Shown here piece by piece: positions 1-64,000 of a stretch of DNA of 64,000 bases. Each line of letters opens with the position of its first letter. Within the stretch, counting starts at the first letter, position 1. This DNA comes from Gemmatimonadota bacterium (lineage in GTDB: Bacteria; Gemmatimonadota; Gemmatimonadetes; Gemmatimonadales; Gemmatimonadaceae), in assembly GCA_003134685.1 (NCBI GenBank), contig PLCA01000003.1, forward strand, positions 464,228 to 528,227, read 5' to 3'. The notes under the pieces were generated by a model. The model made no database searches and had not been told where the DNA came from. It saw nothing but the letters and a program-made list of their open reading frames with translations. A program made the position numbers and the translations under genes.

Positions 1-1
1 G

Positions 2-799
2 GGACCCGTGCACGTCGGCAACAAGGCGAGCGAGCAGGCTCAGCACGATCTCTACGGTGAAGCCGTGCTTACGGCCGCACCTCTCTTTCTGAATTCGCGA
101 CCGAGCCAGGCGGGCGACGAGTCACTGTTGGCGAAGCTCGAGCGATTCGGCGAGCACGCCGCTCGACTATATGAAGTTCCCGACGCCGGACTGTGGGAGC
201 TGCGCGGCGCCGAGCGGGTTCACACGTATTCGAGCATCATGTGCTGGGCCGCATGCGACAGACTCGCGAAGTACGCCGATCGCCTCGCGCTTGCCAATCG
301 TGCCGAGTATTGGCGGTCGCTGGCGACGAGTATCCACGAGGTGGTCTCGCGGCGCTCCTGGAGCGTGAAGCTCAACGCATTTACGGCGACCATGGACGGC
401 GACTCCCTCGACGCGAGTCTGCTGCTAATGCCGCGACTGGGATTCCTCGAGGCCAAGGATCCGCGCTTCGCTGGAACTGTCGCCGCGATCGAGAAACAGC
501 TCAAGCACGGCGACTTTGTATATCGTTACGTCGAGCGTGACGACTTCGGTTATCCGGAGAATGCGTTTCTCGTTTGCACCTTCTGGTACATTGAGGCGCT
601 GGCTGCAATGGGAGGCAAGCGGCGCGAAGAAGCGCGCGTGCTGTTCGAGAAAGTGCTCGCCGCGCGCAACCCGCACGGGCTGCTGGCGGAGGATCTCGAT
701 CCCCGCACACTCGAGCAGTGGGGGAATTTTCCGCAAACCTACTGCATGGCCGGGGTTATCGACTGCGCACTCGGTTTGACCGAGACTGCTTCGAACTGA
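2..799 (+). CDS. C-terminal part of a GH15-like (glucoamylase/trehalase-type) glycoside hydrolase, truncated by window start
   Basis: Frame is open to the window edge; GPVHVGNKASEQAQHDLYGE and the alpha/alpha-toroid C-terminus resemble GH15 (G.x.GN.A..Q.Q.D.YGE). Confidence 0.8.
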   Translation, partial: GPVHVGNKASEQAQHDLYGEAVLTAAPLFLNSRPSQAGDESLLAKLERFGEHAARLYEVPDAGLWELRGAERVHTYSSIMCWAACDRLAKYADRLALANRAEYWRSLATSIHEVVSRRSWSVKLNAFTATMDGDSLDASLLLMPRLGFLEAKDPRFAGTVAAIEKQLKHGDFVYRYVERDDFGYPENAFLVCTFWYIEALAAMGGKRREEARVLFEKVLAARNPHGLLAEDLDPRTLEQWGNFPQTYCMAGVIDCALGLTETASN

Positions 800-823
800 A
801 CAACAGCAAAAGAAGAGGACCTG

Positions 824-2263
824 ATGCTCGCCGACGCGACTCGCAAAAAGCTTTCCGCCGCGGAATCCGCACGCCAGGATCAGCAATGGCGCATCTGGAT
901 TCCTCTCGCGGCTGTAGTACTCGCGCTCGTCGCCTTGGTCGTGATCCCGGTAGTCCGCACGCGGCTCGTCGAGCCTCTGCACGAAGACCTGCGATCAGTA
1001 ATCGAACCCGGGCGCAGTCTGGTGACGCGTATCCACGTCGCGCTCGCGGTCGAAGGGGTTCTGGTCCACCGCATCCTCGAGCAGCCGGACACCGCGCTCA
1101 CGGCTCGGTACCGCAGCGCGGTCGCCGACGAGCTGGCGGCTTACGCGGGACTCCAGCCGTTGATGGTCCACCTGGGGCCCGACGCCAGGAGGGAGTTCAG
1201 AGACCTGAGCGCGCTACAATTGGAATGGCACTCTGCGATCGACCAGTCACTGGCAGTAGCGCGTGGAACGAGTCGGGTAAAGGATCCTTTTTATAGCGCC
1301 AAATATGAGGATCTGCTGGTGGCTGCCTCCCGCCTCGACCAAGCGCTGAGCGTAGGAGCGCAGCGACGATGGGTCGAAATTGCGGCTATGAATCGCACGC
1401 AGGGTTGGGTGGCTGTGCCGGTCGGCATTCTCGCGCTGGGTGCAGCCCTCATTGTCGGATGGCTCGCCCGCCGCCTCCGCCTGTTTGCAGTCACCGCCGA
1501 AAGCAGGCGCGCCGAGCTCCAACAGGCCATCGAGGCGCGCGCTCGCATCATGAGAGGAGTGAGCCACGACCTGAAGAATCCGCTCCACGCAATTCTTGGC
1601 CACACTGAGCTTCTCCAACAGGGAATCAAAGGCCCTCTGACCGACGAGCAAAAAGCGACGCTGAGCCGGATACGCAAATCCGTCGACGCGTTACTCTCTC
1701 TCATCAACGACATCCTGGACTTATCCCGCGCGGAGGGCGGCCAGTTGAGGATCACGCCCGGCGAGACGCGGGTCTTGCCCGTTATCCGCGAGACCATCGA
1801 CGAACATTCGGCAAGCGCCGCCGCCGCCGGACACAGGTTGGACGTTCAGCTTCCCGGTGATTTTCCGCCGATAACTACGGATCCGCAGCGCGTGCAACAG
1901 ATACTCGGAAACCTGCTCTCCAACGCCATCAAATACACGCCGGCAGGCGGACAGATCAAAGTGCGCGCGGAGATAAGGACGCGCGACGGCGTCACGGGCG
2001 CCCAGCGTTGGGCCGCGATCGAGGTAATCGACACCGGGCCGGGCATCCCGAGCGATCAGGTCGACCGAATATTTGACGAGTTCTCCAGGTTGAAGATCCA
2101 TGAAGACATGCCTGGGGCAGGCCTCGGCCTGGCGATTGCGCGTCGGGTTTCACGCCTCTTGGGGGGCGATCTTACCGTGACGAGCGTTGATAGCCGCGGA
2201 TCAGCGTTCACTCTCTGGCTGCCGCTTGAGATCGACGCGTCGGGAGAGAAAACGCCGGCGTAG
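824..2263 (+). CDS. Membrane sensor histidine kinase (HisKA + HATPase_c)
   Basis: N-terminal TM segments, H-box GVSHDLKNPLHAILGH, N-box NLLSNAIKYTP, G-boxes DTGPGIP and GAGLGLAI. Confidence 0.9.
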   Translation: MLADATRKKLSAAESARQDQQWRIWIPLAAVVLALVALVVIPVVRTRLVEPLHEDLRSVIEPGRSLVTRIHVALAVEGVLVHRILEQPDTALTARYRSAVADELAAYAGLQPLMVHLGPDARREFRDLSALQLEWHSAIDQSLAVARGTSRVKDPFYSAKYEDLLVAASRLDQALSVGAQRRWVEIAAMNRTQGWVAVPVGILALGAALIVGWLARRLRLFAVTAESRRAELQQAIEARARIMRGVSHDLKNPLHAILGHTELLQQGIKGPLTDEQKATLSRIRKSVDALLSLINDILDLSRAEGGQLRITPGETRVLPVIRETIDEHSASAAAAGHRLDVQLPGDFPPITTDPQRVQQILGNLLSNAIKYTPAGGQIKVRAEIRTRDGVTGAQRWAAIEVIDTGPGIPSDQVDRIFDEFSRLKIHEDMPGAGLGLAIARRVSRLLGGDLTVTSVDSRGSAFTLWLPLEIDASGEKTPA

Positions 2264-2293
2264 GCGCGAGGCGCAACTGACTGCAAAGCAAAA

Positions 2294-2353
2294 GAAGACG
2301 ACCTGCCCGGAGCTCCCAGCTTAAAAGCTGGGGGCTCCGGGCAGGTCGTCTTC
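2294..2353. terminator. Long stem-loop (29-bp arms, one wobble) followed by T-run, between convergent genes
   Basis: GAAGACGACCTGCCCGGAGCTCCCAGCTT / AAGCTGGGGGCTCCGGGCAGGTCGTCTTC then CCCTTTTTTG. Confidence 0.85.
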
Positions 2354-2403
2354 CCTTTTTTGTTAGCGCCGAGGGATCTGTCTCGCGCTAGTAAGCAACA
2401 CCC

Positions 2404-4014
2404 TTATCTGAATACTATCCAAAGCGCACCGATTATTGCCGCGAGCAGCACCGACAGCGTGATTTGCAGGCTCCTCTCTCGAGGACTTGTCTTTACGGCG
2501 TCCGATGGCGCAACGGTCTGAAGTGTGAGATCCGCGACGCGCTCAGTAGCCGGAGGTGGAGTCATCATACTCACGACAATAAGTATTGCGCTGCACAGGA
2601 GGAAGAGAAGTGCCGCGAAATGGAGAAAGTTGATCCCTGCGAGCCACGACCAAAACGTCCCGCTCGGCAACTTGGCCCTCGCAAGCTCCAGCACCAGACG
2701 CGAAAAACCGATCACGAAGCCCGACCATAATGCGGCGAGAGCACCCTTCCCATTAAGCCGTGGGCTCAGGACCCCCAGGAGGAAGACCGCCGCGATCGGT
2801 GGTGCGATGTACGCCTGGATGCTCTGTAGATAGATGTAGAGCTGCGACGAGACGAATTTCATGGCCGGAATCCAGGCGAGTCCCACGAATACCAGTATCA
2901 CCGTGGTCACACGCCCCACGAACACCAGACGCGCCTCACTGGCCCTCGGCCTCCACTTGCGGTAGACGTCCCATGTCAGCAGGGTCGAGACAGAGTTGAA
3001 CGCGGAAGCGAGTGAGCTCATTAGTGCCGCGAGCATCCCGGCGAGGACGAGGCCCTTGAATCCGATCGGGAGAAGGCGCGTGACGAGTATCGGATAGGCA
3101 GCGTCGGTCATGCCGCCTCTAACGTCCGCGTACAACGCATAGGCGATGATGCCGGGGAGCACGAAGATGAAGACCGGAAGAATCTTCAGATAGCCGGCGA
3201 AGATCGTCCCACGACGGGCTTCCTCGATGTTGCGGGCCGCCAGGACGCGCTGGACTATGTGTTGATCCGTACACCAATACCAGATGCCGAGGATCGGTGC
3301 TCCGAAGACAACTCCTGTCCAGGGGAAATCCTTGTGGTTGGACGGTTTCCACATCGAGAAAAAGTCAGGCGGCACTCTGGCTTGAAGCCCGGACCAGCCG
3401 CCCACTGCATGGAGACCGATGAACATCAGGGTAACTGATCCCACGATCAGCACCACGGCCTGCATCACCTCGGTATAGATCACCGCGCGCAGTCCACCGA
3501 AAATCGTGTACAGCCCGGTAATGACGATGAGGATGGCCGCGCTGGTCCAGAAATCGAACCCTGTCACCGCTCGCATCACGACGCCGCCGGCGTACAACGT
3601 GACGCTGATCTTCGTGAGCACGTAACCGACTATGGACACCCAGGTGAAGTATGAGCGCGCGGCGGGGTTGTAGCGGCGCTCGAGGAACTCCGGCATGGTG
3701 TAAACGCCGCTTCGCAGATAGAAGGGGACGAACAGCCAGCCCAGGAGCAACAGGATGAAGCTCGCGAGCCACTCGAAGTGGCCGACGGCCAGGCCGCTCG
3801 ACGCTCCGGTTCCGGCGAGCCCCACGAGATGCTCGCTCCCGATGTTGGAAGCGAAGAGGCTGGCTCCGACCGCAATCCAACCCACATCCCTGCTCGCGAG
3901 AAAGAAGTCCGAGCTCACGTTTTTCTCTTTACGCGCGGCCCAGTAGGCGATCCCCGAGAGCACGAGGAAGTACGCTACGATCACGAGGATGTCGATGATG
4001 CTGAGGTTGCTCAT
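2404..4014 (-). CDS. Sodium:solute symporter (SSS/SGLT-type sugar transporter)
   Basis: 536 aa with many TM helices; GIAYWAARKEKNVSSDFFLASRDVGW.. ASLFASNIGSEHLVGLAG typical of SGLT-like SSS. Confidence 0.9.
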   Translation of the reverse strand: MSNLSIIDILVIVAYFLVLSGIAYWAARKEKNVSSDFFLASRDVGWIAVGASLFASNIGSEHLVGLAGTGASSGLAVGHFEWLASFILLLLGWLFVPFYLRSGVYTMPEFLERRYNPAARSYFTWVSIVGYVLTKISVTLYAGGVVMRAVTGFDFWTSAAILIVITGLYTIFGGLRAVIYTEVMQAVVLIVGSVTLMFIGLHAVGGWSGLQARVPPDFFSMWKPSNHKDFPWTGVVFGAPILGIWYWCTDQHIVQRVLAARNIEEARRGTIFAGYLKILPVFIFVLPGIIAYALYADVRGGMTDAAYPILVTRLLPIGFKGLVLAGMLAALMSSLASAFNSVSTLLTWDVYRKWRPRASEARLVFVGRVTTVILVFVGLAWIPAMKFVSSQLYIYLQSIQAYIAPPIAAVFLLGVLSPRLNGKGALAALWSGFVIGFSRLVLELARAKLPSGTFWSWLAGINFLHFAALLFLLCSAILIVVSMMTPPPATERVADLTLQTVAPSDAVKTSPRERSLQITLSVLLAAIIGALWIVFR

Positions 4015-4222
4015 GGCGTTTCTTCGGTGAGAGAGAAGTGGACGGCCGAGCCCTTTTGCTACGCTCCGCGATCTCTAAAGCGGAGTCCGCGAAGAATCTG
4101 AAGCATTTCGGGGTTGAGCGCTACGGATGCCGGGCCGACGGGCGGTCCTGCCCGCTCGTTGACTCGCTTGACACCGGGCGGGCTGACTCCCACATTCGCC
4201 ACCACCCGCAGAGGAGGCATGA

Positions 4223-5143
4223 ATGAGCAGTGAGATCACTCGGCGGACGTTTCTCGTTGGAGCGGGTGCCGGAGCCGCGGGACTCATCGGGCTCAGGCCC
4301 GCACCCGCCGAAGCCACAGATCTGATCGCGGCCGAGCCTCGGCGCGAAGCTGAGCTCGATGCCGGGCGGTCTGCATCGGCGTTCAAGCTCTCGGTCACGC
4401 GGTGGCCTTTTCACCAATTCACTCTCGACCAGCTGTGTCAGATGTCTCGAGAGCTGGGACTCGATTCGGTCGAGCTCCTCGAGCCGGAGGAATGGGCGAT
4501 TCCAAAGCGCTACGGACTCACGTGCGCAATGGGATACGCGACCGTCCCGAACCCGGACACACGACTCACGCAGGGCTTCAACCGGGTCGAGAATCACGCC
4601 TGGCTCATCCCGGCTTATCAACGCGCAATCCCGCTCGCGGCGGTGGCTGGAGTGCCGAACGTGATCTGCTTTTCCGGAAACCGTGCCGGTCAGAACGATG
4701 ACGAGGGTCGGGCAGTCTGCGCGCGCGGGCTCGCTCCCCTTGTCCCAATCGCGGAGCGTCACGGCGTGACGCTGTGCATGGAGCTGCTCAACTCGAAAAT
4801 CGATCATCCGGATTACCAGTGCGATCACACCGCGTGGGGCGTGGCGCTCGCAAAGCAGGTCAATTCGGACCGATTCAAGCTGCTTTACGACATCTACCAT
4901 ATGCAGATCATGGAAGGCGACGTGATCCGCACGATCCGCGACAACCACCGATATATTGGGCATTACCATACAGGCGGGGTACCAGGACGGCACGAAATCG
5001 ATTCCTCCCAGGAGCTGAACTATCCGGCAGTCATGCGAGCGATCGCCGAATCGGGATTCACGGGGTACGTGGCGCAGGAATTCGTCCCCACACGCGATCC
5101 GCGCACTTCACTCGCTGAAGCTGTCCGGCTCTGCCGTGTGTAG
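4223..5143 (+). CDS. Tat-exported xylose-isomerase-like TIM-barrel / hydroxypyruvate isomerase family protein
   Basis: Twin-arginine signal SSEITRRTFLVGAGAGAAGL; DIYHMQIMEGDVIRTIRDNHRYIGHYHTGGVPGRHEID typical of Hyi family. Confidence 0.85.
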   Translation: MSSEITRRTFLVGAGAGAAGLIGLRPAPAEATDLIAAEPRREAELDAGRSASAFKLSVTRWPFHQFTLDQLCQMSRELGLDSVELLEPEEWAIPKRYGLTCAMGYATVPNPDTRLTQGFNRVENHAWLIPAYQRAIPLAAVAGVPNVICFSGNRAGQNDDEGRAVCARGLAPLVPIAERHGVTLCMELLNSKIDHPDYQCDHTAWGVALAKQVNSDRFKLLYDIYHMQIMEGDVIRTIRDNHRYIGHYHTGGVPGRHEIDSSQELNYPAVMRAIAESGFTGYVAQEFVPTRDPRTSLAEAVRLCRV

Positions 5144-5149
5144 CGCGTG

Positions 5150-6211
5150 ATGGCCAACCGCGCGTCAGAAAACCCGATCATCACCCCGGCGATGGTCCTG
5201 CCTTCGAGGCCGGACTTCGAAGTGCTGGGTGTGTTCAATCCCGCTGTCACTCGACACGACGGACAGGTGGTGCTGCTGGTGCGCGTGGCGGAGGCTCCGC
5301 GGAAGATGTCGAGCGCGCTGGCGGCCGCGCCCATCTTCAATGCGGACACTGGCCGCATCGAGATCAAGCGGTGGCAGGTCACCGAGAAAGGGCCGGATGT
5401 GAGTGATCCGCGGCTCGTAGTCGACAATGGGAAGACCTGGCTCACGTCGATGTCGCACCTGCGAGTCGCGCGCTCCACTGACGGCATCCATTTCGACGTC
5501 GAAGGACTACCGGCACTCGTTGCCGCAAACGCATACGAGTCGTTTGGGCTGGAAGACCCGCGCATCACGCACCTCGACGGCGTGTACTGGATCACCTACA
5601 CCGCCGTGTCGCACTACGGAATCGGGACGGGTCTCGCCTCGACCCTCGATTTCAGAACGTTCGAGCGGCACGGGGTCATCTTCCCGCCTCCCAACCGCAA
5701 CGTCACGATCTTTCCCGAGAAGATCGGGGGGCTGTACGCGGCGCTGCACAGACCTATGCCGGAAGGTCTGGGACAGCATTCGATCTGGACCGCAAGATCG
5801 TCGGATCTGAAATCGTGGGGGAGCCACCGCCTCGTCGCGACGCCGAGGGACGGCGGCTGGGATGACACGAAGGTGGGAGGCGGGGCGGTGCCGTTCCGGG
5901 TGCACTATGGCAAGGAAGATGGCTGGCTGGCGATCTATCACGGCGTCACTGGCTCGCCGCCCACCTACTCGCTCGGCGCCCTGCTTCTCAATCGGCACGA
6001 TCCCTCTCGAGTGAGAGCGCGCTCGCGCGAGCCGATTCTCAAGCCCGAAGCGCCGTACGAGCGCGAAGGATTCTTCGGCAGCGTCGTGTTCACGTGCGGC
6101 GCCCTGACGGACGGCGATCTCGTGCGCGTCTACTACGGCGCCGCCGATGGCGTCACGGCTGTGGCCGATCTGTCCCTACAGGAGATTCTATCGGGACTGG
6201 TGGAGGCGTGA
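5150..6211 (+). CDS. GH130 family beta-glycoside (mannoside) phosphorylase/hydrolase
   Basis: GLEDPRITHLDGVYWITYTAVS, NVTIFPEKIGGLYAALHRP, VYYGAADGVTAVA motifs of GH130. Confidence 0.85.
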   Translation: MANRASENPIITPAMVLPSRPDFEVLGVFNPAVTRHDGQVVLLVRVAEAPRKMSSALAAAPIFNADTGRIEIKRWQVTEKGPDVSDPRLVVDNGKTWLTSMSHLRVARSTDGIHFDVEGLPALVAANAYESFGLEDPRITHLDGVYWITYTAVSHYGIGTGLASTLDFRTFERHGVIFPPPNRNVTIFPEKIGGLYAALHRPMPEGLGQHSIWTARSSDLKSWGSHRLVATPRDGGWDDTKVGGGAVPFRVHYGKEDGWLAIYHGVTGSPPTYSLGALLLNRHDPSRVRARSREPILKPEAPYEREGFFGSVVFTCGALTDGDLVRVYYGAADGVTAVADLSLQEILSGLVEA

Positions 6212-7383
6212 GCTTCGAGCTCGGCATCAACTATTGGCCTCGCCGTAGCGCGATGTACATGTGGGAAGATTTCGACCTGGGCGAGGTGCGCGAGGACATG
6301 ACGCACATGGCCGACCTCGGCTTCGATGTCGTGCGGGTGTTTGCACGGACGAAGGACTTCCTCCCCGCTCCGTCGACTGTGGACGGCGGCATGATCGCGC
6401 GACTGGTTGAAGTAGTCCGCGCGGCCGCGGACACCGGGCTCAGGGTGGTGCCGACGCTCATCGTCCTCAACATGAGCGGCACGATCTGGTGGCCGGCCTG
6501 GATGCTCGACGCAAAGGGCCGGCCGGGAGATCTCTTCTCGGATCCGGTCATCCTTCGCTCACAGGCAGTGTTGGCGCAGACGTGCGCGCGCGCCCTCGCC
6601 GGCGACGCAACGATCCGCGGGTTCGACCTCGCGAACGAGATCGATGACGCCCAGCTCCCCCGGTCGCGGGAAGCGGCCTGCGCATGGGGCTCGATGCTCG
6701 CGAACACGATCCGGGAAGAGGCGCCGGGCGCGCAAATCCGGATCGGAGCGCACCTGCCATCTTTGACTACCGATAACAACATGCGCGTGGACGATCTCGC
6801 CGACATCGTCGACGAGGATGTGATGCACGCTTATCCACTGTATTCGGACTTCGCCCGCTCATTCCTCGATCCGGAGCTGGTCCCGTTCTCGTGCGCATTG
6901 ACGGCCGGACTCGCGGGTGCAGGGCGTCGGCCTCTGATGCAGGAATTCGGGATGTGCACCGCCCCGAGCGGATCCCCCGGGCGCACAATCACCGACGATT
7001 TCCTGGGAGTCCCGAGGTCGCAATACCTGGCGTCGGAGAAGGAGCAGGCGGCGTATTACGAGGCCGTGCTGGCGAGATTGCTGGCGACCGGCGCTGCCGG
7101 TGCCTACGCGTGGTGTTACGCCGACTACGACCCTCGATTGTTCGAACGACCCCCGCTCGCGACCGCCGTCCGGGAGCGGACGTTCGGGCTCGTGCGCGCG
7201 GACGGGAGCGAGAAGCCCGCTGCCAACGTGTTCCGGAGATTCCGGCAGCGTCGCGACGACGGCACGCTGGCGCAGGGGGAAGTCGCTCCAGTGCTCGACG
7301 TGAGCGCCGATGACTACTACGTGGAGCCGGCAAAGCACTTCGGACGCCTCTATTCAAAATGGGTGGCGCGGGGAACTTCATGA
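6208..7383 (+). CDS. GH5-like (beta-mannanase/cellulase-type) glycosidase
   Basis: GTG start at 6208 overlapping the upstream stop; GINYWPRRSAMYMWEDFD, FDLANEID, PLMQEFGM consistent with a clan GH-A catalytic fold. Confidence 0.75.
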   Translation: MSFELGINYWPRRSAMYMWEDFDLGEVREDMTHMADLGFDVVRVFARTKDFLPAPSTVDGGMIARLVEVVRAAADTGLRVVPTLIVLNMSGTIWWPAWMLDAKGRPGDLFSDPVILRSQAVLAQTCARALAGDATIRGFDLANEIDDAQLPRSREAACAWGSMLANTIREEAPGAQIRIGAHLPSLTTDNNMRVDDLADIVDEDVMHAYPLYSDFARSFLDPELVPFSCALTAGLAGAGRRPLMQEFGMCTAPSGSPGRTITDDFLGVPRSQYLASEKEQAAYYEAVLARLLATGAAGAYAWCYADYDPRLFERPPLATAVRERTFGLVRADGSEKPAANVFRRFRQRRDDGTLAQGEVAPVLDVSADDYYVEPAKHFGRLYSKWVARGTS

Positions 7384-8366
7384 TCGCGCCGCTCGAGCGT
7401 CTTGCGACCAACCCACTCATTCGCCCCTCGGACATTTCGTTCGTCAAGGCGAGCGGAACGTTCAATCCTGGAGTGACAGTCGACCGCGCGAGCGACAGGG
7501 TCCTGCTGCTCGTTCGGGTGTTCGAGGAAGCTTCACGGAGATCGTGTCTCGGGCTGGCGCTGTCGTCGGACGGCAAGCGAATCGACGAGATATGGGATCG
7601 CCCCGCGGTCGCGCGCGATGCGCCGTACGAGCATTGGGGCGTCGAGGACGCCCGCATCACCTATTTCGAGAGCGAAAAGCGCTATGCCATCACCTACACC
7701 GGGTACTCGCGCGACGGACCCCGGGTGTGCCTGATCACGACCGACAACCTGCTTACTCCAACGAGCTACAAGCGTCACGGCCCGCGCATCGACGGTGAAA
7801 ACAAGAACTGCGTGATCCTGCCGGAGAAGATAGACGGCAAGTACGTCATCCTCCATCGGCCAATGCCCCGCATCGTTTGCATCAAAGTGGCCAAGCTCGA
7901 AAAGAAGTGGCCGGCGAACGGTGTGCCCCTCGTTGGACCGCAGCCAAATACCTGGCGGAGCTCGCGCGTCGGCGCCGGCGCGCCGCCCGTGCGCACGGAC
8001 ATCGGCTGGCTGTTTCCATTTCACGGCGCAACATCAATCGAAGAGGGGAACGTCTACTCGATGGGCTGGTGCGTGCTCGATCTGAAGAACCCGGAAAAGG
8101 TTCTCTACGTGTCAGATGCGCCCGCGCTCACGCCGGAAGCGCCCTACGAGATCCAGCGAGAGTCGATCCCGCAGGTAGACATGGCGAACTTCAGGACAGG
8201 CGTGCGCGTTGTCTTCCCACAGGGTCTGGTCGAGCGAGGGGAAGATTTCCTGGTTTACTATGGAGCCGCTGACGTCTCGGTTGCGGCGGCGCGCGTCAAC
8301 AAGCGCGAGCTGATATCGTCTCTGGGAGAAGCCATCAGATTGAAGCAGGGCGGAATCCCCCTGTGA
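7380..8366 (+). CDS. GH130 family protein, second paralogue
   Basis: ATGA overlap with the upstream gene; GVEDARITYFESEKRYAITYTGYS, NCVILPEKIDGKYVILHRPMP, VYYGAADVSVAAA. Confidence 0.85.
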   Translation: MIAPLERLATNPLIRPSDISFVKASGTFNPGVTVDRASDRVLLLVRVFEEASRRSCLGLALSSDGKRIDEIWDRPAVARDAPYEHWGVEDARITYFESEKRYAITYTGYSRDGPRVCLITTDNLLTPTSYKRHGPRIDGENKNCVILPEKIDGKYVILHRPMPRIVCIKVAKLEKKWPANGVPLVGPQPNTWRSSRVGAGAPPVRTDIGWLFPFHGATSIEEGNVYSMGWCVLDLKNPEKVLYVSDAPALTPEAPYEIQRESIPQVDMANFRTGVRVVFPQGLVERGEDFLVYYGAADVSVAAARVNKRELISSLGEAIRLKQGGIPL

Positions 8367-11077
8367 CCCCTGCGTTTCACACTGGGCCAAATGGAGTTGC
8401 GGTCCCCGATCCTCGGCCGCGCTTTCTCCGAATCCTGATCGCGACGCTAGGCCTTTCTTGCTCTTTCCTCGTCGCGTCATGCGGCCGCAACTCGGAAAAC
8501 CACGCTTCGCCTCGAGGGCCGGCGCCCACTGCTGTACGATTGGACCATCTCCAGCACCTCGGCCGTAACGCGGTGGTCCGGGGTCGGCCGGTTCGGGTAG
8601 TTTCACTCTACGCGGAGGCGCCTGACTATCGTCCGACCGGCTCTCCAGCGCGCGACGGATTCGAGGGAATCGCCAGCCTCGACGATGCCGCGCGCGCGGC
8701 GGTTGTCTATCTCCGCGAGTACGAGGCAACGGGGGACACCGTCATCCGCGACGAGGCCGTTCGACTCCTGCGCTTCGTCACGGCGATGGAACAGGGTGAC
8801 GGCGAGTTCGTCAATTTCATCGACTCCGCCGGTCGGCTGAATCGCGACGCGCCTAGCAGTCGACAGAGCATGTCGTACTGGGCCGCGCGCAGCATCTGGG
8901 CACTCGGCGAAGCCGCGCGAGTGCTTGGGCCTCAGGACTCGACAGTGTTGAAGAGCATGCGTCCGGTGCTGAGTCGCGCGGTTTCGCGAATGGCGGAAGA
9001 GATCGACGCGGGCCGCCTCATCGGCGGATCGACCACGGCAACGTCGGAAGCGCTGCTCGGTCTGCTCGCGGCGCAGCGCGCCGATACCGCGAATGCACTC
9101 GTCCCGTTGGCGACGCGCACCGCCCGACTGCTTGCGGCGCACTCGGAGGGCGACAACAAGACCGCACCGTGGGGCGCGTATGTCGATCGAGCGAGTGCTC
9201 CCTGGCACGCGTGGGGAGCGCGATCTCCGGAGGCGCTCGCGATTGCCGGCAGCACCCTTGGTCATTCAGAGTTTACGGCTTCGGCCAGAAAGGAAGCGGA
9301 CGGACTGTGGGGCAGATTCCTCCTCGCTGGAGGCATCCCTTCGGCGGTCGCCCCCAACGGGACAGCTACATGGTATCCCCAGATCGCGTACGGCATCGGC
9401 CCGATCGTCGAAGGGTACCTCGCATTGGCCGAGGTAACTGGACAGCGTCGCTATGCAGTTTTCGCAGGACTCGCCGCAGGCTGGTTCCTCGGCAACAATC
9501 CCGCGGGCGTGAGCATGTACGACGAGAAGACCGGTAGAACCTTCGACGGGATCGACGGCCCATCGCCAGTGAAGGTGAATCGGAACTCGGGAGCTGAGTC
9601 GACCATCGAGGCGTTGCTGGCAATTCAGAAGGCTACGAGCAACCCGGATGCGGCGGAGTACCTGCATTACCGTCCGGTCGGCAATCAATCGCCTTTGCTT
9701 GCGAACGTTCCCGAACGGCGAGAATACACCGGGCCCGGCGGAAGTCGTCTCGTACTTCGCCGAGGGCCCGCCGGCGTTGAGATCGCGCGCGACGATCAGT
9801 CAGTCGGCAACAATGAAGTCGCTGCCAGGGACGCTGCCGCCGGGTCGGACAAGCCGTCGACACCAATCACGCTGACGTATTGGCCAGCTGCAAACCCGGT
9901 CGAGACGAGCGTCGCCAATCGCCTCGCGTCGCAGTGGAATCAGGAGCACCCCGATGTGCAGGTGCGAGTGCAGCCTTTGCCCGCCGGCCGCTCCTCCGAG
10001 GAGGTTCTACTGGCGGCGATCGTCGCCAAGGCGACGCCGGACGTCAGCTCGAATGTCTCGTCGGCGCTGCTGGCGCGGCTGGTTCGAGCGGGCGGTGTCG
10101 TGCGCCTCGACAATCGCGTCGCGACGTCGGCGCGGCTCAGGGAGCGCACAAACTCGGCGATGCTCGCATCCCTACGCCTGCCGGACGGCGGGATCTACGC
10201 GTTCCCCTGGAAGACGAATCCGATGATGTTGATGTACAACGTCGACCTGTTCAAGGCGGCAGGGATCGGCCCGCCGCGCACCCAGAGCGAGCTGGTGCAG
10301 GCCTGGCACAAGCTCGCCCGCGACACCGACGGCGACGGCCGCCTCGATCATTGGGCGATGTGGGCCACGCTCAAGACGACGTGGTACGAGCGCTTCTACG
10401 ATTTCTATCCACTGTATCTTGCCAGCTCGGGCGGCAGGACGCTGGTGAACAACGGGAAGATCGTCTTCGACAACGAAGCAGCGGTCGCGGCGCTCGACGT
10501 GTTGCGCCGCGGCTTCGCCGAAGGGGTACTTCCCAGGTCGAATTTCGCGCTGGGACGCGATCCTTTCGCCGATGGCACCGTAGCGATGAAGATCATCGGA
10601 CCCTGGTTCGTGAAGGAGCTAACCGACATCAAGATCCCCAGCTTGCACTACGACGTCGCGCCTGTGCCGGGCGCGGATGGGACGGATCCGGCCAATCGTT
10701 ATGCTTTCGCCGACTTGCGCAGCATCGCGATTTTCTCGACGACGCGTTATCCCGACGCCGCTGCGAGCTTTGTCGCATACCTCACGTCGCCTGCCGCCGA
10801 CCGCATGCTGATCGAAGAAGCGAGCCAACTGCCGTACCGGCGGCGTCTCGCGACCGATCCGCGATTCACAGTTTCTCTCTCGAAATGGCCGACGCTCTCG
10901 ACCTACGCCAACTATGTCGAGCGATCGCGCGATCTGGACCTCGATCCTGACGTGGTCGAGATTTTCGATCTTCTTTCGGAAGCCTACGAGGAGTCCGCGA
11001 TCTACCAGACCACTTCGGTGAAGGATGCGTTGGCGAAGGCCGCCCGCGAGGCAAGGAACATTGTGAATGCGCGCTGA
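8363..11077 (+). CDS. Lipoprotein fusion: N-terminal alpha/alpha-toroid glycosidase-like domain + C-terminal ABC extracellular solute-binding protein family 1
   Basis: Single 904-aa ORF, GTGA overlap with upstream; lipobox LVASC; N-domain GWFLGNNPAGVSMYDEKTGRTFDGI..NRNSGAESTIEAL; C-domain from ~aa 496 ITLTYWPAANPVETSVANRLASQWNQEHPDVQV..FPWKTNPMMLMYNVDLFKAAGI.. Confidence 0.8.
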   Translation: MTPAFHTGPNGVAVPDPRPRFLRILIATLGLSCSFLVASCGRNSENHASPRGPAPTAVRLDHLQHLGRNAVVRGRPVRVVSLYAEAPDYRPTGSPARDGFEGIASLDDAARAAVVYLREYEATGDTVIRDEAVRLLRFVTAMEQGDGEFVNFIDSAGRLNRDAPSSRQSMSYWAARSIWALGEAARVLGPQDSTVLKSMRPVLSRAVSRMAEEIDAGRLIGGSTTATSEALLGLLAAQRADTANALVPLATRTARLLAAHSEGDNKTAPWGAYVDRASAPWHAWGARSPEALAIAGSTLGHSEFTASARKEADGLWGRFLLAGGIPSAVAPNGTATWYPQIAYGIGPIVEGYLALAEVTGQRRYAVFAGLAAGWFLGNNPAGVSMYDEKTGRTFDGIDGPSPVKVNRNSGAESTIEALLAIQKATSNPDAAEYLHYRPVGNQSPLLANVPERREYTGPGGSRLVLRRGPAGVEIARDDQSVGNNEVAARDAAAGSDKPSTPITLTYWPAANPVETSVANRLASQWNQEHPDVQVRVQPLPAGRSSEEVLLAAIVAKATPDVSSNVSSALLARLVRAGGVVRLDNRVATSARLRERTNSAMLASLRLPDGGIYAFPWKTNPMMLMYNVDLFKAAGIGPPRTQSELVQAWHKLARDTDGDGRLDHWAMWATLKTTWYERFYDFYPLYLASSGGRTLVNNGKIVFDNEAAVAALDVLRRGFAEGVLPRSNFALGRDPFADGTVAMKIIGPWFVKELTDIKIPSLHYDVAPVPGADGTDPANRYAFADLRSIAIFSTTRYPDAAASFVAYLTSPAADRMLIEEASQLPYRRRLATDPRFTVSLSKWPTLSTYANYVERSRDLDLDPDVVEIFDLLSEAYEESAIYQTTSVKDALAKAAREARNIVNAR

Positions 11078-11114
11078 ACGGAAACCGCGAAGGAACATGG
11101 TGAATGCGCGCTGA
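11053..11114 (+). repeat. 25-nt imperfect direct repeat (37-nt period) spanning the SBP stop and permease start
   Basis: AAGGAACATTGTGAATGCGCGCTGA (11053) and AAGGAACATGGTGAATGCGCGCTGA (11090), one mismatch. Confidence 0.9.
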
Positions 11115-11967
11115 GCAGAAGACTGCTTCGCTGATGGCGGGGCCGTACGCGGCGTTTCTGCTCGTATTCGCCGTGTACCCGATCGCGTTCGCGCTCGTCC
11201 TCGTCTTCCTACAGTGGGATCTCGTCACGGCGCCGACGTTTGCTGGTGCCGACAATATTCGGCTGCTCGTCCACGATGGGCGATTCTGGCGTGCCGTCGT
11301 CAACACGTTTGTGTTTCTCAGCATCCACGTGCCGCTCCAGATCGTCACGGCGCTCGCGCTCGCGCTCACGCTCAATCGCCAGCTCGTTGGTCGTTCCTTC
11401 TGGCGGGCCGCCTTCTTTCTCCCGGTCGTAATCTCGGGCGCCGTCGTCGCGATTCTCTGGAGCCAGCTCTACGCCACCGATGTCGGGCTGATCAACCGGC
11501 TGCTGTTGAAGATCGGAGTGTCGCCGGTTCCCTGGCTCACCGATCCACGAACAGCCATGCCCGCGATCGCGGTGATGGTTACCTGGAAGAACGTCGGCTT
11601 CTACGTGATCATCTACCTGGCCGGGCTCCAGTACATCCCTCGCAGCTGCCAGGAAGCGATCGAGATCGAAGGCGCGTCCGCGTGGCAGCGGTTCCGGTAC
11701 CTGACTCTGCCGTCGCTGCTGCCGCAGACGATTCTCGTCGTCACGCTCTCTACCATAAACGGCTTCCAGCTCTTCATCGAGCCGTACGTGATGACTGGAG
11801 GGGGCCCGCTCAGGCGCACATACTCCGTGGTGCTCTACCTGTACAACAACGCCTTCGCGTACCAGAAGATGGGCTATGCGGCGACGATCGGTGTCGCACT
11901 GGCGCTGATCATCGGCATCGTCGTCCTTGCTCAGCGTCGCCTGATTGGGAAGGCTGAAGCCCTATGA
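11104..11967 (+). CDS. ABC sugar transporter permease (MalF/UgpA-like)
   Basis: EAA loop YIPRSCQEAIEIEGASAWQRFRYLTLPSLLP; six TM helices. Confidence 0.92.
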   Translation: MRAEQKTASLMAGPYAAFLLVFAVYPIAFALVLVFLQWDLVTAPTFAGADNIRLLVHDGRFWRAVVNTFVFLSIHVPLQIVTALALALTLNRQLVGRSFWRAAFFLPVVISGAVVAILWSQLYATDVGLINRLLLKIGVSPVPWLTDPRTAMPAIAVMVTWKNVGFYVIIYLAGLQYIPRSCQEAIEIEGASAWQRFRYLTLPSLLPQTILVVTLSTINGFQLFIEPYVMTGGGPLRRTYSVVLYLYNNAFAYQKMGYAATIGVALALIIGIVVLAQRRLIGKAEAL

Positions 11968-12779
11968 AGCAGCTCCGCAGAATCGTTCTATATGCAGGAC
12001 TGAGCATCGCTGCAATTACCTTCATCTATCCGTTCCTCTGGATGGCGTCGAGCACGTTCAAGCCGCCCGTCGAAGTCGGCTCGCTGGCACTGATTCCGCA
12101 TGACTTCACGCTCGACAACTACCGCACGATGTGGGCGCGGGCTCCCTTCGGACGCGCGCTCGTGAACAGCACCTTCGTGGCAACCACGATCACGCTTGCG
12201 GTGCTGGTGTTCGGTTCGATGACGGCGTACGCGATGGCGCGACTCAACTTCCGCGGCCGGCCCGCCCTCAACGCAGCGACGATCGCGGTGCTGATGGTAC
12301 CCGGCCAGCTGACGCTGATTCCGCTGTACACATTGATCGTGCAGCTCGGATGGGTCGACACCTACGCTGCTCTCATCGTTCCGTACCTGTTCAACGCCAC
12401 GGCGATCCTGATGTTGCGGCAATTCTTCCTGCAGATCCCGCAGTCGCTCATCGATTCCGCCCGCATGGACGGAATGAGCGAGCCGCGCATTCTCTTCACC
12501 ATTTTCTGGCCGTTATCCAAGCCCGTGCTGTCGATCGTCGCGATATTCACCTTCATGGGTGCGTGGAACGAAGTGCTCTGGCCGCTGCTCGTGGTGCGCG
12601 AGCAAAACCTGATGACGCTTCCGCAGCTGCTGACCGTTTTCGCGCTCGGCGGCGGCGCGGGTTCGGTCGGCGTCTCGCTTGCCTCGGCGATGGTACTGGT
12701 AGTGCCGGTGGTTGTCGCTTACGCATTCCTCCAGCGGAACTTTATCGAGAGCATGGCCGGCTCCGGGATCAAGGGCTAA
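11964..12779 (+). CDS. ABC sugar transporter permease (MalG/UgpE-like)
   Basis: ATGA overlap with previous gene; IPQSLIDSARMDGMSEPRILFTIFWPLSKPVLS EAA loop. Confidence 0.92.
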   Translation: MKQLRRIVLYAGLSIAAITFIYPFLWMASSTFKPPVEVGSLALIPHDFTLDNYRTMWARAPFGRALVNSTFVATTITLAVLVFGSMTAYAMARLNFRGRPALNAATIAVLMVPGQLTLIPLYTLIVQLGWVDTYAALIVPYLFNATAILMLRQFFLQIPQSLIDSARMDGMSEPRILFTIFWPLSKPVLSIVAIFTFMGAWNEVLWPLLVVREQNLMTLPQLLTVFALGGGAGSVGVSLASAMVLVVPVVVAYAFLQRNFIESMAGSGIKG

Positions 12780-12781
12780 CG

Positions 12782-13894
12782 ATGCCATCAGTCACGTTCG
12801 AGCACGTCACCAAGCGCTTCGGCGACGCAACAGTGATCGAGGATTTCGATTTACAAGTAGCGGACGGCGAGCTGCTCGTGCTGGTCGGCGGATCTGGATC
12901 CGGGAAGTCGACGATCCTGCGGATGCTCGCTGGCCTGGAGACCGTGACCTCGGGCAGGATCCGGATCGACGACCGCGATGTGACCGACCTCGCTCCGCGT
13001 GACCGCGACGTCGCGATGGTGTTCCAGGACTACGGGCTGTACCCTCACATGACCGTGCGCGACAACCTTTCGCTCGGACTTCGCCTCAGAAAGATTCCGC
13101 GCCACGAGATCGAACGCCGCGTTACGTGGGCGGCCAGCATGCTCGGCCTCGAGCCCCTGCTCGATCGCAAGCCGAAGGCGTTGTCCGGAGGTCAGCGGCA
13201 GAGGGTCGCGATGGGACGCGCCATGGTGCGCGAGCCCAAGGTGTTTCTCTTCGACGAGCCCCTCTCCAATCTGGACGCCGGTCTCCGGGCTCAAATGCGC
13301 ATCGAGATCGGTAGCCTTCAGGATCGGCTCAAGACCACCACCGTCTACGTCACGCATGACCAGGTCGAGGCGATGACTCTGGGCGACCGGATCGTCGTGC
13401 TCGCGGACGGACGCATCCAGCAGATCGGCCGGCCGATCGAGTTGTACCGAACTCCGGTCAACCGCTTCGTTGCGGGATTCATTGGCACGCCGGCAATGAA
13501 CTTTATCGAGGGAACACTCGTCGCGGACGGCGGTCGAATGTTTTTCAGCGCTGAAGCCGCGCGTTTGAAGATGAGAGCTGGCACCGCTGAATCGAGCGAG
13601 CCGATAACGCTTGGGATCCGGCCGGAGGATCTGCGGATGGATTTCATTCCTCAGCAGCCGACACACGGATCCGCTGACTTCGACACGTTAACCGGGCGCG
13701 TCGTGCTGGTCGAGCGGCTCGGTGGAACCAGCCACGTTCATTTTCAGGTTGGCCCGCACCGATTGATGGCGTCCGTTGCGAGCGATTCACTGCCGGAGGT
13801 CGGACACGACATCACGGCGCATGTTCCAGCCGCTCGGGTACATCTGTTCGGCGGCGATGGCCGTGCCATCGGACGAACAGCGGAGATCGTCTGA
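12782..13894 (+). CDS. ABC sugar transporter ATPase (MalK/UgpC-like)
   Basis: MPSVTFEHVTKRF start at 12782; Walker A GGSGSGKST, signature LSGGQRQRVAMGRA, Walker B VFLFDEPLSNLDA, C-terminal TOBE-like region. The supplied ORF start at 12131 is an artefact. Confidence 0.95.
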   Translation: MPSVTFEHVTKRFGDATVIEDFDLQVADGELLVLVGGSGSGKSTILRMLAGLETVTSGRIRIDDRDVTDLAPRDRDVAMVFQDYGLYPHMTVRDNLSLGLRLRKIPRHEIERRVTWAASMLGLEPLLDRKPKALSGGQRQRVAMGRAMVREPKVFLFDEPLSNLDAGLRAQMRIEIGSLQDRLKTTTVYVTHDQVEAMTLGDRIVVLADGRIQQIGRPIELYRTPVNRFVAGFIGTPAMNFIEGTLVADGGRMFFSAEAARLKMRAGTAESSEPITLGIRPEDLRMDFIPQQPTHGSADFDTLTGRVVLVERLGGTSHVHFQVGPHRLMASVASDSLPEVGHDITAHVPAARVHLFGGDGRAIGRTAEIV

Positions 13895-16563
13895 CAACTT
13901 TCCCACCTGCGCTCGGCCCTCTGCGGGCTAAAGCTCTCGTCGCGATTGCGCTCGCGCTCATCGCTTGCGCCAGGATCTCTCAGAGGACACCGCAGGTTAT
14001 TCCCGTCACATCCGGTCGGACAGGCCGGAGCGTCTCGGCCGATAGCGCTCCGGTCAGGGGGCAAGGTGCAGATCTATTGACGATTGAAAGCGTGAAGGAA
14101 GTTGGTCAAATCGAAGTCGGCAGCCCATATGTGGGCATCGAGATTCACAAGAGCTTTCCGTTGTTGAATCGGATAAGCTTTTACTACCCGGTAGCAAACA
14201 GTATCGATATCAGTGACGATTACTGGAAGCGTGAGACTTTCAGAATCATGTCCATCGGACTAAGGGTGGGTGGTTCCCCAAAACGCTTTCTCGAGCATCA
14301 GGTTTATAAAGTCTCTCAGACACCATACTCTGTTTCCTTCCATGGAAACGATTCTGGCAGTCACGTCAGAATCACTTATGAGTTTTGCAGGAACGAGCCA
14401 GCTATGGTGGTTACCTACGAGATAACCAATACATCTGCGACCACGAAAGACTATGAAGTGTATACCCGACTGGAAACGACACTTCGAACAAGCCACACTT
14501 ACAAACTTATTGATAGCGCATCTACCGACTTTCAGACCAGCGGATCAATAATCAGGACGAACTATCCTTTTGTGGAAACCGGGAATGCGCAAATATTTGT
14601 CATGAATTCAGGGCTGCAGCCGTCGAGTTTTACAACGAGGCAGCCAAAGAATACTGGATTCTCAAGCCTCGACGATTGGTGGTTGAACACCGACAGCCCT
14701 CTTCCGGCAACACTAATTCCGCGAGAGAAACCAGACAAACCCCTCGCTGCGTTCACCTACAACAAACAGTTACCTCCTGATTCATCAATCACGATTATCC
14801 AGATTGTTGGATCAGCATTGATTTCAGAAGCGGCGGCGAAGACGGCTTTCCTGCTCACGCACTACCAGCGTGAAGTCAAAGCGTACAAGGATTACATCAT
14901 CAAGGAGGCTTTGGCCCGGCCTGACATCGTTACCGGCGATAACGATCTGGATTTGACTTCGCGGTGGTCAAGGGCAGTCCTGGCAACGAACGCCCATTAC
15001 CTGCATGGCCGAATAGTTCCTATGCCTGCCCAAGCGGAATACAATTTCTACTTTACTCACGATGCATTGCTCACCGATTTGGCGGCGGTGAATTTCGATC
15101 TGGCAAGAGTCAGGAACGACTTGGAGTATATAGTCAGTTTAGCCGACACAGATCGAACCATACCCCACGCCTACTATTGGCAGGATACAAAGTACACGAC
15201 TGAATATGCGGGCCCGGAGAACTGGAATCACTTCTGGTTCACGCTTGTGGCTGCACGTTATCTGCGCCACTCAGGGGACCGTGAGTTTCTGGCGCGCCTT
15301 TATCCCTATATCGAGAAGAGCATTCAGACTGCGCTGAAGAATAAAGGCGCAGACGATCTGATGTGGTCCTCGCGGCCGGACTGGTGGGACATTGGTCGTA
15401 ATGTGGGACCACGGGCGTACATGACGATTCTGGCCATTCGTGCATTGAGGGAGTTCGACTTTATATCGAGCTCATTGAACCGTGATGGGTCGCAATTGGA
15501 GGCCTATGAGAATCTCGCCACTCGAATGAATAAGCAGCTGGTCGACCGGCTCTGGGATGACCAGCTGAACTACCTGATAAGCTATTACGAGGATGGAAAA
15601 GAGGATCGCCACATATATATGGGATCTCTGTTGGCCTCACATTTTGGCTTGCTCGATGATGCCAGGAATCGAAAGCTGCTAACGACTGCCAAGGCAAAGC
15701 TATTGGATGAACGACTGGGCCTGTACACGCTGTATCCAATGGACCTACATCTGCTTATCGATTACATGAGATTTGCCGGTAATGAGGCCGGCCAACCTTA
15801 TCACTATGCCAACGGCGGGATCTGGCCTCACGGAAATGCCTGGTACGCTCTCGCGTTAATCAACAATGGATTGAACAAAGATGCTTTTGAATTCATGAAG
15901 CGGACTATGACCCTGAACGGGATAACAAATAGTCCCAATGGCCAGCCTGCTTTGTATGAGTACAGAATAAGTGACAAAAGCGATCCGGCCGTTTATGGAA
16001 AGATTGACAAACCTCAATTCCTGTGGGCGGGCGGCTGGTACCTCTACACTCTGTATAATCTGTTCGGCCTGAGGGAAAATGAATGGAATATCTCGTTCAG
16101 CCCTTTTATCCCCAAAGGTGTGGATTCCGTACAGTTGACCGTGATCCTCAAGGGCGTCCCTGTAAGTGTCGATATCAGGGGAGAGGGGAGCACGCTATCC
16201 TCCATCTCATTCGATGGAAGGGACATCCCATCAGCTGTTGTGCCGGAGGATATCAAAGACTTGAGAAAGATCGGCGTAACATTAGGGGATGCCGTAACGC
16301 CGTATCTAAGTTCGGCTAATGCTTTAGTAATTTCTCCAGTCTATGACAGAGAAACGAAGAAACTTGAATTTGATCTCGAGTCTTTTGCAGGCCATTTAAT
16401 CGAGGTGGGAGTTGTATCCCCGACGGCAAAGCAAAGTATTGCGATAAATGGTCGTTATATCAGCAGTGGGATTACGGAATCAAGAACCAACGGGAGCTAT
16501 AAGATTCATCTGCAGCACGTTTCCAGATCGAAGAGAAATCATTATTCAGTAACGGTGAAATAG
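13891..16563 (+). CDS. Lipoprotein glycoside hydrolase-like (alpha/alpha-toroid; glycogen-debranching/GH63-like), possible CTG start
   Basis: Frame is open upstream of the called TTG (14077) and encodes LRAKALVAIALALIAC lipobox signal; core EYNFYFTHDALLTDLAAVNFDLARVRNDLEYI, GGIWPHGNAWYALALINNG. Confidence 0.7.
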   Translation: MTTFPPALGPLRAKALVAIALALIACARISQRTPQVIPVTSGRTGRSVSADSAPVRGQGADLLTIESVKEVGQIEVGSPYVGIEIHKSFPLLNRISFYYPVANSIDISDDYWKRETFRIMSIGLRVGGSPKRFLEHQVYKVSQTPYSVSFHGNDSGSHVRITYEFCRNEPAMVVTYEITNTSATTKDYEVYTRLETTLRTSHTYKLIDSASTDFQTSGSIIRTNYPFVETGNAQIFVMNSGLQPSSFTTRQPKNTGFSSLDDWWLNTDSPLPATLIPREKPDKPLAAFTYNKQLPPDSSITIIQIVGSALISEAAAKTAFLLTHYQREVKAYKDYIIKEALARPDIVTGDNDLDLTSRWSRAVLATNAHYLHGRIVPMPAQAEYNFYFTHDALLTDLAAVNFDLARVRNDLEYIVSLADTDRTIPHAYYWQDTKYTTEYAGPENWNHFWFTLVAARYLRHSGDREFLARLYPYIEKSIQTALKNKGADDLMWSSRPDWWDIGRNVGPRAYMTILAIRALREFDFISSSLNRDGSQLEAYENLATRMNKQLVDRLWDDQLNYLISYYEDGKEDRHIYMGSLLASHFGLLDDARNRKLLTTAKAKLLDERLGLYTLYPMDLHLLIDYMRFAGNEAGQPYHYANGGIWPHGNAWYALALINNGLNKDAFEFMKRTMTLNGITNSPNGQPALYEYRISDKSDPAVYGKIDKPQFLWAGGWYLYTLYNLFGLRENEWNISFSPFIPKGVDSVQLTVILKGVPVSVDIRGEGSTLSSISFDGRDIPSAVVPEDIKDLRKIGVTLGDAVTPYLSSANALVISPVYDRETKKLEFDLESFAGHLIEVGVVSPTAKQSIAINGRYISSGITESRTNGSYKIHLQHVSRSKRNHYSVTVK

Positions 16564-16600
16564 AGTTCTCCCCGCTTCTTTGACGATTCCCACGCCTATA

Positions 16601-16822
16601 ATAGCCGGTGTTCTGGGTTATACTGCCGCCTGATTTATCAATTTGACCCTGTGGAATTGGATAGACAGAGTTGAAGTCCTGGAACTATTTCCCGAGAGCG
16701 GTCAACACCGGCTTAGCTATTCCCCATCTTTTCAGGTCATTGAATCGTTGCGACTCGAATCCCAGCTCCACTCTCCCCTCATGCATTAACCAGCCCTTTA
16801 TCTGGTTCTTGCCAGTGGAGGC
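16601..16822 (-). pseudogene. Remnant of SusD/RagB C-terminus, interrupted by in-frame TAG
   Basis: Minus frame reads ..NQIKGWLMHEGRVELGFESQRFNDLKRWGIAKPVLTALGK*FQDFNSVYPIPQGQIDKSGGSITQNTGY; ELGFE.QRF.DL.RWG and YPIPQ..ID...GG..TQN.GY are SusD C-terminal hallmarks. Confidence 0.8.
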
Positions 16823-16852
16823 GGTGCTCCAGCCGCTCCTGTGCACTTGGTC

Positions 16853-16879
16853 GGCGGAGATGGCCGCGCCATCTCCGCC
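16853..16879. repeat. Perfect 12-bp inverted repeat, 3-nt loop
   Basis: GGCGGAGATGGC CGC GCCATCTCCGCC. Confidence 0.85.
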
Positions 16880-16899
16880 AGACTTTGAGCGGCGCGGAG

Positions 16900-17469
16900 T
16901 TACTTCTTTGTAGACGAGATCGGAACCATGATGTGTGCGTAGGGTGTGCCCTTCCACATTACCCAGGGACCGCCGCTCTGCCGTGTGGTGGGTATCCCCT
17001 CCAATGCGCTCGGATCCGTCACGAGGAGCATGATGTGCGGCGGATCATAACCCCACTCATTATCGGCGGTCGCTTTCGTCGCATACGGGTCCTTGTTGCT
17101 GCCGTACGCCCCACCTGGTGCGATCATGTAGGAGATGCCGGCGTGCGAGACCTTCGGCATGGTCTTGGTCATCATCGCGCTCATGAAGCCCATCCACTGG
17201 TCATCGACGCACATGGGATCGTTCCCTTTTGTGTTCGGAAAATCGGGAAGACAGGTCCACCCATTCGTCCCGGCACGGAGAGTTGTCATCTGCGCACCCT
17301 CGGTCGCTGGCCAATCCATGATCGTCGCATTTCCGGAGATGGAGCGTGGCGCCGCAGCCATCGCGGCGACGATCTTCTGGGCTTTCGTCTTTTTCCCTTG
17401 CGACAGGGCCTGACTGCCGGGAATGGTCAGGAGCATTGCGAGCCCGACCAGAGTTACGGTGCGGTGCAT
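16900..17469 (-). CDS. Conserved secreted protein of unknown function
   Basis: 189 aa, signal peptide MHRTVTLVGLAMLLTIPGSQALSQ; RBS-like GGAGG upstream of ATG. Confidence 0.8.
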   Translation of the reverse strand: MHRTVTLVGLAMLLTIPGSQALSQGKKTKAQKIVAAMAAAPRSISGNATIMDWPATEGAQMTTLRAGTNGWTCLPDFPNTKGNDPMCVDDQWMGFMSAMMTKTMPKVSHAGISYMIAPGGAYGSNKDPYATKATADNEWGYDPPHIMLLVTDPSALEGIPTTRQSGGPWVMWKGTPYAHIMVPISSTKK

Positions 17470-17763
17470 ACGACCTCCATGAAACTGTTTGATACGGCTA
17501 CGACGACTCGCGCCAGCATCCCCGTGTCGCGTCTCGACGTGCGGGAAGCCTGGTTGGCCAACACTTCAGCAATCGCGACTACAATAGAGATTGTAGCTGT
17601 CGTGAAGATTACGTTGCCTATTTCCGCCCCGGAAGAGCGTCCGACGGGCGACCGGCGGCTCGCCGCGAATCTGCTCGCGGGCAGGATTCTTCAGTTGCAG
17701 TTCGTCGTTACAAAGCTGAGACACGCCATAAGTCACTAATTCGCCACAGGAATCGTCTATTGG

Positions 17764-17792
17764 TTGACACGTTTCCCGCGCGCCGATAGGTT
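17764..17792 (+). promoter_or_regulatory. Candidate sigma70-like promoter
   Basis: TTGACA (17764-17769), 17-nt spacer, TAGGTT (17787-17792), in a long intergenic region. Confidence 0.45.
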
Positions 17793-17804
17793 GCAATCAA
17801 GAGC

Positions 17805-17936
17805 GTGATCAAGCGCTCAATCAAAATCAACGATCGCAAAATGATCCTCATCGCTCACCGCTTCACGAATAAGATGCTCGGCGCCGCAATGAATTGCGAC
17901 GACGGGACGCGTGGCGCGCGACGGCGACGGGGTTAA
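17805..17936 (+). CDS. Possible 43-aa small basic protein
   Basis: GTG start, VIKRSIKINDRKMILIAHRFTNKMLGAAMNCDDGTRGARRRRG, bracketed by promoter-like sequence and a strong terminator. Confidence 0.3.
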   Translation: MIKRSIKINDRKMILIAHRFTNKMLGAAMNCDDGTRGARRRRG

Positions 17937-17959
17937 CACACCTGATACTTGCCAAGATT

Positions 17960-17996
17960 CGCCCCCGCGTCCTGGATCGATGCGGGGGCGTTTTCA
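17960..17996 (+). terminator. Rho-independent terminator
   Basis: CGCCCCCGC-N13-GCGGGGGCG-TTTTCATT. Confidence 0.85.
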
Positions 17997-18062
17997 TTAT
18001 TGATCATCGGTGAGCGTGAGTCTGACGACCGTCAGAAACGCGCCGCCCTGAATGGAGGATAG

Positions 18063-18872
18063 ATGAGGAAGTATTACCTGCTGGTGAGCGACTTCGATCA
18101 GACCCTGAGCTTCAACGATTCCGGGCTCGTCCTGGCCGAGATGCTCGGCATTCCTGATTTTCAGGAGAAAGTCGCCAACCTATCGCGCCTCAACCTGGTG
18201 CAGTCTGGCGCGGAGCTCACGTATCTCCTGCGGCACGATCCGGATTTTCGCCGCGTGCGGGAGGACGACCTCGTCGAGGTGGGCCGTCAGATCCGGCTCA
18301 AGCGCAACATCGCGCTGCTCGCCGAGTTTCTGAAGGACGGGATCGAGGGCTTCAGGTTCGATTTCTATGTCGTGTCGGCTGCTCCGTGGCTGGTCGTCCA
18401 CTCGGCGCTCCAGGGGCTCGTGCCCCCGGATCACATCATCGGCGCGCACTTCGGCTTCAGCGCCGAAACCGGTGAGGTGGAATCGATCATTCAGGTTCCC
18501 GCGGGTTACGGCAAGGTCGCCGCGGTCGATTCGCTGCGGGTGCGCCTCGGCGTTCCCAGCGATCGCGTCGTGTACGTCGGCGACGGAAGCTCCGACATTC
18601 ACGTGATGCTTCACGTCAATCGCGGCGATGGCCTGACGATCGCGGCGTCTGAAGCGCGGCACATCGCGCAGATCGCGCGGCGCACCGTGATCAGTGATGA
18701 CGCCCTCAGCGTCCTGATTCCGATCCTGGAAGAGATCTGCGGTTACGACCAGTCCCAGATCCGACTGGTGTTCGAGGAGCAGGGGCTGCTGATTCAGGAG
18801 TGGGACCGGGTGCGGACGGACTGGCTCACGATTCGTGATGGGTCGGGAATGACCGTGGAGCCCGCTGCGTAA
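18063..18872 (+). CDS. HAD superfamily (type IB, phosphoserine-phosphatase-like) phosphatase
   Basis: SDFDQTLSF motif [10 protein letters not shown] motif IV. Confidence 0.85.
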
Positions 18873-18877
18873 GACTG

Positions 18878-19074
18878 AACTGCAACTGAACGAGAGGGGA
18901 GCTGGAAGCTTGTATGCTTATGGCTATCAAGCTTCCAACGTCGGGACGTTACGAGGTGGCGCGAAGGTACGAGCAGTTGCTTTTGCCCCGGCCGCGCCGG
19001 TAACGTCGCGGCGTCGTGCTGCTTATAGCTTTCAGCTTCAAAGCTTCCAGCTTCCCTCTCGTTCAGTTGCAGTT
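18878..19074. repeat. ~197-bp palindromic element with 34-bp terminal arms (1 mismatch)
   Basis: AACTGCAACTGAACGAGAGGGGAGCTGGAAGCTT (18878-18911) vs reverse complement of AAGCTTCCAGCTTCCCTCTCGTTCAGTTGCAGTT (19041-19074). Confidence 0.92.
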
Positions 19075-19099
19075 TGCCGTTTCCTCGACCTCCTCTACG

Positions 19100-19348
19100 A
19101 TGATCCAGTATCTAGGCTACTTCGCCGGCACTCTCACTGTCGTGTCGTTCGTCCCGCAGGTCATCAGAACCTGGAAGACTCACCACACTCGCGATCTCTC
19201 ATTCGGGATGTTCGCCCTGCTCGTTACGGCGAGCTCGCTCTGGATCGTCTACGGGATCGTGATCAAGGATTGGCCGGTGATCCTCACCAATACCGGAATG
19301 GTGTTGTTGACCGGCTCGATTGGAGTCGCCAAGCATCGATTTGGATGA
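19100..19348 (+). CDS. SemiSWEET-type sugar transporter (MtN3/PQ-loop)
   Basis: 82 aa; MIQYLGYFAGTLTVVSFVPQVIRTWKTHHTRDLSFGMFALLVTASSLWIVYGI. Confidence 0.9.
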   Translation: MIQYLGYFAGTLTVVSFVPQVIRTWKTHHTRDLSFGMFALLVTASSLWIVYGIVIKDWPVILTNTGMVLLTGSIGVAKHRFG

Positions 19349-19465
19349 TGCGAAGGCAGGTTCTTCTCAGATGGAGTGATCCGCTCACGTAAGGCGCGTA
19401 TTGAGGCGTAAGCTGCAGGATCTTAGATTGAAGGTCCCTGCCACTCACCTCGAAGGTCCGCCGTC

Positions 19466-22159
19466 ATGTTTGATACTCTGAGCCTTTCGCATATCCTGAT
19501 GGTTTTGGTGATCGTTCTGCTTTTCTTCGGTGCTAAACGGATCCCCGAGATCGCAGGCTCCATGGGCAAGGGCATCCGCGAGGAGCAGCGCAGAGCCGAA
19601 GCGGCTCCTTTGATGCGACCGCTGAACATCACAGATTCATCACATTGGGCAGCTTACGGTAATCTTGCGACGTTGAGAAAAGCCGCGGCATTTCTCGCGC
19701 TCACGATTGTGGCGCACCAGCCGCTCGCGGCGCAGGCAAACGCGAAATCGGCTGCCCTCTCACGGGGTGGACTCCTGGCGCAGCAGGCCGCCTACACCTT
19801 CCTGGGCAATTCACGGGGATACGACCGCGTTCCCGGCGGCATCTTGATACGCGCCGATCACGGCGCGGTGCTAATCGAAGCAATAGCGGGAATTGGGGCG
19901 CGAATTCGCGTGCGCTTTTCGGATGGAACTCCCTCGTTCCCGACGCCGCACTCTCTGGCGACTGGCGACACCGCGCCGAGACTGGGTAATGCTGTCGTTC
20001 ATGAGGCGGGTGATACCGTCCTCGTTTACGCTGAGGGATTGGTCGTGCGCGTAGCGCGGCATCCAGTCCGCCTGAGTGTCACCGACAGTGTAGGACATGA
20101 GCTTCTCGCCGAGTCTTTCGGCGCCGGGGTGTGGCAGGGGAGGCTCGCTCACGTTCTCCGCGATCTGCCAGCCACTCGTTACTACGGACTCGGCGAGCAG
20201 CCGATGCCATTGCTTCGCAACGGCTCCGTGTTTCCGCTCTGGAACACCGATCGCTTTGGCTACCGTCCCGGCGACATGCCGATCTACTCCTCGATTCCGT
20301 TCTATCTCGGAGTTCGTGATGGCATTGCGCACGGCATTCTGTACGACAATCCGTTCCGGGCGGAATTCGATTTTTCCGCCAGAATGCGATCCGCGCTCTC
20401 CTACATGTCCGAAGGCGGGATCGATGGCGGAGAGCTTCGATATTACGTGATTCCCGGGCCGGGACTCGACAGCACGCTCGCGCGCTACACGCGACTCACC
20501 GGCAGGACGCAGCTGCCGCCTCGCTGGTCGTTGGGGTATCACCAGAGCCGGTACAGCTATTTCCCCGACACGACCGTCGAGAATCTCGCGCGCGAATTCC
20601 GCCGGCGTGACATTCCCGCTGATGTGATTCATCTCGACATCCACTACATGAATGGATATCGGAATTTTACTTTCGACCCGGAGCGTTTCCCCCAGCCGAA
20701 GCGCTTGCTCGACACGCTCGCGGCGGAAGGATTCAAGGTGGTGACGATCGTCGATCCTGGTCTCAAGGTCGACAGCAGTTGGTCGGTCTATCGTGACGGC
20801 CTAACGCGAGGCGCGTACATCACGCTTCCTGATGGATCTCCGTACGTAGGTGTCGTCTGGCCAGGCCGAAGCGTCTTTCCCGATTTCTCCCGAGCCTCGG
20901 TGCGCGACTGGTGGGGCGCACAACACCAGGCGCTCGTCGACGTCGGCGTCCGCGGCGTGTGGGACGACATGAACGAGCCGGCATCCTTTGGTGGTCAGAC
21001 GATTCCCGATATCGTCCAGTTCGAGGGCGACGGGCACCCGGGGACTCATCTCGAGTATCACAATCAGTATGGGACGCTGATGGCGCGTGCGACCTTCGAC
21101 GGATTCCATCGGCTCCGGCCGGAACGCCGCCCCTTCGTCATCACGCGTGCCGCGTACGCCGGCGTGCAACGGTACGCCACCGTTTGGACTGGCGACAACA
21201 ACTCGACCTGGGAACACCTCCGCGTGTCGATCCCCATGATCCTCGGGCTTGGGCTCTCGGGCATTCCGTTCACAGGGAGCGATATCGGCGGCTTTAATGG
21301 GGCACCGGGCGCGGAGCTGTACGCGCGATGGCTGCAATCGGCAGCGCTCATTCCGTTCATGCGCACTCACGCAATGATCGGAACCCCGAGGCGCGAGCCG
21401 TGGAGCTATGGCCCCCAGTACGAGCGCGCGAATCGGGCGACGATCCGGCTGCGCTATCAAATGATGCCCGCGCTCTACACCGCGTATTTCCAGCACACGC
21501 GGCAGGGAAGTCCGGTCGTGAGACCGGTCTTCTGGAACACACTCACCGATTCAGCCGCGCTCGGCACCGACGACGAATTCATACTCGGCGATCACCTGCT
21601 GGTGGCGCCAGTAGTTGATTCGGGCGCAGTGAGTCGAAGCGTCTACCTGCCGGCGGGTCGCTGGTATCGAATGGGAAGCGGAGAGGCCTACGACGGCGGT
21701 CGTTCAGTTACGGTTCAGGCACCAGGTGTCCTCAACGACGGAGGCGACACGACCGGTCTCCGCGGATTACCGGTGTTCGCGCGCGCGGGCGCAGTGATAC
21801 CGTCATCGGCTGTCGTTTCGTACGAGGGTCAGCGTCGACTCGATACCCTGAGCATCGATATCTATCCGGGCACCGCCACGAGCGAGCTGTACGAGGATGC
21901 GGGCGAGGGTTACGCGTATCAGCGCGGAGAGTATCGGCGGACGACGTTTACGACGTCTGGCGCTCCGCTCTTGTCGATGACTTTGGCGCAGACGGGATCT
22001 TACGCGGGCGCCGGCTCATTCAAGCTCACGATTCACGATGTCTCACGCCCTCAGCGAACTTTGGTCGACGGTCGCTCGGTGCAAACCGTGTACGATGGCC
22101 CGCGACGCGAGATCTATCTCGTGATCCCCTCACGCGCGCGACGCCTGCAAATCGAGTAA
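19466..22159 (+). CDS. TatA-like N-terminus fused in frame to GH31 alpha-glucosidase
   Basis: MFDTLSLSHILMVLVIVLLFFGAKRIPEIAGSMGKGIRE is TatA-like; the rest is GH31 (WDDMNEPASF, FTGSDIGGF, YLPAGRWY). A second signal peptide is present at LRKAAAFLALTIVAHQPLAAQ. Confidence 0.85.
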   Translation: MFDTLSLSHILMVLVIVLLFFGAKRIPEIAGSMGKGIREEQRRAEAAPLMRPLNITDSSHWAAYGNLATLRKAAAFLALTIVAHQPLAAQANAKSAALSRGGLLAQQAAYTFLGNSRGYDRVPGGILIRADHGAVLIEAIAGIGARIRVRFSDGTPSFPTPHSLATGDTAPRLGNAVVHEAGDTVLVYAEGLVVRVARHPVRLSVTDSVGHELLAESFGAGVWQGRLAHVLRDLPATRYYGLGEQPMPLLRNGSVFPLWNTDRFGYRPGDMPIYSSIPFYLGVRDGIAHGILYDNPFRAEFDFSARMRSALSYMSEGGIDGGELRYYVIPGPGLDSTLARYTRLTGRTQLPPRWSLGYHQSRYSYFPDTTVENLAREFRRRDIPADVIHLDIHYMNGYRNFTFDPERFPQPKRLLDTLAAEGFKVVTIVDPGLKVDSSWSVYRDGLTRGAYITLPDGSPYVGVVWPGRSVFPDFSRASVRDWWGAQHQALVDVGVRGVWDDMNEPASFGGQTIPDIVQFEGDGHPGTHLEYHNQYGTLMARATFDGFHRLRPERRPFVITRAAYAGVQRYATVWTGDNNSTWEHLRVSIPMILGLGLSGIPFTGSDIGGFNGAPGAELYARWLQSAALIPFMRTHAMIGTPRREPWSYGPQYERANRATIRLRYQMMPALYTAYFQHTRQGSPVVRPVFWNTLTDSAALGTDDEFILGDHLLVAPVVDSGAVSRSVYLPAGRWYRMGSGEAYDGGRSVTVQAPGVLNDGGDTTGLRGLPVFARAGAVIPSSAVVSYEGQRRLDTLSIDIYPGTATSELYEDAGEGYAYQRGEYRRTTFTTSGAPLLSMTLAQTGSYAGAGSFKLTIHDVSRPQRTLVDGRSVQTVYDGPRREIYLVIPSRARRLQIE

Positions 22160-22192
22160 TTAGCGGGGCAGAACAACCCCTCTCCACGACTA

Positions 22193-22198
22193 TATAAT
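22193..22198 (+). promoter_or_regulatory. Consensus -10 hexamer TATAAT 6 nt before an ATG (possible leaderless start)
   Basis: actaTATAATcgtcccATG. Confidence 0.5.
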
Positions 22199-22204
22199 CG
22201 TCCC

Positions 22205-24148
22205 ATGTCGCACCTTATTTTGTGGCGCCGCGGAGCGCTCGTCTCAGCCCTCCCTCTGCTCGCCGCGTGCAGCGGATCTTCCAGTACCGAGCGCTCGGCG
22301 GCCGGCGCGGCCCCGGCGTGGCTGGTCGAGCGGGGCCGCCAGGAAGCCGAGATGGCGGCGCGGTCGAGCGTGCTTCACGACTTCAAGTTCACGGATCAGA
22401 GGCAGGCCAGCGGCATCACGTTCGAGAACCGGGTCGTAGACGACGCGGGCAAAGACTACAAGCTGGTTCACTACGACCACGGAAATGGAGTGTGCGCCGC
22501 GGACATCGATGGCGATGGGCTGCCCGATCTCTATTTCGTCACCCAACTCGGCACCAGCGAGCTCTGGAAGAACCTGGGCAACGGCCGGTTCGTCAATATC
22601 ACCGACCAGGCGGGGCTCGCAATGCCGGACGCGATCGCGGTCGCGTGCTCCTTCGCCGACATCGACAACGACGGCCTTCCCGACCTATTCGTCACGACGG
22701 TGCGCCACGGGAATCGGCTCTTTAAAAACCTCGGCGGTGGGAAGTTTCGCAACATCACCAAAGAGGCAGGAGTGGGATACGTCGGCCACTCCTCCGGCGC
22801 GGTGTTCTTCGACTACGACGGCGACGGCTTGCTCGATCTCTTCGTGACCAATGTGGGTGTGTACACCAGCAACGAGCGGGGGCCGGGCGGGTACTTCGTA
22901 GGTCTGCCCGACGCTTTCATGGGCCACCTCCACCCCGAGCGCGCGGAAACAAGCATTCTCTATCACAATCTGGGCGGCGGCCGGTTCAAGGACGTTACGC
23001 GCGAGGTCGGGCTCGTGGACAAGAGCTGGAGCGGCGACGCGACGGCGCTCGACATCAACCGCGATGGGTTTCCCGACCTCTACATCCTCGACATGCAGGG
23101 AGGGGATCACCTCTGGCTCAATGAAGGCGGTAAACATTTTCGCGACGCGACGGCGAAATATTTTCCGAAGACTCCGTGGGGCTCGATGGGGGTGAAGGTC
23201 TTCGACTTCGATGGGGATGGTCGGCTCGACATCTTCGTCACGAGCATGCACCCGGACATGTGGGTAAGCATCCCCGCCGGCGACTGGGCGGCCGAGGGGC
23301 GCAAGGCGGATTCATCGACGGTGGCTCCCGGGATGATTCCCGGAGGGAAGTCTGGCTTCTTCTTCGGAAACGAGCTGTTCGTGAACCAGGGCGGCGGTCG
23401 ATTCAGGGAGGTGTCGGATTCCGTCGGCGTCGAAACGTATTGGCCCTGGGGGCCCAGCGTGGACGACTTCAACGCAGATGGATGGGACGACATTTTCATC
23501 GCCGCGGGCATGAACTTCCCTTACCGATACGGGATCAACTCCCTGCTTCTCAACGAGGGAGGTCGCCGTTTCTTGCCGAGCGAATTCGTAGTGGGCGTGG
23601 AGCCGCGAACGAACGGCGCAACGGAGCAGGTGTGGTTCACCCTCGATTGCAAGGGAGGGGACGCGTTCAATCCTTTCTGTCGCCCCTGTACCATGCCCGG
23701 GGCGATCGACATAAGGTGCCACGTCGATTCCGCGGGCAAGGTGACGATGATGGGCTCGCTGGGATCGCGCTCCGCGGTCGCACTCGACCTGGACGATGAC
23801 GGTGATCTCGACATCGTGACCAACGAGTTCAACGGGCGTCCGCAGGTTCTCGTCAGCGACCTTGCGCAGCGACACCGCATCCACTTTCTCAAAGTCCGCG
23901 TTCGCGGAACGCGCTCGAATCGGGAGGGGCTCGGTGCGGAGGTTACCGTCGTGTTGCCCGACGGGCGTCGGATTCTGAAGCTCCTCGACGGTAAGTCAGG
24001 GTACCTCTCTCAGAGCGACCTGCCACTTTATTTCGGCCTCGCGGATGCTGACCACGCCGGATCGATCGAGGTCCGCTGGCCGTCGGGTCGACAGCAGACG
24101 GTGGCCGGACCGATCAGGTCAGGGACCATCGAGATCGTCGAGAAGTAG
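22205..24148 (+). CDS. FG-GAP/VCBS repeat and ASPIC/UnbV (CRTAC1-like) lipoprotein
   Basis: Repeated DxDxDGxxD blades ([12 protein letters not shown] etc.); C-terminal ASPIC region GLGAEVTVVLPDGR..GYLSQSDLPLYFGLADADHAGSIEVRWPSG; lipobox LLAAC. Confidence 0.92.
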   Translation: MSHLILWRRGALVSALPLLAACSGSSSTERSAAGAAPAWLVERGRQEAEMAARSSVLHDFKFTDQRQASGITFENRVVDDAGKDYKLVHYDHGNGVCAADIDGDGLPDLYFVTQLGTSELWKNLGNGRFVNITDQAGLAMPDAIAVACSFADIDNDGLPDLFVTTVRHGNRLFKNLGGGKFRNITKEAGVGYVGHSSGAVFFDYDGDGLLDLFVTNVGVYTSNERGPGGYFVGLPDAFMGHLHPERAETSILYHNLGGGRFKDVTREVGLVDKSWSGDATALDINRDGFPDLYILDMQGGDHLWLNEGGKHFRDATAKYFPKTPWGSMGVKVFDFDGDGRLDIFVTSMHPDMWVSIPAGDWAAEGRKADSSTVAPGMIPGGKSGFFFGNELFVNQGGGRFREVSDSVGVETYWPWGPSVDDFNADGWDDIFIAAGMNFPYRYGINSLLLNEGGRRFLPSEFVVGVEPRTNGATEQVWFTLDCKGGDAFNPFCRPCTMPGAIDIRCHVDSAGKVTMMGSLGSRSAVALDLDDDGDLDIVTNEFNGRPQVLVSDLAQRHRIHFLKVRVRGTRSNREGLGAEVTVVLPDGRRILKLLDGKSGYLSQSDLPLYFGLADADHAGSIEVRWPSGRQQTVAGPIRSGTIEIVEK

Positions 24149-24219
24149 GAATTGCAAGGTAGTCTTCGGTTGCAGTCTCACCCGAAGTAGGAGCGCGTCG
24201 AACCCAGTAGATTTACGAG

Positions 24220-25107
24220 ATGCCCCGCATCGTCTCGTTCCTTCCCGCCGCCACTGAGATCACCTACGCGCTCGGCGCGGGCGCAGACCTTGTCGGGCGC
24301 TCGCACGAGTGCGACTACCCGCCTCAGGTGCGCTTGCTTCCGGTCGTGAGCAAACCAGCGCTGCCGCTCGAGGGACTGTCGCAGAGGGAGATTGACCGCG
24401 CCGTCGCCGCGCACCTCGCCACCGGTGAAAGCCTCTATCTGGTCGATGAAGTGCTCCTCGACGAGCTGAGGCCCGACCTCGTGTTCACCCAGGACCTGTG
24501 TCAGGTCTGCGCTCCCTCGGGAAATGAGCTGAGCAGGGCGCTGCGCGACATGTCGCAGCCGCCCCAGGTGCTATCGCTCACGCCTCGCAATCTGGCGGAG
24601 ATCGCGGAGAACATTCTCGCGATTGGCGACGCCACGGGCAGAAACGAAGCGGCGCGGAAGCTTGTCGAAGAGAGTCACGACCGAATCCAGAGAGTCGTAG
24701 CAGCCGTCGGGGAGTCGCCTCCCCGTTGTGTCACGTTCCTCGAGTGGACCGAGCCGCTCTTCTGCGGCGGTCACTGGGTTCCGGAAATGGTCGCGGCAGC
24801 GGGTGGAGAAGACACCCTCGGTCAACCCGGCGCCGATTCGCAGCGAATCACCTGGGACGATGTAGCCGCGTCGGAGCCGGAGATGCTGATCGTGGCGCCG
24901 TGCGGTTACGGCTTGAAGGAGGCGATCGAGGTAGCGAAGCGTCTGCCGCGAATCACCGATGCGGAAGTCTACGCCGTGGATGCGAACGCGTACTTCGCGC
25001 GTCCTGGCCCCCGTGTCGCGGAGGGCGTGGAGCTGCTCGCGCACCTCTTTCATCCCGATCGATTCGAGTGGCCGCACCAACACCGGCCGTGGACGCGCAT
25101 CGGCTGA
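24220..25107 (+). CDS. Cobalamin/iron-type periplasmic-binding-like protein (BtuF family, no obvious signal peptide)
   Basis: MPRIVSFLPAATEITYALGAGADLVGRSHECDYP; FTQDLCQVCAPS. Confidence 0.85.
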   Translation: MPRIVSFLPAATEITYALGAGADLVGRSHECDYPPQVRLLPVVSKPALPLEGLSQREIDRAVAAHLATGESLYLVDEVLLDELRPDLVFTQDLCQVCAPSGNELSRALRDMSQPPQVLSLTPRNLAEIAENILAIGDATGRNEAARKLVEESHDRIQRVVAAVGESPPRCVTFLEWTEPLFCGGHWVPEMVAAAGGEDTLGQPGADSQRITWDDVAASEPEMLIVAPCGYGLKEAIEVAKRLPRITDAEVYAVDANAYFARPGPRVAEGVELLAHLFHPDRFEWPHQHRPWTRIG

Positions 25108-25118
25108 GAAGAACGGCA

Positions 25119-28100
25119 TCATCGAGTCCCTGTTGCCTGTGGCTTCAAAGCTAGCGGGCGAAGGATCTCGAGCTTATCGTCGTTCCGCGCGATGACAATC
25201 AGCCGCTGGCCGTTGGGCCCTCTCAGTTCCTTCATGTGCCTGACCTGACCCTCGATGAAGAGGTTTGCGGCCGCGAGATCGACCGACTCGAAATGGCCCA
25301 TGCCGTTTCCTCGAAGCAAGAGCCCGTAACTCGCATCATAGCGGCCCAGCACCGGCGTGACACCATAGAAGTTTCCTCCAACCAGAAGGTCGGTGAGTCC
25401 ATCCCCATCGAAATCATCGGCGATCACAGCGTAAATCGGAGCGAATTGCGCCTCGACCGGCAGGGGCGTCAGGTTGAACGTCCCGTTTCCGTTGTTGATC
25501 GCTACAGCGCTGGCGAAGTCCTTTGCCTCCAGGACCTTTGCCGACCTGATCTCCGACGCCGGGAAGATGTCTTCGATGCGACTTGCTCCGAAATCCGCGT
25601 ATGACGTGTATTTGCTCCTAAGCTGTGGAAATAATTGCACGAATTCGTCGCGCCCGGCCAGCGGATAGCTCACTCCATTCTTGTAGAAAGTGAGAACCTG
25701 CGCGAGCGTTCCGTTGTGGAAGAAATCGTTGACGTATAGTTGCGCCGGCTCCTTCGGGGTGGCCTTGATGTACGAGTTCAACCCGAGATTGCCGAGTACG
25801 AGATCCTTCCGGCCGTCGCCGTTGAGATCGACCGCGGTAACTGTGTTCCACCAGCCATTCGTCTCCGACAGTCCCGCCTCCGCGGTTCGATCCACGAAGT
25901 GGCCGTTCTCCTGGTGAAAGACCTTAACGGGCATCCATTCTCCGACCACTACCAGATCGAGTTTCCCGTCGTTGTCGTAGTCGATCCACGCCGCCGATGA
26001 CACCATGCCCACCTCGGACAGGCCAGGGGCCTTTTCGAGAGTGACGTCGGTGAAGTGCCCCGTCCCATCGTTTTGCAGCAGGTGACTGTGTGGCGCGACA
26101 CCGTACTTTCGACCCTCCACTCTGCTCCCCAGGAACAGATCCGGATAGCCGTCACCATTGAAGTCACCGACGACGACGCACGAGCCGTTCTCGAAGATTG
26201 GCGGCAGTGCCGTCGTATCGCGGTGGAAGTTGCCCTTGCCGTCGTTGATGTAGAGGCGGGGCCTTAGCGGCTCGTCATTCCCCGAGAACTCGTTGCCGCC
26301 GCTTACGACGAGGAGATCCTGATAGCCGTCGCCATTCGCATCGAAAAACACGGCGTCGACGTCTTCAGCGAGACTGTCCGCGCGCAACGCGGGCTGGTCG
26401 CTGGGGCGGAAGGTCCCATTGCGCTGTTGGATGAACAATTGCCCGGGCTGCCACTTCGCCCCCCCGACATAAATGTCATCCAGGCCATCGCCATTTACGT
26501 CGCCGACAGCGAGAGCCGGACCCTCGGTGGAGAGGAGGTGCGGCATCAACGGCTCGCGGTTCCAATCAAAGAAGGTGTTCTCTTCGTGCTTGAAGTCGAT
26601 CCCGGTTCGCGCCGTCACATCTGCAAACAAGGGATGTGGCGGAGGTCCGGTGTGGTAATCGTATTTTCCTGCCGCATCGGTCTGATTTAGCGTCAGGATG
26701 CGGTCCGCCGCCACATTCGTCAGTACCTGAAAGCGACGGTCGGGCCAGACGACGATCAGAGAATCGGCGCGCGGCGAATTGCCGAGCCCGAAGTGGAGAC
26801 GAGGATCGACGGACGATTCGAACCCCCGGGTGGGCATCTCCTCCAAGAATTGCGTCGTGCCGTGATTCTTGAGCGTCACCTTGGCGCCGATTCCACCGGT
26901 GTTTTTTCCGCTGCCCTTCAGCATAACCTCGAGATAGTGGTTCTTGTTGACCTCGCGCGCGTGGTTTCTATAGATGCTCGCCGGCGCGTTGATGTTGTTC
27001 ACGACCAGATCGAGCGCGCCCGAGTTATTGAGATCGACGTACGCCGCGCCATTGGAGAAGCCCGGCTGCCCGAGTCCCCACGCGTCCGCCATGTTAGTGA
27101 ACGTCAGATTGCCGTTGTTGTGAAACGCAAAGTTGGCGATGGGAATCTGCGGCATCTTCTTGAGGAGAGAGAGGTTCTCCTGCGTGATTCCCCGCGCCAG
27201 TGACGCCTGCACCGCCTCGTTGCCAACGAAGTTGAGGTAATCCATGTCGTTCGGCCGCCGGTAAATGCCGTTCGTGATGAACAGATCCTTGAACCCATCG
27301 TTGTCGAGATCGGCGAACAGAGGCGCCCAGCTCCAGTCGGTCGCATATACGCCGGCGAGATAGCCGATCTCGCTGAACCGCCCGTCACCGCGATTGAGCT
27401 GGAGCGTGTTGCGCGCGTACTGCGGATAGTAGCCGGCCTTCACCCTCATGTTGAAGAGGTTGAAGCCCTCGGCGCCGGCCGAGGTATTCAAGATCTTCTG
27501 CTGCTCGGGAAGCATGTCGACGACCATGAGGTCTGGGCGCCCGTCATTGTTGAAGTCGGCCGCGTCGGCGCCCATCGAGAAACGGCTGGTGTGACCGAGC
27601 ATCTTCGCGATCGACTCCGTAAAGGTTCCGTTGCAGTTGTTGATGTAGACGTAATCGTTTTCCTGAAAATCGTTGCCGACGAAGATGTCCGGGCACCCAT
27701 CGAGATTGAGATCACTGACTACTACGCCGAGACCATAGGCCTCGAGCCCGCCGTAGAGACCAGCCTGCTGACTCACGTCGGTGAAGTGGCCGCCGTCGTT
27801 CCGATACAGACGGTCGCCTGTGCTCGGGATTCGCACGTTCCGCTGCGGCCTCAGGCTAATGCCGCGCTGGGTGTCAGTCGCATGATTGAGCAGGAACATG
27901 TCCAGATCCCCGTCGCCGTCGTAGTCGAAAAAGACCGCTTGCGTCGAATAGCCCGAGAACGAGAGCCCGTACTCCGCCGTTCGGTCGGTGAATGTGCCGT
28001 CACCGTTGTTGATGTAGAGCACGTTGTGTCCGTGCTGGCCCAGATAGTCTACCGCGGACACGTAAATGTCGAGCAACCCGTCCCCATTTACGTCAGCCAT

Positions 28101-28589
28101 CGTAACCCCTGTTTTCCAACCGGGCGGTCCAGCTACACCCGCTCTATCGGTGACGTCCTCGAACTTGTAGTTGCCCTTGTTGATGTAGAGCCGGTTGGGG
28201 CCGAGGTTTGACGAGAAGTAGAGGTCGGGCAGGCCATCGCCATTGACGTCGCCGACGGCGACGCCGCCACCGTTGTAGTAGTAGAGGAAGTTCAGGATGT
28301 TGAAGTCAGGCTTCTCCGGCAGGTTGTTGGCGAATGTGACACCGGTAGTGCTCGGCGACAACAGCTCGAAAAGCGGCTCGGGGGTCTTCGTCCGGCTGCA
28401 GGCAGAGAGCGCAGCGACGCTCGCGACCAGAAACAGCGCAGCCGCCCGCCCGATGATGCTATCCGCCGTAGATGAGTGCAGAATGCCGAATCGCGTCAAA
28501 AAATGGGCACGGCTAATGCAGCCTCGTCGTACTGCTTCTTCTGGCCTCGTTCCCAGGAGTCTTAATGCCGTTTTCCTCGCCACGTCCAT
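25119..28589 (-). CDS. Large FG-GAP/VCBS + ASPIC/UnbV lipoprotein (1156 aa)
   Basis: Many [17 protein letters not shown] blades, ASPIC-like [28 protein letters not shown], lipobox ALSAC; true start uncertain. Confidence 0.9.
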
Positions 28590-29041
28590 TGCTCTCTTGC
28601 GGTCTCCTCGTTGCGCTCATGTCCGCATGCGCTTCCGCCAATTCAGCGAGTACCGGGAGAACTCCGCCTGACCGGCCCCTGCCGCCACCGAACCAGGGAA
28701 CAATCGTAACGGCAGACGACATTGACCACAGTACCACTGTCGACCCGATCGAGCGGACTCTGGCCGCACGCGTGCCGGGTGTAATCATCACGCACGCGGC
28801 GGACGGCGGACTCGCCATCCGCATACGTGGGCAGACCACGATTAACGGAGAAACCGAACCGTTGTACGTGATCGACGGCCTGCCGGTACAGTCCGGTCCG
28901 GGGGGAAGTCTGACAGGAATCAATCCCAAGGACATCGCCTCGATCGAAGTGCTCAAGGATGCATCAGCCACAGCGTTCTACGGGGTGCGGGGATCGAACG
29001 GCGTAATTGTCATAAAGACCAAGCACGCGCCGGATCAGTGA
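28565..29041 (+). CDS. Plug-domain-only TonB-dependent receptor-like lipoprotein (no barrel)
   Basis: 158 aa; lipobox [66 protein letters not shown], then stop. Confidence 0.88.
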
Positions 29042-32000
29042 CCTGAAAGATTGGCCAGCGCGTGTGTCGTCCGGAAGATGAGAGGACGATCATTGTTCCG
29101 CGTCACCACGTATCTATCACCGTTCGGGGTGCGTACACGCTCAATGTCGCGCGCCTGTCCGGGAACGAAGAAGCCACTATCCAACGCGCGCACTGGGGTG
29201 AAATGCCCCTTTCCGTCTCCGCGCAAATAGAGCCCATAACTGGCGTCCATCTTTCCGATCTCGGGCTTGACGCCATCGAAATTTCCGGCGAGCAGCAGAT
29301 CGACCTTTCCATCTCCGTCGAAATCCTTGGCCAGGATGCCGTAGACGGGCGCGACCTGAGCCTCGAGCGGCAGCGGGATCATCGTGAAGCTGCCGTCGCC
29401 GTTATTCCTGACCAGGGTCGTTGCAAACGTGTATGCTTTTTTTACGACGGCGCCTTCGAGATCCTTTTTGGGGATCACATCCGATACGACCTGCTTCGCG
29501 TAGTCCTTGTAAGTGGGGTAGCGATCCTTGAGGTATGTCAGCGACCGTATCAGGTCGTCGCGCAACTCCAGCGGGTACTCAACGCCACCGTGATAGTACG
29601 AGACGATCTGCTGTGCGAATCCTGTGTGCGCGAAATCCTTGACGTACATGGACACCGGCTCTTTCGGGGTCGCCTGCAGGCGTGTGTTGAGACCAAGGTT
29701 CCCCACTATGAAATCCACCCGGCCGTTACCAGTGAAATCTCCCGCGATGATGCGGTTCCACCAGCCGTTGCTGTTCTCGAGACCGGGGATCTTCATCTTT
29801 TCGAGACGTCCGTTGCCCATGTTCTTGAAGATGGTGATCGGCATCCACTCGCCGACGATGACCAGGTCCAGCTTCCCATCCCCGTCGACATCTTTCCACA
29901 TCGCGTCGGTAACCATGCCGACGTGCGAGAGTCCCGGTGCCAGTTTGTCGGTGACTTCGGTGAAGTGGCCCTTGCCATCGTTCTTGAGCAGAACGCTCTG
30001 CGGATCGATGCCGTAGCGTCCGGGAACCGAGCGGCCGCCGACGAAAAGGTCGATGGTGCCATTGCCGTCGTAATCCGCTGCTGCCGCGCGCGATCCGCTC
30101 AGGTACAACGGCGGCAGAGCGCCCACCGCTTTCCTGAAGTTGCCCTTGCCGTCGTTCAGATAGAGCCGGTCTTCTAGCGCCGGCGCCATATCCGAGAACT
30201 CCGTCCCGCCCGTGACTACGTAGAGATCAGGAAAACCGTCGCCATTCGCGTCGAAGAACACGCCGCTGATGTCCTCCGAGATCTTGTCCTGCTCGAGAAG
30301 CTTCTCGTTCGTGCTGACGAACGACCCGTCTTTCTGTTGAATGAGGATCTTGCTAGGCTGATCCTTCGCGCCGCCGATGAAGATGTCGTCCAGTCCGTCG
30401 CCGTTGACATCGGCAACGGCTATGTCGGGACCTTCGGTCGAGAGCATCTTGGGCATCAGTCGCTCACGGTCGAAATCGACGAAATCGTTCTCGTGGTGCA
30501 CGAAGTCGAGTGCGGTCTGCCGCGTGACGTCGTTGAAGAGCGGTGTGACCGGCCTGGGTAACTCCGTCTTCGGGACGGTTGATCCTGATTGCTTGATCGT
30601 GAGACGCTGATTCGCCGCGACATTTTTCAGCAAGCTCTGCCGCCCGTCGGGCCAGGCGACCGTCACCGTGTTGACCGTATCGCTGTGGCCGAGTCCAAAC
30701 GTCAGCACGTAATCCACGCTCGACTGAAAGCCGCGCGTCGGACTGACCTCCTGATACTGCATCTGCTTCCCGACCTTGAGCGTGACATTCGCACCTACGG
30801 CGAATCGGTTGTGGCCTTCTCCATCGAGCTTCACCTGTAAGTAGTTATTCTTGGTGAGCGTGCGCGCGTTGTTGCGGTAGACGAACGCGGTGTCGTTCTC
30901 GTTATTCACGATCAGATCGAGCGCACCGTCTCCGTCCAGGTCCGCGTAGGCCGCGCCATTCGCGAAGCTCGGAGTATCGAGGCCCCAGCTTGCGCTCTCA
31001 TTGGTGAATGTCAGATCGCCATTGTTCCGGAATGCGTAGTGCGAGAGTTTCGTAGAGCCCATGGCGTCGGTGAGCTTCTTGTAGTCGACGCGGCCGCCCT
31101 TGGTCATCGACCTCATGGTCTGATCATTTGCGAGGAAAGCGACGTAGTCCTGCGACGTCACGTCCTTGGCGATGCCATTTGTGACGTAAATGTCCTTGTT
31201 GCCATCGAGATCCAAGTCGGCGATGAGCGCGCTCCAGCTCCAATCGGTGCGCGCCACGCCGGCCATCTGGCCGATGTCGCTGAACGTAGCGTTGCCGTTA
31301 TTGAGCTGGAGCATGTTGCGCATGAACTGGTAGTGAAAGCCGTTCTTCACCTTCGCCTGGTAGACATCCCAGCCCTCGAACGCTGACGTCGTTCGGAGCC
31401 TGTACTCGTCATCCGGGAGCATGTCGGTGGTATAGATGTCCGGCCAGCCGTCGTTGTTGATGTCCGCGATGTCGAGACCCATCGAGAAGTAGCTGCTGTA
31501 TGGCATCTCCTTGGGCAGCTCCTCGGTAAACGTCCCATCGTGGTTGTTGATATAGAGGTAGTCGCGCTCGAAGAAATCGTTCGATACGTAGATGTCGGGC
31601 CAGCCGTCGCGATTCAAGTCACTGACGACCACACCCAGTCCAAACGCGATCTCGCTTCCGTAGATGCCGGCCTTCTCACTCACATCGGTGAAGTGGCCAT
31701 TCCCGTCGTTGTGATAAAGCTTGTGTCCGCCGAGCTTGTCGCGGACGTTCCGGATGTTGCGCAGGCCGAAGCTGGCAACCGAGCGGAACGAATTGTTGAC
31801 GAGATACATGTCCAGCCAGCCGTCGTGGTCGTAATCGAGGAACGCGGCCTGTGTCGAGTAGCCTTCGTCGGCAAGCCCGTATTCCTTGGCCATCTCCTTG
31901 AACGTTGGAACGCCGTTCTTGTCGAGACCCTGATTTATGTAAAGCTCGTTCGCTCTCTTCTCACCGGCGATATTTCCGGCGTAGCAGATATAGATGTCGA

Positions 32001-32448
32001 GCAGACCGTCGCCGTTCACGTCGGCGAAGGTGACGCCCGTCGCCCAATCGCCCTTGCCTCCTACGCCGGCCTCTTCGGTTATGTCCCGAAAGCGGAAGTG
32101 ACCCTCATTCAAGTAGAGGTGGTTGCCATGGAGGTTCGAGGTGAGCATGACCTCGGGCAGACCATCTCCAGTGAGGTCGCCCGTCGCCACACCGCCGCCG
32201 TTATAGAAGTTGCGGTAGGTGAAGACGTTCAGCTCGCGTGTGTCCTCGACGCGATTCTCGAACGTGATTCCGGTGTAGCTGGGAGGCAGCAGCGTGAACA
32301 GATGACTGTCGACGGGCGGGGCCTTGGCGGTAGAAGCCGTTTCCCTCGAATCGTGCGATGGTGAGCAGCCGGCGATGAGGCACAGCGCGGAAAGCAGGTA
32401 GCGAAGCCTTGGCCTCAACGCCTTGTTCATGACATTGACCACAATCAC
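29035..32448 (-). CDS. Large FG-GAP/VCBS + ASPIC/UnbV lipoprotein (1137 aa)
   Basis: Paralogue of 25119..28589; lipobox LIAGC; repeated DxNxDG blades and ASPIC-like region. Confidence 0.9.
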
Positions 32449-32519
32449 CGCTAGGGTTATCTAACGACGCGTACTCGGCGCTGGGGCCGCGGGACAGAGG
32501 AGAGAAAGGGGGTTAGTTG

Positions 32520-32558
32520 CACCATGGCCTGCCCCCAACGTGGGAGCAGGCCATGGTG
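32520..32558. repeat. Perfect 13-bp stem (plus inner CCCA/TGGG) hairpin between susD-like and VCBS genes
   Basis: CACCATGGCCTGC-CCCCAACGTGGGA-GCAGGCCATGGTG. Confidence 0.9.
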
Positions 32559-32578
32559 AAAATTCAGGAACTACGGTA

Positions 32579-34219
32579 TCAGTATCCCGGATTCTGCTTG
32601 AGCAGCGGGTTGGTCTCGAGCTGCGTCTGCGGAATCGGCATCAGGATCTTATATGCCCCGATCGGTCCCGGTCCGTTAGGAAATTTGTAGCCAAAATCCG
32701 GTGCGCAGCAGTACGACTGAGTATATGTCCCCCTGCGAATCAGATCCGTTCTGCGCTTGCCCTCGGCGATGAGCTCAAAGAGGCGCTCCTTAAGAATCGT
32801 GTCCCGCATGGCCGCCTGCGGAGTCGTCGTTGGGATGGGCTTGGGCGTCGTCGGGAATGCCCGCGCGCGCGTCGTCGTATTGATCAACGTCGCCGCTCCA
32901 CCAGGATCGCCGAGCTCGTTCATTGCCTCAGCCCTGATCAGAAAAATCTCGGCGAGCCGGAAGTACCCGTAGTCGTTACCGGCGTCTACCCCGACGTGAT
33001 TGGGATCCAACGGCCATTTCGTCATGCGGATTCCGGCCCCTTCGCCTGTTGACCCGTTCGTTATATTGGCGCCAATGGTATCAGTGAAGACGAGCGGGGT
33101 TGTTCCATCGAGTAATTTCACAGGCTGGCCGGTAGCCAGGTTGACCCCTTGTCCGGTCAGAAAGATCTGCCGGCGAATGTCGGTTGTATCGAACGCATGG
33201 TAGGTCTCCGAGAGGGTCGCGAAGCCGTTCCAGGGTGAGGGCGTATACTGGTTATAGCCCAGCATTGTCATCAGGTAGTTGTTGCCGAGACCAGCCACAG
33301 CCGCGAACTTCAGCGCCATGATGATCTCAGTCGAGCTGTAGTTGTCCGCAGTGAAGTTTTTCCGCCATCCACACCCCGGAGTTGGAGTACAACCCGTTGA
33401 CGCATCCGTTTCGAGTGAGTAGTGGCCGGAGTTGATGATCTTATCCGCCTGGGTGATTGCGTCCTGCCAGCGAGCCGCTCCGGGCGCCAATCCAGTAGCG
33501 GACACTGTGCCCGTGAATACCTGCGCGTTCAGATACATGCTTGCAAGGATGGCATCGACCGCACCTTGCGTCATCCGGCCATTCATGGCCGCCGGCCAGG
33601 TTGCGGGCAGATCTGGCCGCGCCGCGATCAACTCTGACTCAATGAACCTGAAGACAGAATCGCGAGTGTCCTGCGCTCGAGCCTTGATCTCGACGTCTGT
33701 GACGATTGGCACACCGCCGAACATGTCCATCAGCATGTAGTAGAAGAACGCTCGCAGGGTTCGGAGCTCCGCGACGACCGTCGCCTTGCTCGCGAACGTC
33801 GTGTTGCCCAACGCGTTGAGCACGATGTTGGCACGCGCGACACCGGTGAAGAGATCGTTCCACGCTGGATTGATGAGGCCACCCGTGCCCGTGGTGGTCG
33901 GCGTAAACGTCTGATGGTGGATGTCCAGCCACTGGCCGTTGTCATACCAGTTCTGGCCGCGAACCGGCACGACCATCTCGTCGGTGCTGATCTCGCTGGT
34001 TTCGTAGTAGTTGCTGCTGGCGCCCGACGCGCGCAGCTGCGCGTAGACGGAGGCGAGACCACCGATCGCCTGGGTCTCGTTCTGGTAGAAATTTTGCGGA
34101 GTAATCGAGCTGGATGGAACTTCCGTCAGATCGGTGCAAGCCGGTGCCAGAGCCAGCACCGTGATGACAGCTGCTGCTCCGAAGGATTTCGTCATCATTG
34201 GTTTTCTAGAACGCAACAC
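32579..34219 (-). CDS. SusD/RagB family outer-membrane lipoprotein
   Basis: Lipobox ALAPAC; YFRLAEIFLIRAEAMNELGDP..LFELIAEGKRRTDLIRRG..LMPIPQTQLETNPLLKQNPGY. Confidence 0.93.
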   Translation of the reverse strand: MLRSRKPMMTKSFGAAAVITVLALAPACTDLTEVPSSSITPQNFYQNETQAIGGLASVYAQLRASGASSNYYETSEISTDEMVVPVRGQNWYDNGQWLDIHHQTFTPTTTGTGGLINPAWNDLFTGVARANIVLNALGNTTFASKATVVAELRTLRAFFYYMLMDMFGGVPIVTDVEIKARAQDTRDSVFRFIESELIAARPDLPATWPAAMNGRMTQGAVDAILASMYLNAQVFTGTVSATGLAPGAARWQDAITQADKIINSGHYSLETDASTGCTPTPGCGWRKNFTADNYSSTEIIMALKFAAVAGLGNNYLMTMLGYNQYTPSPWNGFATLSETYHAFDTTDIRRQIFLTGQGVNLATGQPVKLLDGTTPLVFTDTIGANITNGSTGEGAGIRMTKWPLDPNHVGVDAGNDYGYFRLAEIFLIRAEAMNELGDPGGAATLINTTTRARAFPTTPKPIPTTTPQAAMRDTILKERLFELIAEGKRRTDLIRRGTYTQSYCCAPDFGYKFPNGPGPIGAYKILMPIPQTQLETNPLLKQNPGY

Positions 34220-37200
34220 GAAGACCTCCCGTGATCGTACGAGGACGCGGATAATGCAAGTAATCTATACCACGCGTTGCCAGACCGGCGCTGGTGAATA
34301 CTTCCGGATCGTAGCCCGTGTAGCCCGTAAAGAGAAGAAGGTTGTCCCCCGAAAGATAAACGCGGGAATTCCTGGCCGTTCCGGTGAATCTCGGTAGGTC
34401 AAACGTGTACCCGATAGTGACGTTCTGCAAACGGGTGAACGACCCATCTTCGATCCAGCGGGATGAGTAAATGGCCGGCTGATCTATGCCGATCGGATCA
34501 GTCAGGGCCGAGATCAGGAAATTCTTGTCCGTCAGTGCGTTGCCCTTTGTGGAATAGACGAGGGCGGTGTTGTTGAAGACCTTTTGGCCCGCTTCACGAT
34601 TGATCAGGAAGCTGAGATCGAATTTGCCCATGGTGCCCGAACCGTGGAAACCAAGGGTGTAGTTCGGATTGGCGTTCCCGAGGACGACGAAATCGTCGCC
34701 CTGAGGGTTGGTAGTGGTCCCGGTGAGTACCCGACTCGTAATCTTGCCAGTCGCGTCACGGGTGACCACGTAATGGTTGAACAGCTGCACCCCCGCCGCG
34801 TTGACGCTATTGAATTGAGGTCCGAAGAACGTTCCGAGCGGCTGGCCGGGAATGATTATCTCGGAGTTCTGGCCGGACTGTCCTTGTCCGCTCACCGTGC
34901 CCTCGGACAGGGACAAGTACGGGCCGAGATCGATGACCTTGTTGCTGTTATGAGCGAAGACGATTCCAGCCGTCCAGTTGTTGCTCGGACGGTTGAGAAC
35001 CTGTCCATCGAGCGAGAACTCGATTCCCTTGTTCTGAATTCGTCCTACGTTCTCGAGACGTGTGCTGGCAACCGCCGGCTGCGGCACGTTTACCGTGAGA
35101 AGCAGGTCCTGAGTCTTCTTCACGTAATACTCCAGGCTGCCCGTGAACCGGTTGTTGAGGAAGCCGTAGTCTAGCGCGATGTTGTTCTCAGCAGTCGACT
35201 CCCACTTGAGGTTCGGGTTCGGGTTCGAGACCGGCGAGAAACCGGTAACTGGGGTTTCTCCGAAGACATAGCGCGAGCCCCCATCCGCGGACAACAGAAT
35301 GAGCGACGCATAGGGAGGCGCGCCCGGATTCCCGACTTTGCCATATCCTGCCCGGAGACGAAGCTCCGAGAAGGGTCCCGTGCGCATGAACGATTCCTGA
35401 CTGAGGCGCCAAGATCCGGAGATTGCCGGGAACACAGCCCATTTATTTCCTATTCCGAAGGTCGACGATCCATCTTTTCGGAGCACGCCCGTCAGGAAGT
35501 ACTTGTCGTTGAGACTGGCGTTGGCCCTGCCGAAAAATGATACGAGACGGCTCTCCGAGTTGCTGGAGAAGGGCGGGACGAGCACCGCACCGCTACTCAG
35601 ACTGTTGAAGCCCAGTGCATCGGTCAGGAAGCTCTGAGATTGAGCCCCGAACTCGTTGAAGATGTAGTCTTCGTACTCGTAGCCACCGACCAGCTCAAAA
35701 TCACGGCCAGTGACGAACGTTGGATGGAAGGTGAGGAGAGTCTGGAGGGTCTTCGTGGTGTTGTCGCGGTTCGTCCGTTGGGCGAGCCCACCGAACTGCG
35801 AGCCAACCGGACTGGCGCTGGGTAAATAGTCGTTGCGGTCGCCTGCAACGCGGTCCGCGCCAATATTTATCCGGGCAGTAAGACTCGAGAGGATGTCGTA
35901 GTCTGCCGAGAGGTTGCCGAGGATCCGGTCATCGGTGCCCTTGGACTGGACCTGGTTCGCCAACGCCACCGGATTGTCTAGCGCCTGCGTGCCGGGGCCG
36001 GTCTCGTAGTACCGGGTTCCCGATGCGTCAGTTAGCGTGATCGGGTGTGTCGGGTTGTAGTACACGGTGTTGATGAACACGCCGCCCTGGAACCCGCCGG
36101 TGTTCTCGTACGGCAGGAAATCGTTGATGACGTGAGAACCGGTCAGGTTGAGACCGAGGCGGAGGCGTCCATCGAGCGCTTGATGCGTTCCGTTCAGCCG
36201 CGCCTGATAGCGTCGGAACCCGTTGTTGATGACGATGCCCTGTTGATCGAAGTAGTTCACCGAGGCACGGTATTGCGTGGCGGAGGATCCACCCGAGAAG
36301 GAAAGGTTCTGGTTGACAGTCGGAGCGCTGCGGGTGATAGCGTGCTCCCAATCGGTGTTCGCCGTATCTTCCGCCGCGAGACGCGAAGCTGGCATAGCAC
36401 CAAGGGCGATCTCCGCCTTGATGAAGTCGCGGTACTGGTTGCCGTCGAGAAGGCCCAGATATTTTCTGGGCGATGCCATGCCGGCCTGGACCTCGTACAC
36501 CATGCTCGGGCCGCCGACGCCCTTCTTCGTCTCAATCAGAACCACGCCATTGGCTGCGCGGCTTCCGTAGATCGCCGTTGCAGCAGCGTCTTTCAGAATG
36601 GAGATCGACTGGATGTCTGAGGGGTTGAGCATATTCATCGGGTTGCGCGGTAGCGATGGCGCTGCCTGTACGCCGACACCCGCATTTTCGGCGTCGACGT
36701 TATTGATCGGGATTCCGTCGATCACGTAGAGTGGCTCGTTGCTGGCACTGATCGAAGTGCCGCCACGGATAAGAATCTGCGCGCCGGTGCCAGGGTCACC
36801 GCTGTTCTGGGTGATCTGCACGCCAGCCGCCCGTCCCTCGATCATGTTGGTGACGTTGGGCTGGATCCCGACGGCGGCCTGAGTGGCCTCAATCGTAGAG
36901 ACGGATCCGGTGATCGCGAGCCGTCGCTGCGTGCCGTAACCGGTGGTCACGACTTCCTCGAGGACCGCTACTCGCCGTTCGAGCGCGAAGTGCATCGTGG
37001 CAGTCCCACCCGCGGGAACCGTGACGGTTGCGAGCGGAGAGCTGAATCCGATTCGGCGCACGCGTACAAATTGAGTCCCAGACGGAACGTTTCCAATGAC
37101 GAAGCTGCCGTCGGCCTGGGTGACGGCGCCGAGCCGGGTGCCTTGGACCACGACGCTCACGTCGGGAAGCGGCTGTTGCGTCAGACTATCGACGACGCGT

Positions 37201-37295
37201 CCAGCGATGTTGCCTGTGGGATTTTGCGCTCCAAGTCGGACGGTACAGAGCAGTCCAAATACGAGCGCGAGAGAGAGACGACGGACAACGGCCAT
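34206..37295 (-). CDS. SusC/RagA family TonB-linked outer membrane receptor
   Basis: Start taken at MAVVRRLSLALVFGLLC; carboxypeptidase-D-like plus plug ([47 protein letters not shown]), beta-barrel and terminal GGLRVAF. Confidence 0.93.
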   Translation of the reverse strand: MAVVRRLSLALVFGLLCTVRLGAQNPTGNIAGRVVDSLTQQPLPDVSVVVQGTRLGAVTQADGSFVIGNVPSGTQFVRVRRIGFSSPLATVTVPAGGTATMHFALERRVAVLEEVVTTGYGTQRRLAITGSVSTIEATQAAVGIQPNVTNMIEGRAAGVQITQNSGDPGTGAQILIRGGTSISASNEPLYVIDGIPINNVDAENAGVGVQAAPSLPRNPMNMLNPSDIQSISILKDAAATAIYGSRAANGVVLIETKKGVGGPSMVYEVQAGMASPRKYLGLLDGNQYRDFIKAEIALGAMPASRLAAEDTANTDWEHAITRSAPTVNQNLSFSGGSSATQYRASVNYFDQQGIVINNGFRRYQARLNGTHQALDGRLRLGLNLTGSHVINDFLPYENTGGFQGGVFINTVYYNPTHPITLTDASGTRYYETGPGTQALDNPVALANQVQSKGTDDRILGNLSADYDILSSLTARINIGADRVAGDRNDYLPSASPVGSQFGGLAQRTNRDNTTKTLQTLLTFHPTFVTGRDFELVGGYEYEDYIFNEFGAQSQSFLTDALGFNSLSSGAVLVPPFSSNSESRLVSFFGRANASLNDKYFLTGVLRKDGSSTFGIGNKWAVFPAISGSWRLSQESFMRTGPFSELRLRAGYGKVGNPGAPPYASLILLSADGGSRYVFGETPVTGFSPVSNPNPNLKWESTAENNIALDYGFLNNRFTGSLEYYVKKTQDLLLTVNVPQPAVASTRLENVGRIQNKGIEFSLDGQVLNRPSNNWTAGIVFAHNSNKVIDLGPYLSLSEGTVSGQGQSGQNSEIIIPGQPLGTFFGPQFNSVNAAGVQLFNHYVVTRDATGKITSRVLTGTTTNPQGDDFVVLGNANPNYTLGFHGSGTMGKFDLSFLINREAGQKVFNNTALVYSTKGNALTDKNFLISALTDPIGIDQPAIYSSRWIEDGSFTRLQNVTIGYTFDLPRFTGTARNSRVYLSGDNLLLFTGYTGYDPEVFTSAGLATRGIDYLHYPRPRTITGGLRVAF

Positions 37296-37686
37296 ACGGA
37301 AGTCCTCCACAGGGTGGTGAGTGGAATACCTCTCCGTGCCAGGGAGAGGGATGTGCGCACGTGATCGAGCCATCCCGTACCAGCCCGATCATTTGCCCAA
37401 CATTCTGATTGCGTCGGCATTAATGCGGGTCGGGCCTCGAAATGTCAAGAACAATGTCGCGTCAGGTATCGTCAGCCGGGCGCCAGGTGGGGCTTGGCGA
37501 GCCGAATCCAGATCGTCGGCCGGGCTGGGCGGAAAGCAAGAGAACGAGTTTCGTGAGCGGGCAAGGTTGGTAGCTCACAACTCGTTCCGTTGCTGTTCCA
37601 GAATTGTCAGCCTGGGACCCCGCAACCGATCATTGCGCCGCCAACGCGGTAATCATAGAATGTGCCCCTAAGAGGAAACCAATAAC

Positions 37687-38388
37687 ATGAAGCCGATGTA
37701 CCTCGACGCTGTCGAGAAGCACGAGGCAGTTGAGCCGCACGCGACCATGTTCAGTCAGATGCGCGCTGCCGGGATTCCGATCCCCCAAATCCTGCATCTG
37801 TTCGCGTTCAAGCCCGAGCGAACCCAGTACTTGGCGGTCTTCACTCAGGGAGTGATGCGCGGCCAGTCGCCGTTGCCGCCCTGGCAGCGCGAGCTCATCG
37901 CTGCCTTTACTTCGAAGCTCAATCAGTGCCTGTTCTGAATTGGCTCCCACGCCGCGGTCGCGGCGGAGCTGCACGGGGATCGCGCTCTGATACAGAGCGT
38001 CCTGAATGATCTCGACACCGCGCCGATCTCCGACAAGGATCGGACGCTTTACGCGTTCATCAAGAAGATGGTACATGACTCCACATCGATCACTCAGAAT
38101 GATGTGGACATTGCGCGCAAGGCTGGTTGGTCCGATGAGGCGCTCTACGACGCGATAACGGTCTGCTCGCTCTTCCAGTTCTACAACAACTGGATCGATG
38201 CGACGGGAGTCGCGGACATGCCCGCGCTGGGCTACGAGATGTCCGGGCACAGACTGGCTACTCAGGGCTACGCATCCGAGCCCGCGCCGAAACGTCGCGC
38301 GGCAGTCAAGTCGTTGAAGAGCTCGTCCAAACCCAAGCGGAAGAAGGCGGCAACTCCGAAGAGAACGGGGCGATCGAAGAGATCTTAG
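37687..38388 (+). CDS. AhpD/carboxymuconolactone-decarboxylase-like protein with in-frame TGA (probable selenocysteine) at codon 84
   Basis: ORFs 37687-37938 and 38068-38388 are one open frame across TGA 37936-37938: ..LIAAFTSKLNQCLF-U-IGSHAAVAAELHGD.. Sec aligns to the second Cys of CxxC(xxxH); a SECIS-like hairpin follows. Confidence 0.8.
37943..37969 (+). promoter_or_regulatory. Candidate bacterial SECIS element
   Basis: GCTCC-cac-GCCGC-GGTC-GCGGC-GGAGC; two 5-bp stems, CAC bulge, GGUC apical loop starting 17 nt after the TGA. Confidence 0.65.
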
Positions 38389-38390
38389 CC

Positions 38391-38916
38391 GGTACGGCGG
38401 AGGGGATCCTCTTCGGCTCCGGGCTCTCGCTCGTTGGTGGTCCGAGCGCATCGGTGCGAAACTAGGCATCTCTCCCTCTGAGCGGGCGTCGGCGCACCGA
38501 TTGTCGCTCGTGGGTCGTCGCCTACGAGGACCCCCTCCGCCTTCCCTCTGAGCTCAGTGCGACGCTAATCATCGGTGTCGCGCCTCTTTGCACCCGCTCG
38601 AGTTCGGTCGCCGAACCTCCAATTCGCCGCGCACGCGACGCGAACTTTCCCGCGCACTTTGCGCGGGAGCGCGCCGAGCGAAGCTCGGCTGCCCCGTGTG
38701 CCCCGGGGACGAAGAGCGCACTCACGCGGGGCTCGGAGCGCCCCTGCAGTTGCGGATCTATGCAAGGAGGCGAGGGTGTCCTCGCAGGCGACGACCCAAG
38801 AGCGACAGTCGGTGCGCTTGCGTCACTTCCGTGCGACTGATGCTTGGTTTCGCACCGATCCGCTCGGGTCACTAACGAGCGAGAGCCCGGAGCCGGCGAG
38901 GACACCCGCGCCGACC
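38391..38916. repeat. Long inverted repeat (arms ~150 nt) enclosing several perfect stem-loops
   Basis: Left arm 38391-38542 and right arm 38768-38916 are reverse complements over long stretches (e.g. GGCTCCGGGCTCTCGCTCGTT, ATCGGTGCGAAAC, GCGCACCGA.TGTCGCTC.TGGGTCGTCGCCT.CGAGGAC). Confidence 0.92.
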
Positions 38917-38964
38917 ACATACAGAGATGCAAGCCGCAGCGCCGCATCCACGCCGCGGAAGGGA

Positions 38965-41127
38965 CTAGTTCCCCTTCAGCCCGCGCTCCTCGAGAAGAGC
39001 ATCGACATTGGGATCGCGACCGCGAAAATTCCTGTACAACGTCGCCGCGTCTTCAGTGCCACCTCTCGACAAGACCATATCCCGGAACCGCGCGCCGTTT
39101 GCCCGCGTCAGCCCGCCGTGCTCCTTGAACCACGCGTACGCGTCGTCATCGAGCACCTCGCTCCACGTATACGCGTAGTATCCAGCCGAGTAGCCGCCAT
39201 CCCAGATGTGCGAGAAGTAAGTGCTGCGATAGCGCGGGGGCACTTCGGGCAACGCCACGTTGAACCGCTTGAGAGATGCCGCCTCGAATGAGTCGACATC
39301 GTTGGGCGCGGCGCCCGGCGGCAGCGTGTGCCACGCGAAATCCAGCAGCGAAGCTTCCAGGAGCTCGGTAAAGGCGAAGCCCTGATTGAAGGTGCCCGAC
39401 AGCTTGATCTTGTCCACGAGCGTCTGCGGCATCGTCGCGCCCGTCTGATAGTGCTTCGCGTAGTTGGCGAACACCGTCGGCTCGAGCGCCCAGTGCTCAT
39501 TGAACTGCGACGGGAACTCCACGAAATCGCGAGGCACGTTCGTCCCAGAGAGCGTTGGGTACTCAACGCGCGAGAACATCCCGTGCAGTCCATGCCCGAA
39601 CTCGTGGAACATCGTCGTCACGTCGTCAAACGTGAGCAGCGCCGGCTGGCCTGGTGCTGGTTTCGTGAAGTTCGCGACGTTGAACACCACCGGCTTCCAC
39701 CCGTTGAGCCGCGACTGATCGACGAACTGGTCCATCCACGCGCCGCCGCTCTTGTTATCGCGCTTGAAGTAATCGAAGTAGAAGAGGGCCAGCGATGATC
39801 CATCCGCATCGAATACTTCGAACACCCGCACGTCGGGATGATAGACCGGGATGTCGTGCCTCTCTTTGAACGTAAGCCCGTACAACTTGTTCGCGGCGAA
39901 AAACACGCCATTCTGCAGCACGTTGTTCAGCTCGAAGTACGGCATGATCTGCGATTCATCCAGATCGTACTTCGCCTTCCTCACCTGCTCCGAGTAGAAC
40001 TGCCAGTCCCACGGCTGCAGCTTGAAGCCTCCGCCCTGTGCGTCGATCAACTTCTGCATGTCGGCGGCTTCCGCGCGCGCTCTCGCAGCGGCTGGAGGAG
40101 CAAGATCTGTAAGTAGCTTGATCGCGTTCTCCGGAGTCTTGGCGCCCTGAGTCGCCAGGGCGTACGCCGCCCAGGTCGGATAGCCGAGCAGCTGCGCCCG
40201 CTCCGCGCGGAGCTCCGCCATGCGACGAATGGTGCCCTTCGTGTCGTTGCTGTCGCCGCGCGATGTGCGGAGCGTCGATTGCTCGAACAGCTTCTGACGA
40301 ACAGCGCGGTTCTTGAGCTCCGCCTGCGCCGGCTGCTGCGTGGTGTTGCGAAGCGGAAGAACCCATTTACCCGCGAGTCCACGCCCCTTCGCCGCCTCGG
40401 CCGCGGTGTTGATTTCGGCGTCGGTGAGTCCGTCGAGCTGCGAAACGTTGTCGACGACGAGCGCCCCTACCTTGGTTCCCGCGAGGAGCTTGTTGGAAAA
40501 ATCGGTGGAAAGCTTCGACAGCTCCTGGTTGATGGCACGCATGCGGACCTTGTCCGCCTCGGAGAGCTGCGCGCCGGCTCGAACGAAGTCGCGGTTGTAG
40601 CGCTCGATCAAAGCCTTCTGCTCGCTCGAGAGACTGCCCGCCTCCCGCTGGTCGTATACGCTCTTCACTCTGCGATACAGCTGATCGTTGAGGTAGATCG
40701 CATCGTTGTGTGCCGCGAGCTTGGGTGCCTCGGCATCCTGCACCTTTTGCAGAGTGTCGTTGGTGTTGGCCTGGACGACGGCAAAGAACGTCTTCGATAC
40801 GCGCGTGAGCAGCGCACCCGATTTCTCCATCGCCACTATGGTGTTGTCGAACGTCGGCGCCTGGGTCTGCTTCGAGATCGCATCGATCTCAGCCAGCTGC
40901 TGCCGCATTCCCTCTTCGAGAGCGGGCTGGTAGTGCTCGTTGCGGATCAGGTCGAATCGAGGCGCATGATACGGCAGTGTGCTCTCGACGAAGAACGGAT
41001 TGCTCCCCACGGCTGCGGGCGCGGAAGAGATTCGCGATCTAATAGCCGCCGGCACGCACGCGCTCTCCAGGCCCACGACAGATAGCAGAGCCCAGAGGGC
41101 AAGACGATGTCTAATGAGGTGTTTCAT
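38965..41127 (-). CDS. M3 family oligopeptidase (Dcp-like), lipoprotein/secreted
   Basis: HEFGHGLHGMFSRVEYPTLSGTNVPRDFVEFPSQFNEHW; start taken at MKHLIRHRLALWALLSVVGLESAC. Confidence 0.92.
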   Translation of the reverse strand: MKHLIRHRLALWALLSVVGLESACVPAAIRSRISSAPAAVGSNPFFVESTLPYHAPRFDLIRNEHYQPALEEGMRQQLAEIDAISKQTQAPTFDNTIVAMEKSGALLTRVSKTFFAVVQANTNDTLQKVQDAEAPKLAAHNDAIYLNDQLYRRVKSVYDQREAGSLSSEQKALIERYNRDFVRAGAQLSEADKVRMRAINQELSKLSTDFSNKLLAGTKVGALVVDNVSQLDGLTDAEINTAAEAAKGRGLAGKWVLPLRNTTQQPAQAELKNRAVRQKLFEQSTLRTSRGDSNDTKGTIRRMAELRAERAQLLGYPTWAAYALATQGAKTPENAIKLLTDLAPPAAARARAEAADMQKLIDAQGGGFKLQPWDWQFYSEQVRKAKYDLDESQIMPYFELNNVLQNGVFFAANKLYGLTFKERHDIPVYHPDVRVFEVFDADGSSLALFYFDYFKRDNKSGGAWMDQFVDQSRLNGWKPVVFNVANFTKPAPGQPALLTFDDVTTMFHEFGHGLHGMFSRVEYPTLSGTNVPRDFVEFPSQFNEHWALEPTVFANYAKHYQTGATMPQTLVDKIKLSGTFNQGFAFTELLEASLLDFAWHTLPPGAAPNDVDSFEAASLKRFNVALPEVPPRYRSTYFSHIWDGGYSAGYYAYTWSEVLDDDAYAWFKEHGGLTRANGARFRDMVLSRGGTEDAATLYRNFRGRDPNVDALLEERGLKGN

Positions 41128-41278
41128 CGAAGTACCAGGAAGGAAGATGTCGCTCGTAACGAAAGAAGATTGCGCAGTCTCGAAAGTTGTCGTTGCGGTG
41201 CGGCGGATTCCAGAGGGCTGGGTTCGTTGGATCGCTGGCCCGAGCCTGGATGGTCGGCCCACCATGACTTCGTATTCT

Positions 41279-41306
41279 GTTCCAACGTATTCGTTCCAAC
41301 GTATTC
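41279..41306. repeat. Two tandem 14-nt repeats GTTCCAACGTATTC in divergent intergenic region
   Basis: GTTCCAACGTATTC at 41279-41292 and 41293-41306; an additional CGTATTC at 41271. Confidence 0.9.
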
Positions 41307-41317
41307 TATGGTAGACC

Positions 41318-42184
41318 ATGTACCCGACTTCATTCCTCAATGCCTGCGCGTTCGCGCTGGCCACTCTCGCGATTGCCCCGGACCTCGGTGCCCAGGTAGT
41401 CGCGAAATATCCCGTGGCACGCGCTGAACCCACCAAGGATTCGACTGCACGAGATCCGCACGCGGTTCAACCGGAGCGGCCGACGGTCGCAACCCACGCC
41501 GGAACCGTGGCGCGGGGGTTTCTGGAGCTGGAGGAAGGGGGCGAATGGGACAAGGCCCCGGATGGAACTCGAACGTTCCTTGCTCCCACGAATCTCAAGA
41601 TCGGCCTCTGCTCGCGGGCGCAGCTGAATCTTCTCCTCAACATCATATCGGACCGCGCGCTCGGGCGTGGTTTGTTCGCGGCCGGTGATCTCACAGTTGG
41701 AGTCAAGTACCGCATCGTCGACGATGCCCCCTTATTCGGCGACTTCGCCATTCTGCCGGCGATCAAGCTGCCGACATCACAGAGCGGAGCCGGCACGGGA
41801 ACCACGGATTTTTCGCTGCTGCTGATCTCGAGCCACCAGCTGGGGCCGGTCGCGATGGATCTGAATATCGGTCAAACGCTGAGAGGCGGAGACGGAACGT
41901 CGACGCCGAAGAGGGCCAGTGTCTGGACCGCGTCGTTCGGATTCCCGGTTAGCGGCCCACTCGGAGCAGCCGTCGAGTTGTTTGGCTATCCGCGCACCAC
42001 CGGGCCAGTCGGCGCCAAAGGAATCGCCGCTTTGCTCATCGGTCCGACTTACCTCGTGCGCGAATGGCTCGCGCTCGATGCCGGCGTCATCGCGCCGCTA
42101 ACGGGGCCCCAGCCCAAGGCAGCCTACACGGGGTTTGTGTGGAACTTTGGCTGCGTCGTGCCGGGAAGGTTTTGCGGTCACTAA
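41318..42184 (+). CDS. Putative outer-membrane beta-barrel transporter-like protein (secreted)
   Basis: Signal peptide ending DLGAQ; amphipathic strands, pattern of MetA-pathway/phenol-degradation-like OMPs. Confidence 0.65.
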   Translation: MYPTSFLNACAFALATLAIAPDLGAQVVAKYPVARAEPTKDSTARDPHAVQPERPTVATHAGTVARGFLELEEGGEWDKAPDGTRTFLAPTNLKIGLCSRAQLNLLLNIISDRALGRGLFAAGDLTVGVKYRIVDDAPLFGDFAILPAIKLPTSQSGAGTGTTDFSLLLISSHQLGPVAMDLNIGQTLRGGDGTSTPKRASVWTASFGFPVSGPLGAAVELFGYPRTTGPVGAKGIAALLIGPTYLVREWLALDAGVIAPLTGPQPKAAYTGFVWNFGCVVPGRFCGH

Positions 42185-42197
42185 GGCAGAAGCAACG

Positions 42198-42257
42198 GAA
42201 GACGACCTGCCCGGGGCTATCGGATTTAAAGCTGTTGGCCCCGGGCAGGTCGTCTTC
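42198..42257. terminator. Perfect 20-bp stem-loop followed by T8, between convergent genes; second copy of the 2294-2353 sequence family
   Basis: GAAGACGACCTGCCCGGGGC..GCCCCGGGCAGGTCGTCTTC then TTTTTTTT. Confidence 0.92.
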
Positions 42258-42263
42258 TTTTTT

Positions 42264-42641
42264 TTAGGTAGTAGTTATCTGGGGGTCGTCCCCGATCTCG
42301 AGCGAGTACCCCTTCCACGGTCGTCGTCCGGCCAGCCGGGTTCCCGTGTAGTACTCGTCGATGACGGTACTCACGACCATGTCGGAAATCTTCCTCCTGT
42401 CCGACAAGTCGATGCTCGAATCGGTGTCCGCCGCAACCGTCATGTGCGAAAGTCCGCACAGATTCTTGATCGTGACGATCACACTCTCCGGCGGCAGCCC
42501 GTCCTTCTTGAGATTGCGCACGAGAACACGAACCGTCGTATACAGGTCTTCGGGCGGTGCGGCTCCTTCGATCGCGCGGTCGAATGCAGTACGGACGTCG
42601 TCTTCCAGGTAATTGGGCATTTCGGGTCCCGGGGTGCTCAT
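42264..42641 (-). CDS. Hypothetical protein (125 aa)
   Basis: ATGA-type overlap with the downstream tatA-like gene; coherent composition. Confidence 0.6.
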   Translation of the reverse strand: MSTPGPEMPNYLEDDVRTAFDRAIEGAAPPEDLYTTVRVLVRNLKKDGLPPESVIVTIKNLCGLSHMTVAADTDSSIDLSDRRKISDMVVSTVIDEYYTGTRLAGRRPWKGYSLEIGDDPQITTT

Positions 42642-42925
42642 AAGTCGAGAAGCCGCTTGGGCTCTCCACGCTCGTTCGACTCGGGCAGGCGCGCGCGCGA
42701 CACCTCGGTTGACGTCCTGGACGCTTGTTCGTTAATGACAGTTTGCGTCAGCGCGGCGCTCTCGGCCGGGCTCTCGGGATCGTTCACATCGCTGAAGTGA
42801 CGCTTGAATTCGCGAATGCCCTTTCCCATCGATCCCGCGATCTCGGGAATGCGCTTCGGCCCGAATACGAGAATCGCCACAGCCAGAACCATCAGGAGAT
42901 GTGGAAGACTCAGATTCTCGAACAA
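42638..42925 (-). CDS. tatA: TatA/E family twin-arginine translocase component
   Basis: MFENLSLPHLLMVLAVAILVFGPKRIPEIAGSMGKGIREFKRHFSD. Confidence 0.92.
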   Translation of the reverse strand: MFENLSLPHLLMVLAVAILVFGPKRIPEIAGSMGKGIREFKRHFSDVNDPESPAESAALTQTVINEQASRTSTEVSRARLPESNERGEPKRLLDL

Positions 42926-42952
42926 TGTCGGCAGCCTCCCGGTTGAATCCGC

Positions 42953-43384
42953 TTACTGTCGAGCGTAAACGCTGAGTCCGCGATCGCTCGACCTTATCCT
43001 GAGCGTGTCGCCACTCTGCGTCGCATCAACTGCTCCGATGACCAGATCACCATTCGTGGTGTTCCAGTAGCCGCCGTTGTAGACGGTGTCGGCGACGGCG
43101 GCGGGAGGAACGTTCCCGGTGAAAAATCTCTCGACGGTGAACATCGCGTAGGTGTGATTGGCGCGAAGCACAATGTCCTCGGCGACTATCTGCTGCTCGT
43201 AGCGCGCCGAAGTGATCACGGCGGGGATCGCGACACCATTCACGCCCATCAGCTGCCAGATTCCCGTTGGTCCCGCAGCCGGCGGAACCGTGGGAGCAGT
43301 GCTGCATCCGAATCCTACAAGCAAACACGAGCTCAACCATCCCAGCTGCTTCACGATGCGTTGCAAAGACTGAGATCCCGTCAT
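42953..43384 (-). CDS. Small lipoprotein of unknown function
   Basis: Lipobox SCLLVGFGC, 143 aa. Confidence 0.65.
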   Translation of the reverse strand: MTGSQSLQRIVKQLGWLSSCLLVGFGCSTAPTVPPAAGPTGIWQLMGVNGVAIPAVITSARYEQQIVAEDIVLRANHTYAMFTVERFFTGNVPPAAVADTVYNGGYWNTTNGDLVIGAVDATQSGDTLRIRSSDRGLSVYARQ

Positions 43385-43714
43385 TCAGTTGGCTCGTGCG
43401 CCTGTAGGAACTCGGATCAGCCTCCCCTCATATACCAGTGTAGCACCCGTGCTGCATTGAACGAGTGGGGAGACGCCATCTTAGCGGTTTCTTAATGCCG
43501 AGGCGCGAATTGCATCCCTACTTTAGCATTCATACGATCGGCTTCCCTAGAGTGTTGACGTGGATACTTCGCTCGTCCTCCGCACCACCAGCATTGCCGA
43601 ACGCGCGAACGACTTCTACAGTTCATCTGTCACTTTCGGACTGCTGGGATGCTCGCTGGCGCCAATCGCCTTCAACCTCGGAACGACTCTCAACCCGAAG
43701 CCGGAAAGGGCTTT

Positions 43715-44416
43715 ATGAGCGTCGCGACTGAGCACTATCGACTGCTCGTCATCGAAGACGAAGTGGACATCAGACGTGCCGTGAGCGCGGCGCTTCGCGA
43801 TCACCACCCGGCCATCATCGAAGCGTCCACCGGGGCGGCCGGCGTCGGCGCGGTCGACAGCTCGCGCCCTGACCTGATCATTCTTGATCTCGGGCTTCCC
43901 GACATCGATGGACTCGACGTGTGCAAGCGCATCAGAGCTGCGACCGCGGCGCCGATCATCGTGCTGACCGCGCGTCACGGCGAATCGGATACAGTCGCGC
44001 TGCTCAACGCCGGTGCGGACGATTACATCACCAAGCCGTTCTCGACCCAGGAGCTCGCTGCGCGCGTTTCGGCGCAGCTGCGCCGATCGCACGCGCCGCG
44101 CTCGCGCTACGGCGTGATCCTGGCCGACGGACTGTCCATCGATCTTCACCGCCGCCAGGCGTCGCGCGACGATGTCGTGATACGTCTCACGCCAATAGAG
44201 TGGGAGCTACTGTCGGTGCTCGTTTCCGATCCGGGCCGGGTGTTCACACACCAACAGATCTTCGCGGCGGTCTGGAAGCGCTCATTCGGTGACGCGCGAC
44301 TGTACCTGCGCGTTCACGTGACCAACCTTCGCCGCAAGATCGAGCTGAATCCCGCCGATCCGCGGCTCGTCATCACCGAACCGGGTGTCGGCTATCGCTT
44401 CATTTTGACGCCGTGA
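43715..44416 (+). CDS. OmpR/KdpE-type response regulator
   Basis: Receiver LLVIEDEVDIRRAVSAAL..PDLIILDLGLPDIDG plus winged helix YLRVHVTNLRRKIE. Confidence 0.9.
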   Translation: MSVATEHYRLLVIEDEVDIRRAVSAALRDHHPAIIEASTGAAGVGAVDSSRPDLIILDLGLPDIDGLDVCKRIRAATAAPIIVLTARHGESDTVALLNAGADDYITKPFSTQELAARVSAQLRRSHAPRSRYGVILADGLSIDLHRRQASRDDVVIRLTPIEWELLSVLVSDPGRVFTHQQIFAAVWKRSFGDARLYLRVHVTNLRRKIELNPADPRLVITEPGVGYRFILTP

Positions 44417-45507
44417 CCGCGAAGACGGTCAGGTACATCGACTGGACCCTCTGGCTAGCCATTCTGGTCCTGTCGACGTTCGTCATGCGAGGCGCGAGGC
44501 CGAACATCGAACAGGCCCACGCCTCGTTCGTGTACATCCTCATCGTCCTCGGCGCCACCGCCGGCGGCGAGCGGTGGCTCGGAATCTTCGTCGCGTTCCT
44601 CGGCCTCTTCGCGATCAACTATTTCTTCCAGCCGCCATTCGACACGCTCACCGTGAATGAGCCACTCGATGTTCTGGCGCTGGTGTCGTTTCTGGCCACC
44701 GCGCTTGTGGCGAACTACCTGCTAGCGAGGGCGCGCGCCGAGGCCGAGCGCGCGCGCAGGCACGCCGAGGAGATCGAGGCACTGTCAGCGGAGGTGCGGC
44801 ATGCCGAAGCGCTGAGAGAAGCGAGCCGCCTGAAGGACATTCTGCTGGCGTCGGTGTCACACGATCTGAGGACGCCGCTGACGGCGATACGCGCGCTGGC
44901 GCAGGACATTGCGGCCGACGGCTCCAACGCGCACGGACACGCCGAGATCATCGTCGGGCAGGCGGACAGGCTCGGCAAGATGGTGGCTGACGTGCTCGAT
45001 CTCTCGCGACTCAAGGCCGGCGCGTTCACGATGAACGCGGAGGTGAACACGGCCGAGGATCTGCTGGGCGCGACGATTCGCCAGTTCTCGGGAGTGCCGG
45101 ACGCGAAGCGCATCGAGACGGTCATCGACTATTCCCAGCCGGCGCTGCTTGGAACTTTCGATTTCGTGCAGTCACTGCGCGTGATGACGAATCTGGTAGA
45201 CAACGCGCTGCGCTGCTCGCGCGATGCGCCCGTCGTCATCACGGTGACGCAGACGAACGGTGCGCTGACTTTCCAGATCGCGGATCGCGGCCCTGGCGTT
45301 CCGGTGTCGGAGCGGGAGCGGATATTCGAGTCCTTCTATCGGCCGAATGGCGCGAGGGCTGATTCGGGTGCGTCGGGTCTCGGGCTCTCGATCGCGCGCC
45401 AGCTCGCAGTGGCGCAGGGGGGTGGTGTCAGCTACGCCGACAGGCCGGGGGGCGGGAGCATCTTCAAATTTGAGATTCCGGCGGCCAAACTCGAACCGCT
45501 CACTTAG
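44413..45507 (+). CDS. KdpD-like sensor histidine kinase (DUF4118-type TM region, HisKA, HATPase)
   Basis: ATGA-type overlap with regulator; SVSHDLRTPLTAIRALAQDI, GASGLGLSIARQLA. Confidence 0.88.
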   Translation: MTAKTVRYIDWTLWLAILVLSTFVMRGARPNIEQAHASFVYILIVLGATAGGERWLGIFVAFLGLFAINYFFQPPFDTLTVNEPLDVLALVSFLATALVANYLLARARAEAERARRHAEEIEALSAEVRHAEALREASRLKDILLASVSHDLRTPLTAIRALAQDIAADGSNAHGHAEIIVGQADRLGKMVADVLDLSRLKAGAFTMNAEVNTAEDLLGATIRQFSGVPDAKRIETVIDYSQPALLGTFDFVQSLRVMTNLVDNALRCSRDAPVVITVTQTNGALTFQIADRGPGVPVSERERIFESFYRPNGARADSGASGLGLSIARQLAVAQGGGVSYADRPGGGSIFKFEIPAAKLEPLT

Positions 45508-45554
45508 CGTGCGACTACTCGCACCCACAACCTGACTCTTCTCGCAGTTGCATC

Positions 45555-46838
45555 TTAAAGTTGAGCGCGGACCCAATAACAAATCGTGTCCAGCAGCTTA
45601 TCCCGGACCGATAGCCGCCGCAGCTCCTCGCTCGTCACGCGCCGCGCGAGAGCGAGGTCAGTGATAAACGCCTCTTCCATCCGTACCGCGATCCGTTTAT
45701 CGAGCGCGACCACTCCGAACTCTGCATTGAGCGCGAAGGAGCGGGGATCGAAGTTGATGGAGCCAATGGAAGTCACGGCGCCGTCGACCACCAGTGTCTT
45801 TGTGTGAATCATCGTCGGCTGGAACTCGTACAGCTCTACCTGCCCGCCAAGCAGCGCGCGCCACGTCCGGCGGCTGGCGCGACGCACCGCCGGCTGATCA
45901 TGATACGGACCCGGCATGAGAATCTTCACGTCCACGCCACGCGCTTTCGCGGCGGAAAGGGCTTTGACAAATGGACGCGTGGGAATGAAGTAGGCGTTGC
46001 TGATCCACAACCGCCGGCTCGATCCGGCGATCAACGCCGCCATGGATCGCCGGGCGTCGCTCGTAGCATTCGTCGGATTGCTCTGAATGGCGCAGATCAC
46101 CACACTGCCGGCGCGAGCCAGGATTGGAAAGACTTTCTCTCCAATGGGAAGCTCTCCGGTTGCTTCGTTCCAGGTATCGACGAACGCAGCCTGAACCACG
46201 GCCACCGCCGGTCCCGCGATGCGCACGTGCGTATCGCGCCAGTGCGCCGGAGAATCTCCGTTTCCGTCCCATTCGTCAGCGATGCCCACGCCACCGGTGA
46301 ACGCGAGCACGCCGTCGACGATGAGGAGCTTCCTGTGACTTCGGTGGTTGTACTTCGCCCAGTTGAACCACTGGATCGCCCGGAACCAGCGGACTCTACA
46401 TCCGGCCTCGCGCATTTTGGCGATGAGTTCGGGCCGTATTGTCTTGCTGCCCCTGCTATCGAGGACAACGCGCACCTCGATGCCGCGGCGCGCCGCCGCG
46501 GAGAGCGCATCGGCAAACCTGTCCGGCACACGGCCGGACTCGTAGATGAAGGTCGAGAAGTAGATGCTTTCGCGCGCGGCCGCCATTGCTTCGAACAGAG
46601 CCGGAAATATCTCGACCCCATTCTGCAGGAGAGTCATCTCGTTGTCGCCCAGGACGTGCTGGGAGACTGCGCCCGCAAGCGCGCGCATAAACGCGTCAGC
46701 ATCCTTCTCGATCAGCGGAACGGAAACGACCGCGTCGTCGCGGTTGGCTTCGGCGTTCACGATCACCGTCAGGTAGACGAACCCGGCGGCGACAAGGATC
46801 AACAGAAGCGCGACGATCGCCAGAATCGAGATTAGCAA
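45555..46838 (-). CDS. Cardiolipin synthase / phospholipase D family
   Basis: Two HKD motifs: NHRSHRKLLIVDG and MIHTKTLVVDGAVTSIGSINFDPRS. Confidence 0.92.
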   Translation of the reverse strand: MLISILAIVALLLILVAAGFVYLTVIVNAEANRDDAVVSVPLIEKDADAFMRALAGAVSQHVLGDNEMTLLQNGVEIFPALFEAMAAARESIYFSTFIYESGRVPDRFADALSAAARRGIEVRVVLDSRGSKTIRPELIAKMREAGCRVRWFRAIQWFNWAKYNHRSHRKLLIVDGVLAFTGGVGIADEWDGNGDSPAHWRDTHVRIAGPAVAVVQAAFVDTWNEATGELPIGEKVFPILARAGSVVICAIQSNPTNATSDARRSMAALIAGSSRRLWISNAYFIPTRPFVKALSAAKARGVDVKILMPGPYHDQPAVRRASRRTWRALLGGQVELYEFQPTMIHTKTLVVDGAVTSIGSINFDPRSFALNAEFGVVALDKRIAVRMEEAFITDLALARRVTSEELRRLSVRDKLLDTICYWVRAQL

Positions 46839-46852
46839 GGCTCAGGCGACCC

Positions 46853-47884
46853 CTAGTGTGACCCCACCGGCTCCACGACCATGACCATGAACGACCCCGG
46901 AACCACCGGCGCGCGACGCCGCGGGTTTGCCGCCGTCGAATCCGCGGGAACCGGTCCGAACTTGGCCGAGACGACGTAGATCCGGTGCGTTGCCGGGTCG
47001 AGGCCCATGTTCCGACCGCCTTCCGCGGTCTGCACGGTTTGGAGGACGCGGTAGCTGTCGGGCGAATCCTGGTGGATCACCGTGAGCGTCCCGTCCACGT
47101 TCGAGGCGTACGCATCGCGGAAAACGGGATCGTAGCCCGCGCCGTCGACGCCTCGCCCGATCGGGACCGTCGCGACTACTGTTCCGTTCTTGTAGTCAGA
47201 GATCGCCATCACTCCGCTCCGGCAGCCGCTGAACAACCTGTGGTGCCGCGTGTCGATCGCCATCGAGACCGGATTCTTGCACGGCGCGGTCGACCACCGG
47301 CGCGTCACTGTCAGGGTCCTGGCGTCTATCTCCACGATCTGGCTGCTGTCCACGAGATTCGCGTAGATCTTTCCGTTCCGCGCCGACTGCCCGTACTCGG
47401 GCTTGCCGCCGAGCGGGATGTTGGTGACGAGCGTCCCCATGTGCGCATCGACGACAGTCGATGAGTTGGCATCGCCGTTGAACGAGAAGATGCGCTTCGA
47501 AGTGGGATCGTAGATAATCGCGTCCGCGTCTTCCGCCGCTGGAATCCGGGCGAGCGTCTTGTAGGTCTTGAGATCGAACATGACAATGGAGCTGTCGTTC
47601 CCCGATGTCGCAAAGCCGTGGCCCGTCGCCGGGGCCACTGCGGTGCCGTGTGCTCCGTTGATTCCCGTGACTTCGGCAATCAGGCGTCCGCTGTTCATGT
47701 CGACCACCATCACTCGATTTTGCCTGCCGATGAACACCCTGTGATTGGGCGCGTCGGGAACTACATAGTCCCAGCCGCCGTCACCGCCGACATTGTAGGT
47801 GTGTGTGATCTCGTATGATTGCGATGATTGCGCGGCCAGCAAAGGTGCCGCGACGACTGACAGCAGCAGGATCGATCGACGCAT
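46853..47884 (-). CDS. YVTN-type beta-propeller secreted protein
   Basis: Signal peptide; repeated propeller blades; RBS-like GAGGAAC upstream. Confidence 0.8.
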   Translation of the reverse strand: MRRSILLLSVVAAPLLAAQSSQSYEITHTYNVGGDGGWDYVVPDAPNHRVFIGRQNRVMVVDMNSGRLIAEVTGINGAHGTAVAPATGHGFATSGNDSSIVMFDLKTYKTLARIPAAEDADAIIYDPTSKRIFSFNGDANSSTVVDAHMGTLVTNIPLGGKPEYGQSARNGKIYANLVDSSQIVEIDARTLTVTRRWSTAPCKNPVSMAIDTRHHRLFSGCRSGVMAISDYKNGTVVATVPIGRGVDGAGYDPVFRDAYASNVDGTLTVIHQDSPDSYRVLQTVQTAEGGRNMGLDPATHRIYVVSAKFGPVPADSTAANPRRRAPVVPGSFMVMVVEPVGSH

Positions 47885-48037
47885 CTATGTTCCTCTCGGA
47901 AAAGTTGGTCGGCGCGTTGTGGGCTACTCGCGCCAATCTTCGGTCGAACGATACCGCAACCTGCTGGTTAGCGGGCATGCTTGTCATTCTCGCGACAGGT
48001 CGGCGCGAACCAAAGCGCGAGGGATGAGCGAGCGTGC

Positions 48038-48073
48038 GAAAACTCCGCGGACTTACTGATCCGCGGAGTTTTC
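48038..48073. terminator. Perfect 14-bp hairpin terminator-like
   Basis: GAAAACTCCGCGGA-cttactga-TCCGCGGAGTTTTC. Confidence 0.85.
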
Positions 48074-48118
48074 ACTGCTGGAGACCTACCTGGAAGGGCT
48101 GAACAACTCACAACATTG

Positions 48119-48499
48119 TCAGCCTATGGTTCTCTGCCTGGGCATCGTGGATGCTTCGGAGGTCGGTGATCCCGGCTCCACGAGGCGTGGATGCTCGGTC
48201 CCATGGGGAAAAACCTCGTATTTCCACTGGATGTGCGCCATCCGGTCCAGCAGCTTGTCGAATTCTTCGGGAGAGAGGGAAGTACAGAAGCGCGCGACTC
48301 GTCGCGCGATCTCACGACGCGCGGCGGCGATTGCTTCTAATTTTCGTCGGTCATCCATGTGACGTTGGTCTGAGCTGGATTGAAGCTGCACCCTCGTTGC
48401 AAGAACTGTCCCGCCCAGCGCGCTGAGTCGGCTCAGAAACCAACTTCGCGCTACATCAGTTCCTTCCGTCCGCCATTCTTTCCAAGCTTTGCCCCACAC
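48119..48499 (-). CDS. Hypothetical protein
   Basis: 126-aa ORF ahead of a terminator-like hairpin; no family recognised. Confidence 0.45.
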   Translation of the reverse strand: MWGKAWKEWRTEGTDVARSWFLSRLSALGGTVLATRVQLQSSSDQRHMDDRRKLEAIAAARREIARRVARFCTSLSPEEFDKLLDRMAHIQWKYEVFPHGTEHPRLVEPGSPTSEASTMPRQRTIG

Positions 48500-48532
48500 G
48501 TCGATGTCGTTCTCAATCAGGATTTCGCCCGA

Positions 48533-48718
48533 TCACTCGTTCGGGTCACGCTCGAAGCGCGCGTCCCTTTTATTCCAGCGATGCATTTGATGGCAAGCTG
48601 GACACTCGACCGGATCCATCTCCTCGATGGGAGATGCCTCGAAGGTCTGCGGATCCATCGAGAAACCGGTGTAGATCATTTTTCCCGTCGTCGGACACTT
48701 GATCAATATGCGGTTCAC
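48533..48718 (-). CDS. Small zinc-ribbon-like protein (61 aa)
   Basis: CPTTGKMIYTGFSMD..CPACHQMHRW. Confidence 0.65.
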   Translation of the reverse strand: MNRILIKCPTTGKMIYTGFSMDPQTFEASPIEEMDPVECPACHQMHRWNKRDARFERDPNE

Positions 48719-48803
48719 ACTTTCCTCGATCCGAGCTGAGCCGGATACCTCCGTTGCAAGGAGGGTTCCGCGTTTTCCCAGAGATGATGAACCGGCGCCG
48801 GAG

Positions 48804-49562
48804 CTATCTCACACATTTTACCTTCGCCTTGACGGCAACGGTCTGTGGAGTTGGGGACATTTGGTTCGACACCACGAAATGATAGGTGCCGGGTCCAGGC
48901 AGAGCGTAGTCGAGAGTGGTCTCGGATCCCCTGAACGTTTCCCATTGTGACGGCGCGATCGCCGCCGGGTTGGCGTGCCAGAAGACGTAGTCGTCGTCGG
49001 TGAGCAAGAACACCTCAATGTTGCGCCCGAATCCGCCGATACCCTTGGTCGAGCCGACGAGCCTGCACTTCTGATCGGTTTCCGGAACCTCGAACTTGTA
49101 CTGAAGCGCGTCGCGGGACTGGATGCTCGCTCCCTTGGTGTCGGCGACCTTGATGGTGATCAGAGCCGATGACGCAGTCGAAGCCGCGGGCGCCGACGAG
49201 ACCGATTGCGGAAGCGTTCCGATCGCCATCGCGGGCTCACTCACCGGCTCTGTCCTGGGCTCGGGCGCGTCGGCGTACTGAGTAGCTCTCGCCGGTTCGG
49301 CGCGGGCTTCAGCGGGAGTCCCCTGAATGAGAAACGACATCACGCCGTACGCGACGACCAATCCCGCGGCGACGCCGAGGCGCGCTTTGGTGTCGCCGGG
49401 ATCAGTGCTCGGCGGCGCGTTTTTCGACAGGTCCCAGCCGCACTGCTTGCACTCTTTGTCGTCGGCTGACATCGGCTCGCCGCAGAAATTGCAGTACTTC
49501 TTCACGCTCGTTCCTTGGGCGCCATCGTGCCTCGCGCCGGCCGTTAGTTGTTGGAGACTCAA
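48804..49562 (-). CDS. Zinc-ribbon membrane-anchored hypothetical protein
   Basis: CNFCGEPMSADDKECKQCGW followed by TM LGVAAGLVVAYGVMSFLI. Confidence 0.7.
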   Translation of the reverse strand: MSLQQLTAGARHDGAQGTSVKKYCNFCGEPMSADDKECKQCGWDLSKNAPPSTDPGDTKARLGVAAGLVVAYGVMSFLIQGTPAEARAEPARATQYADAPEPRTEPVSEPAMAIGTLPQSVSSAPAASTASSALITIKVADTKGASIQSRDALQYKFEVPETDQKCRLVGSTKGIGGFGRNIEVFLLTDDDYVFWHANPAAIAPSQWETFRGSETTLDYALPGPGTYHFVVSNQMSPTPQTVAVKAKVKCVR

Positions 49563-49735
49563 CCCTTTTTAGTGGTCGAGATTCTCGGTTGTGAGTGGTG
49601 GAGACCTACGTATCAGGACGAGTCAGTTTCCGGCTGGCAAACTCGCCGGACGTTTGTTGTCGCCCGCGGCCCGCAAGCATACTCCGGCGGGAATCCGGAG
49701 CGCTGTCCCGTTAGGGTTCCGCATCATTCCAGCGG

Positions 49736-50779
49736 ATGCTCCGTATGGCAGCGCGAGTCAGACTCGCAGCGGGCGCCGCAACCGTTTTTGGCTTCTCTCA
49801 GATTGCGTGCGCGAAGATTCCTCCCACTACCGACACGAGCGCCGCCCGGCCGTCGTTCACGAGCGCGGGCGCAAAGGCGCCTTCGCTTTCCAGCGCGGAT
49901 TCCACTGACCCTGTAACGCAGGTGTCGATGCGGAAGGTCGACTTCTACATCATCCCCAACGCCGCCCTCCGCATTCGGACGCTCCGGGGCAACATGCGTC
50001 CCGTGCACGGCGGGCCGATCACGTTCGACGACAAGAACGCGTTCGTGATAGACATGGACTACGCCGAGATCGGACTCAATGGCACCGACCTCACGACGCT
50101 GATGAACAACTACATCTTCGCGTATCCGGGCGCGCCGCTGAAGAATCTGAAGATCCGCACGTCGGGCTCACAGGTAGTTCAGGCGGGGGTGATGCACAAG
50201 ATCCTCGACATACCGTTCGAGATCACGGCGGATGTCTCCGTCACCCCCGAGGGCCTCATCAAGCTTCATCCGGTAAAGACCCGCATACTCGGCGTCAATG
50301 GTGACGATCTCATGAAGGCGCTTCACCTCTCGCTCGAAAAGATTCTGGATCTGAGCAAGGCGAAGGGCGTGACCGTAAACGGAAACGATCTCTTTCTCGA
50401 CCCGGTGCGTATCCTCCCTCCGCCGGTCATCGCAGGCCACGCCACGGCGATCAGAGTGGACGGCGACCAGCTTGTCCAGACGTTCGGCTCAATTGGAGCC
50501 AAGCCGCCGCTACTCCCGCCGGACACCTCCGCCGGAGCGTACATGTTTTTCAAGGGAGGATCGCTCCATTTCGGCAAGCTGCTCATGCTCGACGCGGAGA
50601 TGCAGATCGTGGATCTGCGTCCATCGGCGTTTTTCGACTTCTCGCTCGACCGGTACCACGAGCAGCTCGTGGCGGGCTATGAGCGGACGCTGGCTGATAT
50701 GGGGCTCGAGGTATATATGCTCGGGCTTGATAAGCTGGGGTCGGCTTCGGCGGGGCCGGCGTCCCCTTCCTTGAAATAG
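49736..50779 (+). CDS. Conserved secreted protein of unknown function
   Basis: 347-aa coherent ORF with N-terminal signal-like region. Confidence 0.75.
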   Translation: MLRMAARVRLAAGAATVFGFSQIACAKIPPTTDTSAARPSFTSAGAKAPSLSSADSTDPVTQVSMRKVDFYIIPNAALRIRTLRGNMRPVHGGPITFDDKNAFVIDMDYAEIGLNGTDLTTLMNNYIFAYPGAPLKNLKIRTSGSQVVQAGVMHKILDIPFEITADVSVTPEGLIKLHPVKTRILGVNGDDLMKALHLSLEKILDLSKAKGVTVNGNDLFLDPVRILPPPVIAGHATAIRVDGDQLVQTFGSIGAKPPLLPPDTSAGAYMFFKGGSLHFGKLLMLDAEMQIVDLRPSAFFDFSLDRYHEQLVAGYERTLADMGLEVYMLGLDKLGSASAGPASPSLK

Positions 50780-50781
50780 CA

Positions 50782-50831
50782 AACTGCAACTGAACGAGAG
50801 GTCAGCTCCCGTTGCAGTGGCAGTTGCAGTT
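50782..50831. repeat. Short inverted-repeat element sharing 20 nt with the 18878-19074 element
   Basis: AACTGCAACTGAACGAGAGG (identical to 18878-18897) and terminal CAGTTGCAGTT. Confidence 0.85.
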
Positions 50832-51312
50832 AGACCTGCGCGATCTGTGGCTCCGCGGGCGTGCGGGGGCGGCCCCGACCCGGCGGCTGCGAGATCTTCT
50901 CCACGACGAGAGCTATCTCCTGCTCCGTGACGGTGCTGTCCGTCGCTGAAGCGCGCGCAATGTCCGCCTGGGAGATGATGCCGAGGCAACGTCCGCTGGC
51001 GTCGACGATCGGAATCCGGCGGATCTGGAGCTCGGCCATTTTCTGCTCGACGTCCCTCAGGTCGTCGTCCGGTGCGCAGCAGCTCGCCGCCGGCGTCATC
51101 AGGTCGTTCAGCTTGGTGGTGGACTCCTTGCCCGTCGCGATTCCGCGCACGGCGAGATCCCGATCGGTCACGATCCCGACGACGCTTCCCGCATCATCCA
51201 CGATCGGAACGCATCCGCAGTCGCGGTCGCGCATCACCCGCGCGGCGTCCCGCGCGGTCTGGTCCGGCCGGCAACACTCGGGATCCCTGGTCATAATGTC
51301 GCGTGCTCTCAT
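50830..51312 (-). CDS. CBS-domain pair protein
   Basis: MRARDIMTRDPECCRPDQTARDAARVMRDRDCGCVPIVDDAGSVVGIVTDRDLAVRG.. ; start at 51312 preferred. Confidence 0.92.
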   Translation of the reverse strand: MRARDIMTRDPECCRPDQTARDAARVMRDRDCGCVPIVDDAGSVVGIVTDRDLAVRGIATGKESTTKLNDLMTPAASCCAPDDDLRDVEQKMAELQIRRIPIVDASGRCLGIISQADIARASATDSTVTEQEIALVVEKISQPPGRGRPRTPAEPQIAQV

Positions 51313-51449
51313 CGTTCCTCCTGATTCACTCTGACGGCGTTGGTGATTCTTAACGCACGGCGCGTGCCCATACAGCGGAGTCGTGCGCCGAGGCTCCGGC
51401 TCCCTGCTTCGGTTTTGTGGATGCTTCGGACTTTTTCGATCCCACCCGA

Positions 51450-52514
51450 TCAGATCCGGGAAGACGGCGGTGGTCTCCACCCACTCGGCCGCTCGAGAGC
51501 AGCCCGGTCCCACTTCGCGAGATTGGCGGCGGCCTCGTAGGTACTCTGAAGAAACTCGAGCAGCGCACCCTCGGGGTCCGTAGACGTGCGGACGCTCTCG
51601 TACGGCAGAAACCACTCGTGCATTACGGGGTGATAGTATGCGGCGGCGGGCCGCACGGGCGCGACATCGCAGCCCGGCGGCTCGGGATACGAGTAGGCAT
51701 AGAACGCCGGCTCAGCGACCGGGCTCCCGACCATTCCCGGCCACCAGCCCGCGCTGATGCATTCGTGCGAATAGCCTTCGCGCGCCACATAGTCCGGACA
51801 GTTGGGAATGCCTCCGGGATGCTGCGGCGCCGGACGTCCCGAGAATCGCGTACACGAGAGGTCGAACCCGCCCCACCAGAAATGCGACGGACTCGATTTG
51901 CCGATGAATCGCCCCCGAAATCTCTTGAGCACGCGATCGGCCTGGACGAGAATCTGCCAGCAGCGATGCGCCGCATCAGGATCGTACGACGCGTGCGTGC
52001 GATCCTCGGTGAACCGCATGGTGTCCGCCATCTCGACGGGCACCGGCATGATCTTCACCTCGATGCCAAGTGAGCGGAGCATCGACATGTACGCGGCGTA
52101 GAAGTCCGCGACTGACTGCGCCACCAGTGGGAGGGCGCGAGTGTCTCCGTCGCTCGTCCGAGCGACCAGCTTGTGGTTAGTGAAGTCGAAGCTGATGTCG
52201 AAAGTGCGGCCATCAAACGGCATTGGCGAAGTGGTCAGGCCTCGCTCGGTGACGTACATCACGACCTGCCACCAGTGGTTCTGCATCGGCGCCAGGGCGA
52301 GGCGAGTCTTGCCGACGATCTGCGTCCAGCGATGCAGCGTCGTTTGGGTCGGCGCCCACTCATCGAGCGTGAGCTTTGGCCAAGTCTGCGTCTTCCGTTC
52401 CGATAGCGTCTCGATCACACCTGATATTCTACATTGCGGCGCTCGGAGGTGTCGAGGTCCACCTCGAACGAGCATATTCACTGATCGGAGCGCTCGGCCT
52501 CTCCTGATCTTCAA
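51450..52514 (-). CDS. DUF5996-like protein
   Basis: LTLDEWAPTQTTLHRWTQIVGKTRLALAPMQNHWWQVVMYVTERGL..FWWGGFDLSCTRFSG; exact start uncertain. Confidence 0.8.
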   Translation of the reverse strand: MKIRRGRALRSVNMLVRGGPRHLRAPQCRISGVIETLSERKTQTWPKLTLDEWAPTQTTLHRWTQIVGKTRLALAPMQNHWWQVVMYVTERGLTTSPMPFDGRTFDISFDFTNHKLVARTSDGDTRALPLVAQSVADFYAAYMSMLRSLGIEVKIMPVPVEMADTMRFTEDRTHASYDPDAAHRCWQILVQADRVLKRFRGRFIGKSSPSHFWWGGFDLSCTRFSGRPAPQHPGGIPNCPDYVAREGYSHECISAGWWPGMVGSPVAEPAFYAYSYPEPPGCDVAPVRPAAAYYHPVMHEWFLPYESVRTSTDPEGALLEFLQSTYEAAANLAKWDRAALERPSGWRPPPSSRI

Positions 52515-52979
52515 ATGAAACGATCGATTCTGATTTCTACCGCGATCATCTCACTGACCGGATGCGCAAGCCCGAAGGCTCCCGCATCAACGCACGCGTA
52601 TGTTCCGCGTATCCGCGAGATCACCATCACGACTGTCCCGCTTCTGGTGAGGGAGCAGGTGAGCACATTTCCATTCCTGGCTAAGGATTTTGGGAAAGGC
52701 GGGGTGCTCGAGGGAAAGGAGGTCTACGCGTTCTCGCCAAGCACCGTCACGGTAGTGGAGGGAGACACGATCCAATTCACGTTGATCAATCCCGAGGACG
52801 ACGATCACTCGTTCGCGCTGCCGGATTTGGTGGTGCCACTTCCACCGCAGCAGACGGCCCGGGTCACCTATATCGCGAAGCACGCCGGTATCTATCCGAT
52901 CCTTTGCACGATTCCCAAACATCTGCCGATGATGTCCGGTCAGTTTATCGTGCTCGCGGGCACGAGTATGGCAGACTGA
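52515..52979 (+). CDS. Cupredoxin-like lipoprotein
   Basis: Lipobox SLTGC; NPEDDDHSFALPDL..YIAKHAGIYPILCTIPKHLPMMSGQFIV (H..C..H..M type I Cu ligands). Confidence 0.85.
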   Translation: MKRSILISTAIISLTGCASPKAPASTHAYVPRIREITITTVPLLVREQVSTFPFLAKDFGKGGVLEGKEVYAFSPSTVTVVEGDTIQFTLINPEDDDHSFALPDLVVPLPPQQTARVTYIAKHAGIYPILCTIPKHLPMMSGQFIVLAGTSMAD

Positions 52980-53020
52980 AGATTCTCCACCGCTAGCCAC
53001 AACGCTCAGGAGCCGTTCCG

Positions 53021-54091
53021 ATGGTCACCACGCTTCCTCTTCGACAGCTCGGCACTACCGACATGGAAATCACCCGCGTGGGATTCGGCTCGTGGGCAAC
53101 CGGCGGTGGTGGATGGGCGTTCGGGTGGGGTCCGCAGGACGACGATGAATCCATCGCCGCAATCAATCACGCGCTCGAGCGCGGCGTCAACTGGATCGAC
53201 ACCGCCGCGATTTACGGACTCGGTCATTCGGAAGAGGTCGTCGCCAGAGCGCTGAAGGGGCGCGGCGCCGCCGACCGTCCGTACGTGTTCACCAAATGCG
53301 GACTGGTGTGGGACGAGAGCGATCCGATGAAGGAGGCCGTCCGCTCGCTTGCCTCCAAATCCATTCGCCACGAGTGCGAGGCATCACTCCGCCGGCTCTG
53401 CGTCGAGCGCATCGATCTCTATCAGATCCACCGACCCGACGAGTTCGGTGTGCCGATCGAGGAATCCTGGCGGACCATGGCACAGCTCGTCGAAGAGGGA
53501 AAAGTTCGCGCGATCGGGGTCTCCAACTATGACGCCGCGCAACTCCGCAAGTGCGAGTCGGTCCGGCACGTAGATTCGCTGCAGCCGCCCTTCTCGCTGA
53601 TAAAACGCGACGCCGCGGCAGCAGAGATTCCATGGTGCAACGCCAACCGCACCGGAGTGATCGTCTACAGCCCGATGCAGGCCGGAATTCTAACGGATAG
53701 CTTTTCGGTGGATCGTGTGAAAAAGATGGCAGACGACGACTGGCGGAAGAAATCGGTGAACTTCCAGACACCGCACCTCGAAAAGAACATTGTGCTGCGC
53801 GATGCGCTCCGGCCGATCGCGCACCGCCACAATACAAGCGTATCGGCCGTGGCCGTGGCGTGGACGCTGGCGTGGCCGGCGGTGACGGGCGCCATCGTCG
53901 GCGCGAGATCGTCGTCACAGGTCGATGGCTGGATCGACGCGGCTACGCTCACTCTCACCGCGGGCGACCTCGATGAGATCGCGTCAGCGATCGAGCGGAT
54001 CGGGGCTGGGTCGGGACCGAGGCGGCCGCCGTCGAGGCCTCGGGATGTCGGGGCGGAGTCGGCGCGCCAATCCCAGCTGGAAGCGAGGTAA
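53021..54091 (+). CDS. Aldo/keto reductase
   Basis: NWIDTAAIYGLGHSEEVVARAL, RIDLYQIHRPD, TGAIVGARSSSQVD. Confidence 0.93.
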   Translation: MVTTLPLRQLGTTDMEITRVGFGSWATGGGGWAFGWGPQDDDESIAAINHALERGVNWIDTAAIYGLGHSEEVVARALKGRGAADRPYVFTKCGLVWDESDPMKEAVRSLASKSIRHECEASLRRLCVERIDLYQIHRPDEFGVPIEESWRTMAQLVEEGKVRAIGVSNYDAAQLRKCESVRHVDSLQPPFSLIKRDAAAAEIPWCNANRTGVIVYSPMQAGILTDSFSVDRVKKMADDDWRKKSVNFQTPHLEKNIVLRDALRPIAHRHNTSVSAVAVAWTLAWPAVTGAIVGARSSSQVDGWIDAATLTLTAGDLDEIASAIERIGAGSGPRRPPSRPRDVGAESARQSQLEAR

Positions 54092-54157
54092 CCTGACCGC
54101 GGCTCGGACTACCCACATTCGACGACCCCATGTGGGTCGGCAGGCATTTCGCAACCG

Positions 54158-54544
54158 TTGACGATCAACGATGACGCGCGAGCCCCGTTGAACCACGCGA
54201 CATTCAAGGATCCACTGGGAAGAATCTGGGATGTTTGGCAGGTGCATCCGTCTGCCGCGGAGCGCCGATTCGTCGACCGCCGCGTGAACGATGAAGATCT
54301 CACGGGCACCGTGGAAAGACGCACTGGCCTGGAGCGCCGGGGTGGTGTCAGAAAAAGCCCGCGCGCCTCGGTTGCCGAGGAATTCGCCTACGGGTGGCTA
54401 TGCTTCGAGACAGCGGGAGAAAAGCGGAGGCTCGCGCCCGTGCCCGAGGGCTGGGACCAGGCCAATAAGGAGACCCTCCAGCAGTGGTGCAGCCTCGCCA
54501 AGCCGGCACGTCGGAACACTGGCACTGTAAAGAAGATTCCTTAG
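54158..54544 (+). CDS. Hypothetical protein
   Basis: 128-aa coherent ORF; start uncertain (TTG 54158 or ATG 54170). Confidence 0.6.
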   Translation: MTINDDARAPLNHATFKDPLGRIWDVWQVHPSAAERRFVDRRVNDEDLTGTVERRTGLERRGGVRKSPRASVAEEFAYGWLCFETAGEKRRLAPVPEGWDQANKETLQQWCSLAKPARRNTGTVKKIP

Positions 54545-54575
54545 GATTATCGAACAATCGAACTGCGAAGGATCA

Positions 54576-55193
54576 ATGAGCGAGCGTGTTCCTGCTGTGG
54601 TAGCCGCTGTTTCTTCGATCGTGATTCTCGTGTACGCATGCGCGACGGCGCCGACGACGACGAATCCCTCACCAACGCAGCAACCCGCGGCGGGCCAGCA
54701 GATGCCCGGCGGCCCCCCCGGTGGTCCGCGGGTGCCCCTCACCGATTCGGCGCGGCGGGTGCGCGACAGCGTGAATGCGGCGAGGCGCGACAGCGCGTCG
54801 GCGACGATACTCCGCTCAATCGCGGGCCGCGAGAATCAGCCGGCCGAGAGCGTGTTCAAGAACATCAAGATTCTGAAGGGAGTTCCGGCCGGCCGTCTCG
54901 TCAACATCATGAACATGGGCTTCGGCCGCTCACTCGGCGTCAGCTGCGGATTCTGCCACGTGCCGGGCAAGTGGGATCTCGACGACAAAGAAGAAAAGAA
55001 GACCGCCCGCCTGATGTTCGCGATGGTGATGACCATCAACACCGACTACATGTCGAAGGTGCCGAACGATCGTGGCGCGCCGCCGGTGGTGAACTGCTTC
55101 ACTTGCCACAGAGGGAACGCCCACCCGATCCAGCCCGACGGCCCGCCCCCGGGGAACAGGCCGCCGGGCGCACCGCCGCCGTCGGGCGGATAA
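54576..55193 (+). CDS. Di-haem c-type cytochrome (reaction-centre cytochrome c-like)
   Basis: CGFCH and CFTCH motifs, N-terminal export signal. Confidence 0.85.
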   Translation: MSERVPAVVAAVSSIVILVYACATAPTTTNPSPTQQPAAGQQMPGGPPGGPRVPLTDSARRVRDSVNAARRDSASATILRSIAGRENQPAESVFKNIKILKGVPAGRLVNIMNMGFGRSLGVSCGFCHVPGKWDLDDKEEKKTARLMFAMVMTINTDYMSKVPNDRGAPPVVNCFTCHRGNAHPIQPDGPPPGNRPPGAPPPSGG

Positions 55194-55218
55194 CAACCGC
55201 GACTCTACTCTATCGAGC

Positions 55219-55803
55219 TCAGGGCGAGCCACCGCCACGACGGGACGCGCTATCGCCGGCTGGCCGCTTCTGCTGTCCCTGCTCGAACAGCTGGCGAAAA
55301 GTCGTCAGCTGGTGCGGGTTGAGAACTGCTTCGATTTGCTTGTTGGTGCTATCCCTGATGGCGCGCATCTCGGGCGATGGGCCTCCCCCTCCCGAACCGC
55401 CGCCTGTGCTATCGGGAGGCGCACCACCACCACCACCCCGGCGCCCACCGCCCCTTCCACCCCCCCTTCCACCGCCCCTTCCACCACCTTCTCCCCCTCC
55501 CCCGCGCTGACCGCCCCCGTTTTTTCTGAGGTCTTCCATCGCCATTGTTTCGTTGGCGAGCATCCAGCGGATTTTGGTCTGCTGCGCGGAATCGAGCTGT
55601 AGCGTCTCCGTCATCGTCGCCATCCTCTGATCGATCATCTTACGCGGATCCATTTGCTCCCCGGCGGGCGGACCTTGTCGCTGCGGATCCTGGCCCTGTG
55701 CGCTGGCGCTGGGTGCGAGCCCGACACTCCCGACGACGGCCGCGCCAACTACCGTGGCGAGCGCCAGACGCCGAGTTCTCTGGGGAATCTGCCGAATGTT
55801 CAT
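55219..55803 (-). CDS. Secreted Spy/CpxP-like (LTXXQ-like) protein with Gly/Arg-rich tract
   Basis: MIDQRMATMTETLQLDSAQQTKIRWMLANE then GGGGQRGGGGEGGGRGGGRGGGRGGGRRGGGGG. Confidence 0.65.
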   Translation of the reverse strand: MNIRQIPQRTRRLALATVVGAAVVGSVGLAPSASAQGQDPQRQGPPAGEQMDPRKMIDQRMATMTETLQLDSAQQTKIRWMLANETMAMEDLRKNGGGQRGGGGEGGGRGGGRGGGRGGGRRGGGGGAPPDSTGGGSGGGGPSPEMRAIRDSTNKQIEAVLNPHQLTTFRQLFEQGQQKRPAGDSASRRGGGSP

Positions 55804-55832
55804 TGCTTCCTCGCTGCTGTGTGTTGTCAGAA

Positions 55833-56126
55833 TCAGCCGACATTGACGCCGAGGTTGATTACGCCGGCGTAGCCATCGGTAGTCTTGGTTGTCTGAAGAG
55901 TAAGACCCGCCTTGTCGGCCGTTGACAGACTGTTGTAGATCCCGTCGCTCGCGTTGCGCGTATTGCCAGTGCCGCGCGAGCTGTATGGGCTCAGCGTATA
56001 TACGGAGTCCGTCAGCGTGTCGTTGAAGAAGAACTGCGAGGTGAACTCGTAGCTCTTCGTCGTGCCCGCGTAGAGACGCAGCTTGAAGTGGATGTGAACG
56101 GCGCGTCCACTGTACCAGATGAGCAA
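55833..56126 (-). pseudogene. C-terminal remnant of an intradiol ring-cleavage dioxygenase-like gene
   Basis: WYSGRAVHIHFKLRLYAGTTKSYEFTSQFFFND matches the WYxGRxxHIHxK ligand region; the rest of the domain is absent upstream. Confidence 0.65.
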
Positions 56127-56165
56127 GGCAATCTCACTCGCGGTCGAGAGGTACTTTTCCTGATC

Positions 56166-56873
56166 TCAGCGCGAGCGCGCCGTCTCTTGGATTCCTTGAC
56201 GCGGAGTGGTTGGGGTTTTCTTTGACGGAGTGAGTCTGGCGGCCTTCGTGACAGAATCCCTAACCGCGGCGCTGATGCGGTCGAACTGCTTCGCCGCGAT
56301 CCAGTCCGCCGGCGCCATCCAGGACCCGCCGCAGGCGACCACGTTCTTGAGCGCGAGGTAGCTCTCGAAGCTTGTGGTGGTGAGCCCGCCGCTGGGGTTG
56401 AACTCGACGCCACCGAAGGGTCCGGCAAGCAGGTTCAGATACTCGACGCCACCAAGAGTCGAGATCGGCCACAGCTTGAGCAGGGTGAGCCCCGACTCGA
56501 TCGCGGCTTCGATCTCGCTCGCGGTCGCAACACCCGGGTAGACCGGAATGTCGTGCTCGAGACAGTAATCGACGACGGCGCGATTGAGCCCGGGCGATAT
56601 CACAAAGTGCGCGCCGGCTTTGCGCGCCTGCTCGGCTTGTCTGACGTTGAGCACCGTACCCACTCCCGCGAACATCTCGGGCTGCTCCTGCGTGATGCGG
56701 CGCAGCGCATCAAGGGCCGCGGAAGTGCGCAGAGTGATCTCCGCGATCGGCAGTCCGCCCGCAAGCAAGGCTCTCGCCAGCGGCACCGCGTTTTTTGGCT
56801 CGTCGATAACGATTACTGGGATGATGCGCCAGCGTCGGAGCGCTTCCGTCATCATCGACTGCTGGACGTTCAT
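56166..56873 (-). CDS. eda: KDPG/KHG aldolase (Eda-like)
   Basis: RRWRIIPVIVIDEPKNAVPLARALLAGGLPIAEITLRT..GVGTVL..KLWPISTLGG; 'WP' variant of the usual KFFPA. Confidence 0.88.
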   Translation of the reverse strand: MNVQQSMMTEALRRWRIIPVIVIDEPKNAVPLARALLAGGLPIAEITLRTSAALDALRRITQEQPEMFAGVGTVLNVRQAEQARKAGAHFVISPGLNRAVVDYCLEHDIPVYPGVATASEIEAAIESGLTLLKLWPISTLGGVEYLNLLAGPFGGVEFNPSGGLTTTSFESYLALKNVVACGGSWMAPADWIAAKQFDRISAAVRDSVTKAARLTPSKKTPTTPRQGIQETARSR

Positions 56874-57088
56874 TTATCCCCACGGTTTCGTCGGATATAA
56901 AGCTGCACAATCTTCCCGGGAAAACTAAGCGATGTTCGCCGTGTCAGGTGGCTGACAGCTTCGATCGCGACTCGCCCCCGCTCGCGGAATGCATCGTGCC
57001 TCACAACGTGCATCTAGAGGGTAAGCGGAACTTGGCGTGTCTATCTCAGGTACTACGCCAAGGCATTCAACTCAAACTGGTTCCAATA

Positions 57089-57682
57089 ATGCTTCTGCAA
57101 TTGATGACTGTCGGCGTTTTGTCCGCGTCCGGTCATGTTGGGCCCAGAATCGAACCTTTAGGATTCAGCGAGAGAGCAGCGTCGGCGGTTGACGACAGTC
57201 TGCTCGCCGGTGACACCGTCGCGCGCAAACGAGCCCGACCCCGCGCAATCGAGTACAGCGACGCATACTACACTCGTCTCATGATCCACCACTGGGCGAG
57301 CTTCGCCGAGCTGCCACTTTTCGCAGCGGAGTACGTGCTGGGACAGCGTCTGCTCAATGAAGAGCGGACGGGGTTCCCATCGCAGGGCCTCAAGACGGCG
57401 CACACTACCGTCGCACTGGGACTCGGCGCGCTCTTCACCCTCAACACCGTCACCGGCGGCTGGAATCTCTGGGAATCGCGTAAAGATCCCGCCGGCCGCA
57501 CGCTCCGTTTCCTTCACTCTGCCGCTATGCTCGGCGCCGATGCCGGGTTCGCCTGGTCGGGCGCGAGTGGAGGCGGCGCGAAACACACGCTGTCTGGCGC
57601 CAACCAGCACCGCACGATCGCGATCTCGTCCATGGCACTCGCCACGGCGGGAACGGCGATGATGTGGCTATTCCACGACTGA
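57089..57682 (+). CDS. Membrane/secreted hypothetical protein
   Basis: Signal-like MLLQLMTVGVLSASG; several hydrophobic segments. Confidence 0.65.
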   Translation: MLLQLMTVGVLSASGHVGPRIEPLGFSERAASAVDDSLLAGDTVARKRARPRAIEYSDAYYTRLMIHHWASFAELPLFAAEYVLGQRLLNEERTGFPSQGLKTAHTTVALGLGALFTLNTVTGGWNLWESRKDPAGRTLRFLHSAAMLGADAGFAWSGASGGGAKHTLSGANQHRTIAISSMALATAGTAMMWLFHD

Positions 57683-58212
57683 TGATGTCTGCCCCAACCA
57701 TACTGCAAACCGTCGCGACGGCAGCGAAGCCGTGGGCAGCGCTCTTCAGCGATTCGAGAGTCGTTTCGAGCACTGTGACTTTTTTTCACCTGGGTGGGCT
57801 TCTGTTCGCCGGAGGAACCGCCGTCGCCTCGGACCGCGCCACGTTCCGCGCGCTGCGTGGAACCCCTGAGGATCGTGGCCGCCTGCTAGTAGAACTCGGC
57901 AATGTGCACGCATGGGTGCTGACGGGGCTGTCGGTGATCTTCGTGAGCGGGCTTCTCCTTGCGCTCTCGGACGTGAAGACCTTCGGCAACTCGCCGATAT
58001 ACTGGACGAAGATGAGTCTGGTCGCGCTTCTCCTCGCCAACGGAGCGCTTCTTCAGCGCACCGAGCAGAAACTTCGCGCCAGCGGTCTCCAGACTCCGTC
58101 CAGGGCGCCAAAGGAGCAACTGTGGTCGAGGCTCCGATTCGCGGCCGCCACCAGCATGATGCTGTGGACGGCGATCGTTCTTGCCGGCGTCATCCTGGTC
58201 GCATCATCCTAA
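57682..58212 (+). CDS. Integral membrane hypothetical protein
   Basis: TGATG overlap with previous gene; ~4 TM helices. Confidence 0.75.
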   Translation: MMSAPTILQTVATAAKPWAALFSDSRVVSSTVTFFHLGGLLFAGGTAVASDRATFRALRGTPEDRGRLLVELGNVHAWVLTGLSVIFVSGLLLALSDVKTFGNSPIYWTKMSLVALLLANGALLQRTEQKLRASGLQTPSRAPKEQLWSRLRFAAATSMMLWTAIVLAGVILVASS

Positions 58213-58261
58213 CGATAGCTCAACAACATCGAACTCAACCGCGTCATATAGGTATATGCAA

Positions 58262-58786
58262 ATGAAGTCCTCTGAAGTGATAAAACGTGAAGCGCGCGCG
58301 GACTGCGAAAGCTGCCCGCTCGTTCCTGAGAGAAGGGAGTTCCTGCGCAGCATGTCCGCGTTTGCTCTCGCGGCGATTTCGCTGAGCCTCCCAATCCGGA
58401 GTGCGACGGCCAAGGTGTTATCGTCTGCTGTTGCCGGGCGCAAACTGCTCTCGTATCCGGTTCCGGCGACAGATGGTGCGGACATCGACCGCGGCAACGA
58501 GGTAATTCTCGTTCGCTACAGAAACGAGGTCTTCGCCTTCAATCTCTCGTGCCCGCATCAGAACACCGCTCTACGGTGGAATGAGACGGACATGCGGTTC
58601 CAGTGTCCAAAGCACCACTCTCAGTATCAGCCCGATGGTGAGTTCATCACCGGGCGCGCGACGCGCAACATGGACCGCCTGGCGATCAGGCGCGACGAGA
58701 CGAACAACATCGTCGTTGATCCTGACACGCTCTACCGGAGCGACGAGGACGCGGCCGAGTGGAAGGCCGCAGTGGTGAAGCTGTGA
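58262..58786 (+). CDS. Tat-exported Rieske [2Fe-2S] protein
   Basis: ERREFLRSMSAFALAAISL; CPHQNTALRW..CPKHHSQY. Confidence 0.88.
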   Translation: MKSSEVIKREARADCESCPLVPERREFLRSMSAFALAAISLSLPIRSATAKVLSSAVAGRKLLSYPVPATDGADIDRGNEVILVRYRNEVFAFNLSCPHQNTALRWNETDMRFQCPKHHSQYQPDGEFITGRATRNMDRLAIRRDETNNIVVDPDTLYRSDEDAAEWKAAVVKL

Positions 58787-58827
58787 GCCATTCGGCGTTG
58801 AACAAGCCAATCGATTCAGAGGGACAA

Positions 58828-59298
58828 ATGGAACGCATCGAGATCCAGGGAGGCGGCTGCGCTCATTGCGCGGAGAAAGCCGGCACGAGTCGGCGTGAAT
58901 TCATCGCTACCTCAGCCGCGTCGGCGGTGGCGGCACTACTCCTGGCCGCCTGCGGCGGCGCGCAGGGCCCATCGGGAATCACCGGCCCGTTCTCTTTCTC
59001 GGTGCTGGTGTCAAACTACCCCGCGCTGGCGAACGTCGGAGGAATAGCGCAAGTCGACAGCGGCGGTGCTCCAATCGCGGCAGTTCGCACCGGTGCGAGC
59101 ACATTCGCCGCGTTCTCTCTCATCTGTCCCCATTTCGGGTGCACGGTGGGGATCAACCGCTCGGCCTTCCAGTGTCCCTGTCACGGAGCACAGTTCGCTT
59201 CGAACGGTACCTGGATCGGGGGGCAGCGGACGTCGAATCTCGCGGCGTACGGTACGAGCTACGATGCGACGACGAACGAGTTGACGATCACGAACTGA
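58828..59298 (+). CDS. Tat-exported Rieske [2Fe-2S] lipoprotein
   Basis: TSRREFIATSAASAVAALLLAAC; CPHFGCTVG..CPCHGAQF. Confidence 0.92.
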   Translation: MERIEIQGGGCAHCAEKAGTSRREFIATSAASAVAALLLAACGGAQGPSGITGPFSFSVLVSNYPALANVGGIAQVDSGGAPIAAVRTGASTFAAFSLICPHFGCTVGINRSAFQCPCHGAQFASNGTWIGGQRTSNLAAYGTSYDATTNELTITN

Positions 59299-59313
59299 AG
59301 ATCGCGACGAAGG

Positions 59314-59898
59314 TCAGCGTGGGGTGAGCATCTCGAGGCGCCGCTCGATCGCCTCCAGCCGCTGGATAACTTCGAGATGCTGGGTGTCTTCTAGCGTCGG
59401 AAGCTTCGCGACGAAGGTCAGCGCCCCTCCGGTTTCCAGCCTGCACTCCTCGACTTCCGCGATCGACTTGATCCCCTGCCGGCGGGCGGCCGCCTCCAGC
59501 TCGGCGACGGTTATCAACTCCTTGTTGAGTCGATCGTGCATGACCTTTCCACTGGACACCAGCACATCGGGGTTCCCTTCCATCGCGTCCAACCTTCCGG
59601 ACTTGAAGAGGTAGCGAACCAGAAAATGATTCGTAAGGAGCAGCACCGCCGCGCCGAACAGTCCTCCGATCACCGAGTTGTCGTTGCCGATGATCGCGTT
59701 CTGGACGGTGTTGGACAGCAGGAGGAGGACGACTAGATCGAATGGATTCAGCTGCGACAGCTCACGCTTGCCGGCGAGCCGAAGACCGATCAAGACCGCC
59801 CCGTAAACCACGAGAGTGCGGATGGTTTTCTCGAGCAAGGGAACGCCCGGGACAAAGATGTCGTTCCAGAGGGTGGATACGTACGGATAGGTCATCAT
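59314..59898 (-). CDS. DUF421/YetF-like membrane protein
   Basis: RLAGKRELSQLNPFDLVVLLLLSNTVQNAIIGND. Confidence 0.92.
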   Translation of the reverse strand: MMTYPYVSTLWNDIFVPGVPLLEKTIRTLVVYGAVLIGLRLAGKRELSQLNPFDLVVLLLLSNTVQNAIIGNDNSVIGGLFGAAVLLLTNHFLVRYLFKSGRLDAMEGNPDVLVSSGKVMHDRLNKELITVAELEAAARRQGIKSIAEVEECRLETGGALTFVAKLPTLEDTQHLEVIQRLEAIERRLEMLTPR

Positions 59899-59956
59899 TC
59901 AGTGCCTCGGTGTTTAGTGCCCCGCAAATCTGACGTCCACAAAACGATGCGCCTTT

Positions 59957-62149
59957 TCACTTCACATCATAGGCGGACATCGGGACGTGCTGGAGGTATT
60001 TATCGAACCAGCCGACAATGTGCCGGAGCCGCTCGACGCGGTGCCACGGTTTCCCAGAGCGCGAGAGCTCGTGCGTCTCGTCCGGGAATCTCACCATCAC
60101 CGTCGGCTTGTGCAGATACTTGAGCGCGCGGAACATCTGCTCGCCGCCGTCAGCGGGCGGGGTCCTCATGTCTGCCTCGCCCTCGATCAACATCAGCGGA
60201 GTCGTCACGTTCGCGACGTACGTGATCGGGGACACCTCGGCGAACCCCTTGGGATCTTCCCATGGCGCGGTGCGGAACCAGGTCGGATTGAAGAGCGTGA
60301 AGTCCGCCGTGTACCAGAAGCCCGACCAATCGGCAATTGAGCGCATCGACACCGCCGCGGCGAAGCGGTGGGTGTGCGTGACCGTCCAGTTCGTCAGCAC
60401 GCCGCCGCCGCTCCCGCCCGTGACTCCCATGCGGGTCGAATCCACGTATCCTCGCTTGAGCACTTCATCGACGCCGGCCATCAGATCCTTGTAGTCGTCG
60501 CCGGGATAATGGAACTGGATGATGTTGGCGAAGTCCTGCCCGTAAGAAGTGCTGCCGCGCGGATTGGTGTAGAGCACGACGTAGCCCTTGGCCGCCATCC
60601 ACAGGAACTCGTGCGTGAAGGAGGAGCCGTAGGCGCTGTTGGGTCCCCCGTGGATTTCGAGGATCAACGGATATTTCTTCGACGCGTCGAAGTGCGGCGG
60701 CTTGAGAATCCATCCCTGAACCCGCCGGCCGTCGAAGCTCTTGTACCAGAACTCTTCCGGCACACTGAGATCGAGCTGGCTGAATAGCGGCTCGTTGATG
60801 TGAGTGATCTGCTTGGGAGTCGGTCGCGCGGTGTTGGCATCCACGACATACAAGTCGCCGATGTTGGTGGCTGTCGAGACGAGGGTGACGATCTTCGATC
60901 CGTCGGCGCTCGCGCTGTACGACACGACCTCGTGATCGCCAGTCGTCACGGAGTCGACTTTTCCATCCGCGGCGGAGAAGCGCTTGAGATTCGCGGTACC
61001 GTTCTCCGTCGTCACCACCACAAGACTCTTTCCGTCCCTGTTCCATATGATCCCGCCGCCGGATCCCGCACGCGGGGAATGCTGGTCCGAGCCGATTCCG
61101 CTCTCCACGTCGAAGTCGTAGGCAGTGGTCAGATTTCGTGGGCTGGAGCCCGGAGCGGCATCCACGATGAAGAGATCGGGCTCATCGTAAAACCGGACCG
61201 GCTTTGCGTTCGCGTTTCCCGTGAATGCGATTCGCTTTCCGTCCGGCGAGGGCGCGATCGTGCCGATACCACCATCAATGCTCGCGACTTTCGCCATCGC
61301 GCCGCCGCCCGCGGGCACGGAGTACAGCTCGTCACCGCCCGTCGCATAGTACGGCTCGAGCCGCCGGTTCGACGTAAAGTAGAGACGCGAACCATCTGGC
61401 GACCACACCGGCTCGCCTTCGTCGAAGTCGCCGAAGGTGATCTGCTTGAAGGTCGGAAGGGCTCCCGTCGGGCCAATGGATGCGGGCACGGTCCATATGT
61501 GGCTGTGCGCTGTCGGATCGGTGTAGCCGCCGCCATTCCAGCGATACTGCGCGCGCGTGATGACGCGGACATCGCTCACGTGTTTTTTCAGAGTTGAATC
61601 GGCGGCAGCTTTTTTCGCTGAATCAGCCTTCGCCTGCGCCGACGACGAATCCGGAGTAGAGACGAAAGCAATCGTGCCTCCGTTCGGCGACCATACTGGA
61701 GAAGACGCGCCCTTGGGAGCGTCGGTGAGCACGCGCGCTTCCCCGCCGTCCATCGAGATGAGGTAGATCTGCGACGGCTTGGGCTTTCCATCCACCGGCT
61801 CGGGCGTGCGGACGAAAGCTATTTCCCGCCCACTCGGCGACCAACGGGGCGACCTGTCGTTGCGGCCCGCTGTCAGTGGACGCGGCGGCGCGCTTCCGTC
61901 CGAGGGAACCACGTAGATCTGCGTCTCGTAGCGGTCCTTGTCCTCGTTCACGTTCACGAGCACATACGCGACCTGCGACCCGTTTGGAGAGATCTGCGGA
62001 TCCGCGGCCCACACGAACTTGAAGAGATCCGTTTCGGTGATTGGCCGGTGCGTCTGTGCAGCGCTTGTGCGCGCGGCGATCGCGGAAAGGACGAGCGGCA
62101 GGGCGATCGCAACGAGGCGCCAGCGCCAACGATTCATTGGACTTTTCAT
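59957..62149 (-). CDS. S9 family prolyl oligopeptidase-like peptidase
   Basis: [43 protein letters not shown]. Confidence 0.93.
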
Positions 62150-62316
62150 GGACTTAGCCGGGGAGTTCTGGTGTCAGACCGCGCCCCGATTGGGCGGGTC
62201 GAGCGAGCCCGAATAACCTACGTTCGGAAGAAATCCGACACCAGGCGAAAGCACCTGAGGGTTAACGATTTCACTACCCGATACGTCTAGTGTGTGAACC
62301 CCTCTCAGGAGCCCAC

Positions 62317-62655
62317 ATGAGGAAGTCGTATGCAGCAATCGGGATGTCACTCGCGGCCGCGGTAGCGAGCATCTCGATCCCGGCACTTGCTACATCGTCC
62401 GCTTTCGCTTCACCCGTCCCAGCGTCTCAGGTTATGCCCGTCGCGCAACAGGCATCTCGCCCACAGGGCGCGGCTGCACGCAACCGCCGTGAGCCCCATC
62501 CCGAGATACGGAAAGCGATCACGGCACTCGAGAGCGCCAAGAATGCCATGCAGAACGCGAGTCACGACTTCGGTGGTCATCGCGTTGCCGCGCTCGCCGC
62601 TTGCGACCGAGCGATCGAGCAGCTGAGGCTCGCGCTTCAGTACGACAAGCGGTAG
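62317..62655 (+). CDS. Small secreted hypothetical protein
   Basis: Signal peptide MRKSYAAIGMSLAAAVASISIPALA; helical ALESAKNAMQNASHDFGGHRVAALAACDRAIEQL. Confidence 0.75.
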   Translation: MRKSYAAIGMSLAAAVASISIPALATSSAFASPVPASQVMPVAQQASRPQGAAARNRREPHPEIRKAITALESAKNAMQNASHDFGGHRVAALAACDRAIEQLRLALQYDKR

Positions 62656-62699
62656 GACCGTTGGGGATGGTTCATCTCGCGAAAGCGAGCATCCACTGA

Positions 62700-62757
62700 A
62701 CCGAAGCAGGGAGCTCTCGGCGTTGCAGCTAAATCGCCGGGAGCTCCCTGATTCGGT
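62700..62757. terminator. Strong bidirectional hairpin between convergent genes
   Basis: ACCGAAGCAGGGAGCTCTCGGCG-N12-CGCCGGGAGCTCCCTGATTCGGT; no long T-run. Confidence 0.75.
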
Positions 62758-62778
62758 ATTCGATGCGCGTCGGAACCG

Positions 62779-64000
62779 CTACCAGATCCGGACTCTGAGT
62801 GAGTCAGGGCGCCACATCGGTTGCCCCGGCTTCACGCCGAACGCGTCGTAGAACTCCGGGATGTTGGCGAGCGGACCCAGCACCCGCCATTTCGCCGGCG
62901 CGTGCACGTCGCTCAGTAGCCCTCTGCGAAGTGATTCATCACGCTGTCGACTCAACCACCCGAGAGCATAGCCGAGGAAGTAGCGCTGGACCGGAGTCAG
63001 CCCGCCAATCGGCTTCCCCTCCTTGTATTGCGCCGTTTTCTTGAACGCATCGAGTCCGAGCAGAACCCCGCCGTAGTCGGCGATGTTCTCGCCGAGGCTC
63101 GCCTTGCCGTTGATGTGGAGTCCGGGCATCGGCTCGTAAGCATCGAACTGTCGCGCCATCACGTCGGCGCGCGCCTGGAACTTGGCGGCGTCGCCACTCG
63201 TCCACCAATCGGTGAGATTCCCTGCCGCGTCGAACTGGCGGCCCTCGTCGTCGAAGCCGTGCGTGATCTCGTGACCGATCGTTCCCGCTGCCGCGTAGCC
63301 GTACGCGGCAGCGTCGTCGACCTGCGCGTCCGGCACTCCGGGAACCGTGAAGATCGCGGCCGGCAGCACGATCTCGTTATTCGAAGGATTGTAGTACGCG
63401 TTGTACGTCTGCGGTGTCATCCCCCACTCGGCGCGGTCCACGGGCTTCCCGAATTTCGAGATGTTGTCGCTGAACCCCCAACGCGCCGCGTTCATCATGT
63501 TTTCCGCATAAGAGTTGCGGCCGACGACGAGCGCCGAGTAGTCCTTCCACTTGTCGGGATAGCCGACTTTGGGATAGACGGTCGAAAGCTTTTGAAGCGC
63601 GCGCGCCTTGGTGGAGTCGCTCATCCAATCGAGCCTAGTGATGCGGTCGCGGTAGGCGGTGCGAATCGCTTCCACCATGTCGGCGTATCGTTGCTTGGCG
63701 ACCGGCGGGAAATACTCCTTCACGAAGATGCGACCCAGGACCATCCCCATCGCATCGCCCTCGGCGTCGAGGACACGCTTCCAGCGTAGCCGTGGCTCTT
63801 TCTGGCCGTTGAGGACACGATTGTAAAAGCTGAATCGCTCGGCGTACACCGCGCTGCTCAGATAGGGCGCGTAGCCGGTTATGAGTTGATAGCGCAGGTA
63901 GTCCTGGAGGACGGGCACCGGCGTCGATTGAACCAACGCCTGCAGAGCGGTGAAGAATTCCGGTTGACCGACCACGACGGAATCCGGATGGAGATTCCAT
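62779..64000 (-). CDS. M13 family (neprilysin/PepO-like) metallopeptidase, N-terminus beyond window end
   Basis: GHEITHGFDDEGRQFDAAGNL, ENIADYGGV; frame open through position 64000. Confidence 0.93.
   Translation of the reverse strand, partial: WNLHPDSVVVGQPEFFTALQALVQSTPVPVLQDYLRYQLITGYAPYLSSAVYAERFSFYNRVLNGQKEPRLRWKRVLDAEGDAMGMVLGRIFVKEYFPPVAKQRYADMVEAIRTAYRDRITRLDWMSDSTKARALQKLSTVYPKVGYPDKWKDYSALVVGRNSYAENMMNAARWGFSDNISKFGKPVDRAEWGMTPQTYNAYYNPSNNEIVLPAAIFTVPGVPDAQVDDAAAYGYAAAGTIGHEITHGFDDEGRQFDAAGNLTDWWTSGDAAKFQARADVMARQFDAYEPMPGLHINGKASLGENIADYGGVLLGLDAFKKTAQYKEGKPIGGLTPVQRYFLGYALGWLSRQRDESLRRGLLSDVHAPAKWRVLGPLANIPEFYDAFGVKPGQPMWRPDSLRVRIW

Follow-up and report, generated by a model that had tools for sequence, protein, structure and literature searches.

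An in-frame TGA in a Gemmatimonadota genome very probably encodes the selenocysteine of an AhpD-like CxxU protein

AhpD-like selenoproteins with a CxxU motif (COG2128) were described in 2005 from the Sargasso Sea, where 27 sequences were found (PMC1088965), and recur in the GOS data as a common family, 'AhpD-like 1', with 299 sequences (PMC2398784). TIGR01926 CxxU proteins are catalogued in a 2026 review, which also holds that aerobic bacteria seldom retain selenoproteins and lists the constraints on bacterial SECIS elements (bSECIS), namely a loop of 3–9 nt, an upper stem of 4–16 bp, a G in the first two loop positions and a loop located 16–37 nt from the UGA (PMC13188914). The catalytic residues of AhpD-type enzymes have been assigned as Glu36-Cys48-Cys51-His55 in Pseudomonas aeruginosa PA0269 and Glu118-Cys130-Cys133-His137 in Mycobacterium tuberculosis AhpD (PMC3141380). 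The gene reported here is a further example of the known CxxU AhpD-like selenoproteins and not a new kind; the reservation in our first-pass annotation that the family might not be new was well placed, given the 2005 report (PMC1088965). A search for literature on Gemmatimonadota selenoproteins, which most subscription journals lay outside, found none, and within the literature searched the lineage-wide occurrence in this phylum and the plasmid-borne Sec island presented below were not found described.

The window, i.e. the whole 64,000-nucleotide stretch of DNA that was analysed, contains at 37687–38388 (+) a single frame running from ATG 37687 to TAG 38386–38388. It encodes 233 residues (234 codons when the final stop is included, as counted at first pass) and its sole internal stop is a TGA at 37936–37938, codon 84. 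A mechanical ORF caller reported this frame only as two halves, 37687–37938 and 38068–38388. The first-pass annotation had rejoined them as one frame with a single TGA in between, and its coordinates, frame and peptide context (CLF[TGA]IGSHAAVA) were all exact. The locus is almost certainly one functional selenoprotein gene, in which UGA codon 84 is decoded as selenocysteine (Sec) to yield a product with the AhpD/CMD fold, as judged from sequence comparison. Its features are listed below.

37671..37675, + strand: putative RBS-like AGAGG, 11 nt upstream of the ATG, identified by eye.
37687..38388, + strand: predicted AhpD-like peroxidase-related (TIGR01926) selenoprotein gene, 233 residues with Sec at 84; has TGA-bearing homologues.
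37891..37893, + strand: Glu69 codon, equivalent to the AhpD proton-relay Glu118; E69 in 29/29 close homologues, spacing as in PMC3141380.
37927..37929, + strand: TGC codon 81, partner Cys of C-L-F-U; C81 in 29/29 close homologues.
37936..37938, + strand: TGA codon 84, predicted Sec, second position of CxxU; TGA in 50/61 and TGC in 11/61 homologues.
37943..37969, + strand: possible lower SECIS stem, GCTC (37943–37946) with GAGC (37966–37969) and a 3-nt bulge CCA (37947–37949), from RNA folds; predicted in this lineage only and not conserved.
37948..37950, + strand: His88 codon, equivalent to AhpD His137; H88 in 29/29 close homologues, spacing as in PMC3141380.
37950..37965, + strand: predicted SECIS upper stem-loop CGCCGC-GGTC-GCGGCG, 6 bp, loop GGUC at 37956–37959, 17 nt past the TGA; supported by a synonymous freeze at codons 88–93, covariation, bSECIS fit and absence from Cys homologues.
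38284..38385, + strand: Lys/Arg-rich C-terminal tail, residues 200–233, predicted disordered; closest relatives only.

Read through the TGA, the protein scored 95.4 bits against the TIGR01926 peroxidase-related enzyme model (cut-off 81.8) and 37.7 against Pfam CMD. The TIGR01926 match was unbroken over residues 5–172, in keeping with the first-pass claim of homology on both sides of the TGA. AlphaFold2 predicted an all-helical CMD/AhpD domain (pLDDT 84.8) with helices on either side of the TGA, and the best PDB matches of the model were 3c1l, 6k40 and 2pfx (TM-score ~0.82 normalised to the target; E 7e-9 for 3c1l). The TGA had been placed at the second Cys of the catalytic CxxC and falls exactly there (C81-L-F-U84), followed by H88. 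The resulting spacing of E69, C81, U84 and H88 (E-12-C-3-U-4-H) is that of PA0269 and M. tuberculosis AhpD, and all four residues were invariant across 29 close homologues, a set that counts the window gene itself. The basic tail, which had been singled out as meriting attention, is indeed peculiar to the closest relatives, being retained by L022, the nearest full-length relative, and absent from other homologues, and has pLDDT <50 at residues 200–232 of the AlphaFold2 model; no evidence of its importance was found.

In the mechanism that we propose, SelB and Sec-tRNA(Sec) would decode UGA codon 84, guided by the hairpin with a GGUC loop 17 nt downstream, and the product would be an all-helical AhpD/CMD-fold enzyme with the active site E69...C81-L-F-U84-xxx-H88. 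By analogy with AhpD-type CxxC enzymes, the selenolate of Sec84 would attack peroxide or another oxidised substrate, Cys81 would resolve the Sec84 intermediate to a selenenyl sulfide, and this would in turn be reduced by a thiol donor of the cell. From the same analogy we infer thiol/selenol peroxide reduction as the function. Appreciable, if lesser, probability attaches to a true selenoprotein with another role, for example as a thiol-disulfide adaptor or in acting on a sugar-metabolism or halogenated substrate. Position 83 is Phe where AhpD and PA0269 have His/Tyr, so the proton relay would be incomplete and the peroxidase activity of the protein may be weak. AhpD-fold relatives include the debrominase Bmp8, and in some relatives (L055, L062 and L059) the gene lies beside a cluster of maltose/trehalose genes (GH77, MFS, amylase, trehalase) as well as a DUF3179 gene with a SYCTVCRTG motif. 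Conservation of this neighbourhood does not however extend to the window or to other relatives, and the catalytic residues match those of AhpD. A search for a conserved operon partner in 12 relatives revealed none of general occurrence, nor any conserved neighbour hinting at a substrate.

Decoding as Sec, common to both of these functional readings, draws on the RNA downstream of the TGA and on the genes available to read it. Past the TGA, in the stretch suggested for folding at first pass, lies a predicted SECIS hairpin whose synonymous sites are frozen and whose base pairs show compensatory changes; its 6 bp stem, GGUC loop and 17 nt distance agree with the bSECIS constraints. Codons 88–93 (CAC GCC GCG GTC GCG GCG) displayed 93–100 % identity among the 29 genes; elsewhere in these genes residues that are fully conserved are mostly encoded by a mixture of codons, and GCC makes up around a quarter of Ala codons. 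In an alignment of 34 distinct sequences, pairing holds in 99 % of stem cells, with double-sided changes in two of the six stem pairs (C-G to G-U and C-G to G-C). Covariation scored higher than in all 500 shuffles and in every slid register. A further G-C to U-A exchange was present in the stem of L115. Stems of 6 bp or more whose loop lies 16–17 nt past codon 84 were found in 48/50 TGA genes and 0/11 Cys genes. Equally strong hairpins arose in 990 of 5000 synonymous recodings of this GC-rich stretch, such that the window sequence alone is not significant and the case for a SECIS element rests on comparison between genomes. A covariance model of the element gave a full-strength match in the window's genome to the AhpD-like gene only, and its weaker matches in that genome revealed no convincing TGA-bearing frame, as is to be expected of a model that captures the protein motif too.

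All four genes of the Sec machinery that the first-pass annotation had named for a search, selA, selB, selC and selD, are present in the window's genome (3.63 Mb, 98.4 % complete). The tRNA-Sec gene scored 69 bits, above the Rfam cut-off, with the anticodon given as tca by ARAGORN, and 5 nt before it ends a putative selD, recognised by its SelD-type N-terminus (CAGCASK). The selB match was above cut-off at 340.8 bits with its pieces joined, and selA scored 571.7 bits. We also noted a PF10262 (SelW/Rdx) gene at G000:C13:43228-43440 with a TGA in CxxU (EYCVVUNYQ) and a strong stem-loop ~22 nt later. This SelW-like gene is a second candidate selenoprotein of the genome, and the AhpD-like gene is therefore not the sole candidate. 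FdhA was sought as a further one, and no formate dehydrogenase match above cut-off was found. It is highly improbable that the UGA is read by a route other than Sec, whether by reassignment to Trp or another residue or by leaky readthrough, given that TGA is the natural terminator in several homologues (e.g. L024, L028 and L035), that the sole alternative residue at codon 84 is Cys, and that SECIS and tRNA-Sec are present.

Conservation of the TGA was pronounced and, together with the unbroken homology across it, lies far outside what chance would give. Among 61 homologues sampled from Gemmatimonadota, with actinobacterial plasmids as outgroups, codon 84 was TGA in 50 and TGC in 11 and no other codon occurred, so that each homologue sampled has Cys or predicted Sec at this position. 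All 29 of the nearest homologues carried TGA, and it was kept in independent environmental assemblies with 91–96 % identity to the window gene, these database relatives being Gemmatimonadetes/Gemmatimonadaceae assemblies. More broadly, a homologue at E <= 0.001 was present in 57 of the 148 genomes of the family, that of the window counted, and most of these matches have an internal TGA. 3' of the TGA, the window gene differs from near relatives mostly by synonymous changes (15 to 6 and 21 to 8), and purifying selection evidently acts on this part of the gene. Mapping of Cys and Sec to the tree indicated at least three changes between them, on a tree with long branches and unsettled bootstrap. 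There was in addition a deeper second clade of TGA-bearing AhpD-like genes (L113, L114 and L116–L122), class-wide and with the motif CFYUxxHHGAGLR. The conserved hairpin of this clade (ACGGAG-CGGGU-CUCCGU) is another one, equally far from the TGA.

These data bear on two further readings. A pseudogene or sequencing error, in which mutation or miscalling of TGC/TGT for Cys gave the TGA and left a broken gene, would accommodate the split made by the ORF caller and the existence of Cys homologues with TGC, yet it is barely credible in the face of purifying selection past the TGA, conservation to the C terminus of the domain and full Sec machinery in the genome. Sequencing error, which had been named in advance as a possible refutation, fails because 50 homologues, drawn from different genomes and assemblies, share the TGA. 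The other two refutations named in advance, a genome lacking Sec machinery and homologues lacking Cys or Sec at this position, were not borne out either. Scarcely any weight can be given to UGA as a true stop followed by a separate gene, yielding two polypeptides, for although an in-frame ATG at 38068 opens a 106-residue ORF, residues 85–127 ahead of it are conserved like the rest and include the active-site H88, and the TGA interrupts the CMD/AhpD helical domain. The pseudogene, sequencing-error, two-gene and code-reassignment readings were all rejected. Comparison between sequences shows a conserved UGA at codon 84, the SECIS element, the Sec genes, the AhpD/CMD fold and the spacing of the catalytic residues, and the lines of machinery, TGA conservation, SECIS and spacing all agree with the selenocysteine-containing AhpD/CMD-family redox protein originally suggested.

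Across the 148 family genomes, selA was found in 25/28 genomes with a close TGA orthologue versus 74/120 others (Fisher P 0.007, with genomes matched by hand and kinship ignored by the statistic). The three TGA-gene genomes in which selA was not found were G131 and G072 (72–76 % complete) and G043 (97 % complete). The TGA-bearing homologue of the last, L041 (G043:C71), has an intact SECIS hairpin, yet selA had no match in that genome. In two genomes, G016 and G031, the homologue lies immediately 5' of selA and selB, with tRNA-Sec and selD convergent to them. The former is Gemmatirosa kalamazoonensis KBS708, whose plasmid 2 (NZ_CP007130.1; G016:C4; 1,040,503 bases) carries a complete Sec island comprising the AhpD-like TGA gene (AhpD-U), selA, selB and convergent tRNA-Sec (selC) and selD.

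L051, G016:C4:448000-464000, and L101, NZ_CP007130.1:454000-461500: KBS708 Sec island, AhpD-like TGA gene with selA, selB, selC and selD.

KBS708 has two AhpD-U copies in total, one in the island and a second at 356440, and the sole selA match of its genome sits on plasmid 2. The selA genes of G016 and G031 scored ~100 bits under most other family members, which suggests transfer short of proving it, and plasmid-borne selA-like genes elsewhere numbered 149 records. We tentatively raise the idea, which we think rather unlikely as it stands, that in Gemmatimonadota the AhpD-like selenoprotein is a main cargo of the Sec trait, travelling with the decoding genes in self-contained islands (AhpD-U, selA, selB, selC-selD) that can move between replicons, with an antioxidant-type selenoprotein helping to spread and maintain the use of Sec in a largely aerobic phylum. 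AhpD-U genes are frequent in this abundant soil phylum, and their recognition corrects a systematic annotation error by which they are split or shortened wherever UGA is read as a stop. If AhpD-like selenoproteins are widespread in this mostly soil phylum, they would offer a useful counter-example to the view that aerobic bacteria seldom retain selenoproteins (PMC13188914), and the cultured KBS708, with two copies of which one lies in a Sec island, allows a direct test.

Compared with known systems, the window gene is closest in kind to the marine CxxU AhpD-like selenoproteins (PMC1088965, PMC2398784), with which it shares TIGR01926, predicted Sec as the second CxxU residue and a downstream bSECIS. 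Those sequences are metagenomic reads, whereas the window gene sits in a Gemmatimonadota genome whose Sec genes are identified, and it carries the basic tail of its nearest relatives. A CMD/AhpD fold and CxxU are common to AhpD_rel_CFYUT (NF041238) and CMD-like CxxU proteins (PF02627), but the window protein scored 48.3 bits against the NF041238 cut-off of 175 and is not a member of that family. The peroxidase-related structures 3c1l (Mlr4105), 2pfx, 6k40, 2prr and 2oyo share the fold (target TM-score ~0.8) and the catalytic motif, but have Cys where the window protein is predicted to have Sec and are 20–26 % identical over the structural alignment. M. tuberculosis AhpD is a weak overall structural match to the window model, yet it and PA0269 have the same catalytic spacing, E-12-C-3-C-4-H (PMC3141380), in which the window protein would replace the second Cys with Sec and has Phe in place of the relay His/Tyr.
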